Assembly: GCF_029624125.1 (NCBI RefSeq)
Contig: NZ_JARSBN010000004.1
Location: forward strand, 248,001 to 312,000
Direction: 5' to 3'
Length of the DNA stretch: 64,000 bases
Source: Winogradskyella marincola
GTDB lineage: Bacteria > Bacteroidota > Bacteroidia > Flavobacteriales > Flavobacteriaceae
Positions 1 through 64,000 of this stretch are shown here, piece after piece. Below the pieces are notes generated by a model. That model had not been told where the DNA came from. It worked only from the letters and a program-made list of their open reading frames with translations, and made no database searches. The first letter of the stretch is position 1. Each line of letters begins with the position of its first letter. The translations under genes and the position numbers were made by a program.

Positions 1-1145
1 TGCACATGACCATACAAACTGCTGTTTTAATTGAAACTTTACAAGCATTAGGTGCAGAAGTAACTTGGAGTTCTTGTAACATTTTCTCCACTCAAGATCA
101 AGCTGCTGCTGCTATTGCTGCTGCAGGAACTGCTGTGTATGCTTGGAAAGACATGACGGAAGAAGAGTTTGACTGGTGTATCGAGCAAACTTTATTTTTT
201 GGCGAAGATCGTAAACCATTAAACATGATTTTGGATGATGGTGGTGATTTAACTAATATGGTTTTAGATAAATACCCAGAATTAGCTTCTGGTATTAAAG
301 GTTTATCTGAAGAAACTACAACTGGTGTACACCGTTTATACGAGCGTGTTAAAAACGGAACATTACCAATGCCTGCTATTAACGTAAACGACTCTGTAAC
401 AAAATCTAAATTTGATAACAAATACGGTTGTCGCGAAAGTGCTGTAGATGCTATACGTCGTGCAACAGACGTAATGTTAGCTGGTAAGCGCGTTGTAGTT
501 TGTGGTTACGGAGATGTTGGTAAAGGTACTGCAGCGTCTTTTAAAGGTGCTGGAAGTATCGTAACAGTTACTGAGATTGACCCAATTTGTGCGTTACAAG
601 CTGCAATGGACGGTTTTGAAGTTAAAAAATTAGAAACTGTAGTTGGTAATGCTGATATCGTAATTACTACAACTGGTAACAAAGACATTGTACGTGCAGA
701 GCACTTTAAAGCAATGAAAGATAAAACCATAGTATGTAACATTGGTCATTTTGATAATGAAATACAAATGGCTTGGTTAAACGAAAACTACGGTAACACT
801 AAAAACACGATTAAACCTCAAGTAGATAAATATACTATTGATGGTAATGATATTATCGTTTTAGCAGAAGGACGTTTAGTAAACTTAGGTTGTGCAACTG
901 GTCATCCAAGTTTTGTAATGAGTAACTCTTTTACTAACCAAACGTTAGCGCAAATAGAGCTTTGGAATCATTCTGATAAGTACAACAACGACGTGTACAT
1001 GTTACCGAAGCATTTAGACGAAAAAGTAGCGGCATTACACCTAGAAAAAATTGGTGTTGAGCTTACAGAACTTAAGCAAGATCAAGCTGAATATATTGGT
1101 GTAACGGTTGAAGGTCCTTTCAAACCTGAGCATTACAGATATTAA
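1..1145 (+). CDS. ahcY: S-adenosylhomocysteine hydrolase, 5' end cut off by the window
   Basis: Cytosolic enzyme that reversibly splits S-adenosylhomocysteine into adenosine and homocysteine, closing the methyl cycle. The frame is open to the window edge: a His codon precedes the first Met at 6, and the visible text reads [13 protein letters not shown], an internal segment of the family. About 55-60 N-terminal residues therefore lie upstream. Visible are the substrate-domain DDGGDLT (about residues 77-83 from that Met), the Rossmann motif [10 protein letters not shown] (about 165-174), and the typical C-terminus KPEHYRY, whose Lys and Tyr contact NAD of the neighbouring subunit in this family. 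A strong hairpin terminator follows at 1186. Identification is secure; the true start is not in view. Confidence 0.97.
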
Positions 1146-1146
1146 G

Positions 1147-1270
1147 ACTTCCTGCGAAAGCAGGAATCTCAATTTCCAAAAACTAAATCCCAAACAGAAA
1201 TGTTTGGGATTTTTTTTATTCATCACTTCGAGTGATTTTTGAGGTACGAGAAAATTTTATCGAGAAGTTA
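1147..1270. repeat. two adjacent dispersed-repeat-like elements after ahcY
   Basis: Positions 1151-1164 read CCTGC-GAAA-GCAGG, a perfect 5-bp stem closed by a GAAA tetraloop. From 1221 there is TCACTTCGAGTGA followed by GAGGTACGAG and TATCGAGAAG, again with self-complementary parts. From memory, both resemble short REP-like sequences found in many copies in intergenic regions of Flavobacteriaceae. Neither has a second full copy in this window, so the assignment depends on general knowledge of the family. Confidence 0.5.
1186..1217 (+). terminator. rho-independent terminator of ahcY
   Basis: Perfect 11-bp stem AATCCCAAACA / TGTTTGGGATT around a GAAA loop, followed by a run of T. It lies 40 bp after the ahcY stop. 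Confidence 0.9.
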
Positions 1271-2038
1271 ATATCCAGAAACTAATAATCTTCTTGCGCC
1301 TTTAATACCGCATTTTTGATATTTATGATAAGCTTGTGCAGCACGCTCTGCTATTTGAGAATCCGATTCATCCATAATCCAGCCATCTAATGCTGACTTT
1401 AACGTGTAAGCTTCAGGTGCCATTAAACCTGTTGTCCAAACTAATGGATTTGCTTTTGTTTTTTCTAAATAAGGTTTAAAATATTGTTTACTAATACAAG
1501 CTAAAATAATTGCATCTCGCTTTGTTGTATTTTGTTGAGTGAAATTTCCATCAACATTAAATTCCATTAAACCATCGTGACCAACATAAGCCAACAATCC
1601 TGATTTCCCACCAAAACTGAGTGTTTTATCACTATACGATATAGAGAATTCATTTCGTCCTGAAGTAGCTTCTAAAAAATCAATTGTAGTTTGTTTAATG
1701 TACATTCCATCATAAGCATCTGCCAATAAATAAGTATTCGATTTTTTATGTTTGAAAAGTAAACGTTCTAAAATTTTAGGATTATCAGATTTAATTGTTT
1801 TAACCAAAGTCCAATCCTTACTATTTTTAAAATGCGTTTTAACACCATATAAAGCGCCCCAATACAAATTATTTTTTGGATCTTGACCATTTCCTAATTT
1901 GCTTGGAACTGGCACAATCCCTTGGTTGTCGTTATCACATAGGGCAACAAACACGTGAATTGTCTTTACAGCATCTTCATCAGATTTTGAAAAAGCAAGA
2001 CATACAATTACAGATAAAAGAAGTAGAAATTTTTTCAT
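1268..2038 (-). CDS. conserved secreted protein of unknown function
   Basis: 256 residues starting at an ATG. The N-terminus MKKFLLLLSVIVCLAFSKS is a hydrophobic signal peptide, so the protein is probably periplasmic. There is no lipobox with the usual spacing: the Cys at about 13 is inside the hydrophobic core. The mature part is mixed alpha/beta with the phrases HVFVALCDNDNQGI, YWGALYGVKTHF and GLMAPEAYTLKSALDGWI, which I associate with a widespread Bacteroidota family that has no assigned function. It stands alone between the convergent ahcY and the peptidase gene. No catalytic motif is recognisable and no function is offered. Confidence 0.75.
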   Translation of the reverse strand: MKKFLLLLSVIVCLAFSKSDEDAVKTIHVFVALCDNDNQGIVPVPSKLGNGQDPKNNLYWGALYGVKTHFKNSKDWTLVKTIKSDNPKILERLLFKHKKSNTYLLADAYDGMYIKQTTIDFLEATSGRNEFSISYSDKTLSFGGKSGLLAYVGHDGLMEFNVDGNFTQQNTTKRDAIILACISKQYFKPYLEKTKANPLVWTTGLMAPEAYTLKSALDGWIMDESDSQIAERAAQAYHKYQKCGIKGARRLLVSGY

Positions 2039-2109
2039 CTATTTAATTTTTTCAAGAACCTATGGTCTAATTATTTAATTATTTTGATGGTGAATGGTCT
2101 TTGTTTGCC

Positions 2110-2125
2110 AAATGCCCATTATGGG
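2110..2125 (+). repeat. 16-bp repeat AAATGCCCATTATGGG, copy 1
   Basis: The intergenic sequence AAATGCCCATTATGGG has a near-palindromic core, CCCATTATGGG. It recurs exactly on the other strand at 51932-51947, in another intergenic gap. Function unknown. Confidence 0.55.
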
Positions 2126-2190
2126 CTTTCATATTTGAATAACGTCTTTATATCTAAAAATATTTCACAAAAAAAACCTCACAATAGAAA

Positions 2191-2236
2191 TACTGAAATA
2201 AGTTCAGTATAACTCTCGTGAGTTTCATCTATAAGC
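2191..2236. repeat. degenerate dispersed-repeat-like element
   Basis: ACTGAAATAAGTTCAGT is an interrupted palindrome (ACTGAA / TTCAGT) followed by TATAAC. It resembles the element at 18420-18445 (CTGAAACTAGTTCAGAATGAC). A second small palindrome, ACTC-TCGT-GAGT, follows. The 221-bp gap 2039-2259 holds this, the 16-bp repeat and otherwise nothing I can assign. Confidence 0.4.
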
Positions 2237-2259
2237 GTGAAATTAAAGAAAGTGTATCG

Positions 2260-4389
2260 CTACTTTTTTGCTTTCTTCTTTTTCTTGTTCTTTTTTCCTG
2301 ATGCTTTCTTCGGATGCACCAAAGTCATTTCATCAATTAAGTGTTTTGCACCAGCATATTTATCAACTATGAAAAGTACATAGCGCAAATCTACCATTAT
2401 GTTTCGGCAGATTTCTGGGTCATAGTTCATATCACTCATTGTCCCTTCCCAAACACGGTCAAAGTTTAAACCTACTAAATTCCCTTCAGCATCAATAGCA
2501 GGACTACCAGAGTTTCCACCAGTTGTGTGGTTTGTTCCTAAAAAGCACACTGGCACTTTTCCGTTTTTATCAGCATAAGGACCATAATCCTTTGTGTTGT
2601 ATAAGTCTAAAAGTTTCTGTGGCACATCAAACTCATAATCGCCTGGCACATACTTTTCCACTACACCTTCTAAATAAGTTACAGGATTATAGTACACTGC
2701 ATCTCTTGGCGAGTAGCCTCTAACCTGACCATAAGTAACACGCAACGTACTATTTGCATCTGGGAAATAACGCTCGTTTGGTAAGGCTTTCATTAAAGCC
2801 GTCATATACTCAGTTTGCAATGCAGAGATAACTTCATTTTTTTGTTGAAATTCTGCATCAATCGTATTAAAAAATTCATCAATAATAGGTTTCGCATAAG
2901 CATAAGCCGCATCATCATTTAAGTTTTTAATCACAGTTTCAGCATCGCCTTCTAATAATTTTAAAGCCGAATCTAAATCCGTAAATGCCGTTTTATCATA
3001 GATTGAAGCATCAACTGGTTTTCCATACAATGGCATTACATTTAAATACACACCTTTATCTACATTGGCATCAAAGTTTTTCAGAATACCTTCAAAACTG
3101 CCTTTTAAACTTGCTTTGGCACGTTCTAAACTTTCAGGATTTGCCAATAGCGCTTGTTCAACCTGATAGGCTCTAAAGGTCATTTGCATCAATTCACTCG
3201 TAACCAAAAAGACTTCAACAAAGTTTCTTCGTTTAATATTTATTGGACCAAATTCTTTATAAAGCTTATCAAACTCAGGTAAAATATGACCATACTTTGC
3301 TTCTAGTCCATTTTCCTTTAATGCTTTCTTGAAAGTTGTTTCAAATTCACGACGCTTAGCTACAGCATCACTTTTTTCGATACCTAAGTTTTCGCCAATC
3401 CACTTTTTCCAAGCATTTGCAATTCTAGCTTGTTTTGACGCATACTTAATACGCACCTCATCACTCGCTTTCATATTGGCATCAATCACTTTTAAAGCCG
3501 CTTCTCTAATTTCGATATTTGTTGGATTGTATTCCTTTGTAATATGCTCAATCGCTACAGCTGGCAAATACTCATTAGTACGACCAGGAAAGCCGAAAAC
3601 CATTGTAAAATCGCCTTCTTCAACACCATCTAATGACACAGGCAAATAATGCTTTGGCTTGTAAGGCACATTGTCTTTGCTATATTTTGCTGGTCTATTA
3701 TTCTTATCAGCATAAATTCTGAACATAGAAAAATCGCCTGTATGTCTCGGAAACACCCAGTTATCTGTATCGCTACCAAACTTACCAATGCTGCTTGGTG
3801 GCGCACCAACTAATCTGATGTCTTCAAAACGCTCAGTTACGAATAAGAAATACTGATTGCCTTCGTAAAATGACTTTGTTTTAACGTCTTGCCAATTTTC
3901 TTTTGACCAAGATGCCATTGCTGCATTACTGTTTCTAGTGATCAAGGATTGCTTTTCCTTTTCGGTCATTGTATCGTTTACACCATTTAAAACAGTATCT
4001 GTAACATCGTGAATGCTTACTATAAACTCAATAAACAAGCCTTCATTTGGTAGTTCTTCTTCGAGCGACATTGCCCAAAATCCGTTTTTTATATAATCGT
4101 TTTCTAAGGACGAATGCGACTGAATCTGGCTAAATCCACAGTGATGATTGGTAAGTACCAAACCTTTGTCTGAGATCACTTCACTGGTACAACCACCATT
4201 AAAATGACCAATAGCGTCCTTAAGACTAGAATTGTTAACATCGTAAATGTCTTTGGCAGTTAATTTACTACCAAGGTTTTGCATTTCGTCTTCATTCATT
4301 CCTTCTAAAAGAGAGGGAATCCACATACCGCCTTGTTGAGCAGACACCTGAAAAACAACGAAAAAACAGAGTAATTTTATTAATCGCAT
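2260..4389 (-). CDS. S46 family dipeptidyl peptidase, DPP11-type
   Basis: Secreted or periplasmic serine peptidase that removes dipeptides from peptide N-termini. The start is placed at the ATG at 4389 (MRLIKLLCFFVVFQVSAQ, a signal peptide) rather than the non-ATG codon 14 residues upstream, giving 709 residues, normal for S46. Visible are the catalytic His region LTNHHCG (about 79-85) and the nucleophile motif GGNSGSP with Ser about 627. Eighteen residues later, FDRVWE has Arg about 645. In P. gingivalis this position (Arg673, 18 after Ser655) is Arg in DPP11 (Asp/Glu-specific) and Gly in DPP7 (hydrophobic), so acidic P1 specificity is inferred. The C-terminus ends in an unusual Lys-rich tail of about 16 residues. 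It is divergent from the aminotransferase gene. Confidence 0.93.
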   Translation of the reverse strand: MRLIKLLCFFVVFQVSAQQGGMWIPSLLEGMNEDEMQNLGSKLTAKDIYDVNNSSLKDAIGHFNGGCTSEVISDKGLVLTNHHCGFSQIQSHSSLENDYIKNGFWAMSLEEELPNEGLFIEFIVSIHDVTDTVLNGVNDTMTEKEKQSLITRNSNAAMASWSKENWQDVKTKSFYEGNQYFLFVTERFEDIRLVGAPPSSIGKFGSDTDNWVFPRHTGDFSMFRIYADKNNRPAKYSKDNVPYKPKHYLPVSLDGVEEGDFTMVFGFPGRTNEYLPAVAIEHITKEYNPTNIEIREAALKVIDANMKASDEVRIKYASKQARIANAWKKWIGENLGIEKSDAVAKRREFETTFKKALKENGLEAKYGHILPEFDKLYKEFGPINIKRRNFVEVFLVTSELMQMTFRAYQVEQALLANPESLERAKASLKGSFEGILKNFDANVDKGVYLNVMPLYGKPVDASIYDKTAFTDLDSALKLLEGDAETVIKNLNDDAAYAYAKPIIDEFFNTIDAEFQQKNEVISALQTEYMTALMKALPNERYFPDANSTLRVTYGQVRGYSPRDAVYYNPVTYLEGVVEKYVPGDYEFDVPQKLLDLYNTKDYGPYADKNGKVPVCFLGTNHTTGGNSGSPAIDAEGNLVGLNFDRVWEGTMSDMNYDPEICRNIMVDLRYVLFIVDKYAGAKHLIDEMTLVHPKKASGKKNKKKKKAKK

Positions 4390-4468
4390 AGTATATATTT
4401 TATTGATTTTGTAAAGATAGAAAAACCACATTTTATATCTTTAAAACCTTTCTATTTAACGAGATATT

Positions 4469-5614
4469 ATGATCGCACACCAATCTAAACTACCCAATGT
4501 AGGCACTACTATTTTTACGGTAATGAGTGCTTTGGCCAACGAATATAAAGCCTTAAACCTATCGCAAGGTTTCCCAAATTATCCTAGTCCACAAAGATTA
4601 AACGACTTGGTTGCCAATGCAATGAACAACGGCTACAACCAATATGCACCAATGGCTGGCAATTTAGATTTGCGCTTGGCCATTGCAAATAAATTTCAAC
4701 AACTTTACAATACAAGTTATCATCCAGATACAGAAATCACAGTGACTGCTGGTGCAACTCAGGCTATTTTCACTATCATTTCGGCATTTGTAAAGCCGAA
4801 TGACGAAGTCATCATTTTTAAACCTGCCTACGATTGCTACCAACCTGCCATTGAAGTTAATGGCGGAAAGACAATTCCTATTCAATTATCTGCGCCAGAT
4901 TATAGTGTGAATTGGGACGAAGTGGCTTCAAAAATTTCGTCTAAAACCAAGATGATAATCATCAATACACCTCATAATCCTAGTGGTACCATTTGGTCTG
5001 AAGAGGATATGCTTCAGCTTGAAAAATTAACCAAAGACACCAACATCATCGTTTTAAGTGATGAAGTATATGAGCATATTGTTTTTGACGGCGAACAGCA
5101 TCATAGTGCTTGCAAGTTTCCAGATTTAAAAGCACGAAGTTTTATTACAGCTTCCTTCGGAAAAACATTTCATAATACAGGTTGGAAAATTGGCTACTGC
5201 TGCGCACCTGAAGATTTAATGAACGAGTTTAGGAAAGTACACCAATTCAATGTGTTTTCTGTGAATCATCCTGCTCAAAAAGGCATTGCGGATTATATGG
5301 CTGATGCTGAAACTTATCTTGGTTTGAATAATTTTTTTCAACAAAAACGTGATTTATTCTTGAATTTAATTGCAGAATCTCGTTTTAAATTTATGCCTTC
5401 AAAAGGCACGTATTTCCAGGTGTTGGATTATTCTAAAATTACCGACGAACACGATGTGGATTTTGCAAAACGATTAACTAAAGAATTCAAAATAGCTTCA
5501 ATTCCGCTTTCAGTATTTAATGAAAATAATAAAGATGACAAGGTGCTTCGATTTTGTTTTGCCAAGACTGACGAGACTTTAATAAAAGCTTCAGAAATTT
5601 TATGCAGAATTTAA
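4469..5614 (+). CDS. class I/II aminotransferase, YbdL-like methionine/glutamine transaminase
   Basis: PLP enzyme of 381 residues, fold type I. Motifs: NQYAPMAGNLDLR near 57-69, NTPHNPSG at 166-173, SDEVYEH at 197-203, the PLP lysine in SFGKTFHNTGWK (Lys232), and a late Arg in VLRFCFAKTD that should bind the substrate carboxylate. The whole resembles E. coli YbdL (methionine aminotransferase) and kynurenine/glutamine transaminase K. Two genes downstream on the same strand is an omega-amidase-type nitrilase. In the known pairing, such transaminases use glutamine as amino donor and the amidase hydrolyses the resulting 2-oxoglutaramate, so a role in closing methionine salvage is a reasonable inference. 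Confidence 0.9.
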   Translation: MIAHQSKLPNVGTTIFTVMSALANEYKALNLSQGFPNYPSPQRLNDLVANAMNNGYNQYAPMAGNLDLRLAIANKFQQLYNTSYHPDTEITVTAGATQAIFTIISAFVKPNDEVIIFKPAYDCYQPAIEVNGGKTIPIQLSAPDYSVNWDEVASKISSKTKMIIINTPHNPSGTIWSEEDMLQLEKLTKDTNIIVLSDEVYEHIVFDGEQHHSACKFPDLKARSFITASFGKTFHNTGWKIGYCCAPEDLMNEFRKVHQFNVFSVNHPAQKGIADYMADAETYLGLNNFFQQKRDLFLNLIAESRFKFMPSKGTYFQVLDYSKITDEHDVDFAKRLTKEFKIASIPLSVFNENNKDDKVLRFCFAKTDETLIKASEILCRI

Positions 5615-5666
5615 GTTACTTTTTGTTATGTTTTGTGTCACAATAGTGAACTAAAAATTATTACAA

Positions 5667-6155
5667 ATGAAAAATTACATTATACTTTTATTATTAGCGT
5701 TTTCTTTAACCGGTTTTGCACAAGAAGTAAAGAAAGGTGAAAAAACATATGAAGTAAAAAAGGAAAAAATATTTTTGAATGGTGAAGACGTTACCACAAC
5801 CTTGAGTGTAGAAGAAAAAGAAGTCATTTTTAAAGAAGCTGCAGTTATTTCAGAAAAACTAAAAAAAGCTGAAAACGCAAAAAAAGCAGCAGAAAAACTA
5901 GAAAAAGAGAAGAAAAAAGCTGAAAAAGCTCAAAAAAAGGCTGAGAAAGCACAAAAGAAAGCTGAGAAGGCATTAAAGAAAAAAGAAAAACTTCAGAAGA
6001 ATTATAAAAAGGCGCAAGACAATCTTAAAAAAGCCCAAAAGAAGTACGAAAAATTAAAAAAGAAAGGTAAATTGTCTCCTGAAGATGAAGGTAAGTGGTT
6101 AGAAAAAATAGAAAAGCTTACTAAAAAAGTAGACAAAGCCAAAGGAAAATTATAA
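5667..6155 (+). CDS. secreted Lys/Glu/Ala-rich coiled-coil protein
   Basis: 162 residues. MKNYIILLLLAFSLTGFAQ is a clear signal peptide with an A-Q cleavage site, predicting a periplasmic protein. After a short ordered segment (about 20-60) the chain is almost entirely K, E and A with heptad-like periodicity (repeats of KKAEKAQKKAEKAQ) to the end, which predicts one long charged helix or coiled coil. It is 52 bp after the aminotransferase, and its stop codon directly abuts the ATG of the amidase gene, so the three are probably co-transcribed. Nothing links it to the enzymes except position. Function unknown. Confidence 0.75.
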   Translation: MKNYIILLLLAFSLTGFAQEVKKGEKTYEVKKEKIFLNGEDVTTTLSVEEKEVIFKEAAVISEKLKKAENAKKAAEKLEKEKKKAEKAQKKAEKAQKKAEKALKKKEKLQKNYKKAQDNLKKAQKKYEKLKKKGKLSPEDEGKWLEKIEKLTKKVDKAKGKL

Positions 6156-6935
6156 ATGACAAACGACACACTAAACGTTGCATTATTACAAACCACTTTA
6201 GCTTGGGAAAACCCAAAAGCTAACAGAACACATATAGAAGATAAGGTCAGCTCCATTACAGCTGACCTTATTGTTTTACCAGAAATGTTTAGCTCTGGTT
6301 TTACCATGAATGCATCTGAGGTAGCAGAAACCATGAATGGTGAGACTATTACCTGGCTAAAAGCATTATCTAAAACTAAAAATGCAGCGATTGTTGGTAG
6401 CTTGGTTATTAAAGAAAATGAGAATTACTATAATCGCTTAATCTTTGTAGAACCAAACGGAACATTAACAACCTACGATAAACGTCATACCTTTACTTTG
6501 GCTAACGAACATAAGGTGTACACTGCTGGTACAAAAAAAATCATCATCGATTATAAAGGGTTTAAGATTTGCCCTTTAGTCTGCTACGATTTACGCTTCC
6601 CTGTTTGGGCAAGAAACTCTGAAGATTATGATGTACTCATCTATGTGGCTAACTGGCCAAAAGTGCGCATTGCAGCTTGGGATGCCCTTCTTAAAGCGCG
6701 CGCTATAGAGAACATGAGTTACTGTATTGGTGTAAATCGTGTTGGCTTAGATGATAATAATTACGAATATTCTGGGCACTCGGCAGCTTATGATGTTTTA
6801 GGAAACCGTATGGACAGCATACCAGAAAGCATAGAAACTACGGAAGTTATAACACTAGAAAAATCTCATATTACCAAATACCGAGAAAGACTTGGCTTCC
6901 TAAAAGACAGAGATACTTTTAGTCTAGAAGTGTAA
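6156..6935 (+). CDS. nitrilase-family omega-amidase (YafV-like)
   Basis: Cytosolic carbon-nitrogen hydrolase of 259 residues. The catalytic triad is visible: Glu43 in LPEMFSSGF, Lys109 in YDKRHTF and Cys143 in CPLVCYDLRFP. The MFSSGFTMN and YDKRHTF context matches YafV and omega-amidase (Nit2-like), which hydrolyses 2-oxoglutaramate or 2-oxosuccinamate to the oxo-acid and ammonia. The ATG follows the upstream stop with no gap, indicating translational coupling. The 3' end overlaps the convergent lipoprotein gene by 17 bp. The functional call rests on motif context plus the aminotransferase two genes upstream. Confidence 0.9.
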   Translation: MTNDTLNVALLQTTLAWENPKANRTHIEDKVSSITADLIVLPEMFSSGFTMNASEVAETMNGETITWLKALSKTKNAAIVGSLVIKENENYYNRLIFVEPNGTLTTYDKRHTFTLANEHKVYTAGTKKIIIDYKGFKICPLVCYDLRFPVWARNSEDYDVLIYVANWPKVRIAAWDALLKARAIENMSYCIGVNRVGLDDNNYEYSGHSAAYDVLGNRMDSIPESIETTEVITLEKSHITKYRERLGFLKDRDTFSLEV

Positions 6936-8535
6936 ATTCAATTATAAAATCGAAGTTTGCCCTGACTTCGTCAATCTCAGAAGAAGGCATGTAGCTAACG
7001 CGTTCTGGTTGTATACCTAACAAATAGTTACCTGTATCATATTTACCATTCTCATTTGCATCGTAAATAACCCTTAAATCATATCGCTTTGGCACTAAAT
7101 CAGTAAAGTCAACAACCGGAGCATCTGTCGTGTAACGCTCATACTCTACTTCTCCTTTATTATTTACTAACTGAACAATCAAAGGGAATTTTGCATTTCT
7201 AAGATTTACTCTAATCTTCCCATATTCAGATTTCATTTTAGAATTAATAGCATCAACTATTGTATCCTTATTAATATTACCGTAGAAATCTGTAAATGTA
7301 CCTGGTAACATTTTAATAGAATACTTCTGTCCTTCCTCTTTTTTGAAAGGCACTCTAAATTGATTTAAAATAGAATCGTATTCTGTTTCAAAACTTACTG
7401 CAATAGAATCTTTATCTATTAAGCTTATTTTAGAAACATCTATTTTTTCTATAGGTGTGGTTGCCTCTAGAGTAAAATGTTTACCATAATTTAAACTTCT
7501 TGGAGAAACTATCTTGGTACTTAATGTATCTGCATCAAGACTTCTAAAACGGTGCTTAAAAGTATCTATGTATTTCTCATTAGTTACTACAAAGAATGTT
7601 GTGTCTATTTCAAACTTTGGCTTGTACCAATAGTAAAGTGTATCCGTTACTTTATCTTTTGTAATTCTGGTTGAATACCCTTCTGGTGTGTCTCCCAAAA
7701 CTTTTATACGCATGTTTTCATAACTTCCTTCGTATGGAAAGATAATTTTGGTTTCGCCTGCTTGTTTTGGCTTTACAGCTTTAAAATTCACATTTTCTTT
7801 AAAAAGTGTAAGCTTATGATCGTCTTCTGTTGGCACAGTAATAAATTCTTCGTAAAACGCGATTTTATCATTCTTTTGATCAAATGTGTAATTACTGTTT
7901 TTATCCTTTAAGGCAATCAGTTTATAAGTTCCTGCTTTTATATTATCTATGCTAAAAGTGGTAACACTATCAAGTGTATTGGTAATATATCTAGGCTTTT
8001 CTTTGTAAACTATAGAATCTGAATAGGTGGAATCTACTTCATACAGCATTACCGATATAAAAGTTTCTGGCTCTTTTAATAAGGCATCTTCTACATAACC
8101 TTTTACAGAAAGTGAATCTATTGTATCTCCTGTAGAAAATACGTAACGATAATAAGGGTATGGATTCTCTTCATTATTATCTACAATGCTTTCACCAAAA
8201 TTAAAAGCATAGGTTGTATTAGGCTGTAATGTGTCTTTTATTTTTATAGTAATGTATTCGCTTGCTCCACCTGCAGGATATATAATAGGATCTGAATCCA
8301 TAGGTGGCGAAATAATAAGTTGCTTTCTTAAATCCTTAATCTTAACGTATTCATTAAAAGTGATTCGTATTTCATCCCCTTTAAAATTTGTTGAAAAATT
8401 AGGTGGATTTTCTCTAAGAATTTCGGGCGGATCCACATCCTTTTCTCCACCAGAAGGTGAACCACGATTGGCACAACTAACAATAATTAAACCAATGAAT
8501 AAAATGCCTAAAATTCGTGTGAGATTTGAACTCAT
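6919..8535 (-). CDS. Ig-like (Big_5-type) domain lipoprotein
   Basis: 538 residues from the ATG at 8535; the longer frame begins with GTG 21 bp upstream and is less likely. The N-terminus ILGILFIGLIIVSCANRG has a lipobox (IVSC), so the protein is lipidated. The mature N-terminus VDPPEILRENPPNFSTNF then FNEYVKI matches the bacterial Ig-like domain (Big_5 type) common in Bacteroidota envelope proteins. Later segments (PETFISVMLYEVD, NGKYDTGNYLLG) look like further beta-sandwich repeats. Location in the outer membrane facing the periplasm is inferred from the absence of an acidic surface-export signal after the Cys. No enzymatic motif. Function unknown. Confidence 0.8.
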   Translation of the reverse strand: MSSNLTRILGILFIGLIIVSCANRGSPSGGEKDVDPPEILRENPPNFSTNFKGDEIRITFNEYVKIKDLRKQLIISPPMDSDPIIYPAGGASEYITIKIKDTLQPNTTYAFNFGESIVDNNEENPYPYYRYVFSTGDTIDSLSVKGYVEDALLKEPETFISVMLYEVDSTYSDSIVYKEKPRYITNTLDSVTTFSIDNIKAGTYKLIALKDKNSNYTFDQKNDKIAFYEEFITVPTEDDHKLTLFKENVNFKAVKPKQAGETKIIFPYEGSYENMRIKVLGDTPEGYSTRITKDKVTDTLYYWYKPKFEIDTTFFVVTNEKYIDTFKHRFRSLDADTLSTKIVSPRSLNYGKHFTLEATTPIEKIDVSKISLIDKDSIAVSFETEYDSILNQFRVPFKKEEGQKYSIKMLPGTFTDFYGNINKDTIVDAINSKMKSEYGKIRVNLRNAKFPLIVQLVNNKGEVEYERYTTDAPVVDFTDLVPKRYDLRVIYDANENGKYDTGNYLLGIQPERVSYMPSSEIDEVRANFDFIIEFTLLD

Positions 8536-8591
8536 TTTTTGAGAATAATTTTGCACAAAGAAACAATTTTTAAACTATAGAAACGAAAAAA

Positions 8592-9272
8592 TTAATTGGC
8601 AATTGCCATAGTAGCAAGACTTAACTTAATATTATCAATTTTTAACAATTCTGTAGCACATGCCTCAACCGTTGCTCCTGTGGTAATAATATCATCTACC
8701 AACAAGATGTGTTTTCCCTTCAGCGTTGAATAATCACTTATTGCAAAAACAGCACCTTCGTCGCTCCATCTTGTTAGCCTACCTTCAAACACTTTGGTTT
8801 TTGTTGATTTTGTCTTAATAAGTACTGAGTCGTTATAATCTACACTAAGAGCTTCTGCTATTGCTTTTCCAAATTGCTCTACCTGATTATAACCACGTTG
8901 CCGTAACTTAACTTTATAAAGAGGAACAGGCACTACAACATCAACCTGTTTATAAGCTTCAATCGTTTTTAGTTCTGCACCTAGCCATTTACCTAAAAAC
9001 CCACTTATATCTTTATGTCCTCTATATTTTAAATTATGAAGCAATTGCTGAACTACACCTTTCTTTGAGAAATACAGAAGTGCTGTGGCTTGTTCTAATT
9101 TTACACGTCCATACACCACCTTTTTAACCGTTTCAGAATTTTCTAAATGAAAATTTGTAACAGGCAAATCATGTCTGCATTTAGTACAAATAACTAACTC
9201 ATTATCTGCTAAAACATTATTGCATGCCTCGCAAACCATAGGAAAGAACAAATTCAACAAATTTTTCACCAC
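8592..9272 (-). CDS. comF: ComF-family phosphoribosyltransferase-like protein
   Basis: 226 residues. An N-terminal zinc-ribbon-like module has four Cys (CEAC at 14-17, CTKC at 29-32). It is followed by VPVPLYKVKLRQRGYNQ (114-130) and the PRPP-binding loop LVDDIITTGAT (191-201). This is the ComF/GntX architecture, tied in naturally transformable bacteria to DNA uptake; the biochemical activity is not established here. The start is GTG (two GTGs in a row at 9272 and 9269), chosen because the conserved LLNLFFPxVC segment lies directly after it. An ATG at 9239 would cut that segment. It is 56 bp downstream of the lipoprotein gene's start on the same strand and may lie upstream in one operon. Confidence 0.9.
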   Translation of the reverse strand: MVKNLLNLFFPMVCEACNNVLADNELVICTKCRHDLPVTNFHLENSETVKKVVYGRVKLEQATALLYFSKKGVVQQLLHNLKYRGHKDISGFLGKWLGAELKTIEAYKQVDVVVPVPLYKVKLRQRGYNQVEQFGKAIAEALSVDYNDSVLIKTKSTKTKVFEGRLTRWSDEGAVFAISDYSTLKGKHILLVDDIITTGATVEACATELLKIDNIKLSLATMAIAN

Positions 9273-9334
9273 TTAATCGAATAAAATAAAAATGAACTTC
9301 AATATACTCTAATTTCGTTTCATCTAAGAAATTA

Positions 9335-10222
9335 ATGATGATAGTTAACCCTCAATTATTTAACTACAGATTAATTATAAGTTCTTTATTAGTTGTTTTA
9401 ACTGTTTTAGGAGTCTATAGTTTTACTAACTATAAATCCATGAAATCCTACGAAGAATTCCTAAAACAAGAAAAGGTTTTGATAGAAAAGGAATTATCAG
9501 AAATCATTGTAAGTTATGACGAACTAAGCCAAAATTATGATCTTATGTCTTCGCAGCTCCAAGAAGCAAAACTAGAAACTAAAATTGCTTTAGATTCTTT
9601 AAGATTATTAAAAAGTGACTTATCTATAATCACAAAGTTTAAAGACCAGCTTTCAGTTTTAAAAACTAAAAGCAAAGTATTACTTGCTACCTTAGACTCT
9701 CTAAACTCTGCCAATCTAAAATTGCAGAAAGAGAAGCGCTATGCAATGAATACAATTAAAAACAACAACCTCACCATCAATGCTCTAGAGGAAACCAACG
9801 ACTCTCTTAACGAGACCATTGACAATGCTGCTATTTTAAGAGCCAACAACGTTAGTGTAGAAGCTTTTAAAATTAACAACTCTAAAAAGAAATCCTCGCT
9901 TAGAGCTAAACGCGTTAATGCTATGGATGTTTGCATCTCATTGACTGAAAACCCTTTAACCGAAAAAGGAGACAAAGAGATATACATTCAGATTGTAAGT
10001 CCTAACAACAATATAATAGCTGGTAAAGGCGAAGTTTTTTTTGCAGACAACTCTTTAATTTATAGCAAAAAAGAAATTGTAAACTTTGACAACAAAAATC
10101 TAAACATCTGTACTACAGTAGCCACTTATAAAGAAGACAGACCTCTTGTAAAAGGCACGTACTTTGTTAATGTTTTTCACGAAAACAGAAAACTAGGAAG
10201 TACAAGTATAGAATTAAAATAA
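9335..10222 (+). CDS. membrane-anchored coiled-coil protein of unknown function
   Basis: 295 residues; ATG codons at 9335 and 9338 are both possible. One transmembrane segment (about 12-30, LIISSLLVVLTVLGVYSF) is followed by a long helical coiled-coil region (about 38-175) rich in L, K, E and S. A C-terminal globular part of about 110 residues contains RVNAMDVCISLTENPLTEKGDKEIY and reads as beta-strands. Related flavobacterial proteins sometimes carry a chromosome-partitioning label, but I see no Walker ATPase motif, so ParA is not supported. It is divergent from comF and ends in a terminator directly before glyS. A structural or envelope role is a guess. Confidence 0.7.
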   Translation: MMIVNPQLFNYRLIISSLLVVLTVLGVYSFTNYKSMKSYEEFLKQEKVLIEKELSEIIVSYDELSQNYDLMSSQLQEAKLETKIALDSLRLLKSDLSIITKFKDQLSVLKTKSKVLLATLDSLNSANLKLQKEKRYAMNTIKNNNLTINALEETNDSLNETIDNAAILRANNVSVEAFKINNSKKKSSLRAKRVNAMDVCISLTENPLTEKGDKEIYIQIVSPNNNIIAGKGEVFFADNSLIYSKKEIVNFDNKNLNICTTVATYKEDRPLVKGTYFVNVFHENRKLGSTSIELK

Positions 10223-10242
10223 ATCAATCTCATTATTTTTAA

Positions 10243-10279
10243 AAAACCGCTCAATTAATTTGAGCGGTTTTTTATTTTT
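10243..10279 (+). terminator. rho-independent terminator before glyS
   Basis: Perfect stem AACCGCTCAA / TTGAGCGGTT with TTAA loop, followed by TTTTTATTTTT. It ends the upstream coiled-coil gene, and its T-tract overlaps the glyS -7 element. Confidence 0.9.
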
Positions 10280-10280
10280 G
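10273..10280 (+). promoter_or_regulatory. -7 element of glyS, predicted leaderless
   Basis: TATTTTTG fits the Bacteroidota -7 consensus TAnnTTTG. It ends 4 nt before the glyS ATG, so initiation 4-6 nt downstream would start the mRNA at or next to the AUG. Confidence 0.6.
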
Positions 10281-10284
10281 TGGC

Positions 10285-11829
10285 ATGGCAAACGACGACA
10301 AATTCAAAAAGGTAATCTCTCACGCTAAGGAGTATGGTTACGTATTTCAGAGCAGCGAAATCTATGATGGTTTAAGCGCTGTATACGATTATGCGCAAAA
10401 CGGTGCAGAATTAAAGAAAAACATTAGAGACTATTGGTGGAAAGCCATGGTACAAATGCACGACAATATTGTTGGTATAGACGCAGCAATATTTATGCAC
10501 CCAACCACTTGGAAAGCTTCTGGGCACGTAGATGCGTTTAATGATCCTTTAATTGACAACAAAGATTCTAAAAAACGTTACAGAGCAGATGTTTTAGTAG
10601 AAGATTACTGTGCTAAAATTGAAGCTAAAATTAACAAGGAAGTTAAAAAAGCTGAAAAACGTTTTGGTGATGCCTTTAACAAAGAAGAATTTGTATCTAC
10701 AAACGGTAGAGTTCTTGGTTACCAGGAAAAAATCGATTCTATTCTTAAGCGTTTAGGTCAATCTTTAGAAAAAGAAGATTTAGCAGATGTAAAAGCTTTA
10801 ATTGAAGAATTAGAAATTGCCGATCCGTTAACAGGAAGTCGTAACTGGACAGACGTTAAGCAATTTAACCTTATGTTTGGCACTAAGCTTGGTGCTTCTG
10901 CAGATACTGCAATGGACTTATATTTGAGACCAGAAACTGCTCAAGGTATTTTTGTAAACTTCTTAAACGTTCAGAAAACTGGACGCATGAAAATTCCTTT
11001 CGGAATTGCACAAACAGGTAAAGCCTTTAGAAATGAAATTGTTGCAAGACAATTTATCTTTAGAATGCGTGAGTTTGAACAAATGGAAATGCAATTTTTC
11101 ATTAAACCAGGTACGCAAAAAGAATGGTTTGACTACTGGAAAGAAACCCGTTTAAAATGGCATAAGTCCTTAGGCTTGGGAGACGACAATTACCGTTTCC
11201 ACGATCACGAAAAGTTAGCGCACTACGCAGATGCTGCTACAGATATAGAATTTAATTTCCCATTTGGTTTTAAAGAATTAGAAGGGATTCACTCTCGTAC
11301 AGATTTCGATTTAAAACAACACGAAGAGCACTCTGGCAAAAAGCTACAGTACTTCGATCACGAAGATAATGAAAGCTACACTCCTTATGTATTAGAAACT
11401 TCAATAGGTCTAGATCGTATGTTCTTAGCTGTTTTTTCTAACAGTTTACAAGACGAAACTTTAGAAGACGGAAGCGAAAGAACAGTATTAAAACTGCCTG
11501 CTGTATTAGCTCCTACTAAAGCTGCTATTCTGCCTTTGGTAAGAAAGGATGAAGCGTTAACCAAAATGGCAAAAGACATTGTTGACGATCTTAAATGGGA
11601 TTTCAATGTGGTATATGATGAAAAAGACGCTGTAGGTAGACGTTACAGAAGACAAGATGCAGCTGGTACACCATTTTGTATTACGGTAGATGGCGAAAGT
11701 TTAGAAGACAATACGGTAACTATTCGTCATAGAGATACTATGGAACAAAAGCGTGTTAAGGTTGAAGAATTAAGAGATATCATCAAAAAAGAAGTTGATG
11801 TTAAAGAATGGTTGATGAAGATGAAATAA
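10285..11829 (+). CDS. glyS: glycyl-tRNA synthetase, dimeric class II type
   Basis: 514 residues, the single-chain alpha2 form (eukaryote/archaea-like, also in many Bacteroidota), not the alpha/beta tetramer. It charges tRNA-Gly in the cytosol. Visible: the N-terminal VISHAKEYGYVFQSSEIYDGLSA; class II motif 2 around KAFRNEIVARQFIFRMREFEQMEMQ (about 249-273); FVNFLNVQKTGRMKIPFGIAQ just before it; motif 3 around YVLETSIGLDRM (about 371-382); and a C-terminal anticodon-binding domain (AAILPLVRKDEALTKMA onward). It sits alone between two terminators. The ATG directly follows a -7 element. Confidence 0.97.
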   Translation: MANDDKFKKVISHAKEYGYVFQSSEIYDGLSAVYDYAQNGAELKKNIRDYWWKAMVQMHDNIVGIDAAIFMHPTTWKASGHVDAFNDPLIDNKDSKKRYRADVLVEDYCAKIEAKINKEVKKAEKRFGDAFNKEEFVSTNGRVLGYQEKIDSILKRLGQSLEKEDLADVKALIEELEIADPLTGSRNWTDVKQFNLMFGTKLGASADTAMDLYLRPETAQGIFVNFLNVQKTGRMKIPFGIAQTGKAFRNEIVARQFIFRMREFEQMEMQFFIKPGTQKEWFDYWKETRLKWHKSLGLGDDNYRFHDHEKLAHYADAATDIEFNFPFGFKELEGIHSRTDFDLKQHEEHSGKKLQYFDHEDNESYTPYVLETSIGLDRMFLAVFSNSLQDETLEDGSERTVLKLPAVLAPTKAAILPLVRKDEALTKMAKDIVDDLKWDFNVVYDEKDAVGRRYRRQDAAGTPFCITVDGESLEDNTVTIRHRDTMEQKRVKVEELRDIIKKEVDVKEWLMKMK

Positions 11830-11851
11830 ATCCAACACATTCTTAAAATAC

Positions 11852-11886
11852 AAAAAGCCCGAAATATTAAAGTTTCGGGCTTTTTT
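11852..11886. terminator. bidirectional terminator between glyS and flavoprotein gene
   Basis: AAAAAGCCCGAAA and TTTCGGGCTTTTTT flank a short AT loop. The A-run and T-run suit termination from both convergent genes. Confidence 0.88.
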
Positions 11887-11887
11887 A

Positions 11888-12922
11888 TTACACTATTTTC
11901 TGTGCCAAATATTTTGCATCTTTTTTAATGCCTCCTAACGTAGCAGATCCACGCGTGTGCAACCATGGCAAGCCAATAAAATAGAGTCCTTTTGTGGTAC
12001 TAATGCCTCTATGATGCTTTGGATAGCCATCTTTAGTCAGTTCAATATTATTTATCCATTTAAAGTTAGGTTTGTAACCTGTTGCCCAAACAATGTTTTT
12101 AATGTTACTTAATGTCTTCTTTGTTGTTTTTACAGTATTCTGGCCAGCATCTATCGTATAACCAACGGTTTTCACGTTATTTCTATCTAAAATATCTTGC
12201 ACATCTGTACCTATAATTGGCTGTTTAGAACTGCTTATTCTTTTACCAATCCAAGAGTTTTTACTAAAACTTAAAAAACCCGTTATGGTAAACCACCACC
12301 AAAGTGTCTTCCCTAAAATTTCTTGAGGCAACGTTCTTATATCTGTATTACCAGAAAAATAAGTGGTGTTTTCTGTGTGTTTTGAAATTTCATCTAAAAT
12401 TTGAAATCCACTATCTCCTCCACCAACAACTAAGGTTTCACCATCCTGAAGTTGATCTGGATTCTTGTAATAATTACTATGTATTTGAAAAATATCATCA
12501 GATATGTTATTATGAAATTTTGGCGTGTATGGTATATGAAAAGGTCCTGTGGCTATAATAACTTCTTTACATTTTACATCCCCTTTACTTGTTTTTACAA
12601 CAAAGCCATCGTCTGATTTTTCAATACTTTCTGCCAATGTATTTAACTGAACAGGAAAATCAAATTTTGATGCATAAGCCTTAAAATAGTTGGCCACGTC
12701 ATACTTATCTGGATAATGTCCTTTTGGCGCAGGAAAAGGCATACCTTCTAAATGATTGAACTCAGTTGGCGTAAACAATTTTAAAGAATTCCAGCGATTA
12801 AGCCAAGATGCTCCAATTTCATTTTCCTTATCAATGATTAAAAAATCCTTATCGTTTTTCTTTAAATGATATGCCATAGATAATCCTGCTTGTGCAGCAC
12901 CTATTATTACAAAATCCTTCAT
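11888..12922 (-). CDS. FAD/NAD(P)-dependent flavoprotein, CzcO/FMO-like
   Basis: 344 residues. The N-terminal FAD-binding segment IIGAAQAGLSMAYHL has Ala in place of the second Gly of GxGxxG, a common variant in this group. GASWLNRWNSLKLFTP is typical of CzcO-like putative monooxygenases. The second dinucleotide site VVGGGDSGFQILDEI lies at about 164-178, and a late IVWATGYKPNFKW (ATG-motif) at about 282-294. It probably oxidises a small molecule with NAD(P)H and O2, but the substrate cannot be read. A single gene, convergent with glyS and followed upstream by a large envelope protein gene on the same strand. Confidence 0.85.
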   Translation of the reverse strand: MKDFVIIGAAQAGLSMAYHLKKNDKDFLIIDKENEIGASWLNRWNSLKLFTPTEFNHLEGMPFPAPKGHYPDKYDVANYFKAYASKFDFPVQLNTLAESIEKSDDGFVVKTSKGDVKCKEVIIATGPFHIPYTPKFHNNISDDIFQIHSNYYKNPDQLQDGETLVVGGGDSGFQILDEISKHTENTTYFSGNTDIRTLPQEILGKTLWWWFTITGFLSFSKNSWIGKRISSSKQPIIGTDVQDILDRNNVKTVGYTIDAGQNTVKTTKKTLSNIKNIVWATGYKPNFKWINNIELTKDGYPKHHRGISTTKGLYFIGLPWLHTRGSATLGGIKKDAKYLAQKIV

Positions 12923-12982
12923 TAGTTGTTCTTGATGTTATGTGAGGAGTATACTGCTTTTAATACTTTTACACAAATAGAA

Positions 12983-15900
12983 TTAGAAATAAGCCTTCAA
13001 CTGAATAGTTCCTGTATGGATGGTTTTTGCTGTTTCAGTTTTACGACCAAAATAATTGAGGTTTAAATCTAAAAACTTAGTCAGCTTCTTTTGTGCCAAT
13101 AAACTCCAGGTGAAGTTTTTTCCTGGCTGTAAACCCTCTAACATTTGGTATGCTACAGGTGTATTAGGATTGCCATCATATTCATTTTGAAACAAATTGA
13201 ATTCACCAGTTAATGCAATTTTTGCAGCTTTATTATAGGTAAAAGAAAATCCATAATTGTTCTGCGATAATGCTTCTAAACTTCCAATAGTATTTTCTTT
13301 TGAAGTGTATTGATAGAAGACATCAAACTGCGCATTTTCACTAAACAAATAGGATAATTTAGGTTGAAAACGCTCTTCTTCAATCAGGTAATTTCTGTTG
13401 GCAAAGTTTTCACTAAGACTTTCATCTGTTCCAAAACTTGCCTGTGCATTTGCCAACCAATTGGTGGCGAATTTGTGATTAAAATTAAACTGATGATTGG
13501 TGAGTTTATTTTCCTGAAAACCTATAGACAGCAGACTTCTGCTTGTATTGGTTAAAAACGTATAAGATGTGGTATAGCGCTGTTTCCCTCTGTTGTAAAA
13601 CAATACATTTCTCACACTATTATTTAACGCTAATTGGTTGTCCTCATCAGCTTCAAAAGGATTTAAATTAAAATTATTCCCTTCTCTTCTAATCTTTCTG
13701 TCAATAAGATAAGATGTTTGATTATAAAAATGTGAAAGAAACTTTTTGGTTCTATCTTCAGAACCGCTCCATTGCATCGGATTTATGGTCAACGTCTGGC
13801 TCAATCTATTTTGATGCGTTCGCACAAAAACCTGGTTTGGCAATAATACGCGTATGTAATTGCCTTGGTCAGTAAATTGGGCTATTTCAAACTCATTGAG
13901 TTCTTGTATGCCATTTTCATTATAGTCAATCCATGTGTAAGCTCCTTGTCCTGCTTCGACCTCTACATAAGTAAAATCTTGCTGTGGCAACGTCCCTGAA
14001 TTAGTTTCAAAACTTGTGTTCCAGAGCACAAGGTTGTTAAACAATTTTTGATTGTAGTTTAATCTACTGTTTAAACTCTGTTCGTCTTCAGAGGCATCGT
14101 CTTCAGCCTTCAAACTTCTATAGTTCACAAAAAGCTGAAGATTGGTATTTTTATTTTGAATTAATCGCGACTTGAGATAATAGGTGTTTGAAGCATTTAC
14201 ACGCTCTAGATTGTTATTCCGTAAACTATCATTAAAGCGTTTTATATAACCAACTTCTGCATAGACTTTAGTACTATCACCAATTCCAACAAAGGTTTCG
14301 TATGCTGAAAATCGCTGACTCAATGGTGTTAATGAATCGGTAGCTATAACGATTTGTTCATTGTCTTCTGTGGCAAATTTTGCACCAACCCATTTATTGT
14401 TTTTGGCATATACCACACGATTATAAGATCTCAAAAACGTTGAACGATTAATAGTGCTTTCGCTATTAAGAAAACTTGAATTTGTAAAAATCCTGAAATT
14501 ACCCAAACGCAGATCTGCCATAAGATTATGACGACTTCCATTAAAATTATTAGCGTAATCTAAATATTCAAAATTATAAGAAGCCAATCCCTTTTTAGCA
14601 TGCGATAATTGCAATCCCGAAGTAAGCAAAAGTTGGTTCCCTAATATAAAATTTCCTTGATCGTCTCTGTTATCTTCAAGGTTCCAATCGCGATTAAATT
14701 CGGCTCTATACAAACGCTGAATGGTTCTAAAATTCTCTTGAATAAAATCGGCATCAATAAGCGCGGATAGATTCCAAAGGCTATCGTGTTTTATTAGCTT
14801 TTGATTCACTTTAAACTTCCCTGCAAAACCATCATTATCATCATCATCTAAACTCGAAAACAAGTTGATATCGTTTTTACTTCCTGCCAATTCAAAAAAC
14901 ACATCTGTTTTTTCGGTAGGTTGGTAACGACCATTGAGCACTGCAATTTGCAAGCGTTCTGGAGCTACAAGCTGAGTAACCGGTTCGTAATTTCCTTGCG
15001 GAACACCTGCAATTGGCGCAACGTATTCAAAAATATTGCTCACTGCATTATCGTTACTCAATATATAATTTCCTTGATTTGCACCAACTAAGGTAAAAGA
15101 CACTCTAAACAACTGGTCTTCGGGATTTTGAGAGAAGACAAAAATCTCTTCACCATCTACAATTTCTTTTCGGTAGAGAATTCTGTTTTCAGAAAACGAT
15201 TCTTCCGTCGCTGAAGGCGCAACCATTAAGCTAGTATCATCACCAGCATTAGCTAAAATTTCCGTTTGCTCTGTCGATAAATTTTGCTGCAACGGCTGAT
15301 TTTTGGCATCACTTTCAGAATACACAGAAACGTTTAACTGTAATTTTTCGGTTTCAAAAGTACTACCGCCAAACACAGTAAATCGCGAATAATTTCGCTC
15401 GCTAAACTGGTAATCTACCGTAATACGCATTTCGGAAGTGATTGGATAGGTTGAGTTGAAAATGATTTCACCAGCATTATAATCGATGATGTAATCATTG
15501 TTTTCTCCACGCTCTAAAGGCACACCATTAACATAAACAGTTTCGCTACCAGAAACAATAAGTACAAACAACTCATTATTTGGTCCTCGTAATTTGTAAG
15601 GTCCTTGATTGCCTTCTTGAGCCGTAAATTGGGTTGTTGTAAACTGACCTCGTACGAGTGCACCTGAAGCAAAAACCGACGTCTTGTCACTCAAATTAGC
15701 ATTTACCAACAAACCTTGCACACGTTTAGAAAAGTTAGCATAATAACTTTTGGTGTTTACCAAATCGATATCACCTGCTCTTATATTCCAATTGTCACTA
15801 AAAAGTTCTATAAAAACTTGATCAAACTCATCTAATCGCTGAGAATATCCACTTTCTTGCAACGGAATATTAGCATCTTGTATCGAGGCTCTAAGAGATA

Positions 15901-16411
15901 CCTTGTCACTCAACTTACCTGAAATTTGCAAATCGAGTTCACTATTTAAAACAGAATTTTGATTATTCCCAATCGTTACACCTCTGGAAATACTACCCGA
16001 AGTGGTTAAACCATCAAAAGGTGTAAAAACATTTTGGTTTGAAGAATTTTCAAGCTTGTACAGGGTTTCAATCCCAGGAATAGATCGATCTACAATAATA
16101 TCATCGTCGAGCTGTTTGTAAACCTTGGTTATAAAATCTGGATAGCGTAAATATTCAATATCAACAGAATCTATTTCAACCTGTTGGTTAAATTTCAAAA
16201 TAGACTTTGAAAAATCAACGTTATAAAGTGCAGCATCCAGAACCACTCCTTGCTTAGTTTTTACAATAAATTTTGAAGGATTTATACTCACAGAATCAAT
16301 ACGAACAGAATCTGCAACAGCAACGCGTATTTTCTTATAATTACCTGATTTTTCTTGGGCAAAACCCAAAAAAAACATCAATATTGTAATAAGAAATAGC
16401 GCTTTTTTCAT
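12983..16411 (-). CDS. large probable outer-membrane beta-barrel protein, function unknown
   Basis: 1142 residues with signal peptide MKKALFLITILMFFLGFAQ. A short N-terminal region contains VDIEYLRYPDFITKVY. Most of the rest is alternating polar/aromatic strands typical of outer-membrane barrels: LQISGKLSDKVSLRASIQD, YYANFSKRVQGLLVNANL and many strands ending in F/Y/W. The final segment, TIHTGTIQLKAYF, ends in Phe, the usual C-terminal signature of barrels inserted by BAM. DYNENGIQELNEFEIAQF (about 825-845) looks like a calcium-type loop. I recognise a conserved Bacteroidota family but not a function. It is too short for SprA and lacks a TonB plug. Divergent from the exonuclease gene. Confidence 0.75.
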   Translation of the reverse strand: MKKALFLITILMFFLGFAQEKSGNYKKIRVAVADSVRIDSVSINPSKFIVKTKQGVVLDAALYNVDFSKSILKFNQQVEIDSVDIEYLRYPDFITKVYKQLDDDIIVDRSIPGIETLYKLENSSNQNVFTPFDGLTTSGSISRGVTIGNNQNSVLNSELDLQISGKLSDKVSLRASIQDANIPLQESGYSQRLDEFDQVFIELFSDNWNIRAGDIDLVNTKSYYANFSKRVQGLLVNANLSDKTSVFASGALVRGQFTTTQFTAQEGNQGPYKLRGPNNELFVLIVSGSETVYVNGVPLERGENNDYIIDYNAGEIIFNSTYPITSEMRITVDYQFSERNYSRFTVFGGSTFETEKLQLNVSVYSESDAKNQPLQQNLSTEQTEILANAGDDTSLMVAPSATEESFSENRILYRKEIVDGEEIFVFSQNPEDQLFRVSFTLVGANQGNYILSNDNAVSNIFEYVAPIAGVPQGNYEPVTQLVAPERLQIAVLNGRYQPTEKTDVFFELAGSKNDINLFSSLDDDDNDGFAGKFKVNQKLIKHDSLWNLSALIDADFIQENFRTIQRLYRAEFNRDWNLEDNRDDQGNFILGNQLLLTSGLQLSHAKKGLASYNFEYLDYANNFNGSRHNLMADLRLGNFRIFTNSSFLNSESTINRSTFLRSYNRVVYAKNNKWVGAKFATEDNEQIVIATDSLTPLSQRFSAYETFVGIGDSTKVYAEVGYIKRFNDSLRNNNLERVNASNTYYLKSRLIQNKNTNLQLFVNYRSLKAEDDASEDEQSLNSRLNYNQKLFNNLVLWNTSFETNSGTLPQQDFTYVEVEAGQGAYTWIDYNENGIQELNEFEIAQFTDQGNYIRVLLPNQVFVRTHQNRLSQTLTINPMQWSGSEDRTKKFLSHFYNQTSYLIDRKIRREGNNFNLNPFEADEDNQLALNNSVRNVLFYNRGKQRYTTSYTFLTNTSRSLLSIGFQENKLTNHQFNFNHKFATNWLANAQASFGTDESLSENFANRNYLIEEERFQPKLSYLFSENAQFDVFYQYTSKENTIGSLEALSQNNYGFSFTYNKAAKIALTGEFNLFQNEYDGNPNTPVAYQMLEGLQPGKNFTWSLLAQKKLTKFLDLNLNYFGRKTETAKTIHTGTIQLKAYF

Positions 16412-16545
16412 CTAAAATAATAACTGCCATACCTTTAAAATATTTTATCGTTAAAAGCAGTATAAATTTATAGTGTAAAAGTACTCTATTATTTATTTTA
16501 GCAGAATAGCTAGAAATTTATAAATAATCAGGAATTTAAAACAAA

Positions 16546-17307
16546 ATGAAAATAGCTTCGTACAATGTTAATGGCATAAGAGCTGCCATAAATAAAGGTT
16601 TTATAGATTGGTTGCAAGCCACAAATCCAGATGTAATTTGTTTACAGGAAATTAAAGCTATGGAAGACCAACTCGATTTAGAGCTCTTTACAAATGCAGG
16701 TTATGAGTACAATTACTGGTTTAGTGCACAAAAAAAAGGCTATAGTGGTGTTGCTATTCTTTGCAAAAAAGAACCAAACCACATAGAATTTGGTACTGGA
16801 ATAGAATCCATGGATTTTGAAGGCAGAAACCTTAGAGTAGACTACGATAAGGTGTCTGTTATGAGCATGTATTTACCTTCTGGGACTAACGATGCTAGGC
16901 TATCGCACAAGTTTGAATACATGGATTTAATTCATAACTATTTAAACGAATTACAAAACGAAAAACCAAATCTTGTGGTTTGTGGAGATTATAATATTTG
17001 CCATGAGCCTATAGATATTCATAACCCGAAAATGAAAGGTGTTTCTGGTTATTTACCTGAAGAACGTGAATGGTTAGGTAATTTTATAGACAGCGGATTT
17101 ATTGATAGTTTTAGACATCTACACCCAGAAAAACAAGAATTCTCATGGTGGAGTTACAGAGCCAATGCCAGAGCCAATAACAAAGGTTGGAGGTTAGACT
17201 ATGCCATGGTGAGTGAGCCTTTACAAGAAAAAATAAAACGAAGCGTTATACTCACTGAAGCTGTACATAGCGATCATTGCCCAATTTTATTAGAATTAGA
17301 TTTATAA
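16546..17307 (+). CDS. xth: exodeoxyribonuclease III / AP endonuclease
   Basis: 253 residues, the family's normal length. It acts on abasic sites and 3'-blocked ends in base-excision repair. Visible: MKIASYNVNGIRAA, Glu35 in CLQEIKAME (metal ligand), VCGDYNICHEPIDIHNP (catalytic Asp and Asn), WWSYRANARANNKGWRLDY and the terminal HSDHCPI with the catalytic Asp-His pair. 27 bp before an OmpA-type gene on the same strand, so co-transcription is possible, though the functions are unrelated. Confidence 0.96.
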   Translation: MKIASYNVNGIRAAINKGFIDWLQATNPDVICLQEIKAMEDQLDLELFTNAGYEYNYWFSAQKKGYSGVAILCKKEPNHIEFGTGIESMDFEGRNLRVDYDKVSVMSMYLPSGTNDARLSHKFEYMDLIHNYLNELQNEKPNLVVCGDYNICHEPIDIHNPKMKGVSGYLPEEREWLGNFIDSGFIDSFRHLHPEKQEFSWWSYRANARANNKGWRLDYAMVSEPLQEKIKRSVILTEAVHSDHCPILLELDL

Positions 17308-17334
17308 ACATTACTTTTTATTCAATTTTTAAAC

Positions 17335-18294
17335 ATGATGAAAAAACTTTCATTAATAGCCATTTTACTTATTACGATGACCTCTTGTGTGTCTAAAAAA
17401 ATATACACTGAGTTAGAGGACAAATATGCCAATCTAAAAAAGGACAACAGAGCCTTATCTGATGAAGTAGAAGCGCTTTCTGCAGACAGAAACAAATTAA
17501 CTAATGACCTAAACAGCCTGCAAGCTGCCTATGACGAGGCTGTGAAAGAAAGAGATCAGTTACGCTCAGACTATGCTGCAACAAAAACTAATCTCGACAA
17601 TTTAAAAGCATCTTACGATGCATTAGAAAAAAACAGCTCTGCTGAAATTGCCAAAAACTCTCAAAAAAACAGAGAACTTTTAGCACAATTAGAAGCCAAA
17701 GAACAAGCCCTTGCTGCCGAAAATGAGCGTTTAGAAAAATTAAAAAAAGAACTTGAAAGTAGATCGCAACGTGTTGCAGAATTAGAAAGCGTTATTGCTG
17801 CTAAAGATGCTAACATGCGTGCTTTAAAAGACGCTATTTCTAAAGCCTTAACTAACTTTGAAGGTAAAGGTCTTACGGTAGAACAACGTGATGGTAAAGT
17901 ATACGTATCTATGGAAAACAAATTGCTTTTTGAATCTGGCAGCTGGTATGTTGGTGCACAAGGAAAGCAAGCCGTAAAACAACTAGGAAACGTTTTGGCT
18001 GAAAATCCTGAAATTGCAATTTTAATAGAAGGTCATACTGATAATGTACCATACAAAGGCAATGCGCAATTAAGCGGTAACTGGGATTTATCAACTAAAC
18101 GTGCGACAGCAATTGTAAATATTCTAAGAGAAAACAATGCTATTAATCCTGAAAACTTAACAGCTGCAGGACGAGGAGAGTTTGTTCCGGTTGCCTCTAA
18201 TGATAGTGCTGAAGGCAGAGCAAAAAACCGTAGAATTGAAGTGATTTTAACACCAAAACTTGATGAGATTTCAAAATTATTGAATGATATTTAA
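17335..18294 (+). CDS. OmpA-family peptidoglycan-binding lipoprotein
   Basis: 319 residues; Met codons at 17335 and 17338 are both possible. Lipobox MTSC with Cys18 gives an outer-membrane lipoprotein. Residues about 22-165 form a long coiled coil. Residues about 195-315 are an OmpA C-terminal domain, with EGHTDNVPYKG, LSTKRATAIVNIL and GRGEFVPVASNDSAEGRAKNRRIEV containing the Asp and Arg that bind meso-diaminopimelate in this family. It likely tethers the outer membrane to peptidoglycan. A hairpin terminator follows at 18350. Confidence 0.92.
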   Translation: MMKKLSLIAILLITMTSCVSKKIYTELEDKYANLKKDNRALSDEVEALSADRNKLTNDLNSLQAAYDEAVKERDQLRSDYAATKTNLDNLKASYDALEKNSSAEIAKNSQKNRELLAQLEAKEQALAAENERLEKLKKELESRSQRVAELESVIAAKDANMRALKDAISKALTNFEGKGLTVEQRDGKVYVSMENKLLFESGSWYVGAQGKQAVKQLGNVLAENPEIAILIEGHTDNVPYKGNAQLSGNWDLSTKRATAIVNILRENNAINPENLTAAGRGEFVPVASNDSAEGRAKNRRIEVILTPKLDEISKLLNDI

Positions 18295-18349
18295 TCATCT
18301 CTCTTGTTGAGATAGAAATCATTTCAAACAAAACCTTAACATAGATTTA

Positions 18350-18390
18350 GACCTTTCGTGTTTTTACAACATGAAAGGTCTTCTTATTTT
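18350..18390 (+). terminator. terminator of the OmpA-type lipoprotein gene
   Basis: GACCTTTCGTG pairs with CATGAAAGGTC (one G-T pair), followed by TTCTTATTTTTG. Confidence 0.8.
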
Positions 18391-18419
18391 TGTAGTAGTG
18401 ATAGTGCAAATGCTCTATA

Positions 18420-18446
18420 AGATTCTGAAACTAGTTCAGAATGACA
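18420..18446. repeat. dispersed-repeat-like element GATTCTGAAACTAGTTCAGA
   Basis: TTCTGAAACTAGTTCAGAA is an interrupted palindrome ending in TGAC, just before the aldo/keto reductase ATG. From memory, the form CTGAAACnAGTTCAGAATGAC occurs in many copies in flavobacterial intergenic DNA. A degenerate relative sits at 2191. Confidence 0.5.
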
Positions 18447-18460
18447 AAATTTAATTTTTT

Positions 18461-19498
18461 ATGAAATATACAACCTTACCAAATACAGATATAAAAGTTA
18501 GTAAAATATGTTTAGGCACCATGACTTGGGGCAATCAAAACACTCAAGACGAAGGTTTTGCCCAAATGGACTTGGCTTTAGACAAAGGCGTTAACTTTTT
18601 TGATGTTGCAGAATTATATCCTGTACCAGCAGGAGCAAAAACTTACGCAGAAACAGAACGTATTATTGGTAACTGGTTTGCCAAAACAGGAAACAGAGAC
18701 AAGGTTGTTTTAGCTACTAAAATTGCTGGTCCTGGCGATTATACTGCTCACATAAGAACTACTGGTTTTAGCAAACAAGCATTAAACGAAGCAGTAGACA
18801 ATAGTCTAAAACGCTTACAAACAGACTACATAGATTTATACCAATTGCATTGGCCAGAACGTAACACAAACACATTTGGCGTAAGAGATTATGTTCATAA
18901 TACTAATGATGGTTGGGAAGATAATTTCAACGAAATTTTACACAATCTCGATGAAATTATTAAATCTGGAAAAATAAAACACGTAGGTTTATCTAACGAA
19001 AAAGCTTGGGGAACCATGCGTTACTTAGAAGAGTCTAAGCATAACAACCTACCAAAAATGATTACCATCCAAAATGCATATTCTCTGTTATGTAGACCTT
19101 TTGAAGGTGATTTAGCAGAAATTGCTCACAGAGAAAGCATTGGTTTACTAGCCTATTCTCCAATGGCATTTGGCGTTTTATCTGGTAAATACATTAAAGG
19201 TTCGGCTGCAGATAATGCAAGACTAAAATTATTTCCAAGATTTTCTAGATATAGCAGTGATCAGGCTACAGAAGCCACAAAACGTTACTTACAAATAGCT
19301 GAAGATAACGGCATGTCCTTAGCACAAATGTCTTTAGCATTTGTTAACCAAAGACCTTTTGTAACAAGTAGTATTATTGGAGCAACAAACATAGAACAGC
19401 TTGAAGAAAATATTGATAGCATCAATATTACACTATCAGATGATGTGCTAAAAGCTATCAATAATGTTCATGCTGCTATTCCTAATCCTGCGACTTAA
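18461..19498 (+). CDS. aldo/keto reductase, Tas-like
   Basis: 345 residues, an NADPH-dependent TIM-barrel oxidoreductase. The N-terminus CLGTMTWGNQNT then FFDVAELYPVP (catalytic Asp48 and Tyr53) follows E. coli Tas closely. VVLATKIAGPG carries the active-site Lys and LYQLHWPERNTN the His. SSIIGATNIEQLEENI (about 310-326) is the NADP phosphate-binding part. The substrate is unknown. A repeat-like element lies directly upstream, and a short unknown gene follows after 9 bp. Confidence 0.92.
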   Translation: MKYTTLPNTDIKVSKICLGTMTWGNQNTQDEGFAQMDLALDKGVNFFDVAELYPVPAGAKTYAETERIIGNWFAKTGNRDKVVLATKIAGPGDYTAHIRTTGFSKQALNEAVDNSLKRLQTDYIDLYQLHWPERNTNTFGVRDYVHNTNDGWEDNFNEILHNLDEIIKSGKIKHVGLSNEKAWGTMRYLEESKHNNLPKMITIQNAYSLLCRPFEGDLAEIAHRESIGLLAYSPMAFGVLSGKYIKGSAADNARLKLFPRFSRYSSDQATEATKRYLQIAEDNGMSLAQMSLAFVNQRPFVTSSIIGATNIEQLEENIDSINITLSDDVLKAINNVHAAIPNPAT

Positions 19499-19507
19499 TC
19501 TATAGTC

Positions 19508-20038
19508 GTGAACAAAGAGGAATTTCAATATAGATTAATAGAATCTACTAAAAGACTGATTGATTTTACAAGTAACTCAGTCAAAAATTCTATTTCTAAT
19601 AATGTTGAATATCTAATTGAACCAAGCTCAAGATTAATAAGTAATCATTTAAATAATGATGAATTAAAGAGATTAAGAGAAATTAATACGCTTGAAGGAA
19701 AACACCAACCATTAACAAGAACTGTAGATTTATTATATGATTCTGGATTAGTTCCTCTTTGGATTGATATGGAAGTTTACAAATCATCCAAAAAGAAAAC
19801 CATTGTTAGGTTACTTTGTTCTAGACGATTTAGAAATGACTCAGACCTAAATTATAAAGTTAGTGAGTACCCTCCATTTAGTATTAAAATACCTTTGCCG
19901 CCTTGGGCTAAGAAAGACGTAAAATTTAATATTAATTGGCGTCACAATAAAATTAAACGCTATTGGCATAAATTAACGTGGAAATGGCAATACAAAAGAC
20001 GGATGAAAAGCAAAAAGTCTAACCGTAATTTCTATTAG
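19508..20038 (+). CDS. hypothetical basic protein
   Basis: 176 residues beginning with GTG 9 bp after the reductase stop. No signal peptide or membrane segment. The N-terminal half is helical and acidic-basic mixed. The middle has DLLYDSGLVPLWIDMEVYKS and KTIVRLLCSRRFRND, which reads as a small beta-rich domain. The last 45 residues are strongly basic and aromatic (WRHNKIKRYWHKLTWKWQYK). I do not recognise a family. The in-frame GTG start and its position make a real gene likely, perhaps co-transcribed with the reductase. Confidence 0.6.
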   Translation: MNKEEFQYRLIESTKRLIDFTSNSVKNSISNNVEYLIEPSSRLISNHLNNDELKRLREINTLEGKHQPLTRTVDLLYDSGLVPLWIDMEVYKSSKKKTIVRLLCSRRFRNDSDLNYKVSEYPPFSIKIPLPPWAKKDVKFNINWRHNKIKRYWHKLTWKWQYKRRMKSKKSNRNFY

Positions 20039-20114
20039 GCTATTTCTGTATTCATCCTATTTATTTCAACTATTATATTAGTGTTAATTCCTTAGCTAAT
20101 CCTTAGGTTTTTTC

Positions 20115-20122
20115 TACCTTTG
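20115..20122 (+). promoter_or_regulatory. -7 element of the MMPL-type transporter gene
   Basis: TACCTTTG matches TAnnTTTG, 55 bp before the ATG at 20178. A TTAG-type -33 half lies upstream. A normal leader is predicted here, unlike at glyS. Confidence 0.55.
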
Positions 20123-20177
20123 CGGCTCGTTTCAAATTAAGGCATTATTTGCTATTTAAAGAGGTAGAAAATTATAC

Positions 20178-22589
20178 ATGTTTAAACTATTGACCACAGG
20201 ATTTTGGGAAGGTGTTGCAAGGATTATTCTTCGTAATAAAATCTTCATTCTTTTAGTCATAATTGCGACGACTGTGTTCTTAGGCATGCAATGGAAACAT
20301 ATGCGCTTTACTTACACAGAAGCTAACATGTTACCTGACGACCATGAAGTTAACCTAACCTACAATAATTTCCTCGAAGTCTTTGGTGAAGAAGGCAATC
20401 TCATTGTTTTAGGAGTTAAAGATTCTAGCGTATTTACGGTTAATCAGTTTAATGCCTGGAACAACCTTGCAGAGTCCTTTAAACCTTATGACGAAGTTGA
20501 AACAGTGCTTTCAATAAAAGATCTTCAAAAACTGGTAAAGAACAACGAAAAGAAACAGTTTGATTTAGTTCCGTTCATAAAAGATTCTATATCTAGTCTT
20601 GATGAAATAAACAAACTACAAGAAGACCTTTTTAAGAAATATCCATTTTACGATAACTTTTTGTTTAATGCAGAAAACAAGACACTTCGAACTGCAATAT
20701 ACCTAAAGAAAGACATCGTTAATACGTCTACCAGAAAAGACTTTATTATAAATATTCTTGAAAAAAGAATACAAGAATTTGAAGCAAAACATCCTAAGCT
20801 AGATATTAAGGTGTCTGGTATGCCTTACATTAGAACATTAAATTCTCAAAACATTGTTGACGAAATTCCGATTTTTATTGGAGCAGCTTTGTTTGTGACT
20901 TCGTTAATTTTCTTTTTATTCTTTAGGTCTTTTAGAGCTACGTTTATATCACTGATTGTTGTTTGTATTGGTGTAATGTGGACCTTTGGAATCCTTGGTT
21001 TACTTGGTTATGAAATTACAGTGCTTACGGCTCTTATTCCACCATTAATTATTGTTATTGGTATACCTAACTGTATCTTTTTAATTAATAAATATCAGCA
21101 CGAAGTAAAATCGCATGGTAACAAAGTAAAGTCGCTACAACGTGTTATTACCAAAGTTGGTAATGCTACCTTAATGACTAATGTCACTACCGCTTCTGGT
21201 TTTGCAACGTTTATCTTAACCGAAAGCAAACTGCTAAAGGAATTTGGTATCGTAGCATCACTGAGTATTCTGGCAATTTTCATTCTTTGTTTACTTATCA
21301 TTCCGATAATGTACACGTTTTTGCCATATCCGAAAGAGCGTCATTTAGAACACCTAAATAAGCGTTGGATTGGTGGTTTTGTAGATTGGATGGAACGCAT
21401 GGTAAAACACAAACGTATTACCATTTACGTTACTGCATTTATACTCATCATGGCAAGTATGATTGGTATTAATCAAATGAAAATATCTGGTAGTTTGATT
21501 GAAGACATGCCAAAGGACAAACAATTTTTTAAAGACATTCGTTTTTTTGAAGAAGAGTTTAACGGCATAATGCCTTTAGAAATAATGGTAGATACTAAGC
21601 GTAAAAAAGGCGTTATGAAATTGGCGACTTTAAAACGCATTAATGAGCTTGAAGAACTTATTGAAGAAACACCAGAATTGTCTAAGCCAATCTCAGTGGT
21701 AAGCTTGGTAAAATATAGTAAGCAAGCCTACTTTAACGGCAACCCTAAATATTACCAATTACCAACCAGCCAAGAAAACAGTTTCATTTTGTCTTATGCT
21801 AAAAACTCATCTTCTGATGTAGATTTACTTAAGAATTTTGTAGACAGCACAGGGCAATATGCACGTATTACTACCTTTATGAAAGATATTGGTACGGATA
21901 AAATGGAACGTATTCAGGAAAATCTTCAGAATAAAATAGATAAAGTTTTCCCTAAAGAGCGTTACGAAGTTACTATGACAGGTAAAGCTTTAGTGTTTCA
22001 AAAAGGCACAAAATACCTTGTAAGAAACCTAGTTATTTCATTAACGCTTGCCATTATACTTATATCGCTATTTATGGCATATTTGTTCCGTTCGTTTAGG
22101 ATGATTATTGTATCACTTATCCCTAACCTATTACCATTGTTAGTTACAGCTGGTTTAATGGGTTATTTAGGTGTACCTATAAAGCCTTCAACAATATTAG
22201 TCTTTAGTATCGCTTTTGGTATTTCGGTAGATGATACCATTCATTTTTTGGCAAAATACAGACAAGAATTGCAAGCCAACCATTGGAAGATTAAAAAATC
22301 GGTTTACGCTGCGTTAAGAGAAACAGGAGTAAGTATGTTTTACACTTCAATTGTTCTGTTCTTCGGATTCTCTGTATTTACCATTTCTAGTTTTGGTGGT
22401 ACTGTAGCTTTAGGAGCTTTGGTTTCAATAACATTATTGTTCGCCATGTTATCTAATTTATTGTTATTACCATCGCTATTATTATCATTAGAACGTAATA
22501 TTGCCAACAAGGAAGTATTGCGTAAACCAACGATAGATATCATTCCTTCGGAAGATGATTCCGACGAGAACTCAAAAAACAAAGAATAA
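20178..22589 (+). CDS. RND-superfamily transporter, MMPL/HpnN type
   Basis: 803 residues with the duplicated RND layout. One N-terminal helix (about 23-40) is followed by a periplasmic domain (about 45-225) and a cluster of helices (about 230-385, IFIGAALFVTSLIFFLFF onward). The second half repeats this: a helix at about 413-432, a periplasmic domain, and helices at about 625-775. VDDTIHFLAKY in the second half is typical of the MMPL/SSD class, which exports lipids or hydrophobic compounds. There is no adaptor or TolC gene next to it, so it probably moves a lipid-like molecule within the envelope. The asnS gene follows by 31 bp on the same strand. Confidence 0.88.
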   Translation: MFKLLTTGFWEGVARIILRNKIFILLVIIATTVFLGMQWKHMRFTYTEANMLPDDHEVNLTYNNFLEVFGEEGNLIVLGVKDSSVFTVNQFNAWNNLAESFKPYDEVETVLSIKDLQKLVKNNEKKQFDLVPFIKDSISSLDEINKLQEDLFKKYPFYDNFLFNAENKTLRTAIYLKKDIVNTSTRKDFIINILEKRIQEFEAKHPKLDIKVSGMPYIRTLNSQNIVDEIPIFIGAALFVTSLIFFLFFRSFRATFISLIVVCIGVMWTFGILGLLGYEITVLTALIPPLIIVIGIPNCIFLINKYQHEVKSHGNKVKSLQRVITKVGNATLMTNVTTASGFATFILTESKLLKEFGIVASLSILAIFILCLLIIPIMYTFLPYPKERHLEHLNKRWIGGFVDWMERMVKHKRITIYVTAFILIMASMIGINQMKISGSLIEDMPKDKQFFKDIRFFEEEFNGIMPLEIMVDTKRKKGVMKLATLKRINELEELIEETPELSKPISVVSLVKYSKQAYFNGNPKYYQLPTSQENSFILSYAKNSSSDVDLLKNFVDSTGQYARITTFMKDIGTDKMERIQENLQNKIDKVFPKERYEVTMTGKALVFQKGTKYLVRNLVISLTLAIILISLFMAYLFRSFRMIIVSLIPNLLPLLVTAGLMGYLGVPIKPSTILVFSIAFGISVDDTIHFLAKYRQELQANHWKIKKSVYAALRETGVSMFYTSIVLFFGFSVFTISSFGGTVALGALVSITLLFAMLSNLLLLPSLLLSLERNIANKEVLRKPTIDIIPSEDDSDENSKNKE

Positions 22590-22620
22590 AAATTATCTTA
22601 GCATTCAAAATATTTAAAAA

Positions 22621-24054
22621 ATGACAACAAAAACTGTAGCAGAACTGCTTTCACAAGATGTGACCTTACAAGATGTTACCGTAAAAGGATGGGTACGAAC
22701 GTTTAGAGCTAACCGATTTATTGCTTTAAATGATGGTTCTACCATAAATAATATTCAATGTGTTGTAGATTTTGAAAATTTTGATGAAGCATTGCTAAAG
22801 CGCATCACTACTGGTGCTGCTGTTCATATTACTGGAGAATTGGTAGAAAGCCAAGGAAAAGGACAATCGGTAGAAATACAAGTAAAGGCACTTGAAGTTT
22901 TAGGTGACTCTGATGCTGAAACTTATCCTATTCAACCCAAAAAACACACGTTTGAGTTTTTAAGAGAAAACGCTCACTTGCGTACAAGAACAAGCACATT
23001 TAGTGCTGTAATGCGTTTACGTTCTTCGTTATCTTTTGCTATTCACAAGTATTTTAACGAAAATGGATTCTATTACATGCACACACCAATTATAACTGGT
23101 AGTGATGCAGAAGGTGCTGGTGAAATGTTTAGAGTAAGCACTCTAGATCCTAAAAATCCACCATTAACAGAAGATGGTGATGTAAACTATAAAGAAGATT
23201 TCTTTGGAAAAGAAACCAACCTAACCGTTTCCGGACAATTAGAAGCTGAAACTTTTGCAATGTCTTTAGGCAAAGTATACACCTTTGGACCAACCTTTAG
23301 AGCAGAAAATTCAAACACGTCTCGTCACTTAGCTGAATTCTGGATGATTGAACCAGAAGTGGCTTTTATGGACTTGGCTGGCAACATGGATTTAGCAGAA
23401 GATTTTATGAAGTCTGTTTTAAGCTACGTTCTTGAAAACAACAAAGAAGACTTAGAGTTTTTAGACAAGCGTTTGCAAGATGCTGAAAAGTCGCTACCTC
23501 AAGCAGAGCGTAGCCCAATGAACTTAATAGATAAAATTAAGTTTGTTGTAGAAAACAACTTTAAACGTGTAAGCTATACCGAAGCTATAGATATCCTTAG
23601 AAACTGTAAACCAAACAAGAAGAAGAAATTTAAATATATTATTGAAGAATGGGGAGCAGATCTTCAATCTGAGCACGAACGTTATTTAGTTGAAAAACAC
23701 TTTAAATGTCCTGTAATCTTATTCGATTATCCTGCTAACATTAAAGCCTTCTATATGCGCTTAAATGAAGATGGAAAAACCGTAAGAGCAATGGATATCC
23801 TTTTCCCAGGCATTGGTGAAATGGTAGGTGGCTCTCAGCGTGAAGAACGTTTAGATGTTCTTAAAGAAAAGATGAAAGCACTAGATATACCAGAAGAAGA
23901 ATTATGGTGGTACCTAGATCTTAGAAAATATGGTACAGCTGTACACTCTGGTTTTGGTCTTGGTTTTGAAAGGCTCGTAATGTTTGCAACAGGAATGGGT
24001 AATATTAGAGACGTAATTCCTTATCCAAGAACACCGCAAAACGCAGAGTTCTAA
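22621..24054 (+). CDS. asnS: asparaginyl-tRNA synthetase
   Basis: 477 residues, class IIb. An N-terminal OB-fold anticodon domain (VKGWVRTFRANRFIALNDGS) is followed by a catalytic core with HLRTRTSTFSAVMRLRSSL, ITGSDAEGAGEMF, the motif 2 region GPTFRAENSNTSRHLAEFWMIEPE and motif 3 GFGLGFERLVMFATGM. The insertion after GEMFRVS fits bacterial AsnRS, not AspRS; a separate aspS lies at 46080. A hairpin terminator follows at 24066. Confidence 0.96.
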   Translation: MTTKTVAELLSQDVTLQDVTVKGWVRTFRANRFIALNDGSTINNIQCVVDFENFDEALLKRITTGAAVHITGELVESQGKGQSVEIQVKALEVLGDSDAETYPIQPKKHTFEFLRENAHLRTRTSTFSAVMRLRSSLSFAIHKYFNENGFYYMHTPIITGSDAEGAGEMFRVSTLDPKNPPLTEDGDVNYKEDFFGKETNLTVSGQLEAETFAMSLGKVYTFGPTFRAENSNTSRHLAEFWMIEPEVAFMDLAGNMDLAEDFMKSVLSYVLENNKEDLEFLDKRLQDAEKSLPQAERSPMNLIDKIKFVVENNFKRVSYTEAIDILRNCKPNKKKKFKYIIEEWGADLQSEHERYLVEKHFKCPVILFDYPANIKAFYMRLNEDGKTVRAMDILFPGIGEMVGGSQREERLDVLKEKMKALDIPEEELWWYLDLRKYGTAVHSGFGLGFERLVMFATGMGNIRDVIPYPRTPQNAEF

Positions 24055-24065
24055 AAATAATATTA

Positions 24066-24102
24066 AACCTGTAAGGTATAAGTTACCTCACAGGTTTTTT
24101 TC
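24066..24102 (+). terminator. terminator of asnS
   Basis: AACCTGTAAGGTA pairs with TACCTCACAGGTT (one mismatch) around a short loop, followed by TTTTTT. Confidence 0.85.
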
Positions 24103-24129
24103 TTACTTTTATATTCAACAGAAATTTCA

Positions 24130-25593
24130 ATGTCCCTAAAACAGTATTTACAATTTAAGTTATCCCAGAAGCTGTCTCCTCAGCAAATTCAACTTATGAA
24201 GTTGATTCAGCTTCCTACACAAGCTTTTGAGCAACGCTTAAAACAAGAACTTGAAGAAAATCCTGCGTTAGATACTGGAAAAGATGAGCCTTCTGATGAT
24301 AATTTTGATGAGTTTGATAACTCTATTGACGATTACAACGATAATGACTCTATTGAGGCTGATGATATTAATATCGACGAGTATCTTAGTGATGATGAAA
24401 TACCAGACTACAGAACTCAAGCCAACAATTATAGCTCAGACGATGAAGAAAAAAGTGTGCCTTATGCAGCCGGAACATCGTTTACGCAACATTTAATCAA
24501 TCAACTTAATACATTTAGACTATCTGAACAAGAAGAGGAAATTGCTTATTTCTTAGTCGGCAGTGTAGATGAAAGTGGTTATATACGACGTTCTTTATCT
24601 GATATTACAGATGATTTAGCATTTACTCAAAATGTTTACACATCTGAAGAAGAGGTAGAAAAAGTCCTAAAGGTGGTTCAACAACTAGATCCTGCAGGTG
24701 TTGGTGCTCGTAATTTGCAAGAGTGCTTAAGTATTCAGCTAAATAGAAAAGAGCAAAATCCAGATGTAGAATTAGCCAGTAAGATCATCGACAAGGCTTT
24801 TGAACAGTTTACAAAAAAGCATTACAAGAAGTTGATGCAAAAGTTTAGCATTGATGAAGAACAACTTAAAGATGCTATTGAAGAAGTTGAACGCCTTAAC
24901 CCAAAACCAGGCGGTTCTTATGCTGGTAATAACAAAATTGTAGAGCATATTGTACCCGATTTTGCTATTAAAATTGTTGATGGCGAACTAGAACTTACCC
25001 TTAATGGCAGAAATGCACCAGAGCTACATGTTTCTAGAGAATATAGCAACATGCTTAAAGGTTACAAGGACACCAAAGAGAAATCTAAAGCGCAGAAAGA
25101 TGCTGTGCTCTTTATAAAGCAAAAGCTAGATGCTGCAAAGTGGTTTATAGAAGCTGTAAGGCAACGTCAGCAGACACTTTTTGTGACTATGAGCTCCATA
25201 ATGCACTATCAAAAAGAATACTTTCTTACTGGCGACGAGCGTAAGCTAAGACCTATGATTTTAAAGGATATTGCAGATGAGATTGAAATGGATGTTTCAA
25301 CCATTTCTAGAGTGGCAAACAGTAAATATGTTGATACACCTTACGGAACAAAATTAATCAAGGAATTCTTCTCTGAATCCATGACAAACGATCAAGGTGA
25401 AGAAGTCTCTACAAGAGAAATAAAAAAGATTTTAGAAACTGTAATTGAAGAAGAAAACAAAAAGAAACCTTTAACTGACGAAGCGCTTTCTAAAATTTTA
25501 AAAGAAAAAGGTTATCCTATTGCCAGACGTACCGTTGCAAAATACAGAGAGCAATTAGATATTCCGGTTGCTAGATTGAGAAAAGAACTATAA
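24130..25593 (+). CDS. rpoN: RNA polymerase sigma-54 factor
   Basis: 487 residues. Region I is glutamine-rich (LSQKLSPQQIQLMKLIQLP, residues about 12-30) and interacts with AAA+ activators. A long acidic region II runs from about 50 to 115. The core-binding region follows, then the HTH (LKDIADEIEMDVSTISRVANSKY, about 377-399), and the diagnostic RpoN box ARRTVAKYRE lies at the C-terminus. It directs transcription from -24/-12 promoters. No bEBP activator gene is in the window. A small membrane protein gene begins 7 bp after the stop. Confidence 0.96.
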   Translation: MSLKQYLQFKLSQKLSPQQIQLMKLIQLPTQAFEQRLKQELEENPALDTGKDEPSDDNFDEFDNSIDDYNDNDSIEADDINIDEYLSDDEIPDYRTQANNYSSDDEEKSVPYAAGTSFTQHLINQLNTFRLSEQEEEIAYFLVGSVDESGYIRRSLSDITDDLAFTQNVYTSEEEVEKVLKVVQQLDPAGVGARNLQECLSIQLNRKEQNPDVELASKIIDKAFEQFTKKHYKKLMQKFSIDEEQLKDAIEEVERLNPKPGGSYAGNNKIVEHIVPDFAIKIVDGELELTLNGRNAPELHVSREYSNMLKGYKDTKEKSKAQKDAVLFIKQKLDAAKWFIEAVRQRQQTLFVTMSSIMHYQKEYFLTGDERKLRPMILKDIADEIEMDVSTISRVANSKYVDTPYGTKLIKEFFSESMTNDQGEEVSTREIKKILETVIEEENKKKPLTDEALSKILKEKGYPIARRTVAKYREQLDIPVARLRKEL

Positions 25594-25600
25594 TATTTGG

Positions 25601-26209
25601 ATGAAAAATTTTCTTTTAAAAAGTATATCCTTTGTTTTTCATCCTTTGATAATGCCTCTGCTTGGTGTTATGTTTTATTTTCATAAAACACCTAGATATA
25701 TACCAAAACCTATTCAGAATGCTAAAATTTTCTCAATAGTTATTCTTACAATAATACTTCCTATTTTATTGTTCTTTTTGCTTAAAACCGTTAATAAAGT
25801 AGATTCTATATATCTAAAGAGCACTAAAGAGCGCTTAATTCCATTATTTATTAATTGCGTAATAATTACTTTAATTTTAATACGTGTCTTAACACCAAAT
25901 GAAATTGTAGAGCTGTATTATTTCTTTTTAGGCATTCTTTGTTCTACTCTGGCCTGTTTTATCATGGCCATTTTTAAAGTTAAAGCCAGCATACACATGA
26001 TTGCGGCTTCTGGCTTTTTTATGTTTGCAATTGCGGTTGGTTTACACTACCAAATTAATATTAATGGTACTATTGCTTTAATGATGATAATCATTGGTGC
26101 CATAGCAACATCTCGTTTACACCTTAAAGCTCATACTAATCAAGAGCTTATAATTGGCTTAATAACAGGACTATTTCCTCAATTATTATTTATGAAATAT
26201 TGGCTATAG
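25601..26209 (+). CDS. integral membrane protein with degenerate PAP2-like motifs
   Basis: 202 residues with about six hydrophobic segments, 7 bp downstream of rpoN and probably co-transcribed. The segment SRLHLKAHTNQE (171-182) matches SRx5HxxxD, the third PAP2 phosphatase motif, with Glu in place of Asp. KSTKERLIP (73-81) resembles the KxxxxxxRP motif, and IHMIAASG (131-138) sits where PSGH would be. It may be a diverged PAP2-type phosphatase, active or not; this is inference from motif spacing only. Its 3' end overlaps the convergent porT-like gene by 6 bp. Confidence 0.7.
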   Translation: MKNFLLKSISFVFHPLIMPLLGVMFYFHKTPRYIPKPIQNAKIFSIVILTIILPILLFFLLKTVNKVDSIYLKSTKERLIPLFINCVIITLILIRVLTPNEIVELYYFFLGILCSTLACFIMAIFKVKASIHMIAASGFFMFAIAVGLHYQININGTIALMMIIIGAIATSRLHLKAHTNQELIIGLITGLFPQLLFMKYWL

Positions 26210-26902
26210 AATATAAAACATTAAGCCGATTTTAAAAGCCGTTAGATTTAACGCAGCACCATCTAATTTTGAAGAATTATTAAAAATAGGGTTTAAGCCA
26301 TAATACGCATGTATATTCCACGTACCATAACCTGCACTTAGAGTTAAACCGTATTGAAGTCTGTTAAACTCATCAATATTAGATAGTTTTGTACTGCCCT
26401 GATCACTTTTTAGTTTTGTAGAATTATAAAAAAGGTAACCTAATTTAAAACCAGGATAAATTCTTAAAAAGCTATAATTGGTAGGTCTAGACTTCCTCCA
26501 TCTCAACTCAAAAGGCACTTCTATAAGATAAGTTGTAAACTTATTTTTAGACACATTTATTTCGCTTTCATCTATTACATTAAACGAAACTTTATTATTA
26601 GCGTCTGTAATAGCGATATTCTGATTAAAAGAGTTAGTAGATAAGCCCAAACCTAGACCTAATGCTATAGTTCGCTTTTTATTGATAGGCATGTCTCTAA
26701 TAAATCCTAAATGGAAGCCTGATGAAAAACCACTTTGACTCACATTAGCAGGCTTTTCATTAAGTAGATTATAGGTGACTGATATATAAAACTGATCTTC
26801 ACGATAGTTTTTATAAAGTTCAGATTTCTCTTTATCTGTTTTGTTTTGTGAAAAACTGATAAAGCTAGTAATGAATAAAACAACTAAAATGGTATTTTTC
26901 AT
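26204..26902 (-). CDS. PorT-like outer-membrane beta-barrel protein
   Basis: 232 residues with signal peptide MKNTILVVLFITSFISFSQ and alternating strands typical of the eight-stranded OMP_b-brl_2/PorT-like families: FHLGFIRDMPINKKRTIALGLGLG, YLIEVPFELRWR and YPGFKLGYLF. It ends in hydrophobic residues. In Bacteroidota PorT/SprT takes part in type IX secretion, but this fold is shared by many other proteins, so only the fold is claimed. It lies downstream of the ExbB/ExbD cluster on the same strand, separated by a terminator-like hairpin. Confidence 0.75.
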   Translation of the reverse strand: MKNTILVVLFITSFISFSQNKTDKEKSELYKNYREDQFYISVTYNLLNEKPANVSQSGFSSGFHLGFIRDMPINKKRTIALGLGLGLSTNSFNQNIAITDANNKVSFNVIDESEINVSKNKFTTYLIEVPFELRWRKSRPTNYSFLRIYPGFKLGYLFYNSTKLKSDQGSTKLSNIDEFNRLQYGLTLSAGYGTWNIHAYYGLNPIFNNSSKLDGAALNLTAFKIGLMFYIL

Positions 26903-26939
26903 AAAGATAAAACTACAAAATCTTTATAGTATATAAAAC

Positions 26940-26970
26940 AAAAACGCCCTGATTACTCAGGACGTTTTAT
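26940..26970 (-). terminator. hairpin after the ExbD cluster
   Basis: AAAACGCCCTGA pairs with TCAGGACGTTTT (one mismatch) around TTAC, 22 bp after the distal exbD stop on the minus strand. The minus-strand T-tract is short, so some read-through into the PorT-like gene is possible. Confidence 0.65.
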
Positions 26971-26991
26971 ATATAAAAATTAAGACTATTT

Positions 26992-27453
26992 TTATTCAGC
27001 TTTAGCGTTAGCTATATACATTACTTTTAATGTATTTGCTTGTCTAAGCTCTTGCTTAATATCAGAAACTAAACCAGCATGAGTGTTTTTGTCTACTTTA
27101 AGACCTACTACAAATTTTGGTTTTAACTCTTCTACTAACTCATCTTGAGCTGCACGAACACTAGCTTGTACTTCTTCTACTTTAATGATTTTGTCATTAA
27201 ATTGTATAACTGGCTCAGTACCCAATTGCTTAAATTGTTCACTAGGTTCACCAGCATATATAAAAGCTGTTCTGTCTTTCTTAAGCTTCTCAACCTGGTC
27301 TGCACTAGGCAAACTGTTCTTAATCATTAGAGAGCTATCTCTCATTACGGTTGCTACCATGAAAAAGAAAAGTAACATAAATACAATATCAGGTAAAGAC
27401 GCCGTTGAAATCGCTGGCAAGTCTCCTTGTTTTCCTTTTTTAAACTTTGACAT
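26992..27453 (-). CDS. exbD: ExbD/TolR-family protein (distal copy)
   Basis: 153 residues. A cytosolic basic N-terminus is followed by one membrane helix (about 22-40) that carries the family's essential proton-path Asp (Asp22 in SLPDIVFMLLFFFMVATVM), and then a periplasmic domain. With ExbB it harvests the proton motive force to energise TonB or a related machine. Second of two consecutive exbD genes, 12 bp after the first. Confidence 0.92.
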   Translation of the reverse strand: MSKFKKGKQGDLPAISTASLPDIVFMLLFFFMVATVMRDSSLMIKNSLPSADQVEKLKKDRTAFIYAGEPSEQFKQLGTEPVIQFNDKIIKVEEVQASVRAAQDELVEELKPKFVVGLKVDKNTHAGLVSDIKQELRQANTLKVMYIANAKAE

Positions 27454-27465
27454 AATTGTTACTTT

Positions 27466-28107
27466 TTAACTTTTATCTGGTTCTGCTTCAGACAATTTCA
27501 TAGGGAATAGTTTCTTAATGTCCTCTATACGTGCATTGAGAATAGTATCCTTACTAAATTGATTCTTCTCTTTTTCTTCTAACATAGTCTGATAAACTTT
27601 CTCTACCCCTTGGTATTCTTTTAAGTTACCAAACAAACGTTTAGCTTCTCTCTCTCTTAAGAAGTTATAGGCTGCAACAAGTTCGTTTTGTACATCTATA
27701 TACTTCTCGTAAGACGTTTCTCTATCGTGTTTCATAGATATGATTGCTTTTTCTGGGTGATCAGACGAAGTTTCGTCTCTACTACCCTTACAATAATCAC
27801 ATCTTTCACCTGCTGGGTTTGTACCACCACCATTATCTAAAAACTCTATAGCTGCTTTTCTTAAATCCTTTAATTCCATTTGCTCATCTTCTACAAGCAA
27901 TTGGTTATTACGGTTTATAAGAACAGTAAATAAGTTCTTTTGTTTAATAATAGGTGGTTCAACTTCAGAGTCGTCAATAGGTGGCAAACTTCTTAATAAA
28001 CCTTTATCTTTTTCTATGGTAGTTGTTACCAGGAAGAAGATTAGTAGTAAGAAGGCAATGTCAGCCATTGAACCTGCATTAACTTCTGGTGCTGCTCTTT
28101 TTGCCAT
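27466..28107 (-). CDS. exbD: ExbD/TolR-family protein with a CxxC insertion (proximal copy)
   Basis: 213 residues, longer than the usual 130-150. The helix ADIAFLLLIFFLVTTT carries the conserved Asp16. The periplasmic part has an extra stretch with GERCDYCKGSRDE (Cys103 and Cys106) and then a long helical C-terminus. The CxxC could bind metal or form a disulphide outside the inner membrane; this is not a usual ExbD feature. It lies between the small membrane protein and the second exbD. Confidence 0.9.
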   Translation of the reverse strand: MAKRAAPEVNAGSMADIAFLLLIFFLVTTTIEKDKGLLRSLPPIDDSEVEPPIIKQKNLFTVLINRNNQLLVEDEQMELKDLRKAAIEFLDNGGGTNPAGERCDYCKGSRDETSSDHPEKAIISMKHDRETSYEKYIDVQNELVAAYNFLREREAKRLFGNLKEYQGVEKVYQTMLEEKEKNQFSKDTILNARIEDIKKLFPMKLSEAEPDKS

Positions 28108-28113
28108 ACCTTA

Positions 28114-28554
28114 TTATTTACTTATTACTTTTTTTACAGAAGCGTAAATCATTGCTAATGCAGCAACTACGATTAACACATAGAACGCTGTTAAACCAGC
28201 ACCTACCATGTGAGATTGTCCGTCTGTTGCCAATCCATCTTGTAACTTATATGCTTTAGTGTCTCCACCAGATACCACATAAGAAATAATTAAGACAGCA
28301 GCAAAAGCTCCTACTCCGATTAACGTATTTTTTAGTCCTGAAGTATTTGTAAATAGGTTTTTGATAACAAAAACTACAACAAATAAGATTACAATACCTA
28401 ATGTAATGTAAGCTGCCCAGGCCATTGGCTCTACGAGACCGGCTTTTTCGCCTGTCTCAATAGCCTCATCACCAGCTGCAATAATTCTAACTAAGGATAC
28501 AATCCCTACCAGACTTAGTACAGCAGCTACTATTTTTAATATTTTGTGTAACAT
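28114..28554 (-). CDS. small membrane protein of the ExbB/ExbD cluster
   Basis: 146 residues with about four membrane helices: residues 4-27, 48-70 (AAYITLGIVILFVVVFVI), 77-96 and 122-142. It sits between exbB and the first exbD with short gaps (19 and 6 bp), so it is almost certainly part of the same operon and perhaps of the complex. No known family function. I recall the gene order ExbB, small membrane protein, ExbD, ExbD in other Flavobacteriaceae. Confidence 0.8.
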   Translation of the reverse strand: MLHKILKIVAAVLSLVGIVSLVRIIAAGDEAIETGEKAGLVEPMAWAAYITLGIVILFVVVFVIKNLFTNTSGLKNTLIGVGAFAAVLIISYVVSGGDTKAYKLQDGLATDGQSHMVGAGLTAFYVLIVVAALAMIYASVKKVISK

Positions 28555-28573
28555 AATTTAAATTTGGTCTTTT

Positions 28574-29344
28574 TTATTTTTTGTGCTTTACTAATAAGTC
28601 CATCAATGTAATTGATGCATCTTCCATATCATTTACAATACTATCGATCTTAGCGATGATGTAGTTGTAAAATATTTGAAGAATAATAGCCACAATAAGA
28701 CCAAATACTGTTGTTAAAAGTGCTACTTTAATACCACCTGCTACTAATGATGGCTGCATATCACCTGCTGCTTCAATCTTATCAAAGGCCTGAATCATAC
28801 CGATTACCGTACCCATGAAACCAAGCATTGGTGCTAATGCGATGAATAATGATATCCAAGAAACGTTCTTTTCTAACTGACCCATTTGTACACCACCATA
28901 AGCTACAACAGCTTTTTCAGCAGCATCGATGTCTTCGTCAGCTCTATCTAAACCTTGATAGAATATTGAGGCAACTGGTCCTTTTGTGTTTCTACAAACT
29001 TCTTTAGCAGCTTCTATACCACCTGATGCTAATGCATCTTCCACATTTTGAGTTAATTTTTTAGTGTTTGTAGTTGAAAGGTTTAAAAAGATAATTCTTT
29101 CTATAGCGATTGCTAAACCAAGAATTAAACATAATAATACAATACCCATAAAGCCTGGGCCACCTTCAATAAAACGCTTTTTTAATTCTTGATGGAAACT
29201 CAATTCTTCGCCTGCTGGCTCGTCAGCATCTTGAGTTAGAGTTGTAATAGTTGCTGTTGTAGTTGCTAATGTTGTTGCATTGGCATTAACAGTTCCGATA
29301 GCCATTAAACATGTTATGGCAAGAATAGAAAATAATCTTTTCAT
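28574..29344 (-). CDS. exbB: ExbB/TolQ/MotA-family proton channel protein
   Basis: 256 residues. Unlike enterobacterial ExbB it begins with a signal-peptide-like segment (MKRLFSILAITCLMAIGTVNANA) and a Thr-rich linker before the first channel helix (about 58-80, FMGIVLLCLILGLAIAIERI). The helix pair SWISLFIALAPMLGFMGTVIGMIQAF and ALLTTVFGLIVAIILQIFYNYI forms the conserved MotA/TolQ/ExbB core. First gene of a four-gene operon. Upstream on its strand lies TATCTTTA, a near match to the -7 consensus. Confidence 0.93.
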   Translation of the reverse strand: MKRLFSILAITCLMAIGTVNANATTLATTTATITTLTQDADEPAGEELSFHQELKKRFIEGGPGFMGIVLLCLILGLAIAIERIIFLNLSTTNTKKLTQNVEDALASGGIEAAKEVCRNTKGPVASIFYQGLDRADEDIDAAEKAVVAYGGVQMGQLEKNVSWISLFIALAPMLGFMGTVIGMIQAFDKIEAAGDMQPSLVAGGIKVALLTTVFGLIVAIILQIFYNYIIAKIDSIVNDMEDASITLMDLLVKHKK

Positions 29345-29419
29345 TGTTCTTAATCTTAATTTTATTAGTTAAAGTGTTAAAGATAAAAAAAATAATGTAA
29401 AAATCGCCTAAAATCTATG

Positions 29420-29507
29420 CAGAGAGGAAGGGATTCGAACCCTCGATACCCTTTTGGAGTATACACACTTTCCAGGCGTGCGCCTTCGACCACTCGGCCA
29501 CCTCTCT
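29420..29507 (-). tRNA. tRNA-Ser, anticodon GGA
   Basis: The minus strand reads AGAGAGG-TGGCCGAGTGGTCGAAGG at the 5' end. The acceptor arms AGAGAGG / CCTCTCT pair over 7 bp. The anticodon loop is CTGGAAA between CACGC and GTGTG, giving anticodon GGA. A long variable arm (type II tRNA) and the T-loop GGGTTCGAATCCC are present. CCA is not encoded. 88 nt with the discriminator G. Confidence 0.96.
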
Positions 29508-29581
29508 GTAAATTTTGACAAAAATTACGGTGTGCCAAATAACAAAAAAAACTTCAAACACTAAAATTTGTATCGTTAATT

Positions 29582-30607
29582 TTAGGTCAATTCGCCACGT
29601 AGTGATGTTTCGAATGTTTTTTTGAATTCTGAAGTAGGTATTTTCTCTCCTAAAAGGTACATTAATTTAGTAATTGCTGCTTCTGTGGTTATATCTTTTC
29701 CTGAAATTACTCCTATAGATTTTAGCTCAGAACTGGTTTCATACTGACCCATATTAACACTTCCGCCTGCACATTGCGATACATTAACAATATGAAGTCC
29801 TTTTGATATTGCTTTTTTTAACAATTCTACAAACCATTTTTCGGTTGTTGCATTACCTGCACCATAGGTTTCTAGGATTAATCCTTCTAAGGTTTCACTG
29901 TTTAGTATTGTTTCAACAAAAGCTTTAGATATACCTGGAAATAATTTTAGAATACCTACATTGGTATTCATATTTGTACGAACCACCAACTGGTTTGTAG
30001 ATTTTGATCTCCATAAATACTCCTTATTAATATTAAGGTGTACTCCAGACTCTGCTAAATTAGGGTAGTTAAAAGACTCAAAAGCTTCAAAATGCTCTGC
30101 ATTTATCTTAGTTGTTCTATTACCTCTGTATAATTTGTATTCAAAATAAAGTCCTACTTCTCGTATTACAGGTAAACCATCTTGTTGCAAAGACGCCATT
30201 TGTATGGAGGTTATTAGATTTTCTTTTGCATCTGTTCTTAGGTCTCCTATTGGTAATTGAGATCCTGTAAAGATGACTGGCTTTTCTAAATTTTCTAACA
30301 AAAAACTTAAAGCTGAAGCAGAATAACTCATAGTATCACTTCCATGCAGTATCACAAAACCATCAAAGGACTGATAATTGACCTCTACAATTTGTGCAAT
30401 ATCTGCCCAAAACTTAGGATTCATGTTAGAGGAATCTATTGGTTCTTCAAAAGAAATGGTTTCTATATTACAATCCAGCAGTCTAATTTCTGGAATACGT
30501 GTTAAGATGCTATCAAAATCAAAAGCTCGTAATGCTCCTGTATCGGCATCTTTTATCATACCTATTGTTCCGCCTGTATATACTAATAAGATGTTTGGGT
30601 TTTGCAT
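29582..30607 (-). CDS. ansA: type I asparaginase
   Basis: 341 residues. Hydrolyses asparagine to aspartate and ammonia; no signal peptide, hence cytosolic. The first catalytic Thr is in VYTGGTIGM (Thr11 region). The second catalytic block is FVILHGSDTMSYSASALSFLLE (about 83-104), and FTGSQLPIGDLRTDAKENLI follows. Starts 3 bp after the tatD stop on the same strand, so the two are co-transcribed. Confidence 0.93.
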   Translation of the reverse strand: MQNPNILLVYTGGTIGMIKDADTGALRAFDFDSILTRIPEIRLLDCNIETISFEEPIDSSNMNPKFWADIAQIVEVNYQSFDGFVILHGSDTMSYSASALSFLLENLEKPVIFTGSQLPIGDLRTDAKENLITSIQMASLQQDGLPVIREVGLYFEYKLYRGNRTTKINAEHFEAFESFNYPNLAESGVHLNINKEYLWRSKSTNQLVVRTNMNTNVGILKLFPGISKAFVETILNSETLEGLILETYGAGNATTEKWFVELLKKAISKGLHIVNVSQCAGGSVNMGQYETSSELKSIGVISGKDITTEAAITKLMYLLGEKIPTSEFKKTFETSLRGELT

Positions 30608-30610
30608 AGT

Positions 30611-31378
30611 TTATATACCGAATACGTGTTTTGAGTTTTTGGTTGTGATGTCAGCAATGTCTTCGACACTGATAGTGTAAAGTTCTGCTAATTTTTCTAA
30701 TACCTTATTAATATATAAACTTTCGTTTCGTTTACCACGATATGGTTTTGGTGCTAAATAAGGAGAATCGGTTTCTAACACAATGTGTTGCAAATCGATT
30801 TTATTTAAAAACTGGTCTATTTTTCCATTCTTAAAGGTTACTACTCCACCTATGCCTAACTTCATATTATAGGATATGGCTTGGTGCGCTTGCTCTAATG
30901 TACCAGTAAAGCAGTGAAAGATTCCAAAAAGATCATCTGATTTTTCTTGTTCTAAAACTTCAAAAATCTCATCAAATGCCTCTCTGCAATGTATAACGAT
31001 TGGCAACTTATACTTTTTTGCAAGATGTATCTGATGCCTGAATGCTTCAATTTGAATATCTAGTGTAGTTTTATCCCAATACAAATCAATACCTATTTCG
31101 CCAACGGCATAGAATTTTCGTTGAGATAACATGTCTTCAACATGTGCTAACTCTTCCTTATAATTTTCTTTTACATGTGTAGGATGTAATCCCATCATTA
31201 AAAATATATGCTCTGGAAAATCTTTTTCGAGTTGCAGCATCGATGCTGTATATGTAGAATCTATTGCAGGAATAAAAAATCTGGAAACATTAGCATCTAA
31301 AGCACGCTGAATCATAGCTGATCTATCTTCATCAAAAGCTTCACTATATAAATGTGTGTGAGTGTCCGTTATAATCAT
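30611..31378 (-). CDS. tatD: TatD-family metal-dependent DNase
   Basis: 255 residues from the ATG at 31378 (MIITDTHTHLYSE). An upstream in-frame start would add 13 unrelated residues and overlap the promoter. Metal ligands: THTHL (His7 and His9), GEIGIDLYWD, VIHCREAF, FHCFTGT and ETDSPYLAPKPYRGKRNES, all typical of TatD/YcfH. Minus-strand TATTTTTG ends 4 nt before the ATG, predicting a leaderless mRNA and supporting this start. Confidence 0.94.
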   Translation of the reverse strand: MIITDTHTHLYSEAFDEDRSAMIQRALDANVSRFFIPAIDSTYTASMLQLEKDFPEHIFLMMGLHPTHVKENYKEELAHVEDMLSQRKFYAVGEIGIDLYWDKTTLDIQIEAFRHQIHLAKKYKLPIVIHCREAFDEIFEVLEQEKSDDLFGIFHCFTGTLEQAHQAISYNMKLGIGGVVTFKNGKIDQFLNKIDLQHIVLETDSPYLAPKPYRGKRNESLYINKVLEKLAELYTISVEDIADITTKNSKHVFGI

Positions 31379-31382
31379 TTGG

Positions 31383-31390
31383 CAAAAATA
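31383..31390 (-). promoter_or_regulatory. -7 element of tatD, predicted leaderless
   Basis: TATTTTTG on the minus strand followed by CCAA and the ATG at 31378. Confidence 0.6.
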
Positions 31391-31426
31391 ATCGTTTAGT
31401 GTATTATATTTACACAAATTTTGAAA

Positions 31427-31879
31427 ATGGAAACGTTAAAAGACTTTCTTCTAAATAAAGGCTACTCCAAGATAAAGCTGAAATTGACCAAAACAAATCA
31501 TTTTGAAATTAAAGCTACTATTAATGGAGTTAAAGGTCGCTTTATTTTAGACACTGGAGCTTCTAGCAGCTGCGTTGGTTTTGAGGCCATAGAACGCTTT
31601 AATCTTAAAGTAAAAGACTCTGAAATAAAAGCCGTTGGTGCTGGCGCTTCTAATATGACTACGCAGATTTCTAAATCCAACAATTTAAAAATTGGAAAAT
31701 GGAAGAAAAACAGAGTGGCTTTAATACTTTTTAATCTTTCTCACGTTAACACTGGACTCGTTAATCATAATGCAGATCCTATAGATGGTATTATTGGTGC
31801 AGATATTTTAAAGAAAGGAAAAGCTATTATTGACTACGACAAGAAATACCTTTACTTAAAGTTGAAAGATATTTCTTAA
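31427..31879 (+). CDS. retropepsin-like aspartic protease, single domain
   Basis: 150 residues from the ATG at 31427 (METLKDFLL); the frame also opens with a TTG 6 bp earlier. FILDTGASSSCVG (about 43-55) contains the D-T-G active-site triplet, and DGIIGADILKKGKAIIDY (about 124-141) matches the downstream hydrophobic-Gly motif of clan AA proteases. One D-T-G per chain means it would act as a homodimer. No signal peptide, so probably cytosolic. Divergent from tatD, 44 bp upstream of the response regulator. Substrate unknown. Confidence 0.85.
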   Translation: METLKDFLLNKGYSKIKLKLTKTNHFEIKATINGVKGRFILDTGASSSCVGFEAIERFNLKVKDSEIKAVGAGASNMTTQISKSNNLKIGKWKKNRVALILFNLSHVNTGLVNHNADPIDGIIGADILKKGKAIIDYDKKYLYLKLKDIS

Positions 31880-31922
31880 CCAAAAGATTATTATTATTTT
31901 TATAGTCCTTAGTAATACCCTT

Positions 31923-32549
31923 ATGGACCCTACCATTATAATAGCAGATGATCACCCTTTAGTACTAAAAGGGCTTCAAGATTTTTTACACGAAAAAGAA
32001 TACAATGTCCTTGCCAGTGCAAAAAATGGCAAAGAAGCTTTGGCATTAATAAAAGCTCATACTCCAGATATTGCTATTCTAGATATTAAAATGCCTTTTT
32101 TTACAGGTTTGCAAATTGCTGAAAAATGCAAAAAAGCCAATCTTAAAACAAAGATAGTACTCATTACTTTTGAAAAGGATGAGAAAATCTACACCGAAGC
32201 AAAATCTATAGGTGTTTATGGCTATGTATTAAAAGAGTTTGCTTTAGACGAAATTGAAAACTGTATTAACGCTGTTACAAAAGATCAGCCTTATTTTAGT
32301 CCAGAACTTTTAGCGTATATAGAAGTAGATAATGGTCCGGAAGCGTTAAACGATTTGACAAAAACGGAGCTAAAAATCTTAAAATTGATTGTTGAAAACA
32401 AGACTGCAAAAGAAATTGCAGAAGAATTACACGTTTCTCCGAGAACTGTTGAGAAACATAAAAGCAACATTATCAGAAAGTTAGATATAGAAAAAACACC
32501 TAATAGTCTATTAATTTGGGCAAAAGAGAACCAAAACTACATTTCTTGA
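31923..32549 (+). CDS. LuxR/NarL-type response regulator without an adjacent kinase
   Basis: 208 residues. The receiver domain has the acidic pair Asp9/Asp10, phospho-acceptor Asp54 (ILDIKMP), Thr82 and Lys104, so it should be phosphorylatable. The output domain, about 146-208, is a LuxR/GerE helix-turn-helix (LTKTELKILKLIVENKTAKEIAEELHVSPRTVEKHKSNI). No histidine kinase gene is in the window. Its own upstream region lacks the palindrome found twice just downstream (32553 and 32709). The stop codon ends 3 bp before the first palindrome, so the obvious hypothesis is that this protein binds those sites and activates the two short transcripts. Confidence 0.95.
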   Translation: MDPTIIIADDHPLVLKGLQDFLHEKEYNVLASAKNGKEALALIKAHTPDIAILDIKMPFFTGLQIAEKCKKANLKTKIVLITFEKDEKIYTEAKSIGVYGYVLKEFALDEIENCINAVTKDQPYFSPELLAYIEVDNGPEALNDLTKTELKILKLIVENKTAKEIAEELHVSPRTVEKHKSNIIRKLDIEKTPNSLLIWAKENQNYIS

Positions 32550-32552
32550 AAA

Positions 32553-32570
32553 ATACGTAAGGTTACGTAT
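32553..32570. promoter_or_regulatory. 18-bp palindromic operator, copy 1
   Basis: ATACGTAAGGTTACGTAT: two perfect 8-bp arms around GG. It lies 14 bp upstream of a weak -7-like element, the position expected for an activator that replaces the -33 contact. An identical copy is at 32709. I saw no other full copy in the window. Confidence 0.75.
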
Positions 32571-32596
32571 ATTATGGTATTATATTATTTCGGAAA

Positions 32597-32691
32597 TTTA
32601 CACTGTTATTAATTAAGGGTTAATAACGAGCTATTAATTAGTTCTTAGGGGATTATTTGAGCCTTGGAGTTTTCCAAGGCTCTTTTTTTTT
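32597..32691 (+). ncRNA. predicted small RNA 1 downstream of the response regulator
   Basis: Predicted transcript of about 95 nt; the start is estimated as 5 nt after a degenerate -7 element (TTATTTCG, 32585-32592). It has a 5' hairpin GTTATTAA / TTAATAAC (32605-32627, 8 bp, loop TTAAGGG), a 30-nt AU-rich linker, and a perfect 10-bp terminator GAGCCTTGGA / TCCAAGGCTC with nine T (32659-32691). No convincing reading frame. The promoter region matches that of RNA 2 without gaps. Confidence 0.55.
32659..32691 (+). terminator. terminator of small RNA 1
   Basis: Perfect stem GAGCCTTGGA / TCCAAGGCTC with loop GTTT, then nine T. Confidence 0.9.
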
Positions 32692-32708
32692 CAAAAAAAA
32701 ATCAAAAA

Positions 32709-32726
32709 ATACGTAAGGTTACGTAT
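32709..32726. promoter_or_regulatory. 18-bp palindromic operator, copy 2
   Basis: Identical to the 32553 palindrome and 156 bp further on. The next 49 bp match those after copy 1 at about 35 positions without a gap (counted by eye), so the unit looks duplicated. Confidence 0.75.
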
Positions 32727-32752
32727 AGTATTGTATTACAATTATTTGCAAT

Positions 32753-32831
32753 TTTACAGTGCTATTAATCAAAAGCCTGAGGCTATATTCTCAAAAGCTC
32801 TGAGTAGTACGCAAACACTCAGGGCTTTTTT
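32753..32831 (+). ncRNA. predicted small RNA 2 or attenuated leader
   Basis: Begins after a degenerate -7 element ATTATTTG (32741-32748). It contains two similar segments, AAAAGCCTGAG (32771) and AAAAGCTCTGAG (32793), both able to pair with CTCAGGGCTTTT at 32818. The 3' stem AGCTCTGAGT / ACTCAGGGCT is followed by TTTTTT. If read through, the transcript reaches the 37-codon ORF at 32846, so it could be a free sRNA or a leader with an attenuator. Confidence 0.5.
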
Positions 32832-32845
32832 AAAATTGAAATATC

Positions 32846-32959
32846 ATGGACACAATGAAAGATAATACCTCCAAAAGAGATAAAATATTTATGATTCTAT
32901 TAATTGTTAGCTCTGTAATAGTCATCTCAGCGAATATAGCTGTTAATTTTTTTAGTTAA
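32846..32959 (+). CDS. 37-residue single-helix membrane peptide
   Basis: Short ORF MDTMKDNTSKRDKIFMILLI... ending ANIAVNFFS. A charged N-terminus of about 14 residues (KDNTSKRDK) is followed by one hydrophobic helix of about 19 residues (FMILLIVSSVIVISANIAV). It begins 15 bp after the T-tract of the RNA 2 terminator and is followed by a strong terminator. The positive-inside pattern suggests insertion with the N-terminus in the cytoplasm. Expression is unproven; it resembles small regulatory or toxin-like peptides only in size and topology. Confidence 0.5.
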   Translation: MDTMKDNTSKRDKIFMILLIVSSVIVISANIAVNFFS

Positions 32960-32991
32960 TTTTAGTTAGTTACCTATGTAGTTAGGAGCAA

Positions 32992-33030
32992 AAAAAAAGC
33001 GCAATTAATATATAATTGCGCTTTTTTGCT
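32992..33030. terminator. bidirectional terminator between the small ORF and odhB
   Basis: AAAAGCGCAATTA and TAATTGCGCTTTT flank a short AT loop, with A-run and T-run on either side. Confidence 0.9.
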
Positions 33031-33050
33031 TTATAAAAAACTCGAGGTAA

Positions 33051-34271
33051 TTACATTTCCAAAGCTTTTTTAGGATTGTTATCCATTAATAATTCTTCAG
33101 GATTTTCTAACGCTTCTTTAACAGCAACTAAGAAACCTACAGATTCTCTACCATCAATAATTCTATGATCATAAGATAAAGCAACGTACATCATTGGATG
33201 AATTTCAACCTTACCATCTACAGCTATTGGTCTTTCTATAATATTATGCATACCAAGAATACCACTCTGTGGAGGGTTTATAATTGGTGTAGATAACATA
33301 CTACCAAATACACCACCATTAGAAATGGTAAATGTACCACCTGTCATTTCATCTACCGTAATCTGACCATCTCTGGCTCTTAAGGCTAAGCGTTTTACTT
33401 CTGCTTCAACACCTCTAAAGGTTAAGTTTTCAGCATTTCTTATCACCGGAACCATAAGTCCTTTTGGTCCAGATACTGCAATACTTACATCTACAAAATC
33501 GTAAGAAATCATTTCTTTACCATCTATCATAGAATTAACTGCAGGATATAATTTTAATGCTCTTACTACTGCCAAAGTAAAGAAACTCATAAAACCAAGA
33601 CCTACTCCATGTTTTGCCTTAAACTCTTCTTTGTATTGCTTACGTAATTCAAAAATTGGAGTCATGTTAACTTCATTAAAAGTCGTTAACATTGCTGTTG
33701 TATTCTTAGCTTCAACTAAACGCTCTGCTACTTTACGACGTAACATAGACATTTTGCTACGAGAAGTTCCTCTGTTTCCACCTGTTGGAGTTCCCATTGA
33801 TGGTACAGCATTTACTGCATCATCTTTAGTTATACGACCATCTTTGCCAGTACCTTTTATTGCATTGGCATCTAGTCCTCTTTCATCAATAATCTTTTTA
33901 GCAGCAGGACTTGGTGTACCTGTAGCATAAGTTTTAGATTCAGTAGCAGCAGGTTTTGCTTCTTCCTTTTTAGGTGCTTCTTCTTTCTTTTCTTCTTTAG
34001 AAGAAGTTACACTCTCACTACCTTCTGGCTTTGCAGCACTTGTATCTATTAAACATACAACTTGCCCAACAGCAACAGCATCGCCTTCTTCAGCCTTTAA
34101 AGTAATTGTACCACTGGCTTCTGCTGGTAATTCTAATGTTGCCTTGTCACTATCAACCTCAGCTATAGCTTGGTCTTTTTCTACATAATCACCATCTTCT
34201 ACTAACCATTCTGCAATTTCTACCTCAGTAATTGATTCGCCTGGTGAAGGCACTTTCATTTCTAAAATCAT
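33051..34271 (-). CDS. odhB: 2-oxoglutarate dehydrogenase E2, dihydrolipoyl succinyltransferase
   Basis: 406 residues. Lipoyl domain at 1-77 with the lipoylated Lys43 in [13 protein letters not shown]. An acidic Pro/Ala-rich linker (about 80-112) leads to a peripheral subunit-binding domain ([24 protein letters not shown], about 117-150) and a catalytic domain ending with [18 protein letters not shown], which holds the active-site His and Asp. Core of the TCA-cycle complex that makes succinyl-CoA. 32 bp downstream of sucA on the same strand. Confidence 0.96.
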
Positions 34272-34303
34272 GCGTTATTGTATTTAACCCTTTTTTGGTT
34301 TAA

Positions 34304-37072
34304 TTATTTTTTACTTCTTATTTGGTTATTCTTGCTTTTATCAAAAACATAATCGATAACTTCTTGATGTCTTGTTTTAGAACGTACAGAACTACCTGCT
34401 GCAGGTGCTCCATAAGGTCTTCTACTAGCAGCTCTCCATGTTCTTGCGTCATCAAAATGCATCATCATATGGCTGTAAGCTCCCATATTTCTTGGTTCCT
34501 CTTGCGCCCAAACAACATCATCTGCATTCTTATATTTACCTAATATGCTTTTTATTTCTTCTGCTGGTAATGGGAATAATTGCTCTATTCTAACCAAAGC
34601 AACATCTTCTCTACCTAATTTTTCTTGTTCTTCTAAAAGGTCGTAATAAAATTTACCTGTTACAAACACTAATGTTTTTACCTTATCTACATTAGCACTT
34701 GCATCATCTATTACTGTTTGAAAACTACCCGTTGCAAACTCATCTACAGCAGATACTACTTTAGGATGACGTAATAAACTCTTAGGAGTAAAAACTATTA
34801 AAGGTTTTCTATAGTTGGCTTTCATTTGCTTACGCAACAAATGAAACATATTGGCTGGTGTTGTACAGTCTGCAACAAACATATTGTCTTTTGCACACAA
34901 CTGTAAGTAACGCTCCATACGAGCAGATGAATGCTCTGCACCTTGACCTTCGTAACCATGAGGTAACAGCATTACCAATCCGTTAGATGTTTTCCATTTA
35001 TCTTCACCAGAAGATATATATTGGTCTAACATGATTTGAGCTCCATTACTAAAGTCACCAAATTGTGCTTCCCAAATGGTTAATGTATTAGGACTTGCCA
35101 TAGCATAACCATAATCAAAACCTACAACACCATATTCTGACAATAATGAGTTATAGATATTGAATTGTCCTTGGTTTTCTGATACATTTTTAAGTAAGAT
35201 AATTTCTTCTTCGCTATCCTCTACTTTTACAACAGCATGTCTGTGCGAAAAAGTACCACGCTCTACATCCTGACCAGAAATTCTAACATTAAAACCTTCA
35301 GCTAACAATGAACCATAAGCCAAATGCTCTGCCATTGCCCAGTCTAGTCTATCTTCATCAAACATAGTTTGACGCGATTCTACCAAACGCTGAATTTTTC
35401 TGATAAACTTTTTATCTTCTGGTAAATTAGAAATAACCTTTGTAATGTCTGTAAGTAGCTCTTTTGATACTGTTGTATCTACAGGCTTCATCATTTCGCC
35501 TTCATCTACACGATCAAAATCTTTCCATTGCTCGTGCATAAATGGAGAAATAACTGTCTTTTCTACTTTACGAGAGTCTTCAAGTTTTTCTTCTAATTTA
35601 TCCTTGTAATCTTTTTCAATTTTTGAAACATGATCCTTATCTATTACACCTTCAGCAATTAATCGTTCTGCATAAATATCTCTAGGATTTTGATGCTTCG
35701 CAATTGCTTTGTATAATAAAGGTTGTGTAAACTTAGGCTCATCACCTTCGTTATGACCATATTTTCTATAACCTAATAAGTCTATAAATACATCGCGCTT
35801 AAATTTCATTCTAAAATGAAGTGCAAATAAAGTTGCGTGCACTACAGATTCTGCGTCGTCTGCATTAACATGAAGTACTGGTGACAAGGTTACCTTACCT
35901 ACATCTGTACAATAGGTACTAGAACGTGCGTCTAAGTAATTAGTTGTAAATCCAATCTGGTTGTTTACTACAATATGTACTGTTCCGTTTGTTTTGTAAC
36001 CATCTAATTGCGCCATTTGTACAACTTCGTACACAAGACCTTGTCCTGCTATAGCAGCATCACCATGCACTACTATTGGTAGTACTTGCGAAGCATCTTC
36101 AATTTCTGGTTTATCTTGTTTTGCTCTAGATATACCTTCTACAACTGCACCAACAGTTTCTAAATGCGAAGGGTTTGGAGCAATACTTAGGTTTATCTTT
36201 TTACCTGAATCGGTTTCGCGATCGCTTGTCCAACCTAAGTGATATTTTACATCACCATCAAAAATCTGTTCTTCGTAATCTTTACCATCAAACTCACTAA
36301 AGATATCTTTAGCAGATTTTCCAAAAATATTTGTAAGCGTACTTAAGCGGCCACGATGTGCCATACCCATTACAAACTCTTTAACACCATACTCTGCCGC
36401 TGTTTCTATCATAGCGTCTAAAGCAGGAATCAAAGATTCGTTTCCTTCTAAAGAAAATCGTTTTTGACCTACATACTTGGTATGCAAGAAGTTTTCAAAA
36501 GAAACCGCTTCATTCAATTTTCTTAGAATATTTTTCTTTTGATCTGGGGAAAACTGAGGATGATTATCATTAACATTCAGTTTTTCCTGAATCCATTGAA
36601 TTTCCTCTGGTTTTCTTATATACATATATTCTACACCAATAGAATCGCAATAAATACGCTCTAAATGATCTATAATACTTTGCAAAGTTGATGTACCAAT
36701 ACCTATGATTTCACCGGCAGAAAAAACAGTGTTCAAATCATTTTTGGAAAGACCAAAATTTTCAATCTCTAATGTTGGAGCGTATTTTCTTCTGGCTCTA
36801 ACCGGATTTGTTTTAGTAAATAGGTGACCTCTGTTTCTATAGCCATCGATAAGTTTTACAACCTGAAACTCTTTTTGAAGTTGTTCAGGAATTTGGGCAG
36901 AAACACCTTCTACTATTTCACCATCCATTCCATAATTTTCTGATCCGAAATCGTAACCTTGAAAAAAGGCACGCCAACTCGGCTCTATGGCATCTGGATT
37001 TTTAAGATATTGATCGTATAAGTCAGCAAAATATGCTGTATGTGCTGCGTTGAGAAAGGAATATTTATCCAT
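34304..37072 (-). CDS. sucA: 2-oxoglutarate dehydrogenase E1, thiamine-diphosphate dependent
   Basis: 922 residues from the ATG at 37072 (MDKYSFLNAAHTAYFADLYDQYL). The frame opens 10 codons earlier with a non-ATG codon, which is unlikely. GMAHRGRLSTLTNIF, VHGDAAIAGQGLVYE with VVNNQIGFTTN (ThDP/Mg site), and YRKYGHNEGDEPKFTQP are hallmark segments. The C-terminal part has LLPHGYEGQGAEHSSARMERYLQL. First gene of the sucA-odhB operon. TATTTTTG on the minus strand at 37111-37118 gives a 38-nt leader. Confidence 0.97.
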   Translation of the reverse strand: MDKYSFLNAAHTAYFADLYDQYLKNPDAIEPSWRAFFQGYDFGSENYGMDGEIVEGVSAQIPEQLQKEFQVVKLIDGYRNRGHLFTKTNPVRARRKYAPTLEIENFGLSKNDLNTVFSAGEIIGIGTSTLQSIIDHLERIYCDSIGVEYMYIRKPEEIQWIQEKLNVNDNHPQFSPDQKKNILRKLNEAVSFENFLHTKYVGQKRFSLEGNESLIPALDAMIETAAEYGVKEFVMGMAHRGRLSTLTNIFGKSAKDIFSEFDGKDYEEQIFDGDVKYHLGWTSDRETDSGKKINLSIAPNPSHLETVGAVVEGISRAKQDKPEIEDASQVLPIVVHGDAAIAGQGLVYEVVQMAQLDGYKTNGTVHIVVNNQIGFTTNYLDARSSTYCTDVGKVTLSPVLHVNADDAESVVHATLFALHFRMKFKRDVFIDLLGYRKYGHNEGDEPKFTQPLLYKAIAKHQNPRDIYAERLIAEGVIDKDHVSKIEKDYKDKLEEKLEDSRKVEKTVISPFMHEQWKDFDRVDEGEMMKPVDTTVSKELLTDITKVISNLPEDKKFIRKIQRLVESRQTMFDEDRLDWAMAEHLAYGSLLAEGFNVRISGQDVERGTFSHRHAVVKVEDSEEEIILLKNVSENQGQFNIYNSLLSEYGVVGFDYGYAMASPNTLTIWEAQFGDFSNGAQIMLDQYISSGEDKWKTSNGLVMLLPHGYEGQGAEHSSARMERYLQLCAKDNMFVADCTTPANMFHLLRKQMKANYRKPLIVFTPKSLLRHPKVVSAVDEFATGSFQTVIDDASANVDKVKTLVFVTGKFYYDLLEEQEKLGREDVALVRIEQLFPLPAEEIKSILGKYKNADDVVWAQEEPRNMGAYSHMMMHFDDARTWRAASRRPYGAPAAGSSVRSKTRHQEVIDYVFDKSKNNQIRSKK

Positions 37073-37110
37073 TATTTTTACGAGACGTTGTCGTTTCAAC
37101 AAAATTTCTT

Positions 37111-37118
37111 CAAAAATA
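37111..37118 (-). promoter_or_regulatory. -7 element of sucA
   Basis: TATTTTTG on the minus strand, 38 nt before the ATG. Confidence 0.5.
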
Positions 37119-37186
37119 CAACTTTTAGTAGATAAACTAAGCGTTTTATTATATTTATAACAAATAAGGATTTAAGAATTATTAAG

Positions 37187-37729
37187 ATGATAAAAAATAG
37201 AATAAAGACAGCCAAAAAAATAATTTTAAATAGCGTTATTTTATGTTTTTTTGTGATTTCCTCAAATGCACAAAGTAACACTGATGACAATACTTTTTGG
37301 AGCAACGTTCAGTTTGGTGGTGGAGTTGGATTAAATTTTGGAAACGGTTTTTTCAGTGGTGCTATTGCTCCTAATGCCATATATAACTTTAACCCTTATG
37401 TAGCTACTGGTGTTGGGTTAAATTTTCAGTACAGCTCTCAACGCGACGTATTTAAATCTACCGTTGTTGGTGGTAGTGTTATTGGTTTGTTTAATCCTTA
37501 TAGAGAACTACAACTCTCAACAGAGTTTGAACAATTATATGTAAACCGTGATTTCGATGAGCAGTTTGTAAGCAATGTAGATGACAGCTATTGGTATCCT
37601 GCTCTGTTTTTAGGAGCTGGTTATAGAAGTGGCAATGTAACTTTTGGAATAAGATACGACGTGCTCTATGATGAAGATAAGAGTATACAACACCAAGCTT
37701 GGATGCCTTTTGTGAGGTTTTGGTTTTGA
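37187..37729 (+). CDS. small outer-membrane beta-barrel-like protein
   Basis: 180 residues with a signal peptide (IILNSVILCFFVISSNAQ) and strands rich in G/F/Y: WSNVQFGGGVGLNFGNGFFSGAIAPNAIYNF, VATGVGLNFQYSSQ and FLGAGYRSGNVTFGIRYDVLYD. It ends with FVRFWF, a typical barrel terminus. Divergent from sucA. Homologues are, I believe, sometimes labelled alpha-ketoglutarate decarboxylase, which looks like name transfer from the neighbour: no enzyme motif is present. Function unknown. Confidence 0.75.
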   Translation: MIKNRIKTAKKIILNSVILCFFVISSNAQSNTDDNTFWSNVQFGGGVGLNFGNGFFSGAIAPNAIYNFNPYVATGVGLNFQYSSQRDVFKSTVVGGSVIGLFNPYRELQLSTEFEQLYVNRDFDEQFVSNVDDSYWYPALFLGAGYRSGNVTFGIRYDVLYDEDKSIQHQAWMPFVRFWF

Positions 37730-37747
37730 CTTCGACTACGCTCAGCC
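37730..37747. repeat. dispersed-repeat-like element CTTCGACTACGCTCAGCC
   Basis: It starts immediately after the barrel gene's stop codon. From memory, TTCGACTACGCTCAGyC is a frequent intergenic repeat in Flavobacteriaceae. Only one copy in this window. Confidence 0.45.
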
Positions 37748-37758
37748 AACATATTATT

Positions 37759-38106
37759 TCAGTATTTAGATTTATACCAAACCTTTTGCCATTCTCTTTG
37801 TAAGATTAAAAAAGTAATATCTTCTGAAAGTTTTACAACATCTTCTGTTTCTAGTGAACGAACCTTATTTTCTGAAACGTCTACTTGATAAAGTAAATTG
37901 AGATAGTCTGAAAATTTGTGTTGTATAAGATGAAAAACAGTGTCTTGCAGCACCAACTTAAGGCTTGTAGGCAACGTGTCTTCGTTAAGCTCTAAATCTA
38001 CATTTGCAAAAAGCAAGTCTTTGTTAAGCTGAACTATTAGCTTTTTGTATAATTTTAATTTGTTCGCCTCAACAATTAAATCTTCAAAATTTACAGGCAA
38101 AGTCAT
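37759..38106 (-). CDS. conserved small protein co-translated with the polyprenyl synthase
   Basis: 115 residues, acidic-leucine rich, no signal peptide or membrane helix. Its ATG overlaps the stop codon of the polyprenyl synthase by one base (TAATG), so translational coupling is expected. Mostly helical (LPTSLKLVLQDTVFHLIQHKFSDYLNLLYQ and LSEDITFLILQREWQKVWY). I do not recognise a family with known function. The coupling suggests a link to isoprenoid synthesis or simply operon position. Confidence 0.75.
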   Translation of the reverse strand: MTLPVNFEDLIVEANKLKLYKKLIVQLNKDLLFANVDLELNEDTLPTSLKLVLQDTVFHLIQHKFSDYLNLLYQVDVSENKVRSLETEDVVKLSEDITFLILQREWQKVWYKSKY

Positions 38107-39080
38107 TACACTCGTCTATTCATTAATTGCTCACCAAACAATTGAAGTATTTGCTTTTTATCGTCAGAAATATTCAGCTTTTCTAGTACACTAAACGCCT
38201 TTTGGGTATAATCCTTAACAGCTAATTGTGTAGCTTCAGCAGCACCTGAAGTGTTGAAAAGCGCTTTTACTTTTTCTACTTTAGCTTCGTTTGCAATAGA
38301 TGCGCTAGACATTGCCTCTAATAAATTAGATTTCTCAGCATCGTCACCCAACTCTAATGTTTTAAGGTATAAATAGGTTTTTTTATTCTCTAAAATATCA
38401 CCTCCTACTTGCTTACCAAATGTTTCTGGATTACCAAAAGCATCTAAATAATCATCCTGAAGCTGAAAAGCAACACCAAGAAAACGTCCAAAATCGTAAA
38501 TTAAGTTTTGATCTTCTTCTGAAGCCTTAGCAACAATAGCACCCATTTTCATAGCTGCACCTACCAAAACGGCAGTTTTGTACTCAATCATTTTTAGATA
38601 CTCTGCTATTGAAACATCATCTCTGGTTTCAAAATCAATATCGTATTGCTGGCCTTCACAAACTTCTAAAGCTGTCTTGCTAAACAATTTTGCCAGTGCT
38701 CTAAATATCTGCGGCTCATAATTTTCAAACAACTGGTAAGCTAAAATTAGCATGGCATCACCAGAGAGGATTCCTGTATTTAAATCCCATTTTTCATGAA
38801 CCGTTTCTTTTCCTCTACGCAACGGAGCATCGTCCATAATATCATCGTGTATTAACGAGAAGTTATGGAATACCTCAACAGATAGAGCTGCATTCATGGC
38901 CTCTGTTGCAGAACCATCAAAAACCTCTGATGTCATTAAGGTTAAGACTGGTCGTAAGCGTTTGCCACCAAGCTTAAGAATATAATTTATAGGTTCATAA
39001 AGATTCTTTGGCTCTTTATTAACTGTAAAACCTTCTAGATAGGATAGAAAAGATTTTTGGTAAGCTTCAATATTCTGCAT
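38106..39080 (-). CDS. ispA: trans-isoprenyl diphosphate synthase (polyprenyl synthetase)
   Basis: 324 residues. First Asp-rich motif LIHDDIMDDAPLRRG (DDxxD at 79-83) and second motif FQLQDDYLDAFG (about 203-214) bind Mg-diphosphate. LGGKRLRP (38-44) is the conserved N-terminal block. It condenses IPP with allylic diphosphates; residues just before the first motif (Phe-Ser-Leu) do not settle chain length. The window also encodes dxs, so the MEP pathway supplies the substrate. TATTTTTG precedes the ATG by 5 nt. Confidence 0.93.
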   Translation of the reverse strand: MQNIEAYQKSFLSYLEGFTVNKEPKNLYEPINYILKLGGKRLRPVLTLMTSEVFDGSATEAMNAALSVEVFHNFSLIHDDIMDDAPLRRGKETVHEKWDLNTGILSGDAMLILAYQLFENYEPQIFRALAKLFSKTALEVCEGQQYDIDFETRDDVSIAEYLKMIEYKTAVLVGAAMKMGAIVAKASEEDQNLIYDFGRFLGVAFQLQDDYLDAFGNPETFGKQVGGDILENKKTYLYLKTLELGDDAEKSNLLEAMSSASIANEAKVEKVKALFNTSGAAEATQLAVKDYTQKAFSVLEKLNISDDKKQILQLFGEQLMNRRV

Positions 39081-39085
39081 AAAAG

Positions 39086-39093
39086 CAAAAATA
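39086..39093 (-). promoter_or_regulatory. -7 element of ispA, predicted leaderless
   Basis: TATTTTTG on the minus strand followed by CTTTT and the ATG at 39080. A TTG lies 22 bp upstream as a -33 candidate. Confidence 0.55.
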
Positions 39094-39150
39094 ATGCTTT
39101 CAACACATTTTAAAACAATGTTACCTGTGTTAAAAAATTATTAAAACCAT

Positions 39151-39178
39151 GGAAACTTTTTTTGTTTTTAAAGTTTCC
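39151..39178. promoter_or_regulatory. candidate TetR operator, 9-bp inverted repeat
   Basis: GGAAACTTT and AAAGTTTCC flank a 10-bp spacer. The spacer contains the TTTG of the -33 element of the tetR promoter, so binding should block transcription. This is the standard arrangement for an autoregulating TetR repressor. Confidence 0.75.
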
Positions 39179-39191
39179 CAGTGTAGATTTG
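39161..39191 (+). promoter_or_regulatory. promoter of the tetR-efflux operon
   Basis: TTTG (39161-39164), 19 bp, then TAGATTTG (39184-39191): an exact fit to the Bacteroidota TTTG / TAnnTTTG pattern. The ATG is at 39202, leaving a leader of about 5 nt. Confidence 0.75.
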
Positions 39192-39201
39192 CACTTTAAT
39201 T

Positions 39202-39813
39202 ATGAAACAAGAAATTTTAAAAACTGCTGTTGATATGTTCTTAAACTATGGTTTTAAGAGCGTAACCATGGATGATATTGCCAATGCAAAAGGCATATCT
39301 AAGAAGACGATATACCAATACTTTAAAAATAAAACGGTTTTGGTTGAAGAAGCTGTAATGTTTTTGTTCCACACCATTTCTAGTGGAATTGAAGACATTA
39401 GAGACCAAGAAAAAAACCCTATTGAAGAGATCTATGAGATAAAGCGTTTTTTAATGAAAAACTTAAAAGACGAAAAGTCTTCTCCTCAATTTCAGTTAGA
39501 GAAATACTATCCTAAAATTTATCACGAAATCAAAGAAAAGCAACTATGTGTTATGGAAGATTGCGTTGGGTGCAATCTAGAGCGTGGTAAAAAAATGGGA
39601 CTTTTTAGAGAGGACATTAATATAACTTTTGTATCAAAGATTTATTTCACCTGTATGATGGCTTTAAAGGACAAAACATTGTTTCCGTTAGAGCACTTTT
39701 CTATGCATATGTTAATGAACCATTACTTAGAATACCATTTGCGTGGCATATGTACACCTAAAGGAATAGAACACTTAAATAATTATTTAACAATCAGTCA
39801 AAATCAACAATAA
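39202..39813 (+). CDS. TetR-family repressor of the efflux operon
   Basis: 203 residues. N-terminal HTH with TMDDIANAKGISKKTIYQYF (22-41), the canonical TetR motif; the rest is the ligand-binding helical domain. First gene of a four-gene operon with tolC-, acrA- and acrB-like genes (gap of 3 bp to the next). An inverted repeat overlapping its own promoter indicates autoregulation and control of the whole operon. The inducer cannot be read. Cys residues in the ligand domain (CVMEDCVGC, about 114-122) are notable. Confidence 0.93.
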   Translation: MKQEILKTAVDMFLNYGFKSVTMDDIANAKGISKKTIYQYFKNKTVLVEEAVMFLFHTISSGIEDIRDQEKNPIEEIYEIKRFLMKNLKDEKSSPQFQLEKYYPKIYHEIKEKQLCVMEDCVGCNLERGKKMGLFREDINITFVSKIYFTCMMALKDKTLFPLEHFSMHMLMNHYLEYHLRGICTPKGIEHLNNYLTISQNQQ

Positions 39814-39816
39814 CCC

Positions 39817-41163
39817 ATGAGAAAGACACTCATACTAATTACATGCTTATTAGCAAGCGCTGTTGGTATTTCTCAAGAGCAACCTACCAGTTTCACATTA
39901 CAAGAAGCTATAGATTACGCTCTTGAAAATAACAGGCAAGCTAAAAATGCAGCAAGAGACATTGATGCTGCTAAAAAACAAAAATGGGAAACCACTGCAA
40001 CAGGTTTACCTCAACTAAGTGCTAATGCGAGTTATCAAAACAATCTAAAACAACAAGTATCCTTAGTACCTGCCGAATTTTTTGGTGGGCAAGAAGGTGA
40101 TTTTGCTGAAGTTGTTTTTGGTACCAAGCAAAATGTTAATGCTACTGCAACACTAAATCAATTGGTGTTTGATGGTTCTTATTTGGTAGGCCTTCAGTCT
40201 GCTAAAGTGTTTTTAGAAATTTCAAAAAACGCTAAAGAAAAAACAGATTTAGAGGTAAGAAAAAGCGTAATCAATGCTTACGGAAATGTATTACTTTCTG
40301 AAGAAAGCGTACTTATTTTAGAGAAAAACATAGAAGTTTTAGAAAAAAACCTTGATGAAACTACTAAAATCTATGAAAACGGACTAGAAGAAGAAGAAAG
40401 TGTTGAACAATTGCAAATAACCTTATCTAACTTAAAGAGTAATCTTAACAACTCTATAAGACTAAGAGGTATTGCATACCAAATGTTTAACATAACTCTG
40501 GGCATAGACTACGCAGCTAAAATCACACTATCTGAAGATTTAGAACAACTAACCCAAAAGAATATTTCTCTGGAGGACTTAGAATTAGACAATGATGTTA
40601 CCGCAACTGTAGATTATAAAATTGCTGAAAACGACACCAAATCTAAAGAACTCTTACTAAAATTAGAAAAAAGCAAAGCATTACCTACCCTAAGCGCATA
40701 TCTTAATGGTGGTTATTTAGGCTTTAGTGACGAGTTTACATTTTTAGACAAAGAGCAAAGTTGGGCAGGCTTCTCTGCTTTTGGTTTTAATCTGGATATT
40801 CCAATTTTTAGCTCTGGTAAAAGAAGTGCCGCAACACAGCGTGCAAAAATAAATCTTGAAAAATCTAAAGACGAACTTACCGAAACAGAGCAACGCATTA
40901 AGCTACAAATTGAAACTGCAAAAAGCAATTACCAATTTGCCGTAGAGGACTATCAAAACAAGCAAGAAAACCTTAAACTGGCAGAACGTATAGAAAGCAA
41001 AAACCAAACAAAGTTTTTTGAAGGTATTGGCTCAAGTTTTGAGTTACGCCAAGCACAAACACAATTATATACAGCTCAGCAAGAATTATTACAAGCCATG
41101 CTAGATGTTATAAACAATAAAGCAGAGCTAGAAACAGCATTAAACACTATATCACCAAAATAA
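39817..41163 (+). CDS. TolC-family outer-membrane efflux protein
   Basis: 448 residues with a signal peptide (LILITCLLASAVGISQ). Two repeated helical/outer-membrane-factor halves are visible: SFTLQEAIDYALENNRQAKNAARDIDAAKKQKWE and later SGKRSAATQRAKINLEKSKDELTETEQRIKLQIETA. It forms the trimeric exit duct for the RND pump encoded downstream. 3 bp after tetR, 24 bp before the adaptor gene. Confidence 0.93.
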   Translation: MRKTLILITCLLASAVGISQEQPTSFTLQEAIDYALENNRQAKNAARDIDAAKKQKWETTATGLPQLSANASYQNNLKQQVSLVPAEFFGGQEGDFAEVVFGTKQNVNATATLNQLVFDGSYLVGLQSAKVFLEISKNAKEKTDLEVRKSVINAYGNVLLSEESVLILEKNIEVLEKNLDETTKIYENGLEEEESVEQLQITLSNLKSNLNNSIRLRGIAYQMFNITLGIDYAAKITLSEDLEQLTQKNISLEDLELDNDVTATVDYKIAENDTKSKELLLKLEKSKALPTLSAYLNGGYLGFSDEFTFLDKEQSWAGFSAFGFNLDIPIFSSGKRSAATQRAKINLEKSKDELTETEQRIKLQIETAKSNYQFAVEDYQNKQENLKLAERIESKNQTKFFEGIGSSFELRQAQTQLYTAQQELLQAMLDVINNKAELETALNTISPK

Positions 41164-41187
41164 ATCAGTCAAAAAAAGAAAAGAATT

Positions 41188-42378
41188 ATGAAGAAAATAT
41201 ATTCAATCCTATTCTTAACAGTTCTTTTAGCTTCATGTGGAGAGCAAAAAAAGAATTCCGTAGAAAAAGTTTTAGAAAGCAATAATCTAGAAACGATACG
41301 AAAAAAACGTGGAGAATTAGTTAATGAGCAAGATGCCATTAATGAAAAGATAAAATTACTAGATGAAAAAATCGCCACGTTAGACACTGTACAGCATGTA
41401 CCGTTAATAACAACTATTACTGCTAAGACTGAAGAGTTTAAACACGTATTAGAGCTTCAAGGAAATGTTACAACTAAAGACCTATTAGTTATTACTCCAG
41501 AAACTAATGGCATCTTAACTCACGTCTATGTAAAAGAAGGACAACGTGTTAGCAAAGGACAAATTCTTGCAAAAATTGATGACGGAGGTTTAGGTCAACA
41601 ATTATCTCAATTAAAAATCCAAGCAGATTTAGCAAAGACAACTTACGAACGCCAAAAACGTCTTTGGGATCAAAATATAGGTAGCGAAATTCAGTTTTTA
41701 CAAGCTAAATCTTCTTACGAGTCTCAAGAAAAAGCAGTTAACCACATGCAACAACAAATTGCAAAAACTGTTGTAAAAGCACCATTTTCTGGGACTATTG
41801 ATGACGTTATATCAGAACAAGGTAATGTAGTTGCTGCAGGACAGACAGAATTAATGCAAATTGTTAACCTTAACAACATGTACATAGAAACCGAAGTACC
41901 AGAGCGCTATGTTAGCGATGTGGTAATTGGTAAAGATGTCGTTGTAGAGCTTCCTGTTTTGGGCAAAAAGATAGACACAAAAATTCGTCAGGCAGGCGAT
42001 GTTATCAATCCTGCTAACAGAACGTTTAAAGTAGAAATTGAAATTCCTAACAAAGACAAGGCTATAAAACCAAATCTTACTGCAAAATTAAAAATCAACG
42101 ATTACACAAATGAAAAAGCCATTCTTATTCCTCAAAGTGTAATTTCAGAAAATGCAGAAGGCGAGCAATACGTTTACGTGGTTACAGATAAAAACGGAAA
42201 AGGTATCGGTAGCGCAAAACGTGTAATTATAGAAACTGGCAAAACCCAAGGAGATGTTATAGAAGTTGTTGGCGGCTTAGAAACAGGATCAGAGATTATA
42301 AAAGAAGGTGCACGTAGTGTTAGAGACGGACAATCTGTAGAAGTAATCAACTATAAAGAAGAAGGTAATGGCAAATAA
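41188..42378 (+). CDS. RND periplasmic adaptor (membrane fusion) lipoprotein
   Basis: 396 residues. Lipobox LLASC then GEQKKN anchors it. A coiled-coil segment precedes the lipoyl/barrel-sandwich half GILTHVYVKEGQRVSKGQILAKID (about 111-134). The hairpin runs from about 135 to 190. The second lipoyl half is VVKAPFSGTIDDVISEQGNVVAAG, followed by beta-barrel and membrane-proximal domains. It links the inner-membrane pump to TolC. Overlaps the permease start by 11 bp, indicating tight coupling. Confidence 0.94.
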   Translation: MKKIYSILFLTVLLASCGEQKKNSVEKVLESNNLETIRKKRGELVNEQDAINEKIKLLDEKIATLDTVQHVPLITTITAKTEEFKHVLELQGNVTTKDLLVITPETNGILTHVYVKEGQRVSKGQILAKIDDGGLGQQLSQLKIQADLAKTTYERQKRLWDQNIGSEIQFLQAKSSYESQEKAVNHMQQQIAKTVVKAPFSGTIDDVISEQGNVVAAGQTELMQIVNLNNMYIETEVPERYVSDVVIGKDVVVELPVLGKKIDTKIRQAGDVINPANRTFKVEIEIPNKDKAIKPNLTAKLKINDYTNEKAILIPQSVISENAEGEQYVYVVTDKNGKGIGSAKRVIIETGKTQGDVIEVVGGLETGSEIIKEGARSVRDGQSVEVINYKEEGNGK

Positions 42379-45300
42379 AAAGAAGAAAAATACAGACAAA
42401 GAGTTTGGCTTATCATCGTGGGCTATTAATAATAAAACCACGATGTATGTTCTAATCTTAGTGTTTTTCTATGTAGGTATATCTGCATTTTTCAGTATGC
42501 CAAGAGAAAATTTCCCTGAGGTTAACGAAACCAAAATCTACATTAGCACAGTTTTCCCTGGAAACACTGCAGAAGATATTGAAAAGCTAATCCTTAACCC
42601 TTTAGAAGACCGCTTAAATACTGTCAGCAATAAAGTAGAAATCACCTCAACAGCTACAGAAGATTATGGTATGCTTATGATTGAGTTTGACGAAGGCATT
42701 ACTGTAGACCAAGCAAAACAAAAAGTAAAAGACGAAGTAGACACAGAAACAGCCAGTGAAGATTGGCCAACTTTTAATGGAGCTAAAGTAGAACCAGACG
42801 TGTTTGAATTAAGTCTTTCTGAAGAAATGCCTATTCTAAACATTAATATCTCTGGTGATTATCCTATTGAAAAACTTAAGGATTTTGCAGAATACCTTCA
42901 AGATGAAATTGAAGATATACAAGAAATCAAAAAAGCAGACATCAGAGGTGCTCAAGAAAAAGAGGTTGAAGTTGCTGTAGATATCTACAAAATGATGGCT
43001 GCTAAAGTAACTTTTAGCGATATTATTGGAGCAATTGCTAATGGTAATCTTACGCAATCTGCTGGTAACCTTAAAGCCAGTGGACAACGTAGAACTATTA
43101 GAGTTATTGGTGAAATAGAAAAACCATCAGAGCTTGAAAATTTTGTTGTTAAATCTGAAAATGGTAATGCTATTTACCTCAAAGATGTTGCAACTGTAGC
43201 TTTTAAAGAAGAAGACAAAACTACTTTTGCTCGTAAGTCTGGTGAGCCTGTAGTAATGCTAGATGTTAAGAAACGTGCAGGAAAAAACATGGTTGCAGCT
43301 GCTGAGCAAATTCAAGTAATAGTACAAGATGCTATTGACAATGAGTTTCCTCAAGATTTAGAAGTAACCATTACCAACGACCAATCCTCTGTAACTATTG
43401 GTCAGGTTGACGACTTAGTAAACAACATCATCTTTGGTGTTATCCTTGTTGTAACGGTATTAATGTTCTTCTTAGGATTTAAGAATGCTCTATTCGTTGG
43501 TTTTGCAATACCAATGTCTATGTTTATGTCGCTTATGATTCTTAACCTTATTGGCTATAGTTTAAATACTATGGTGCTATTTGGGCTTATTATGGGTCTT
43601 GGTATGCTGGTGGATAACGGAATTGTAGTTGTTGAAAACGTATACCGACTTATGGACGAGGAAGGTATGAGTCGCATAGAAGCCGCTAAAAAAGGAATTG
43701 GCGAGATTGCTTTTCCTATTATAATTTCAACATTAACAACGGTTGCTGCCTTTGTACCACTTGGTCTATGGCCAGGAATTATGGGAGAATTCATGAAAAT
43801 TCTGCCTATAACCTTATCCATTGTTTTAGGATCTTCGTTATTCGTAGCAATTTTCTTTAACTCGGTATTAGTATCGCGCTATATGACGACCGAAGATAAA
43901 GACATGCCTCTAAAACAGATTATTAAAACCACCATTATTGTAGCTGTTATTGGCTTAATTATTCTTCTTATTGGTGGTGCTTACAGAGGTCTTGGTACAA
44001 TAATGATTTTTACAGCAATAATGCTTTGGGCTTACAGGTTATTTATAAGAAACTGGGCCAATAGTTTTCAAAATAAAGCTTTAGTAAAACTAGAAGGTTG
44101 GTACGAGCGTCAATTACGTTGGGCACTTTCTAAAAAGAAGCCTTACGTTTTAAGTATTGGTACATTTTTATTACTTATTGCAGCTTTTATTGCTTTTGGA
44201 ATCTCTCTCGGAACACAGCGAACTAAAGTAGAATTTTTTCCAGACAATAAACCAAATCAAATTATTGTCTACATAGAATATCCTGAAGGTACAGCCATCG
44301 AAAAAACAAATGCAATCACTAAACAGATTGAAAAACGTGTATATGCTGTTATTAACGACAGTAAATATATGGATGGAGACAGAAACTTTCTTGTAGAAAG
44401 CGCAGTATCTCAGGTTGGTGAAGGAGCAGGTAATCCACAAACCGATGGTGGTTCTGCTGCAGAAATGCCGCACAAAGCTAAAATTACAGCTTCTATGCGC
44501 GAGTACAAATATCGTCGTGGAGAAGATAGTGAGCTCTTACGCCAAAAAGTTCAGGAAGCTCTGGTTGGTATTTATCCTGGTGTTTTAATTTCTGTTGAAA
44601 AAGATGCTAATGGACCACCTGCTGGTTCTCCTATCAATATTGAAATTGAAGGTAATGATTATGATGAACTTATTGTTACTGCAGAAAAAATGAGAGAGTT
44701 TATCAACTCTAAAAACATTGCTGGTATCGATGAGCTTAAAATTGATGTTAACAAAGACAAGCCTTCAATGATTGTTGAAGTTGACAGAGAAAAGGCTGGT
44801 GAACTAGGTGTTAGTGCTAAGCAAATTGGAGATCAATTACGTAACTCTATTTTTGGTGCCAAAGCTGGTATTTATAAAGAAGATGGTGATGATTTTGACA
44901 TCTACGTAAGATTCAACAAAGACAATAGATATAACACTAGTGCACTTTTCAATCAGAATATTACATTTAGAGACAATACTGGTAAGATAAAAGAAATACC
45001 ATTATCTGCCGTTGCAAAACAGAAAAACAATTCTGGTTTTAGTGCCATAAAGCACAAAGACACTAAGCGTGTGGTAACCGTTTACTCTGCCTTAGCTCCT
45101 GGTTATACAGATGCTGGTGCTATTGTAAACCAGATTCAAAATGAAATGAAAAGCTACAAAGGGCTTCCTGAAGGTATCAAAATTGATTATACAGGACAGA
45201 TAGAAGAGCAAAACAAGCAAATGGCATTTTTAATGGGTGCATTTTTTACTGGTCTTGCTTTGATATTCTTCATTTTAATTTTCCAGTTTAACTCTATTTC

Positions 45301-45904
45301 AAAACCAGCAATTATTATGCTTGCGATTTTCTTGAGTTTTATTGGTGTATTTGGAGGTATTGTAGTTTCCGGAAGTGCTTTCGTTATTATGATGACCATG
45401 GTAGGTATTATTTCGCTTGCCGGAATTGTAGTAAACAATGGTGTGGTACTACTAGATTATGCACAACTTCTTATCGATAGAAAGAAAAATGAGCTCGATC
45501 TAGATGAAGATCAATACTTATCTAAAGAACACTTGTTCGAGAGTATCGTTAAAGCCGGAAAAGCTCGTCTTAGACCTGTATTACTTACAGCTATTACTAC
45601 AATTTTAGGTTTAATTCCGCTTGCAATAGGACTAAATATTAACTTCTTTACGCTGGCTTCAGAATTTGATGCTAATATTTATATGGGAGGTGATAACGTG
45701 GTATTTTGGGGACCATTAGCTTGGACCGTAATTTATGGGCTTTTAATTGCAACATTCTTAACTCTTATTGTAGTACCTATTTTATTTTACCTAAGTGTAA
45801 GATTAAAAATGTGGATGCACAAAGACCGTGTTGTCAATACTGAAACTGAAACGGATTTGCAAGAGCCATTCAATTTAGATAAAAGAATAGAGCCTCAACA
45901 TTAA
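42368..45904 (+). CDS. RND efflux permease, AcrB/HAE1-like
   Basis: 1178 residues, larger than AcrB (about 1050). Twelve predicted helices in two halves with two large periplasmic loops. FGLIMGLGMLVDNGIVVVENVYRLM is the TM4 proton-relay block: the first Asp is kept and the second (AcrB Asp408) is Asn, common in relatives. There are insertions around 530-580 and an acidic region with NELDLDEDQYL. Whether it exports drugs, bile-like compounds or metals is not evident; the TetR control suggests a small hydrophobic inducer. Confidence 0.93.
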   Translation: MANKKKKNTDKEFGLSSWAINNKTTMYVLILVFFYVGISAFFSMPRENFPEVNETKIYISTVFPGNTAEDIEKLILNPLEDRLNTVSNKVEITSTATEDYGMLMIEFDEGITVDQAKQKVKDEVDTETASEDWPTFNGAKVEPDVFELSLSEEMPILNINISGDYPIEKLKDFAEYLQDEIEDIQEIKKADIRGAQEKEVEVAVDIYKMMAAKVTFSDIIGAIANGNLTQSAGNLKASGQRRTIRVIGEIEKPSELENFVVKSENGNAIYLKDVATVAFKEEDKTTFARKSGEPVVMLDVKKRAGKNMVAAAEQIQVIVQDAIDNEFPQDLEVTITNDQSSVTIGQVDDLVNNIIFGVILVVTVLMFFLGFKNALFVGFAIPMSMFMSLMILNLIGYSLNTMVLFGLIMGLGMLVDNGIVVVENVYRLMDEEGMSRIEAAKKGIGEIAFPIIISTLTTVAAFVPLGLWPGIMGEFMKILPITLSIVLGSSLFVAIFFNSVLVSRYMTTEDKDMPLKQIIKTTIIVAVIGLIILLIGGAYRGLGTIMIFTAIMLWAYRLFIRNWANSFQNKALVKLEGWYERQLRWALSKKKPYVLSIGTFLLLIAAFIAFGISLGTQRTKVEFFPDNKPNQIIVYIEYPEGTAIEKTNAITKQIEKRVYAVINDSKYMDGDRNFLVESAVSQVGEGAGNPQTDGGSAAEMPHKAKITASMREYKYRRGEDSELLRQKVQEALVGIYPGVLISVEKDANGPPAGSPINIEIEGNDYDELIVTAEKMREFINSKNIAGIDELKIDVNKDKPSMIVEVDREKAGELGVSAKQIGDQLRNSIFGAKAGIYKEDGDDFDIYVRFNKDNRYNTSALFNQNITFRDNTGKIKEIPLSAVAKQKNNSGFSAIKHKDTKRVVTVYSALAPGYTDAGAIVNQIQNEMKSYKGLPEGIKIDYTGQIEEQNKQMAFLMGAFFTGLALIFFILIFQFNSISKPAIIMLAIFLSFIGVFGGIVVSGSAFVIMMTMVGIISLAGIVVNNGVVLLDYAQLLIDRKKNELDLDEDQYLSKEHLFESIVKAGKARLRPVLLTAITTILGLIPLAIGLNINFFTLASEFDANIYMGGDNVVFWGPLAWTVIYGLLIATFLTLIVVPILFYLSVRLKMWMHKDRVVNTETETDLQEPFNLDKRIEPQH

Positions 45905-45965
45905 AAGTTTTCTATTCAAAAAAAACAACCTTAAAATATTAATTATAAGGTTTGATTAATAGCAG

Positions 45966-45998
45966 AAAAGCCTCAACAATTGTTGAGGCTTTTTATTT
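45966..45998 (+). terminator. terminator of the efflux operon
   Basis: AAAAGCCTCAACA and TGTTGAGGCTTTT form a perfect palindrome, followed by TATTTTTTT. Confidence 0.92.
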
Positions 45999-46017
45999 TT
46001 TTATCCTTTAAGTTGAT

Positions 46018-46025
46018 TAAATTTG
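46018..46025 (+). promoter_or_regulatory. -7 element of aspS
   Basis: TAAATTTG matches TAnnTTTG and gives a leader of about 50 nt. The leader contains an imperfect hairpin, ATTCATC / GATGAAT (about 46033-46061). Confidence 0.5.
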
Positions 46026-46079
46026 CAACCGCATTCATCGCAAGCAATTGCAAAGATGAATCTCATTTAATTTTTGAAT

Positions 46080-47834
46080 ATGTATAGAAGTCACAATTGT
46101 GGAGAATTAAGAGCCACTCATAGCAACATAGAAGTTACACTTGCTGGTTGGGTACAAGGAGTTAGAGATAAAGGTTTTATGATCTATGTAGATCTTAGAG
46201 ACCGTTATGGTATAACACAGCTTTACTTTGATGAAGATCAAAGCGCCAAAGCACTTATGGAAACGGCTCAAAAATTAGGACGCGAATTTGTAATTCAGGT
46301 CAAAGGAAAAGTACAAGAGCGTACCTCTAAAAACCCTAATATTCCTACAGGTGACGTTGAGATTTTAGTTTCAGAATTAAATGTGCTTAATGGTTCAAAA
46401 ACGCCACCATTTACTATTGAAGATGAAACTGATGGTGGAGATGATTTGCGCATGAAATATCGTTACTTAGATATTCGTCGTAATCCTGTAAAAAACAGTT
46501 TAGTTTTTAGACACAAAGTAGCTCAAGCTGTTAGAAATTATCTTTCTAACGATGGCTTTATTGAAGTTGAAACTCCATATTTAATAAAATCTACACCAGA
46601 AGGTGCTCGTGATTTTGTAGTACCTTCTCGTATGAACGAAGGTCAGTTTTACGCTTTACCACAATCTCCACAAACCTTTAAGCAGTTGCTTATGGTTGGT
46701 GGCATGGACAAATATTTTCAGATTGTAAAATGTTTTAGAGATGAGGATCTTCGTGCAGACCGTCAGCCAGAGTTTACACAAATAGACTGTGAAATGGCGT
46801 TTGTAGAACAAGAAGATATTTTAAATACGTTTGAAGGATTAACACGTCATTTACTTAAAGAAATTAATGGTGTTGACGTTGATAAATTCCCAAGAATGCT
46901 ATACGATGACGCAATGCGTCTGTATGGTAACGACAAACCAGACATTAGATTTGGAATGGAGTTTGGCGAGTTAAATGACGTTGCAAAACATAAAGATTTC
47001 AATGTATTCAATTCAGCAGAATTGGTTGTTGGTATCGCAGTACCTGGCGGAAATTCATATACCAGAAAAGAGATAGACAAACTTATTGATTGGGTAAAGC
47101 GTCCGCAAGTTGGTGCTTTAGGTATGGTGTATTGTCGTTGCAATGAAGATGGCACTTTTAAATCTTCTGTAGATAAGTTTTATGATCAAGATGATTTAGC
47201 AAAATGGGCAGAAGTTACTGGAGCAAAAGCTGGTGATTTAATCTGTGTGCTTTCAGGAAACACTAATAAAGTGAGAGCGCAATTAAGTGCTTTACGTATG
47301 GAATTAGCAGAACGTCTTGGCTTACGTAAGTCAGATGAATTTGCACCACTTTGGGTTATGGATTTCCCACTTTTAGAATGGGATGAAGATACTGAGCGCT
47401 ACCACGCGATGCACCATCCATTTACGTCTCCAAAACCAGGACAGTTAGAATTATTAGATTCTAAACCAGGCGAGGTTAAGGCTAACGCTTACGATTTAGT
47501 TTTAAATGGTAACGAAATTGGTGGTGGTTCTATTCGTATTCACGATAAAGCAACACAAGCGATTATGCTAAAACACTTAGGATTCTCTGAAGAAGAAGCT
47601 AGAGCGCAGTTTGGTTTCTTAATGGATGCTTTTGAATATGGTGCACCTCCACATGGTGGTATTGCTTTTGGTCTCGATAGACTTGTTGCTATTTTAGGTG
47701 GACAAGAAACGATTAGAGATTTCATTGCTTTCCCAAAAAACAATTCTGGTAGAGATGTAATGATAGATGCACCTGCACCAATTGATGATGAACAATTGCA
47801 GGAACTCAATTTAAAATTGAATTTAAAATCATAA
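46080..47834 (+). CDS. aspS: aspartyl-tRNA synthetase, bacterial type
   Basis: 584 residues from the ATG at 46080 ([16 protein letters not shown]); the frame opens with a TTG two codons earlier. N-terminal OB-fold ([26 protein letters not shown]), catalytic domain with [25 protein letters not shown], motif 2 [21 protein letters not shown], the bacterial GAD insertion (about 290-420), and motif 3 [17 protein letters not shown] separate asnS is present at 22621, so indirect Asn-tRNA synthesis is not needed. Confidence 0.97.
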
Positions 47835-47840
47835 ATATTA

Positions 47841-47866
47841 AATCCTGCTTCTTGCAGGATTTTTTG
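47841..47866 (+). terminator. terminator of aspS
   Basis: AATCCTGC / GCAGGATT stem with TTCTT loop, followed by TTTTG. Confidence 0.85.
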
Positions 47867-47879
47867 TTAGATTTAAAGT

Positions 47880-49661
47880 ATGCCAACTAAGTCCAACTTT
47901 TTAAAGCAATTACTCATTTGGAGATACAAACATGTCTCTGAAAAGAACTTTGTTTTTGTATTAAGTCTTATCATTGGTTTATTAGCTGGATTGATTTCAG
48001 TTTTCATTAAAAACATCACCTTTGCTATTGAAGCAATTTTTGAAAAAGGTATTATACTTTCAGAAAACAGCATCTATTTTATTTTACCAATTGTTGGTTT
48101 GTTTTTGGTTTACTTGTTTGTAAAATACATTTCAAAGCAACCAAGCGAACATGCCATTCCTTCCATTCTTTTTGCCTTATCTAAAAGAGATGGCATTATA
48201 AATAAGAAAAAGATATACTACCCTTTAATCACAGCACCATTAACTGTAGGTTTTGGTGGTTCGGTTGGTTTGTTAGGACCAGCTATTGCTTCGGCTTCGG
48301 CATTAAGTTCTAACTTTAGCAGACTATTGCATATCGATAGAAAAACCAGAAGTTTATTAATTGCCTGTGCAGCAGCAGGTGCAATTGCTTCTATTTTTAA
48401 ATCGCCAATTGCTGCAATTATTTTTGCTATTGAAGTCTTTAGTCTAGACCTAACGTTCGCTTCACTCCTACCTTTATTGATGGCTTCAGTATCCTCCGTA
48501 ATTACATCCTACTTTTTTCTTGGAGATAGTGTCTTATTTGAGTTTAGCGTTTCAGACAAGTTTGTAATTAAGGATACACTTTTTTACATCCTTTTAGGAA
48601 TAGGAACTGGAGTTGCTTCTATCTATTTTTCAAAAATTTACTTCGGAGTTACGTCAATATTTAATCGGTTTAAATCCGCCAGACAAAAATTAATTGTTGG
48701 TGGTTTAGCAATTGGTGTTATGCTCTTTTTTATTCCACCACTTTATGGTGAAGGTTTTGGATTCATCAACAACCTTTTAATTGGTAACGATATTGAAGCC
48801 TTAGGCAATACACCTTTTGATTCGCACTTAGACAATATCTGGATTGTTATCGGACTTTTATTTGGCATTACCATTTTTAAAGCCATTGCCATGACCACAA
48901 CATTTGCAGCTGGTGGGACTGGTGGAATTATAATTCCGACCCTAGTGATGGGAAGTGCCTTAGGAAATGTAGTTGCCAAAGTTATTAATAACTGTGGTTT
49001 AGGTTTTAATGTGTCTGAAGCTAATTTTACATTAATTGGTATGGCTGGTCTTATTGCAGGTGTGCTGCATGCTCCGTTAACTGCCATTTTCTTAATTGCA
49101 GAAATTACAGGTGGTTATCAATTGTTTGTACCTTTAATGATAACAGCTTCTATGTCTTTTATCATCAATAAAAATGGTTTAGACCATACTATTTACACTA
49201 AAGAATTATTAGAAAAAGGTGCGCTTCTTACTCAGAATAAAGATAAAAGCGTTCTTACCTTAATGAAACTCGATTCGGTTATTGAGCAAAATTTTGTTGA
49301 ATTACATCCAGACATGACACTGGGTGAAATGTTGAAAAATGGAGTTTCTAAATCTAACCGAAATTTGTTTCCTGTTACTGATGATGAAAAGAACTTTATA
49401 GGCATCATTTTACTAGACAATATAAGGTCTGTAATGTTTGACCAAACTCTTTATAACTCAACTACAGTTGAAACCTTTATGCAAAAACCACCAGAAATCA
49501 TCTACTATGAAGAGGATTCCATGGAAAAAGTAATGAAGAAATTTCAACGCTCAAAAGCCTGGAATTTACCTGTAATTAGAGACCATAAATATTATGGTTT
49601 TGTTTCAAAATCTAAGCTTTTAACAGCTTACCGTCGCGAATTGATTAATTTTACCTCATAG
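47880..49661 (+). CDS. ClC-family chloride channel with CBS domains, gating glutamate replaced
   Basis: 593 residues: about ten membrane-embedded segments (30-420), then two CBS domains (about 455-590, HPDMTLGEMLKNGVSKSNRNLFPV and MQKPPEIIYYEEDSMEKVMKKFQRSKAWNLPV). The filter segment is GGSVGLLGPAIA (127-138). The position of CLC-ec1 Glu148 (GREGP) is Leu132 (GLLGP). The proton-path Glu203 of CLC-ec1 aligns with Val186 in FAIEVF. GGTGGIIIPTLVMG corresponds to GxFxP. Loss of both glutamates argues for a passive anion channel, not a Cl-/H+ exchanger. The CBS pair suggests nucleotide control. Confidence 0.93.
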   Translation: MPTKSNFLKQLLIWRYKHVSEKNFVFVLSLIIGLLAGLISVFIKNITFAIEAIFEKGIILSENSIYFILPIVGLFLVYLFVKYISKQPSEHAIPSILFALSKRDGIINKKKIYYPLITAPLTVGFGGSVGLLGPAIASASALSSNFSRLLHIDRKTRSLLIACAAAGAIASIFKSPIAAIIFAIEVFSLDLTFASLLPLLMASVSSVITSYFFLGDSVLFEFSVSDKFVIKDTLFYILLGIGTGVASIYFSKIYFGVTSIFNRFKSARQKLIVGGLAIGVMLFFIPPLYGEGFGFINNLLIGNDIEALGNTPFDSHLDNIWIVIGLLFGITIFKAIAMTTTFAAGGTGGIIIPTLVMGSALGNVVAKVINNCGLGFNVSEANFTLIGMAGLIAGVLHAPLTAIFLIAEITGGYQLFVPLMITASMSFIINKNGLDHTIYTKELLEKGALLTQNKDKSVLTLMKLDSVIEQNFVELHPDMTLGEMLKNGVSKSNRNLFPVTDDEKNFIGIILLDNIRSVMFDQTLYNSTTVETFMQKPPEIIYYEEDSMEKVMKKFQRSKAWNLPVIRDHKYYGFVSKSKLLTAYRRELINFTS

Positions 49662-49671
49662 AATTTTTAAA

Positions 49672-49920
49672 ATGATGAAACCTATTCACATTATCACACT
49701 TATAGCTTTTTTAGCCTCTTTAGGTAGCATTGTTTGCGGATTAATTTTAGAGGTTGACTACACCGAAAAACTCATAGGCTTTGGAGTATTGGGTTTATTT
49801 TTGGTTGTTTTTCCATTATTTTCTTATTACAGATGGAAAGGAAAAGACGCCAAAGACTACATGCTAACCAAGGAAAACCTTGAGAAAATGCGCAAAAACC
49901 AAAGAGAAAACAAGCACTAA
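49672..49920 (+). CDS. small two-helix membrane protein
   Basis: 82 residues, ATG codons at 49672 and 49675. Two hydrophobic segments (about 7-26 and 34-52) are followed by a basic, helical C-terminal tail (YYRWKGKDAKDYMLTKENLEKMRKNQ) that should face the cytoplasm. 10 bp after the ClC gene on the same strand, so probably co-transcribed. Function unknown. Confidence 0.75.
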   Translation: MMKPIHIITLIAFLASLGSIVCGLILEVDYTEKLIGFGVLGLFLVVFPLFSYYRWKGKDAKDYMLTKENLEKMRKNQRENKH

Positions 49921-49987
49921 GTAACTTATTAATTTTCAATATTTTAAAATAAAACGATTTATTAACCTTATGTGTTAGTTAATACAT

Positions 49988-49995
49988 TACATTTG
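49988..49995 (+). promoter_or_regulatory. -7 element of the cold-shock gene
   Basis: TACATTTG matches TAnnTTTG, 24 bp before the ATG at 50020. Confidence 0.5.
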
Positions 49996-50019
49996 TGTTT
50001 TAATTTTTATTTATTTACA

Positions 50020-50211
50020 ATGACTGGAACAGTTAAATTTTTCAATGATTCAAAAGGATTTGGATTCATTACCAACGACGAAACGGGAAAAGACATTTTC
50101 GTTCACGTATCAAACCTTAATGGCGTAGAATTACGCGAAGGTGACAATGTAGAGTACACAGAAGAAGAAGGCAGAAAAGGAATGGTTGCTGCAAACGTAA
50201 GCGTTCTTTAA
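50020..50211 (+). CDS. csp: cold-shock domain protein
   Basis: 63 residues from the ATG at 50020 (MTGTVKFFNDSKGFGFI). The frame extends 16 codons further upstream through a non-ATG start, but that region holds the promoter. RNP1 KGFGFI (12-17) and RNP2 DIFVHVS (about 25-31) are intact, so it should bind single-stranded RNA/DNA as an RNA chaperone. Its terminator at 50235 overlaps the end of the convergent lipoprotein gene. Confidence 0.95.
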   Translation: MTGTVKFFNDSKGFGFITNDETGKDIFVHVSNLNGVELREGDNVEYTEEEGRKGMVAANVSVL

Positions 50212-50234
50212 GAGATATACTTTATTTTTAGTTC

Positions 50235-50266
50235 AACGCTCAACCTATGGTTGGGCGTTTTTTTAT
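50235..50266 (+). terminator. terminator of the cold-shock gene
   Basis: AACGCTCAACC / GGTTGGGCGTT (one G-T pair) with loop TAT and a T-run. The T-run overlaps the stop end of the gene at 50263. Confidence 0.85.
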
Positions 50267-50718
50267 TTAAAAATAATTGGCAGATTACGCTTAGGCAATT
50301 TTACAATATAATATGGTTGAGTGATAACCGAAGTGGCTATACCATCTGGTGTTTTTCTTAAAACTTCAACCAAAACTTTATCTGTTGTCTCCTGAAAAGC
50401 GAGACTTAGACTATAGCCTCCAGATTCCCTAATATCATCAAAAACAGCAACAACTGTATATTTAGAGAAGTCTATATCTGTTTCTGAAAAACTATCGGAA
50501 ACCTTATTAACTGAGTTTATTTTATTAAGCAAATCCTGCCATTCTTCTGAAGAGGTAATGACTAAATTTTGTTTTTCAATACCTTCTGATCCTGAGCCAT
50601 GCAGATTACCCTTTCCTATAAGAACTATATCTTCTTTAGCCATTTTCGCTTGATTCTCTGTGGATTTGCAGTTAAAAACAAATAGTAATACTAGTGTGAC
50701 AAAAATCTTGTTTAACAT
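50263..50718 (-). CDS. PrcB-C-like domain lipoprotein
   Basis: 151 residues. MLNKIFVTLVLLFVFNCKS has a lipobox-like Cys (FNC). The mature part, with NLVITSSEEWQDLLNKINS, DFSKYTVVAVFDDIRESGGYSLSLAFQET and the end TQPYYIVKLPKR, fits the PrcB C-terminal domain (protease complex subunit PrcB family in Treponema, also widespread as stand-alone lipoproteins). The function in Bacteroidota is not known. 5 bp after the preceding lipoprotein gene, so one operon. Confidence 0.8.
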   Translation of the reverse strand: MLNKIFVTLVLLFVFNCKSTENQAKMAKEDIVLIGKGNLHGSGSEGIEKQNLVITSSEEWQDLLNKINSVNKVSDSFSETDIDFSKYTVVAVFDDIRESGGYSLSLAFQETTDKVLVEVLRKTPDGIATSVITQPYYIVKLPKRNLPIIFK

Positions 50719-50723
50719 AATGC

Positions 50724-51398
50724 TTATTCTTCTATAATATTTTCATTTTTATAATCTATAGGTTTATCAAAATCAAAATATTTTGATTTAAAATAAATTT
50801 TCATTGCTACCTGATTCTCCTCTCTATCATTAGATTCTCCTTCACTGTCAATGTACTTTGCTTTATAATACACATCACTCTTAAATTCTACCACACCATA
50901 AATAACCTCGTCTTCTTTAACTTCTGGGATTTTAGATAAAATAACTTTTGTCTCTGTACAAGGCACTTCTATTCTAAACTCTAATTGACCATCTTTTGTT
51001 TTAGAATATGTTGGAAAATCGTCACCTGCCAGTAAATGATATAAAATCACTTTATCTTCTAAAACTTTTAATGAAAATCCAAAGCCACCGAATAAACCAA
51101 ATGCTCCATCAATAGTAATGGTATCATTCTTTTTATAGTAGAATGACCTAAAAAGCATTTGTTTTTGTTTGCTTCTACTAGAAAATGTTATTGAATCTTT
51201 CTCAAAATAATCTGCTAAAAATAAATTATCATAAACTAAAAACAGAGACTCAAAAGGATTTCCTAACTCGGATTTAGAGATTTTAGAATTAACCTCTTCT
51301 TTTATGTTTTCATCTATAATAAATCCAGAATCAACTTGCTTTTTTTCACAACAAAAAAATATAACTAGTAAAAATAATAAGTAAAGATGCTTTTTCAA
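50724..51398 (-). CDS. hypothetical lipoprotein
   Basis: 224 residues with signal and lipobox-like end (LLFLLVIFFCCEKKQ, two adjacent Cys). Begins with TTG that overlaps the tadA stop by 4 nt (TTGA), a tight translational coupling that supports this unusual start; no ATG is available nearby. The mature domain is mostly beta (FGLFGGFGFSLKVLEDKVILYHLLAGDDFP and VIYGVVEFKSDVYYKAKYIDSEGESND). Function unknown. Confidence 0.7.
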   Translation of the reverse strand: MKKHLYLLFLLVIFFCCEKKQVDSGFIIDENIKEEVNSKISKSELGNPFESLFLVYDNLFLADYFEKDSITFSSRSKQKQMLFRSFYYKKNDTITIDGAFGLFGGFGFSLKVLEDKVILYHLLAGDDFPTYSKTKDGQLEFRIEVPCTETKVILSKIPEVKEDEVIYGVVEFKSDVYYKAKYIDSEGESNDREENQVAMKIYFKSKYFDFDKPIDYKNENIIEE

Positions 51399-51844
51399 TT
51401 CAAATTTCGTTTTTCAATAAAAAATCGCTTCATCAATTCTGAAGCTTCTTCTGCTAAAACACCACTTACAACTTTGGTTTTAGGATGCAATTTGGTTCCC
51501 ATAGCTGTAAAACCACGTTGTTCGTCTGAGGCTCCGTAAACTATTTTTGCAATCTGGCTCCAGTACAATGCACCAGCACACATTTGGCAAGGCTCTAACG
51601 TTACGTACAATGTACATTTGGTTAAATATTTTCCACCTAAAAAGTTAGCTGCAGAAGTTATCGCCTGCATTTCTGCATGTGCTGTAACATCATTTAGCAA
51701 CTCTGTAAGATTATGCGTTCTGGCTATAATTCTATCTTCTACCACAACAACAGCTCCGACAGGAATTTCGCCTTTTTCATAAGCAACCTCAGCCTCCTGA
51801 AGCGCTTTTTTCATGTAATATGTATCGTCAAATGGCTTTATCAT
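51395..51844 (-). CDS. tadA: tRNA-adenosine deaminase TadA
   Basis: 149 residues. Zinc-dependent cytidine/adenosine deaminase fold: His56 and catalytic Glu58 in AHAEMQAI, Cys86 and Cys89 in LEPCQMCAGAL. AVVVVEDRIIARTHN and GTKLHPK agree with TadA, which makes inosine at the tRNA-Arg wobble position. First of a probable three-gene operon with two lipoproteins. Upstream TATTTTTA ends 5 nt before the ATG, another near-leaderless arrangement. Confidence 0.9.
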   Translation of the reverse strand: MIKPFDDTYYMKKALQEAEVAYEKGEIPVGAVVVVEDRIIARTHNLTELLNDVTAHAEMQAITSAANFLGGKYLTKCTLYVTLEPCQMCAGALYWSQIAKIVYGASDEQRGFTAMGTKLHPKTKVVSGVLAEEASELMKRFFIEKRNLN

Positions 51845-51931
51845 TATTGTAAAAATACGATTTCAAAAATCATTAAATTCTATTACGGCAAGAATTTTGA
51901 TGGAATAATTGTATGCTATTAATTACGATAA

Positions 51932-51947
51932 CCCATAATGGGCATTT
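51932..51947 (-). repeat. 16-bp repeat AAATGCCCATTATGGG, copy 2
   Basis: Exact inverted-orientation match to 2110-2125, in the intergenic gap between tadA and the TonB-like gene. Confidence 0.55.
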
Positions 51948-52015
51948 AATATGTAGTGATTGTTCCAATAATTTAATTAATTGATAAAACCTAAGCTTTC
52001 TTAAAACTTAAATAT

Positions 52016-53023
52016 ATGAAGTCACACTACTCTATCTCTATCCCAAAACCATGCCATGAAGACTGGTCTAAAATGACACCAAACGAAAAAGGTCGATTTT
52101 GTAAATCGTGCACTAAAACCGTTGTAGATTTTACAAAAATGAGTCCTGATGCTATTCAGGATTACTTGCACAACAACAAAGACCAACGCATTTGTGGCCA
52201 TATAAAACAAAGTCAATTGGATAGTATTAACTTAAGAATTCCTGAAGCTGTCATTCACCAAAATCAGAGTTTTCATCGTTTGTTTCTGTTGGCGCTTTTA
52301 ATTTCTATGGGAATGACATTGTTTAGTTGTGAAGATGAAAATGGACAAAAAAAGAAAATTGAAAGTATAGAAGTTGTAGAGACTAAGACAAAAGTTATTG
52401 ATACGTTACTCAACAACAATGAGAAAAAAGAGATACAACAAGACTCACTTATTAAGAAAGATAAATCTTCAAAAACTGAAATAAAGGTTCCTCAAATTGA
52501 AGGTATGATGATTACTGAAACTTTAGGAGATATTGTGGTACAACCAAGTGACACAACTGATATTGCCTTAAATGATATAGAAGTTATTGACCCAAATGAG
52601 ATAAATACTTTAGAAGGTGAAATTTCAACACAATGCAATAATTCTAAAAAAGACAATGATATAATCGTTGGACTATTTATCATTGAGCAACCACCAGAAT
52701 TCTTGGACACACCAAAACAATTAACTGCCGAAGAAAAGAAAACTTACTTTTCAGATCGCATACAAGAAATCGTAAAGGAAAACTTCAATCAAAATATTGG
52801 AGACAGTACTGGCTTAAAAGGCAAACAAAGAATATTCACTCAGTTCACCATTAACGAAACCGGAGAAGTAGAAAACATAAAAGTAAGAGCTCCACATCCT
52901 CTTTTTGAAGCAGAAGCAAAACGCGTTATAAATTTATTACCAAAATTTAAACCAGGAAACCAAAGAGGTAAGGCAATTTCTATGGTCCATAATCTGCCTA
53001 TAACTTTTGTAATTGAAGACTAG
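52016..53023 (+). CDS. TonB C-terminal-domain protein with a cytosolic four-Cys module
   Basis: 335 residues. Residues 1-65 hold Cys13, Cys29, Cys32 and Cys60 (PCHEDWSKMTPNEKGRFCKS, SCTKTV, RICGHI), which looks like a small zinc- or metal-binding module in the cytosol. One helix follows at about 86-104 (FHRLFLLALLISMGMTLFSC), then a charged linker (about 105-240). A TonB C-terminal domain ends the chain (FTQFTINETGEVENIKVRAPHPLFEAEAKRVINLLPKFKPG). The linker lacks the Pro-rich stretch of classic TonB. It could sense a cytosolic signal and energise a receptor. No partner gene adjacent. Confidence 0.85.
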   Translation: MKSHYSISIPKPCHEDWSKMTPNEKGRFCKSCTKTVVDFTKMSPDAIQDYLHNNKDQRICGHIKQSQLDSINLRIPEAVIHQNQSFHRLFLLALLISMGMTLFSCEDENGQKKKIESIEVVETKTKVIDTLLNNNEKKEIQQDSLIKKDKSSKTEIKVPQIEGMMITETLGDIVVQPSDTTDIALNDIEVIDPNEINTLEGEISTQCNNSKKDNDIIVGLFIIEQPPEFLDTPKQLTAEEKKTYFSDRIQEIVKENFNQNIGDSTGLKGKQRIFTQFTINETGEVENIKVRAPHPLFEAEAKRVINLLPKFKPGNQRGKAISMVHNLPITFVIED

Positions 53024-53039
53024 AAAACTTGTATTTTTG
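53006..53039 (+). promoter_or_regulatory. promoter of dxs, predicted leaderless
   Basis: TTTG at 53006-53009, 22 bp, TATTTTTG at 53032-53039. Four nt later comes GTG at 53044, the preferred dxs start. Confidence 0.6.
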
Positions 53040-53043
53040 CTTG

Positions 53044-54816
53044 GTGCAAAATTCACTTTTAAGACATATAAACCTGCCCGAAGACTTACGTCAACTCAAA
53101 GCTGAGGATTTACCTCAAGTGGCTAAAGAATTACGTGAGTTTATCATCAACGTTGTGGCTACAAAAGAAGGCCATCTTGGCGCTAGTTTAGGTGTTATAG
53201 AATTGACTATTGCACTGCATTACACCTTTAACACACCTGAAGATTTACTTATTTGGGATGTTGGGCACCAAGCTTATGGTCATAAAATTTTAACCGGAAG
53301 AAAAGATCGTTTTGAAACCAACAGACAACTTAATGGTATTAGCGGTTTTCCAAAACGAAGTGAAAGTGATTATGACACCTTTGGCGTTGGACACTCTTCA
53401 ACTTCAATTTCTGCAGCTTTAGGTATGGCTATTGCATCACAACTTAAAGATGAAAATAAGCATCATATTGCGGTTATTGGTGATGCTTCTATTGCAAGCG
53501 GAATGGCTTTTGAAGGTCTTAACCATGCTGGAGTTACAGATGCTAACCTATTGGTTATTCTTAATGATAATGCTATTGGTATAGACCCAAGTGTTGGTGC
53601 GCTAAAACAATATTTAACCAATGTAAAAAAAGGCACACAAAAACAAGATAACATTTTTGAAGCCTTAAATTTTAATTACTCTGGTCCAATAGATGGTCAT
53701 GATTTACCGTTGCTAATTTCTGAACTAGAACGATTAAAAACAGTAAAAGGACCAAAGTTTTTGCACGTAATTACCACAAAAGGTAAAGGCTTAAAGCAAG
53801 CCGAAGAAGACCAAGTAAAATACCATGCACCTGGTAAGTTTAATGCAAAAACAGGTGAACTTATTACAAAATCAAATACTCTTGAGCCACCGAAATATCA
53901 AGATGTTTTTGGCGAAACCATTGTTGAATTGGCCAAAAAGAACGAAAATATTATTGGTATTACACCAGCCATGCCAACTGGAAGCTCTTTAAAATACATG
54001 ATGGAAATATTTCCTGATCGTGCTTTTGATGTAGGTATTGCAGAGCAACATGCCGTTACTCTAGCAGCAGGTATGGCAACACAAGGGTTAATTCCATTTT
54101 GTAACATCTACTCTACCTTTTTGCAACGTGCTTATGACCAAATTATACATGATGTAGCTTTGCAAAATTTACCTGTAGTATTTTGCTTAGACAGAGCTGG
54201 CTTAGTAGGCGAAGATGGAGCAACACACCATGGTGTTTTTGATTTGGCTTACCTTAATTGTGTACCTAATTTGGTAATTTTTGCACCAAGAGATGCTGTA
54301 GCATTACGCAATATTATGTATACTGTTCAGTTAGGAATTGATTTTCCAATTGCCATACGATATCCACGTGGCAGAGGTCATCTTTTAGATTGGAAACAAC
54401 CTTACAAAACCATTGAAATTGGTAAAGGAGAATGTCTTAAAAAGGGTAAAAAAATAGCCATATTATCAATTGGAACTATGGCAAAACATGTTGAAAATGC
54501 TATTGTAGATTTAGATATTTCGCATTATGACATGCAATTTGTAAAACCTCTTGACGAAACATTATTGCACGGAATTTTTAAAACACACAAAACCATTGTT
54601 ACCATAGAAGATGGCACCATTGTAGGTGGTTTTGGAAGTGCTATTTTAGCGTTTGCAAATACACACAGCTACAAACATCATATTGAGGTTTTAGGCATTG
54701 AAGATAAATTTATTGAGCATGGCTCAGTGTTACAATTGCAACAATTACAACAGCTGGATTCTGCTTCAATTACAAAGAAAATAGAACAACTACTCTCTAT
54801 CCTCAACAACAGCTAA
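53044..54816 (+). CDS. dxs: 1-deoxy-D-xylulose-5-phosphate synthase
   Basis: 590 residues from a GTG at 53044 (MQNSLLRHINLPEDLRQL). The longer frame from TTG 53029 would translate the -7 promoter element and adds residues not seen in the family. First enzyme of the MEP isoprenoid pathway. Motifs: WDVGHQAYGHKILTGRKDRF, HSSTSISAALGMA, ThDP/Mg site GDASIASGMAFEGLNHAG with NDNAIGID, and FDVGIAEQHAVTLAAGMA in the transketolase domain. The polyprenyl synthase at 38106 uses its products. Confidence 0.95.
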   Translation: MQNSLLRHINLPEDLRQLKAEDLPQVAKELREFIINVVATKEGHLGASLGVIELTIALHYTFNTPEDLLIWDVGHQAYGHKILTGRKDRFETNRQLNGISGFPKRSESDYDTFGVGHSSTSISAALGMAIASQLKDENKHHIAVIGDASIASGMAFEGLNHAGVTDANLLVILNDNAIGIDPSVGALKQYLTNVKKGTQKQDNIFEALNFNYSGPIDGHDLPLLISELERLKTVKGPKFLHVITTKGKGLKQAEEDQVKYHAPGKFNAKTGELITKSNTLEPPKYQDVFGETIVELAKKNENIIGITPAMPTGSSLKYMMEIFPDRAFDVGIAEQHAVTLAAGMATQGLIPFCNIYSTFLQRAYDQIIHDVALQNLPVVFCLDRAGLVGEDGATHHGVFDLAYLNCVPNLVIFAPRDAVALRNIMYTVQLGIDFPIAIRYPRGRGHLLDWKQPYKTIEIGKGECLKKGKKIAILSIGTMAKHVENAIVDLDISHYDMQFVKPLDETLLHGIFKTHKTIVTIEDGTIVGGFGSAILAFANTHSYKHHIEVLGIEDKFIEHGSVLQLQQLQQLDSASITKKIEQLLSILNNS

Positions 54817-54960
54817 ATCTGTTTTTCCTTCTATCTGTTCAATCTGTACTGTATCTTTTTTTACTTCTTGTTGTTGAACATTAGAAATATCGTCTAGCAT
54901 TAATAGGCAAGTCAGTACTACTACAAAAATGACTAAGCCTCCGAGTATATTATTTCTCAT
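54790..54960 (-). CDS. predicted 56-residue single-helix membrane protein
   Basis: Open frame from ATG 54960 to TAG. It begins MRNNILGGLVIFVVVLTCLL, giving one helix of about 16 residues, followed by MLDDISN and a Gln/Glu/Lys/Val-rich tail ending VVEDRE. It overlaps the end of dxs by 27 bp on the opposite strand and lies 84 bp downstream of dgt on the same strand. The hydrophobic-then-charged layout and intact frame support a real small gene; there is no independent evidence of expression. Confidence 0.5.
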   Translation of the reverse strand: MRNNILGGLVIFVVVLTCLLMLDDISNVQQQEVKKDTVQIEQIEGKTDLAVVEDRE

Positions 54961-55044
54961 AAGTAGGTTTTTTTTGGATGCTAATTATGAAATAAATTAA
55001 AATAACATATCGTTAAAAAACAAAATTATTCGATGAAACGCACT

Positions 55045-56385
55045 TTATAAGATATTCCCTTTCAGCTTTTTATGCAATAACATTGCATTAGTATCAGATA
55101 ATTTTGAAATAAATAAACACACAGAAAGTAGATTATTATACAATGATTCGTTAGATAAGTAAACCGTTTCTGGCAAAAGGTTTTTCAGTAATTTATCATA
55201 GTTAGATAAACTATCGTCATACACATTATACGCTAAGCTTCCGTAAGCATTTAATAACTGATTTAAGATTTCGTAACCAGCAATCTCTTTGTTTAAAACC
55301 TCTTTAGATCTGTAAACTTTCTTTATACTTAAATCTATAATATCTTTTATCTGAGCTTTATATTGACTCACATCCAAAAGTGCAGTTTCAAATTTTCCAT
55401 CTAAAATATCTGCTTCATGCTTCATAAAAATTGATGCTGCTTCATCAATTAAAGTACTAATTGCCAATGCTCTCAGATAGCTAACTCTGTCTTCTGTGGT
55501 TTTTAATGCATTATAATTTTTGGTTATTATTCTGCCTTTTACAAGTTTTATTAAGTATTCTAATGCATAATCCTCTTCTATTAATCCTAGATTGATTCCA
55601 TCCTCAAAATCTATAATAGTATAACAAATATCATCAGCAGCCTCTACCAAGTATGCTAATGGATGCCTGTTATAACTTAGGTCTGTTTCACTTCGTGATA
55701 TTAATCCCAGATCTGAGGCAACCTCTTTAAACATATCTTTTTCACTTTGAAAAAAGCCATATTTTTTATCAACTGTATGCCTTGTTGGTTTTTTAGGTAA
55801 CGATTCTTTTGGGTATTTCATAAAAGCGCCAAGAGTAGCATAACTTAATCGCAGACCACCTATTCTTCCAGCTCTACTTTCTGTTAATATTTTGAATCCG
55901 TTAGCATTACCCTCAAAATCACACAGGTCCTGATATTCTTTATCTGTTAGATTAGATTTGAAATCTGCACCATTTCCGTTTTTAAAATATGAGCCTATTG
56001 CTTTTTCGCCAGAATGACCAAATGGTGGGTTACCTATATCATGTGCTAAAGCAGCTGCGGCCACTATAGCTCCAAAATCGTTAATCTTATAACCATGTAC
56101 ATTTTCTAAATGCGGATGTTTTTCTAATAACAATCTGCCTACTTGCCTCCCTAAAGAGCGCCCAACCACACTTACTTCTAAGCTATGTGTTAACCTAGTA
56201 TGAACAAAATCTGTTTTAGAAAGAGGTACTACTTGAGTTTTATCTTGCAGACTTCTAAATTCTGAAGAAAATATAATACGGTCATAATCTACTTCAAAGC
56301 CAACACGTGTTTCGTCTTGTTCTTTTCTTAATCTTTTATTTTCATCTCCAAAGCGTCTTAAGGATAATAGTTGCTCCCAGTTCAT
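55045..56385 (-). CDS. dgt: deoxyguanosinetriphosphate triphosphohydrolase
   Basis: 446 residues, HD superfamily. RIIFSSEFRSLQDKTQV and THSLEVS (metal His67), then AHDIGNPPFGHSGE (His115-Asp116, catalytic His124), and LVEAADDICYTIIDFEDGI supply the metal site. Cleaves dGTP to deoxyguanosine and triphosphate and so shapes the dNTP pool. Divergent from the surface lipoprotein gene across a 331-bp gap. Confidence 0.93.
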   Translation of the reverse strand: MNWEQLLSLRRFGDENKRLRKEQDETRVGFEVDYDRIIFSSEFRSLQDKTQVVPLSKTDFVHTRLTHSLEVSVVGRSLGRQVGRLLLEKHPHLENVHGYKINDFGAIVAAAALAHDIGNPPFGHSGEKAIGSYFKNGNGADFKSNLTDKEYQDLCDFEGNANGFKILTESRAGRIGGLRLSYATLGAFMKYPKESLPKKPTRHTVDKKYGFFQSEKDMFKEVASDLGLISRSETDLSYNRHPLAYLVEAADDICYTIIDFEDGINLGLIEEDYALEYLIKLVKGRIITKNYNALKTTEDRVSYLRALAISTLIDEAASIFMKHEADILDGKFETALLDVSQYKAQIKDIIDLSIKKVYRSKEVLNKEIAGYEILNQLLNAYGSLAYNVYDDSLSNYDKLLKNLLPETVYLSNESLYNNLLSVCLFISKLSDTNAMLLHKKLKGNIL

Positions 56386-56586
56386 CTGTAAATATTTATT
56401 GTTAAAGCTGTAAGGTAGAATTTTGCCATTATAGAATTGTAGTGTAAACTTTACTGCAATGGCTCATTTCATATATTCTAATAAAAAATGCAAGATAAAT
56501 AAATTGATATATAATTATTTAGAAAACGACTTTCTATTATCATCTTTTTTAATGTTAAGAAATTGTATCCTTATTACTAATTCGCT

Positions 56587-56615
56587 TAATATTAAACTAA
56601 CCTTTAACTAACTTT
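56587..56615 (+). promoter_or_regulatory. candidate Pho-box array upstream of the lipoprotein-TonB receptor operon
   Basis: Three heptamers start exactly 11 bp apart: TAATATT (56587), TAACCTT (56598) and TAACTTT (56609). The same heptamer and the same 7+4 bp phasing recur upstream of the PiT gene. The 331-bp gap 56386-56716 otherwise holds no gene I can see. Confidence 0.6.
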
Positions 56616-56716
56616 TTGGTCACAAAACTTTAATCATTGAGTAACCTCTTCGAGAGATTATCCCATTTTCTTTGCATCACAATAAAAACCAAAATTGTTT
56701 ATTAAAATTTAACTCA

Positions 56717-57988
56717 ATGAAAAAATTACTTTTAACCGCGTTAGTAGCTTCAACAGTAGTATTTACTAGCTGTTTTAAAGATGATGATACTCCTATAATA
56801 ATAGAGGAGACTACAATAATTCAAAACCCAGGTGGTGGTTCAGATGACGAATGTCCTGTAATTGCTGTAACTGGTGAAATTGCTGATGGTACTGTTTGGA
56901 CAAACGACAACATTTACCAATTAAACCAAAAGGTTGTTGTACCTGCAGGTGCAACTTTAACAATTAATCCAGGAACAATCATCAAAGGTTCTTCTGGTAC
57001 TGGTTCTTTAGCTTCTGCTTTAATTATAGCTAGAGGCGCTACTATTAATGCTAATGGTACTGCAAACGAACCAATTATCTTCACTTCTTCTGCAGACAAC
57101 ATTACTTGTGGTGAAACTGCTGGTACTAACTTAGACGAAAATGATAGAGGTCTTTGGGGAGGTTTAATCGTATTAGGTAATGCACCTTGTTCTTTCTCAG
57201 GAGATATTCCTGAAGCTCAAATTGAAGGTATTCCTGCAGATGATACTTTTGGTCTTTATGGTGGTACAGTTGCTGATGACAGCTCTGGAAGCTTAAGATA
57301 CATCTCTATCCGTCATGGTGGTGCTTTAATTGGTGAAGGTAACGAAATCAACGGTCTTACTTTAGGAGGTGTTGGTAGTGGTACTGTAATTGATAACATC
57401 GAAGTTGTTGGAAACGTTGATGATGGTGTAGAATTCTTTGGAGGTACTTGTAACGCTTCTAACTTATTAGTTTGGGCTCAAGGTGATGACGCTCTTGATA
57501 TTGACCAAGCTTATGCTGGTACTATTGATAATGCAGTTGTTGTATTAGGTGACATTTCTGACCATGCTTTTGAAATTGACGGTCCTGAAGGAACTGCAAA
57601 CGGTGCATTTACTTTAAGAAACGTTACAATCGTTGGTAACAATGTAACTTCAAATGGTGAGTATGCAGATTACAGAAGTAACGCACAAGGTCTTACTGAA
57701 AATGTTTATGCTTATGGTTTCCCTGCAGGTAAAGATGTTGAGTTAGACAACGACGGTGTTGCTACAAACTACAACAATGGTGACTTAACTTTTGGTCCTT
57801 GGGAAATTGTTTTACCTACAGGAGTAACTAACGTTACAGATATCTTTGTAAACAATGCAGAAACAGTTACTGTATCTGGATTTGGATCTACTGCAACTGC
57901 AGTAACAGAAGGATCTCAAACTGTTGGAGCTAATACCTCTAACTTAAGCTGGACCTACTCTAATGTAGTTGGTGGTTTAGGATTCTAA
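56717..57988 (+). CDS. surface lipoprotein, beta-helix-like, partner of the TonB receptor
   Basis: 423 residues from ATG 56717 (MKKLLLTALVASTVVFTSCF). Lipobox FTSC is followed by CFKDDDT. A Lys plus acidic cluster just after the Cys matches the lipoprotein export signal type known from Capnocytophaga, so display on the cell surface is predicted. The rest is Gly/Asn/Val-rich with short strands (VVVPAGATLTINPGTIIKGSS, GLWGGLIVLGN, GVEFFGGTCNASNLLVWAQGDDALDID), reading as a parallel beta-helix. Upstream is an 11-bp-phased heptamer array. 74 bp before the receptor gene on the same strand. Confidence 0.85.
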   Translation: MKKLLLTALVASTVVFTSCFKDDDTPIIIEETTIIQNPGGGSDDECPVIAVTGEIADGTVWTNDNIYQLNQKVVVPAGATLTINPGTIIKGSSGTGSLASALIIARGATINANGTANEPIIFTSSADNITCGETAGTNLDENDRGLWGGLIVLGNAPCSFSGDIPEAQIEGIPADDTFGLYGGTVADDSSGSLRYISIRHGGALIGEGNEINGLTLGGVGSGTVIDNIEVVGNVDDGVEFFGGTCNASNLLVWAQGDDALDIDQAYAGTIDNAVVVLGDISDHAFEIDGPEGTANGAFTLRNVTIVGNNVTSNGEYADYRSNAQGLTENVYAYGFPAGKDVELDNDGVATNYNNGDLTFGPWEIVLPTGVTNVTDIFVNNAETVTVSGFGSTATAVTEGSQTVGANTSNLSWTYSNVVGGLGF

Positions 57989-58017
57989 TAAACACTTTTT
58001 TCCATTCATAAAAAATA

Positions 58018-58048
58018 AATCCAATGCCTACTAGTTAGGCATTGGATT
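58018..58048 (+). promoter_or_regulatory. intercistronic hairpin between the lipoprotein and receptor genes
   Basis: AATCCAATGCCTA and TAGGCATTGGATT form a perfect 13-bp stem with loop CTAGT, 14 bp before the receptor ATG. No T-run follows on this strand, so it is more likely an mRNA-processing or stability structure, or a leaky attenuator, than a full terminator. Confidence 0.55.
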
Positions 58049-58062
58049 AATAACAAAATATA

Positions 58063-60897
58063 ATGAAACATATTTTAAAAGTCTTAGCTCTTGTTTTATT
58101 TTTCTCAGCTACAACTGCAGCTTTTTCGCAAGGAAAAGTAAGCGGAACTGTAATTGATGGTGAATTTAATGAGCCAATGGCCTTTGCTAATATTTTAGTA
58201 AAAGGTACATCAAAAGGTGTTACTACCGATTTTGATGGAAAATATGAGCTAGAGTTAGAAGAAGGTACCTACACATTAGTCTTTTCTTTTGTTGGGTATG
58301 CTACTAAAGAAATCTCAGACGTAGTTGTAAAAAACAATGAAGTGTTTGCTTTAGATGTTTTAATGGAAACCAATTCTTTAGACACGGTTGTCATTACTAC
58401 TACCACAAAAAGAAATACTGAAAGTGCAGTATTAAACCTGCAAAAGAAATCAGCAGTTGTTTTAGACGGTTTATCGTCTCAAGCTATAAAAAGCACAGGT
58501 GCCAGCAATGTTGCTGCAGCTGTAAAGAGTGTTCCTGGTGTTTCTATTCAAGGAGACAAATACGTTTTTGTTCGTGGTTTAGGTGACCGTTATACAAAAA
58601 CCACATTAAATGGTATTGACATTCCTGGTTTAGATCCAGATCGTAATACCATTCAAATGGATTTATTTCCTACCAACATCATTGATAATGTTATTGTTGT
58701 AAAATCAGCTTCAGCAGAATATCCTGCAGACTTTACTGGTGGTTTAGTTGATATTGTTACCAAAGATTTTCCTAGTAAAGAAGAATATTCTATCTCATTA
58801 GGTGGTGGCTACAATCCTGACATGCACTTTAACGATCAATATATTAAGTCTGAAGGAAGCGATACAGATTTCTTTGGTTACGATGATGGTACAAGAAATT
58901 TACCAATAAACAGATACCAACAAATTCCTGGTACTTTTGACAATAAATTGTTGTTAACAACATTAACCAGCAGATTCTTAAGCGAACTTGCAGGTCAACA
59001 AACTACCAGCGGAATGAACTATGACTTAGGATTTACTCTAGGTAATCAGTACAACGTTGGTGATGACAAATTAGGTTATCAGGCTTCATTTTCTTACAAA
59101 AACGAAACAACGTTTTATGAAGACAGACAAGATGGTGGTTATATTAAGAACAATTCTGACCCATCTGATAATGACTTAAACTTTACATTAGCATCTAGAG
59201 GTTCTGAAGGTATTAACAATGTTATCCTTAACGGAATGTTAGGCTTAACCTATAAGACTGACAAATCTAAAATTAAAGCAAACTTACTACATATTCAAAA
59301 TGGTGAATCTGCTGCAGGTTTCTTTAACCAAACCATATCTCAAGATGGTGTTGGTGGTGGTTTAGAGCCATTAACCAAAAGTTCTATTACATACACAGAG
59401 CGTTCTATTACTAATTTGCTTTTAACTGGTAAGCACAGATTAAACAGCATGACAGAAGACAATGCTTTTAATATGGAATGGAAGTTATCTCCTACCTTTT
59501 CTAAGGTTATGGATAAGGCACACAGAATTACACCTCTACAGAGAGCTGACAACGGAGAATTTTTTGTAAGTCCTTCTGCTGCTACATTCCCTATTCAATT
59601 ATGGAGAAACTTAATTGAAGAAAACTGGGCTGGTAAAGTAGATTTTGATAAAACGGTAGAGATGTTTAGTCGTCCTGCTAAAATTAAATTTGGTGGTGCT
59701 TACACTTACAAGTTTAGAGATTTTAGTACAGATGATTACACGTTTAACATTCAAGGGGATGATTCTTTTATTGCCGGAGGTGATGTTAACCAGTTATTAA
59801 ACCCAAATAACATCTGGACACCAGATACAGATAACGGAACGTATTTAATTTCTATAGATACTTTTAACCCTAATGACGCATACGAAGGTGAGCAACATAT
59901 TGCTGCTACTTATGTATCTGCTGAGTTTAATTTATCTGAAAGTTTAAAATCTGTTGTAGGTGTTAGAGCTGAAGCTTTTAATTCTTACTACACAGGTCAA
60001 GATAACTCTACTACTTTTGACAGAACTAGCATTTTAGATGAAGTTGATTTTTTCCCTTCTGCTAACTTAATTTATGCATTAAACGATAAATCTAACTTAA
60101 GAGCTTCTTATGGTAGAACAACAGCTCGTCCTTCATTTAAAGAAGCTTCTGTTGCTCAGATTTTTGATCCTATTACAAACCGATTATTTATTGGTAACAT
60201 TAACTTAGTTCCTACTTACGTAAACAACTTTGATATGCGTTACGAGTTTTTTGGTGAAAGCGGTCAAATGTTTGCTGTGAGTGGTTTTTATAAAGACTTT
60301 AAAGATCCTATAGAACAAGCATTCTTTCAACAAGCTCCAAGCCAAATTACTGTTGGTAACCTTGGTGATGCACAAGTATTTGGTGCTGAGTTTGAAGTTA
60401 GACAACGTTTAGGTTTTATTTCTGAAGGCCTTAACAACTTACGTCTTGTTACTAATGTTACTGTTACCGAGTCTAGATTAACTATGGGTGAAGATGAATA
60501 TAACAGTAGACAATTAGCAGCTAGAAATGGCGAAACTATAGACAGAGAAAGAGATATGCAAGGGCAAGCGCCTTACGTAGTTAATGTTGGTTTTGATTAT
60601 AACAACTCAGACATTGGTCTACAGGCAGGTTTATTTTACAACGTACAAGGAGAAACACTAGACGTTGTAGGTATAGGCCTAGTACCAGATGTATATGCAC
60701 AACCTTTTAATAGTTTAAACTTAACTTTTAATAAATCTTTTGGCGAGAACAAACGTTCTTCTATAGATGTAAAAGTTAGCAACATATTAGGAGATGAGCG
60801 TCAGAGCGACTATGTATCTTACGGAACTGACAATCAAGTTTTCTCTTTAAGAAATCCAGGCACAGAATTTTCGCTGGGTTATACTTTTAAGTTCTAA
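58063..60897 (+). CDS. TonB-dependent outer-membrane receptor
   Basis: 944 residues. Signal peptide (LALVLFFSATTAAFSQ). A carboxypeptidase-regulatory-like beta-sandwich lies at about 25-110 (GKVSGTVIDGEFNEPMAFANIL, YTLVFSFVGYATKEI). The plug follows (VAAAVKSVPGVSIQGDKYVFVRGLGDRYTKTTLNGIDIPG, about 150-190), then the 22-strand barrel ending in LGYTFKF. There is no SusD gene, but a surface lipoprotein gene precedes it. The putative Pho-box array upstream and the neighbouring PiT transporter suggest uptake of a phosphorus compound; this is inference. Confidence 0.9.
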   Translation: MKHILKVLALVLFFSATTAAFSQGKVSGTVIDGEFNEPMAFANILVKGTSKGVTTDFDGKYELELEEGTYTLVFSFVGYATKEISDVVVKNNEVFALDVLMETNSLDTVVITTTTKRNTESAVLNLQKKSAVVLDGLSSQAIKSTGASNVAAAVKSVPGVSIQGDKYVFVRGLGDRYTKTTLNGIDIPGLDPDRNTIQMDLFPTNIIDNVIVVKSASAEYPADFTGGLVDIVTKDFPSKEEYSISLGGGYNPDMHFNDQYIKSEGSDTDFFGYDDGTRNLPINRYQQIPGTFDNKLLLTTLTSRFLSELAGQQTTSGMNYDLGFTLGNQYNVGDDKLGYQASFSYKNETTFYEDRQDGGYIKNNSDPSDNDLNFTLASRGSEGINNVILNGMLGLTYKTDKSKIKANLLHIQNGESAAGFFNQTISQDGVGGGLEPLTKSSITYTERSITNLLLTGKHRLNSMTEDNAFNMEWKLSPTFSKVMDKAHRITPLQRADNGEFFVSPSAATFPIQLWRNLIEENWAGKVDFDKTVEMFSRPAKIKFGGAYTYKFRDFSTDDYTFNIQGDDSFIAGGDVNQLLNPNNIWTPDTDNGTYLISIDTFNPNDAYEGEQHIAATYVSAEFNLSESLKSVVGVRAEAFNSYYTGQDNSTTFDRTSILDEVDFFPSANLIYALNDKSNLRASYGRTTARPSFKEASVAQIFDPITNRLFIGNINLVPTYVNNFDMRYEFFGESGQMFAVSGFYKDFKDPIEQAFFQQAPSQITVGNLGDAQVFGAEFEVRQRLGFISEGLNNLRLVTNVTVTESRLTMGEDEYNSRQLAARNGETIDRERDMQGQAPYVVNVGFDYNNSDIGLQAGLFYNVQGETLDVVGIGLVPDVYAQPFNSLNLTFNKSFGENKRSSIDVKVSNILGDERQSDYVSYGTDNQVFSLRNPGTEFSLGYTFKF

Positions 60898-60919
60898 GAC
60901 AATTAAAATTTATTGTAAT

Positions 60920-60957
60920 AAAAAAAGCGCTCTAACATTTAGAGCGCTTTTTTTATT
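60920..60957. terminator. bidirectional terminator after the receptor gene
   Basis: AAAAAAGCGCTCTAA and TTAGAGCGCTTTTTTT flank CAT. It serves the convergent receptor and MORN genes. Confidence 0.92.
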
Positions 60958-60974
60958 TTAAGTATTGATAAAGA

Positions 60975-61337
60975 CTAGTTGTTAATAGCAACCTTTGTTT
61001 TGCTATCCCATTGGTTAACACTTACAATTTTAGAATCAATAAAATCTACTTCTTTTAAAGATTCATCTTGCCAGAAAAACCATTTTCCAACTTTTTTACC
61101 ATCTTCATAATTTCCTAATGCTAATTTATTTCCTTCTGCATCGTAACTTTTCCATTCGCCATGAACTTTACCATCAGCATTAAATGTACCTGTTTGACTT
61201 ATTTCACCATTATCATGATAATATGTAGCGTAAGTTAAGTCGCCTTTCTTTTCTAACTTTGGTTCGTTATCGTTTTGAGCATAAGAGAATGCTACGCTCA
61301 ACATCATAAGAACAATTACTAAATTTCTCATATTCAT
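60975..61337 (-). CDS. secreted MORN-repeat protein
   Basis: 120 residues; ATG codons at 61337 and 61331 are both possible. Signal peptide (LVIVLMMLSVAFSYAQ). The mature part has MORN/YwqK-type repeats, YYHDNGEISQTGTFNADGKVHGEWKSYDAEG and GNYEDGKKVGKWFFW, as short beta-hairpins. Homologues are often labelled as antitoxins, but no toxin is nearby and the protein is exported. Divergent from the PiT gene across a 280-bp gap. Minus-strand TATGTTTG (61364-61371) is a good -7 element for it and touches the heptamer array. Confidence 0.8.
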   Translation of the reverse strand: MNMRNLVIVLMMLSVAFSYAQNDNEPKLEKKGDLTYATYYHDNGEISQTGTFNADGKVHGEWKSYDAEGNKLALGNYEDGKKVGKWFFWQDESLKEVDFIDSKIVSVNQWDSKTKVAINN

Positions 61338-61369
61338 TTGGGCTTTAATTAATAATTACATTACAAACA

Positions 61370-61420
61370 TAACATTTTATTTACATTTAAACAACTATTA
61401 CATAACATTAAGTTAACATT
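61370..61420 (+). promoter_or_regulatory. 11-bp-phased heptamer array between the MORN and PiT genes
   Basis: Units start at 61370 TAACATT, 61381 TTACATT, 61392 CAACTAT (weak), 61403 TAACATT and 61414 TAACATT. The array adjoins the -7 element of the divergent MORN gene and could serve it, PiT, or both. Confidence 0.55.
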
Positions 61421-61548
61421 GAAGATGCATTTGACTGAATATCAATTCATTGAAAAATTAAAATTTGATAACATTAGCCTACTTTAATAAATTTACTGCG
61501 TTTACAAGAAAAACAATTCTTTATTTTTTTAAATCTCATTGCATATCA

Positions 61549-61566
61549 TAACATTTAGGTAACATT
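61549..61566 (+). promoter_or_regulatory. Pho-box-like direct repeat of the PiT gene
   Basis: TAACATT-TAGG-TAACATT: two exact 7-bp repeats with a 4-bp spacer, the geometry of the PhoB box. It lies about 18 bp before GAAATTTG, a weak -7 element (61584-61591), and 52 bp before the ATG. Confidence 0.65.
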
Positions 61567-61617
61567 ACGTTGAAATTAAAAGAAGAAATTTGCGTACAAT
61601 TATAGTTACTCTTTTAA

Positions 61618-63915
61618 ATGGAAAACCTATATATCTATATGCTAGCTGCATTAGCATTTTTGGCTGTTGCAGACTTAGTTGTTGGTGTAAGTAATGATGC
61701 TGTAAACTTCTTAAATTCTGCCATAGGCTCTAAAGCCGTTTCTTTCAAAACCATAATGATTGTTGCCAGTATTGGTGTTGCTGTTGGAGCAATGACCTCT
61801 AGTGGAATGATGGAGGTTGCTAGAAAAGGTATATTTAATCCTGGCGAATTTATGTTCAACGAAATCATGGTCATTTTTATGGCTGTGATGCTAACAGACA
61901 TTCTTCTTCTAGACTTCTTCAACACAATGGGATTACCGACTTCTACTACGGTTTCAATTGTATTTGAATTACTTGGAGCATCGGTTGCAGTAGCACTTAT
62001 CAAGATTTATTCAGATAGTTCTAAGTCTATAATAGATTTAAGCAACTATATTAATAATGAGAAAGCTATTGAAATTATACTTGGCATACTGCTCTCGGTC
62101 GTTGTTGCTTTTACAATAGGTGCTGTCATTCAGTATGTATCGCGTCTACTATTGTCATTTAAGTTTGAAGAAAAACCAAATTGGTACAGCGCTGTTTTTA
62201 GTGGATTTGCCGTAACGTCAATAATGTATTTTATTATCGTTAAGGGTCTAAAAAACGCAGCCTTTATACCACCTTCTGCTCAAGAGTTTTTAGGCACAAA
62301 TCCTTTTACCTTCATAGGTATAAGCTTTTTAGTGTTTACAATTCTCTCTATGCTGGCAATTCAATTGTTTAATGCTAAGATTTATACTATAATCATTATT
62401 GTAGGAACTTTTGCTTTAGCTGTGGCTTTTGCTGGAAATGACTTGGTTAACTTTATAGGTGTACCTATTGCTGGTTATGATTCTTTTCAAAAATGGTATG
62501 AAGCCTTTCAGGCTACTGGTGTTTTACCATCAGAATACAGAATGCATGGACTTGCAGGAAAAGTACCTACAAACTCTTACCTGCTTCTAATTGCAGGTCT
62601 TATAATGGTACTTACTTTATGGTTTTCTAGTAAGGCTAAAGCTGTGGTAAAAACCTCTGTAGATCTATCAAGACAAGACGAAGTGAAAGAACGTTTTGAA
62701 CCAAACTATTTATCTAGAAATATTGTAAGACTTACAATTGGTCTTAACGAAAGTGTAAATAGAATTCTTCCTACTGCATACAAAAACTGGTCAGAGAAGA
62801 AATTTATAAAACCTAATGTTGTTGTAAAAGAACAAGACAGACCTGCTTTTGATTTGGTAAGAGCTGCCGTAAATTTAATGGTAGCATCTGTTCTTATCTC
62901 TATTGCTACCTCTATGAAATTACCACTTTCTACTACCTATGTTACTTTTATGGTAGCCATGGGAACCTCTCTAGCAGATAGAGCTTGGGGAAGCGAAAGT
63001 GCTGTATATAGAGTTGCTGGTGTGCTTAACGTAATTGGCGGTTGGTTTTTTACCGCATTTAGTGCTTTTGTTGCTGCTGCTATAATGGCTTTTATTTTAT
63101 ACCATGGCGAAGGTTACGCACTGTCTGGTTTATTAGTTTTAGCAGTTATGCTATTATTAAGAAGCTACATGGCACATCGCAAGAGCTCTAAAATAATGCG
63201 AGAAGAAGATCAGTTAGAAAAAGCAGAAAGCAGCTCTACACAAGGTGTTATTCATGAAAGTGCATCTAACATTGCCAATGTTATAAAACGTGGCAATAGA
63301 ATCTATACCTCTGCCATAAACGGTTTGGCCGTACAAGATTTAAAACTTCTAAAAAAGAACAGAAGACAAATAGATAAACTATCTACAGAAATTGACGATC
63401 TTAAGGATAATATTTTCTACTTTATTAGAAATCTAGATGAGCCAAGTGTTGCTGCAAGTAACTTCTACATTAACATACTTGGTCATTTACAAGATATGAC
63501 ACAGTCTTTAGACTACATTTCTAAGGCAAGCCATAAGCACATTAACAATAACCACAAAAAACTAAAATTTAGTCAGGTTAAAGAGCTTAAGGACTTAGAC
63601 AAAAAACTAGAAAAATTATTTGCTAACACGCAAACCGCTTTTGAATCTAGATCTTTTGAACAGATTGGTGCTATTTTAGAAGGCAAAACAGAAATGTTTG
63701 ATTTAGTAAAAGACAAAATACAAAAGCAAGTAGAGCGCACAAGAAGCGAAGAATCGAGCCCAAAAAACACGACACTTTATTTCAGTTTATTACTCGAAAC
63801 TAAAGACCTTTTAACAGCCTTGATGAATCTTCTAGAAGAGTACTACCAATCGCATGATAGCTCTGTTAAACCTGCAAGACTTAACTCTAGTGTAGGTTCT
63901 GACCAAGAGGAATAA
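61618..63915 (+). CDS. PiT-family inorganic phosphate transporter fused to a PhoU-like domain
   Basis: 765 residues. The membrane part (about 1-525) carries the two inverted PiT signatures GVSNDAVNFLNSAIG (23-37) and FAGNDLVNFIGVPIAG (about 277-292), and a later TSMKLPLSTTYVTFMVAMGTS. The C-terminal 200 residues are soluble and helical (SNIANVIKRGNRIYTSAINGLAVQDLKLLKKN onward) like PhoU, which would couple transport to phosphate status. Longer than stand-alone PiT (about 500). Preceded by a Pho-box-like repeat. PiT proteins move metal-phosphate with protons or sodium. Confidence 0.92.
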   Translation: MENLYIYMLAALAFLAVADLVVGVSNDAVNFLNSAIGSKAVSFKTIMIVASIGVAVGAMTSSGMMEVARKGIFNPGEFMFNEIMVIFMAVMLTDILLLDFFNTMGLPTSTTVSIVFELLGASVAVALIKIYSDSSKSIIDLSNYINNEKAIEIILGILLSVVVAFTIGAVIQYVSRLLLSFKFEEKPNWYSAVFSGFAVTSIMYFIIVKGLKNAAFIPPSAQEFLGTNPFTFIGISFLVFTILSMLAIQLFNAKIYTIIIIVGTFALAVAFAGNDLVNFIGVPIAGYDSFQKWYEAFQATGVLPSEYRMHGLAGKVPTNSYLLLIAGLIMVLTLWFSSKAKAVVKTSVDLSRQDEVKERFEPNYLSRNIVRLTIGLNESVNRILPTAYKNWSEKKFIKPNVVVKEQDRPAFDLVRAAVNLMVASVLISIATSMKLPLSTTYVTFMVAMGTSLADRAWGSESAVYRVAGVLNVIGGWFFTAFSAFVAAAIMAFILYHGEGYALSGLLVLAVMLLLRSYMAHRKSSKIMREEDQLEKAESSSTQGVIHESASNIANVIKRGNRIYTSAINGLAVQDLKLLKKNRRQIDKLSTEIDDLKDNIFYFIRNLDEPSVAASNFYINILGHLQDMTQSLDYISKASHKHINNNHKKLKFSQVKELKDLDKKLEKLFANTQTAFESRSFEQIGAILEGKTEMFDLVKDKIQKQVERTRSEESSPKNTTLYFSLLLETKDLLTALMNLLEEYYQSHDSSVKPARLNSSVGSDQEE

Positions 63916-63934
63916 ATTCAAACTTTATTACACC

Positions 63935-63966
63935 AAAAGCCTTAGAGATTCTAAGGCTTTTTTTTA
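63935..63966 (+). terminator. terminator of the PiT gene
   Basis: AAAAGCCTTAGA / TCTAAGGCTTTT with loop GAT, followed by further T. Confidence 0.9.
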
Positions 63967-64000
63967 TGTCTGTTTTTAAAATTTATTACACTTAAACATC

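Follow-up and report, generated by a model that had tools for sequence, protein, structure and literature searches.

The closest described counterparts of the locus analysed here are the UvrY/GacA regulators of gammaproteobacteria with their small RNAs CsrB, CsrC, RsmY, and RsmZ. According to the accessible part of its description, UvrY binds an 18-nt palindrome and has csrB and csrC as its strongest targets (PMC4682653). A second point of reference is BrxR, a repressor of a defence island, which, according to the available text of its report, recognizes inverted repeats and regulates genes of phage defence (PMC9122601). For RNAs, the nearest comparisons are Rfp18 of Flavobacterium psychrophilum and FopS (Rfam RF04319).

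The window, meaning the whole stretch of 64,000 nucleotides that was analysed (G000:C19:248001-312000, where G000 is its own genome), comes from Winogradskyella marincola. An original prediction made from the letters of this stretch had proposed that an orphan LuxR-type response regulator activates two tandem, duplicated small RNAs and possibly a membrane peptide. As far as the accessible accounts of UvrY/GacA go, the resemblance lies in the LuxR/FixJ-type response regulator and in the 18-nt palindromic site before sibling small RNA genes, the RNAs being predicted in our case. Unlike in those systems, the RNA adjoins the regulator gene, the RNA sequence is different, there are many further sites, and the operator stands near -43.5 instead of near -183. 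Membership in the Csr/Rsm system was rejected because CsrA (PF02599) exceeded the cut-off in none of 40 genomes, with one weak match in G051, whereas 3 of 14 control genomes were over the cut-off. With BrxR-type regulators, as described in the text available, the locus shares a transcription factor, inverted repeats, and phage-defence genes; BrxR is a WYL-domain repressor sitting in its island, whereas here a conserved response regulator is encoded on the chromosome and its sites are scattered. RNA1 resembles Rfp18 as a conserved flavobacterial small RNA, compared by partial description only (PMC9723704), and FopS, by its Rfam description, as a paralogous small-RNA family of the same phylum; the score was 16.1 bits against the FopS gathering score of 56. 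No description of the palindrome, the module, or the regulon was found in the titles and abstract openings searched, in which few subscription journals were covered; this points to a regulator-RNA module that appears undescribed in that literature.

We consider it probable, on comparative grounds, that the locus is a hard-wired regulator-RNA module. Helix-operator co-variation, promoter geometry, RNA conservation, and peptide coding are the parts of this explanation that emerge from sequence comparison. We infer phosphorylation, activation, transcription, and the mode of RNA action as follows. The response regulator, probably phosphorylated, would bind TACGTA-N4-TACGTA centred near -43.5 and would activate promoters that have a -7 box without a strong upstream element. 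At the home locus, RNA1 would be produced and terminated at about 87 nt, carrying a near-invariant core, and the second transcript would either be a sibling of RNA1 or serve a membrane micropeptide as its leader. RNA1 might act in trans, at a guess via its UUCUUAGGG segment. In other lineages of the family, where the core stands behind further LuxR-type regulators that each have a palindrome of their own, one RNA would receive different signals. The operator-promoter of Winogradskyella would also precede variable genes at scattered places, several of which are anti-phage, and accessory defence genes would likely be switched by the regulator.

Layout of the locus and the regulator gene

Table 1. 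Features of the locus, in coordinates of the window; operators, starts, and RNA ends are predicted.
Feature	Position	Strand	Basis
Gene for a retropepsin-like aspartyl protease, immediately before the regulator	31421-31879	+	Pfam PF13650, E 3.5e-14
Response regulator, receiver and LuxR-type HTH, 208 aa	31923-32549	+	Pfam Response_reg, GerE
I184 codon in the recognition helix; co-varies with operator inner bases	32472-32474	+	Sequence position and co-variation
Putative operator 1, palindrome	32553-32570	.	Exact copy and co-variation
-7-like box of RNA1, GAAATTTA, predicted start 32605	32593-32600	+	Box geometry
RNA1, predicted, about 87 nt including terminator T-run	32605-32691	+	Conservation, covariance model, folding; both ends predicted
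Conserved core GCTATTAATTAGTTCTTAGGG, 21 nt, inside RNA1	32630-32650	+	Alignment and family-wide search
RNA1 terminator	32659-32691	+	Compensatory change in 9/11 pairs
Putative operator 2, palindrome	32709-32726	.	Exact copy
Unit 2 -7-like box, CAATTTTA, start predicted at 32761	32749-32756	+	Box geometry
RNA2, putative second small RNA or peptide leader	32761-32832	+	Terminator-like hairpin 32793-32829, compensatory change
Single-helix membrane peptide ORF, 37 codons	32846-32959	+	ORF; dN/dS
Inverted repeat between peptide and convergent odhB; reads as shared terminator	32990-33027	.	By eye
odhB, convergent to the peptide ORF	33051-34271	-	Neighbour gene

The 18-bp palindrome ATACGTAAGGTTACGTAT occurs in two exact copies whose starts are 156 bp apart, the first lying 3 bp past the regulator stop codon, as had been predicted (Table 1). 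With up to three mismatches allowed and both strands read, it matches just these two places in the window, with 0.04 matches expected. The stretches behind the two palindromes, said to align over 49 bp without a gap at about 35 identities, have exactly 35, a count that none of 20000 random 49-bp window pairs reached. The two boxes proposed as degenerate -7 elements are indeed equidistant from their respective palindromes, and both approximately match the flavobacterial sigma-A -7 box TAnnTTTG. According to the part of the source available, the sigma-A boxes of F. psychrophilum lie at -12 to -5 (PMC9723704). Taking the -7 box as ending at -5 gives the two starts in Table 1 and places the palindrome centres near -43.5; the first of these starts coincides with the beginning of the conserved RNA1 block. 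The 37-codon membrane ORF after unit 2 is present, and Pfam confirmed both domains of the LuxR-type response regulator, in which the receiver motifs ADDHP, ILDIKMP, LITF, and VLKEF are all found.

A close match to the regulator (at least 63% identity) exists in 32 of 37 genus genomes, G007, G020, G021, G024, and G027 having no close orthologue. Named relatives of the locus belong mostly to Winogradskyella and also to Xanthomarina, Psychroserpens, and Meridianimaribacter. We compared 73 regulator rows, the unique ones among 84 loci (L001-L084, with L085-L087 excluded), and a protease match was obtained by tblastn at every one of them. The order after the stop codon is operator, RNA1, operator, RNA2, and peptide in most Winogradskyella loci; several deeper lineages have a single unit behind the regulator, and the Psychroserpens-type loci inspected have approximately 3 to 5 units, counted partly by eye. 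Two of the 73 rows, L081 and L083, are without a recognized operator. The genome of the window also encodes a second response regulator (L096, G000:C21:189500-202000), 41% identical and located behind a 674-aa ORF; TACGTA palindromes (AGCC, GACC) follow this regulator and also stand ahead of two very long ORFs of 1271 and 1150 aa.

Co-variation of the recognition helix with linked and unlinked operators

The recognition helix reads RTVEKHKSNI-X, where X is residue 184. The residue and the first recognized operator agree in all 71 operator-bearing rows with zero exceptions, 48 combining I or V at 184 with an operator other than G..C and 23 combining R, H, or N with G..C, under classes that were set after inspecting the rows and afterwards put to the test with the tree and the unlinked sites. 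On a tree of the neighbour genes and the receiver, from which the DNA-binding domain was left out, each trait changed 9 times; the well-supported branches yielded 7 independent pairs, every one of which pointed in the same direction (p 0.0156); a tree of the receiver only retained 2 well-supported pairs. The correspondence of residue 184 to the inner operator bases resembles a natural switch of specificity, replayed several times.

Second operators include exceptions, such as that of L034, which is GTTC despite I184. The genome that carries this locus (G010, with L003 and L034) combines I184 and a first operator AGGT with four G..C sites among its nine unlinked ones, and has perhaps been caught in mid-switch. 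The second paralogue of the window's genome has I at the matching place, yet GACC and AGCC sites lie beside it, which speaks against a simple helix-operator code. Furthermore, joint recombination could explain part of the co-variation in cis, because the helix and operator 1 adjoin. Unlinked operators that follow the regulator class bear on this objection.

Such operators were counted in 31 of the 37 genus genomes (G007, which has no close orthologue, G027, which has no sites, and G008, G020, G021, and G024 were left out). They agree with the regulator class in 26 genomes and disagree in two, G010 and G012, the latter assigned to the R class from an operator spacing identical to the one in L068 and not from its own regulator sequence; three genomes cannot say. 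The ten R-class genomes contain 39 G..C, 1 A..T, and 16 other sites. The twenty-one I-class genomes contain 55 A..T, 5 G..C, and 23 other sites, after exclusion of nine sites lying no more than about 5 kb from the second paralogue (eight G..C and one other) and with two sites about 0.5 kb from a paralogue in G010 and G017 (both of the other kind) kept; a site of G001, 4 kb from the regulator, was treated as linked. A Fisher test of these counts disregards relatedness and was set aside. An exact match of the inner two bases to the genome's own operator was found at 28/51 sites for owners of AAGT, 14/32 for AGGT, 25/43 for GTTC, and 7/13 for GATC. The predicted link between regulator and palindrome is supported by comparison both in cis and at unlinked sites, and the regulator very probably binds the palindrome.

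Unlinked operators, their genes, and promoter geometry

Unlinked palindromes dispersed over the genome had been named beforehand as a finding that would speak against the link to the regulator. They do occur genome-wide, including in four of the five genomes that have no close orthologue (2-4 palindromes each in G007, G020, G021, and G024; none in G027), and palindromes were also found in 2 of 23 genomes from other families of the order. However, we read the unlinked sites as a regulon because most of them have the promoter geometry in common and belong to the spacer class of the regulator itself. Of 49 unlinked sites, which were hand-picked mostly for the genome's own spacer class (8/10 in G017, 6/9 in G033, 5/5 in G036, and 8/8 in G030), 32 have the full box TAnnTT[TC][GA] on one side at a distance of 22 or 23 nt, and any other adjacent offset pair tested has at most 2 full boxes.

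The 44 ORFs downstream of these operators form 42 clusters, and the 49 genes on the opposite side form 38, with common housekeeping neighbours; at one such spot, beside a ferredoxin gene, an exact palindrome is no more than about 150 bp away from the stop codon in 6 of the 30 loci examined. A Pfam scan covering 30 of the 44 downstream ORFs identified SIR2_2 with STALD, MmeI restriction-modification, AIPR, KAP_NTPase, FRG, HD-CE with HATPase, and HEPN_Cthe2314, among others, and left 12 of the 30 without any family and some others with sub-cut-off matches alone. PADLOC gave 90 families for the 44 downstream ORFs against 17 for 49 flanking ORFs, counting models and not proteins; type IIG restriction, PDC-M11A, ThsA, and CBASS cyclase lead among the downstream matches listed. 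Ten downstream ORFs run singly in PADLOC yielded no match for eight and a weak match for two. Defence genes are thus enriched in kind, and a defence-rich regulon in Winogradskyella is likely by sequence comparison.

We regard it as improbable that the unlinked palindromes are ends or attachment sites of mobile cassettes unrelated to the regulator. Their inner bases follow the regulator of the genome in which they lie and most of the selected sites have the -7 box at a fixed distance, neither of which suits that alternative, even though it would account for the common spots beside housekeeping genes with differing cargo, for the two palindromes inside an integron-like array, for the attC-like hairpins seen by eye in several leaders, and for the palindromes kept by orthologue-free genomes.

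Integron-like arrays, in which short ORFs lie between similar repeats of about 150 bp, were observed in L161 (G002:C6), L174 (G005), and L173 (G000:C10); the two operators in question belong to the L161 array, and the L174 array is near a tyrosine-recombinase match. The leaders of unlinked sites such as L091, L110, and L172 contain, by eye, the attC-like hairpin GATATAARTC-ATTGAAAC-GGAYTYATATC followed by GTTNNNNNAATT, positioned between promoter and ORF. The integrase model TIGR02249 exceeded its cut-off in 0 of 40 genomes, and all 14 controls likewise matched below it; the best matches skip model positions ~180-238, and array-like repeats were seen. Many of the best tyrosine-recombinase matches in several genomes lie near contig ends, as repeat arrays would cause.

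At the linked sites, the box NAnnTTT[AG] begins 23 nt after the palindrome in 126 of 136 units and 22 nt after it in 2, and is not there in 8. A palindrome centre near -43.5, a fixed distance to the box, and a weak upstream promoter element make up the activator-like geometry that had been anticipated, from which we infer that the regulator activates rather than represses. Repression at the palindrome would also fit the overlap of operator and promoter; we consider it unlikely, the position of the centre and the poor upstream element being better suited to activation.

The conserved RNA core and the micropeptide

Covariance analysis, proposed earlier as a check of the RNAs, bore out RNA1. An alignment of 29 RNA1 sequences has 24 invariant positions, 19 of which are within the core, and the helices other than the covarying terminator hardly vary. 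The resulting covariance model retrieved 53 of 249 Flavobacteriaceae genomes at E <=0.001; among 30 loci retrieved with it, the core was present in all 30 and the regulator in 28. With up to one mismatch, 89 of 397 Flavobacteriaceae genomes, belonging to 61 of 237 genera, carry the core, a reversed-core control giving 0 among the rows listed, and most genomes of the family have no core at that threshold. Across the order, up to two mismatches being allowed, 3 of 148 genomes contained it, all inside the family, and 0 of 127 genomes from other families. It was absent from the genus with code g147, sampled ten times, and the exact 22-base core (22-mer) had no copy in IMG/VR. Comparison with Rfam, likewise proposed, gave only a tRNA in the window, and in 32540-33050 no family came near its gathering score. 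RNA1 is likely to be transcribed. Its core is a concrete, widespread candidate RNA, together with a regulator and an operator, in a family whose small-RNA control is little known. The idea of a sponge acting by an AGGG loop is weakly supported, AGGG being open in a predicted hairpin loop in only 24 of 136 units.

The original prediction understated how far the module spreads, because the core also occurs behind other LuxR-type regulators and the operator occurs genome-wide. In many of the fetched regions, the core stands behind PAS-LuxR proteins; four of these were scanned and matched GerE and PAS_3, one PAS_3 match falling just below the cut-off. Their palindrome is ATACTCAA(N)TTGAGTAT, followed by a TTTAC box. 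In a non-random sample of fifty loci with 56 core copies, 32 copies pair the response regulator with TACGTA, 14 the PAS-LuxR protein with TACTCAA, 2 (in one genome) a third protein with TTACGG, and 1 the response regulator with TACTCAA, and 7 have no regulator match in range. Twenty of the regions, including 3 regulator loci, had been fetched mostly as apparent second copies. For the third protein, whose two copies are in L251, no Pfam match exceeded the cut-off, and that it is a regulator is a guess.

Each LuxR-type regulator might own a private copy of the RNA directly behind its gene and under a private palindrome, and promoters of acquired anti-phage genes might adopt the regulator's operator and follow changes in its recognition helix. 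We advance only tentatively the reading that one near-invariant RNA is the shared output of several regulators with private copies and that the Winogradskyella regulator commands acquired anti-phage genes; the palindromes in orthologue-free genomes slightly lowered our confidence in it. If true, it would describe a host-encoded on-switch for laterally acquired immunity, and an operator common to scattered acquired defence genes would be a direct answer to how bacteria coordinate them.

Of the two tandem, duplicated small RNAs originally proposed, RNA1 stands as a conserved RNA and RNA2 as a putative one. RNA2 has its beginning in common with RNA1, and its hairpin covaries, with compensatory change in 8 of 11 pairs. 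Both units were also expected to end in their own terminator, and both stretches do fold (z -5.15 for 32603-32692 and z -3.29 for 32757-32832), but the hairpin of unit 2 has no following U-run in at least five relatives (L013, L015, L016, L047, and L052). The hairpin therefore need not be a terminator there, and RNA2 may be the leader of the peptide instead of a second small RNA.

The peptide was picked in 65 of the 73 loci, and its dN/dS is 0.20 over 45 Winogradskyella rows, in which one known mis-pick (L049) was kept. This value indicates purifying selection and supports a coding peptide. That RNA1 is just a leader or spacer ending in a terminator, with the peptide as the real product, seems distinctly unlikely, since RNA1 owns a covarying terminator, the core is present in L069, L072, L080, and L082 where no peptide was picked, and it recurs behind other regulators, notwithstanding the membrane micropeptide that follows in many lineages and the often leader-like RNA2. 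In the deep relatives L076, L078, and L081, where peptides are present and no core was seen, two tandem membrane micropeptides stand behind the regulator.
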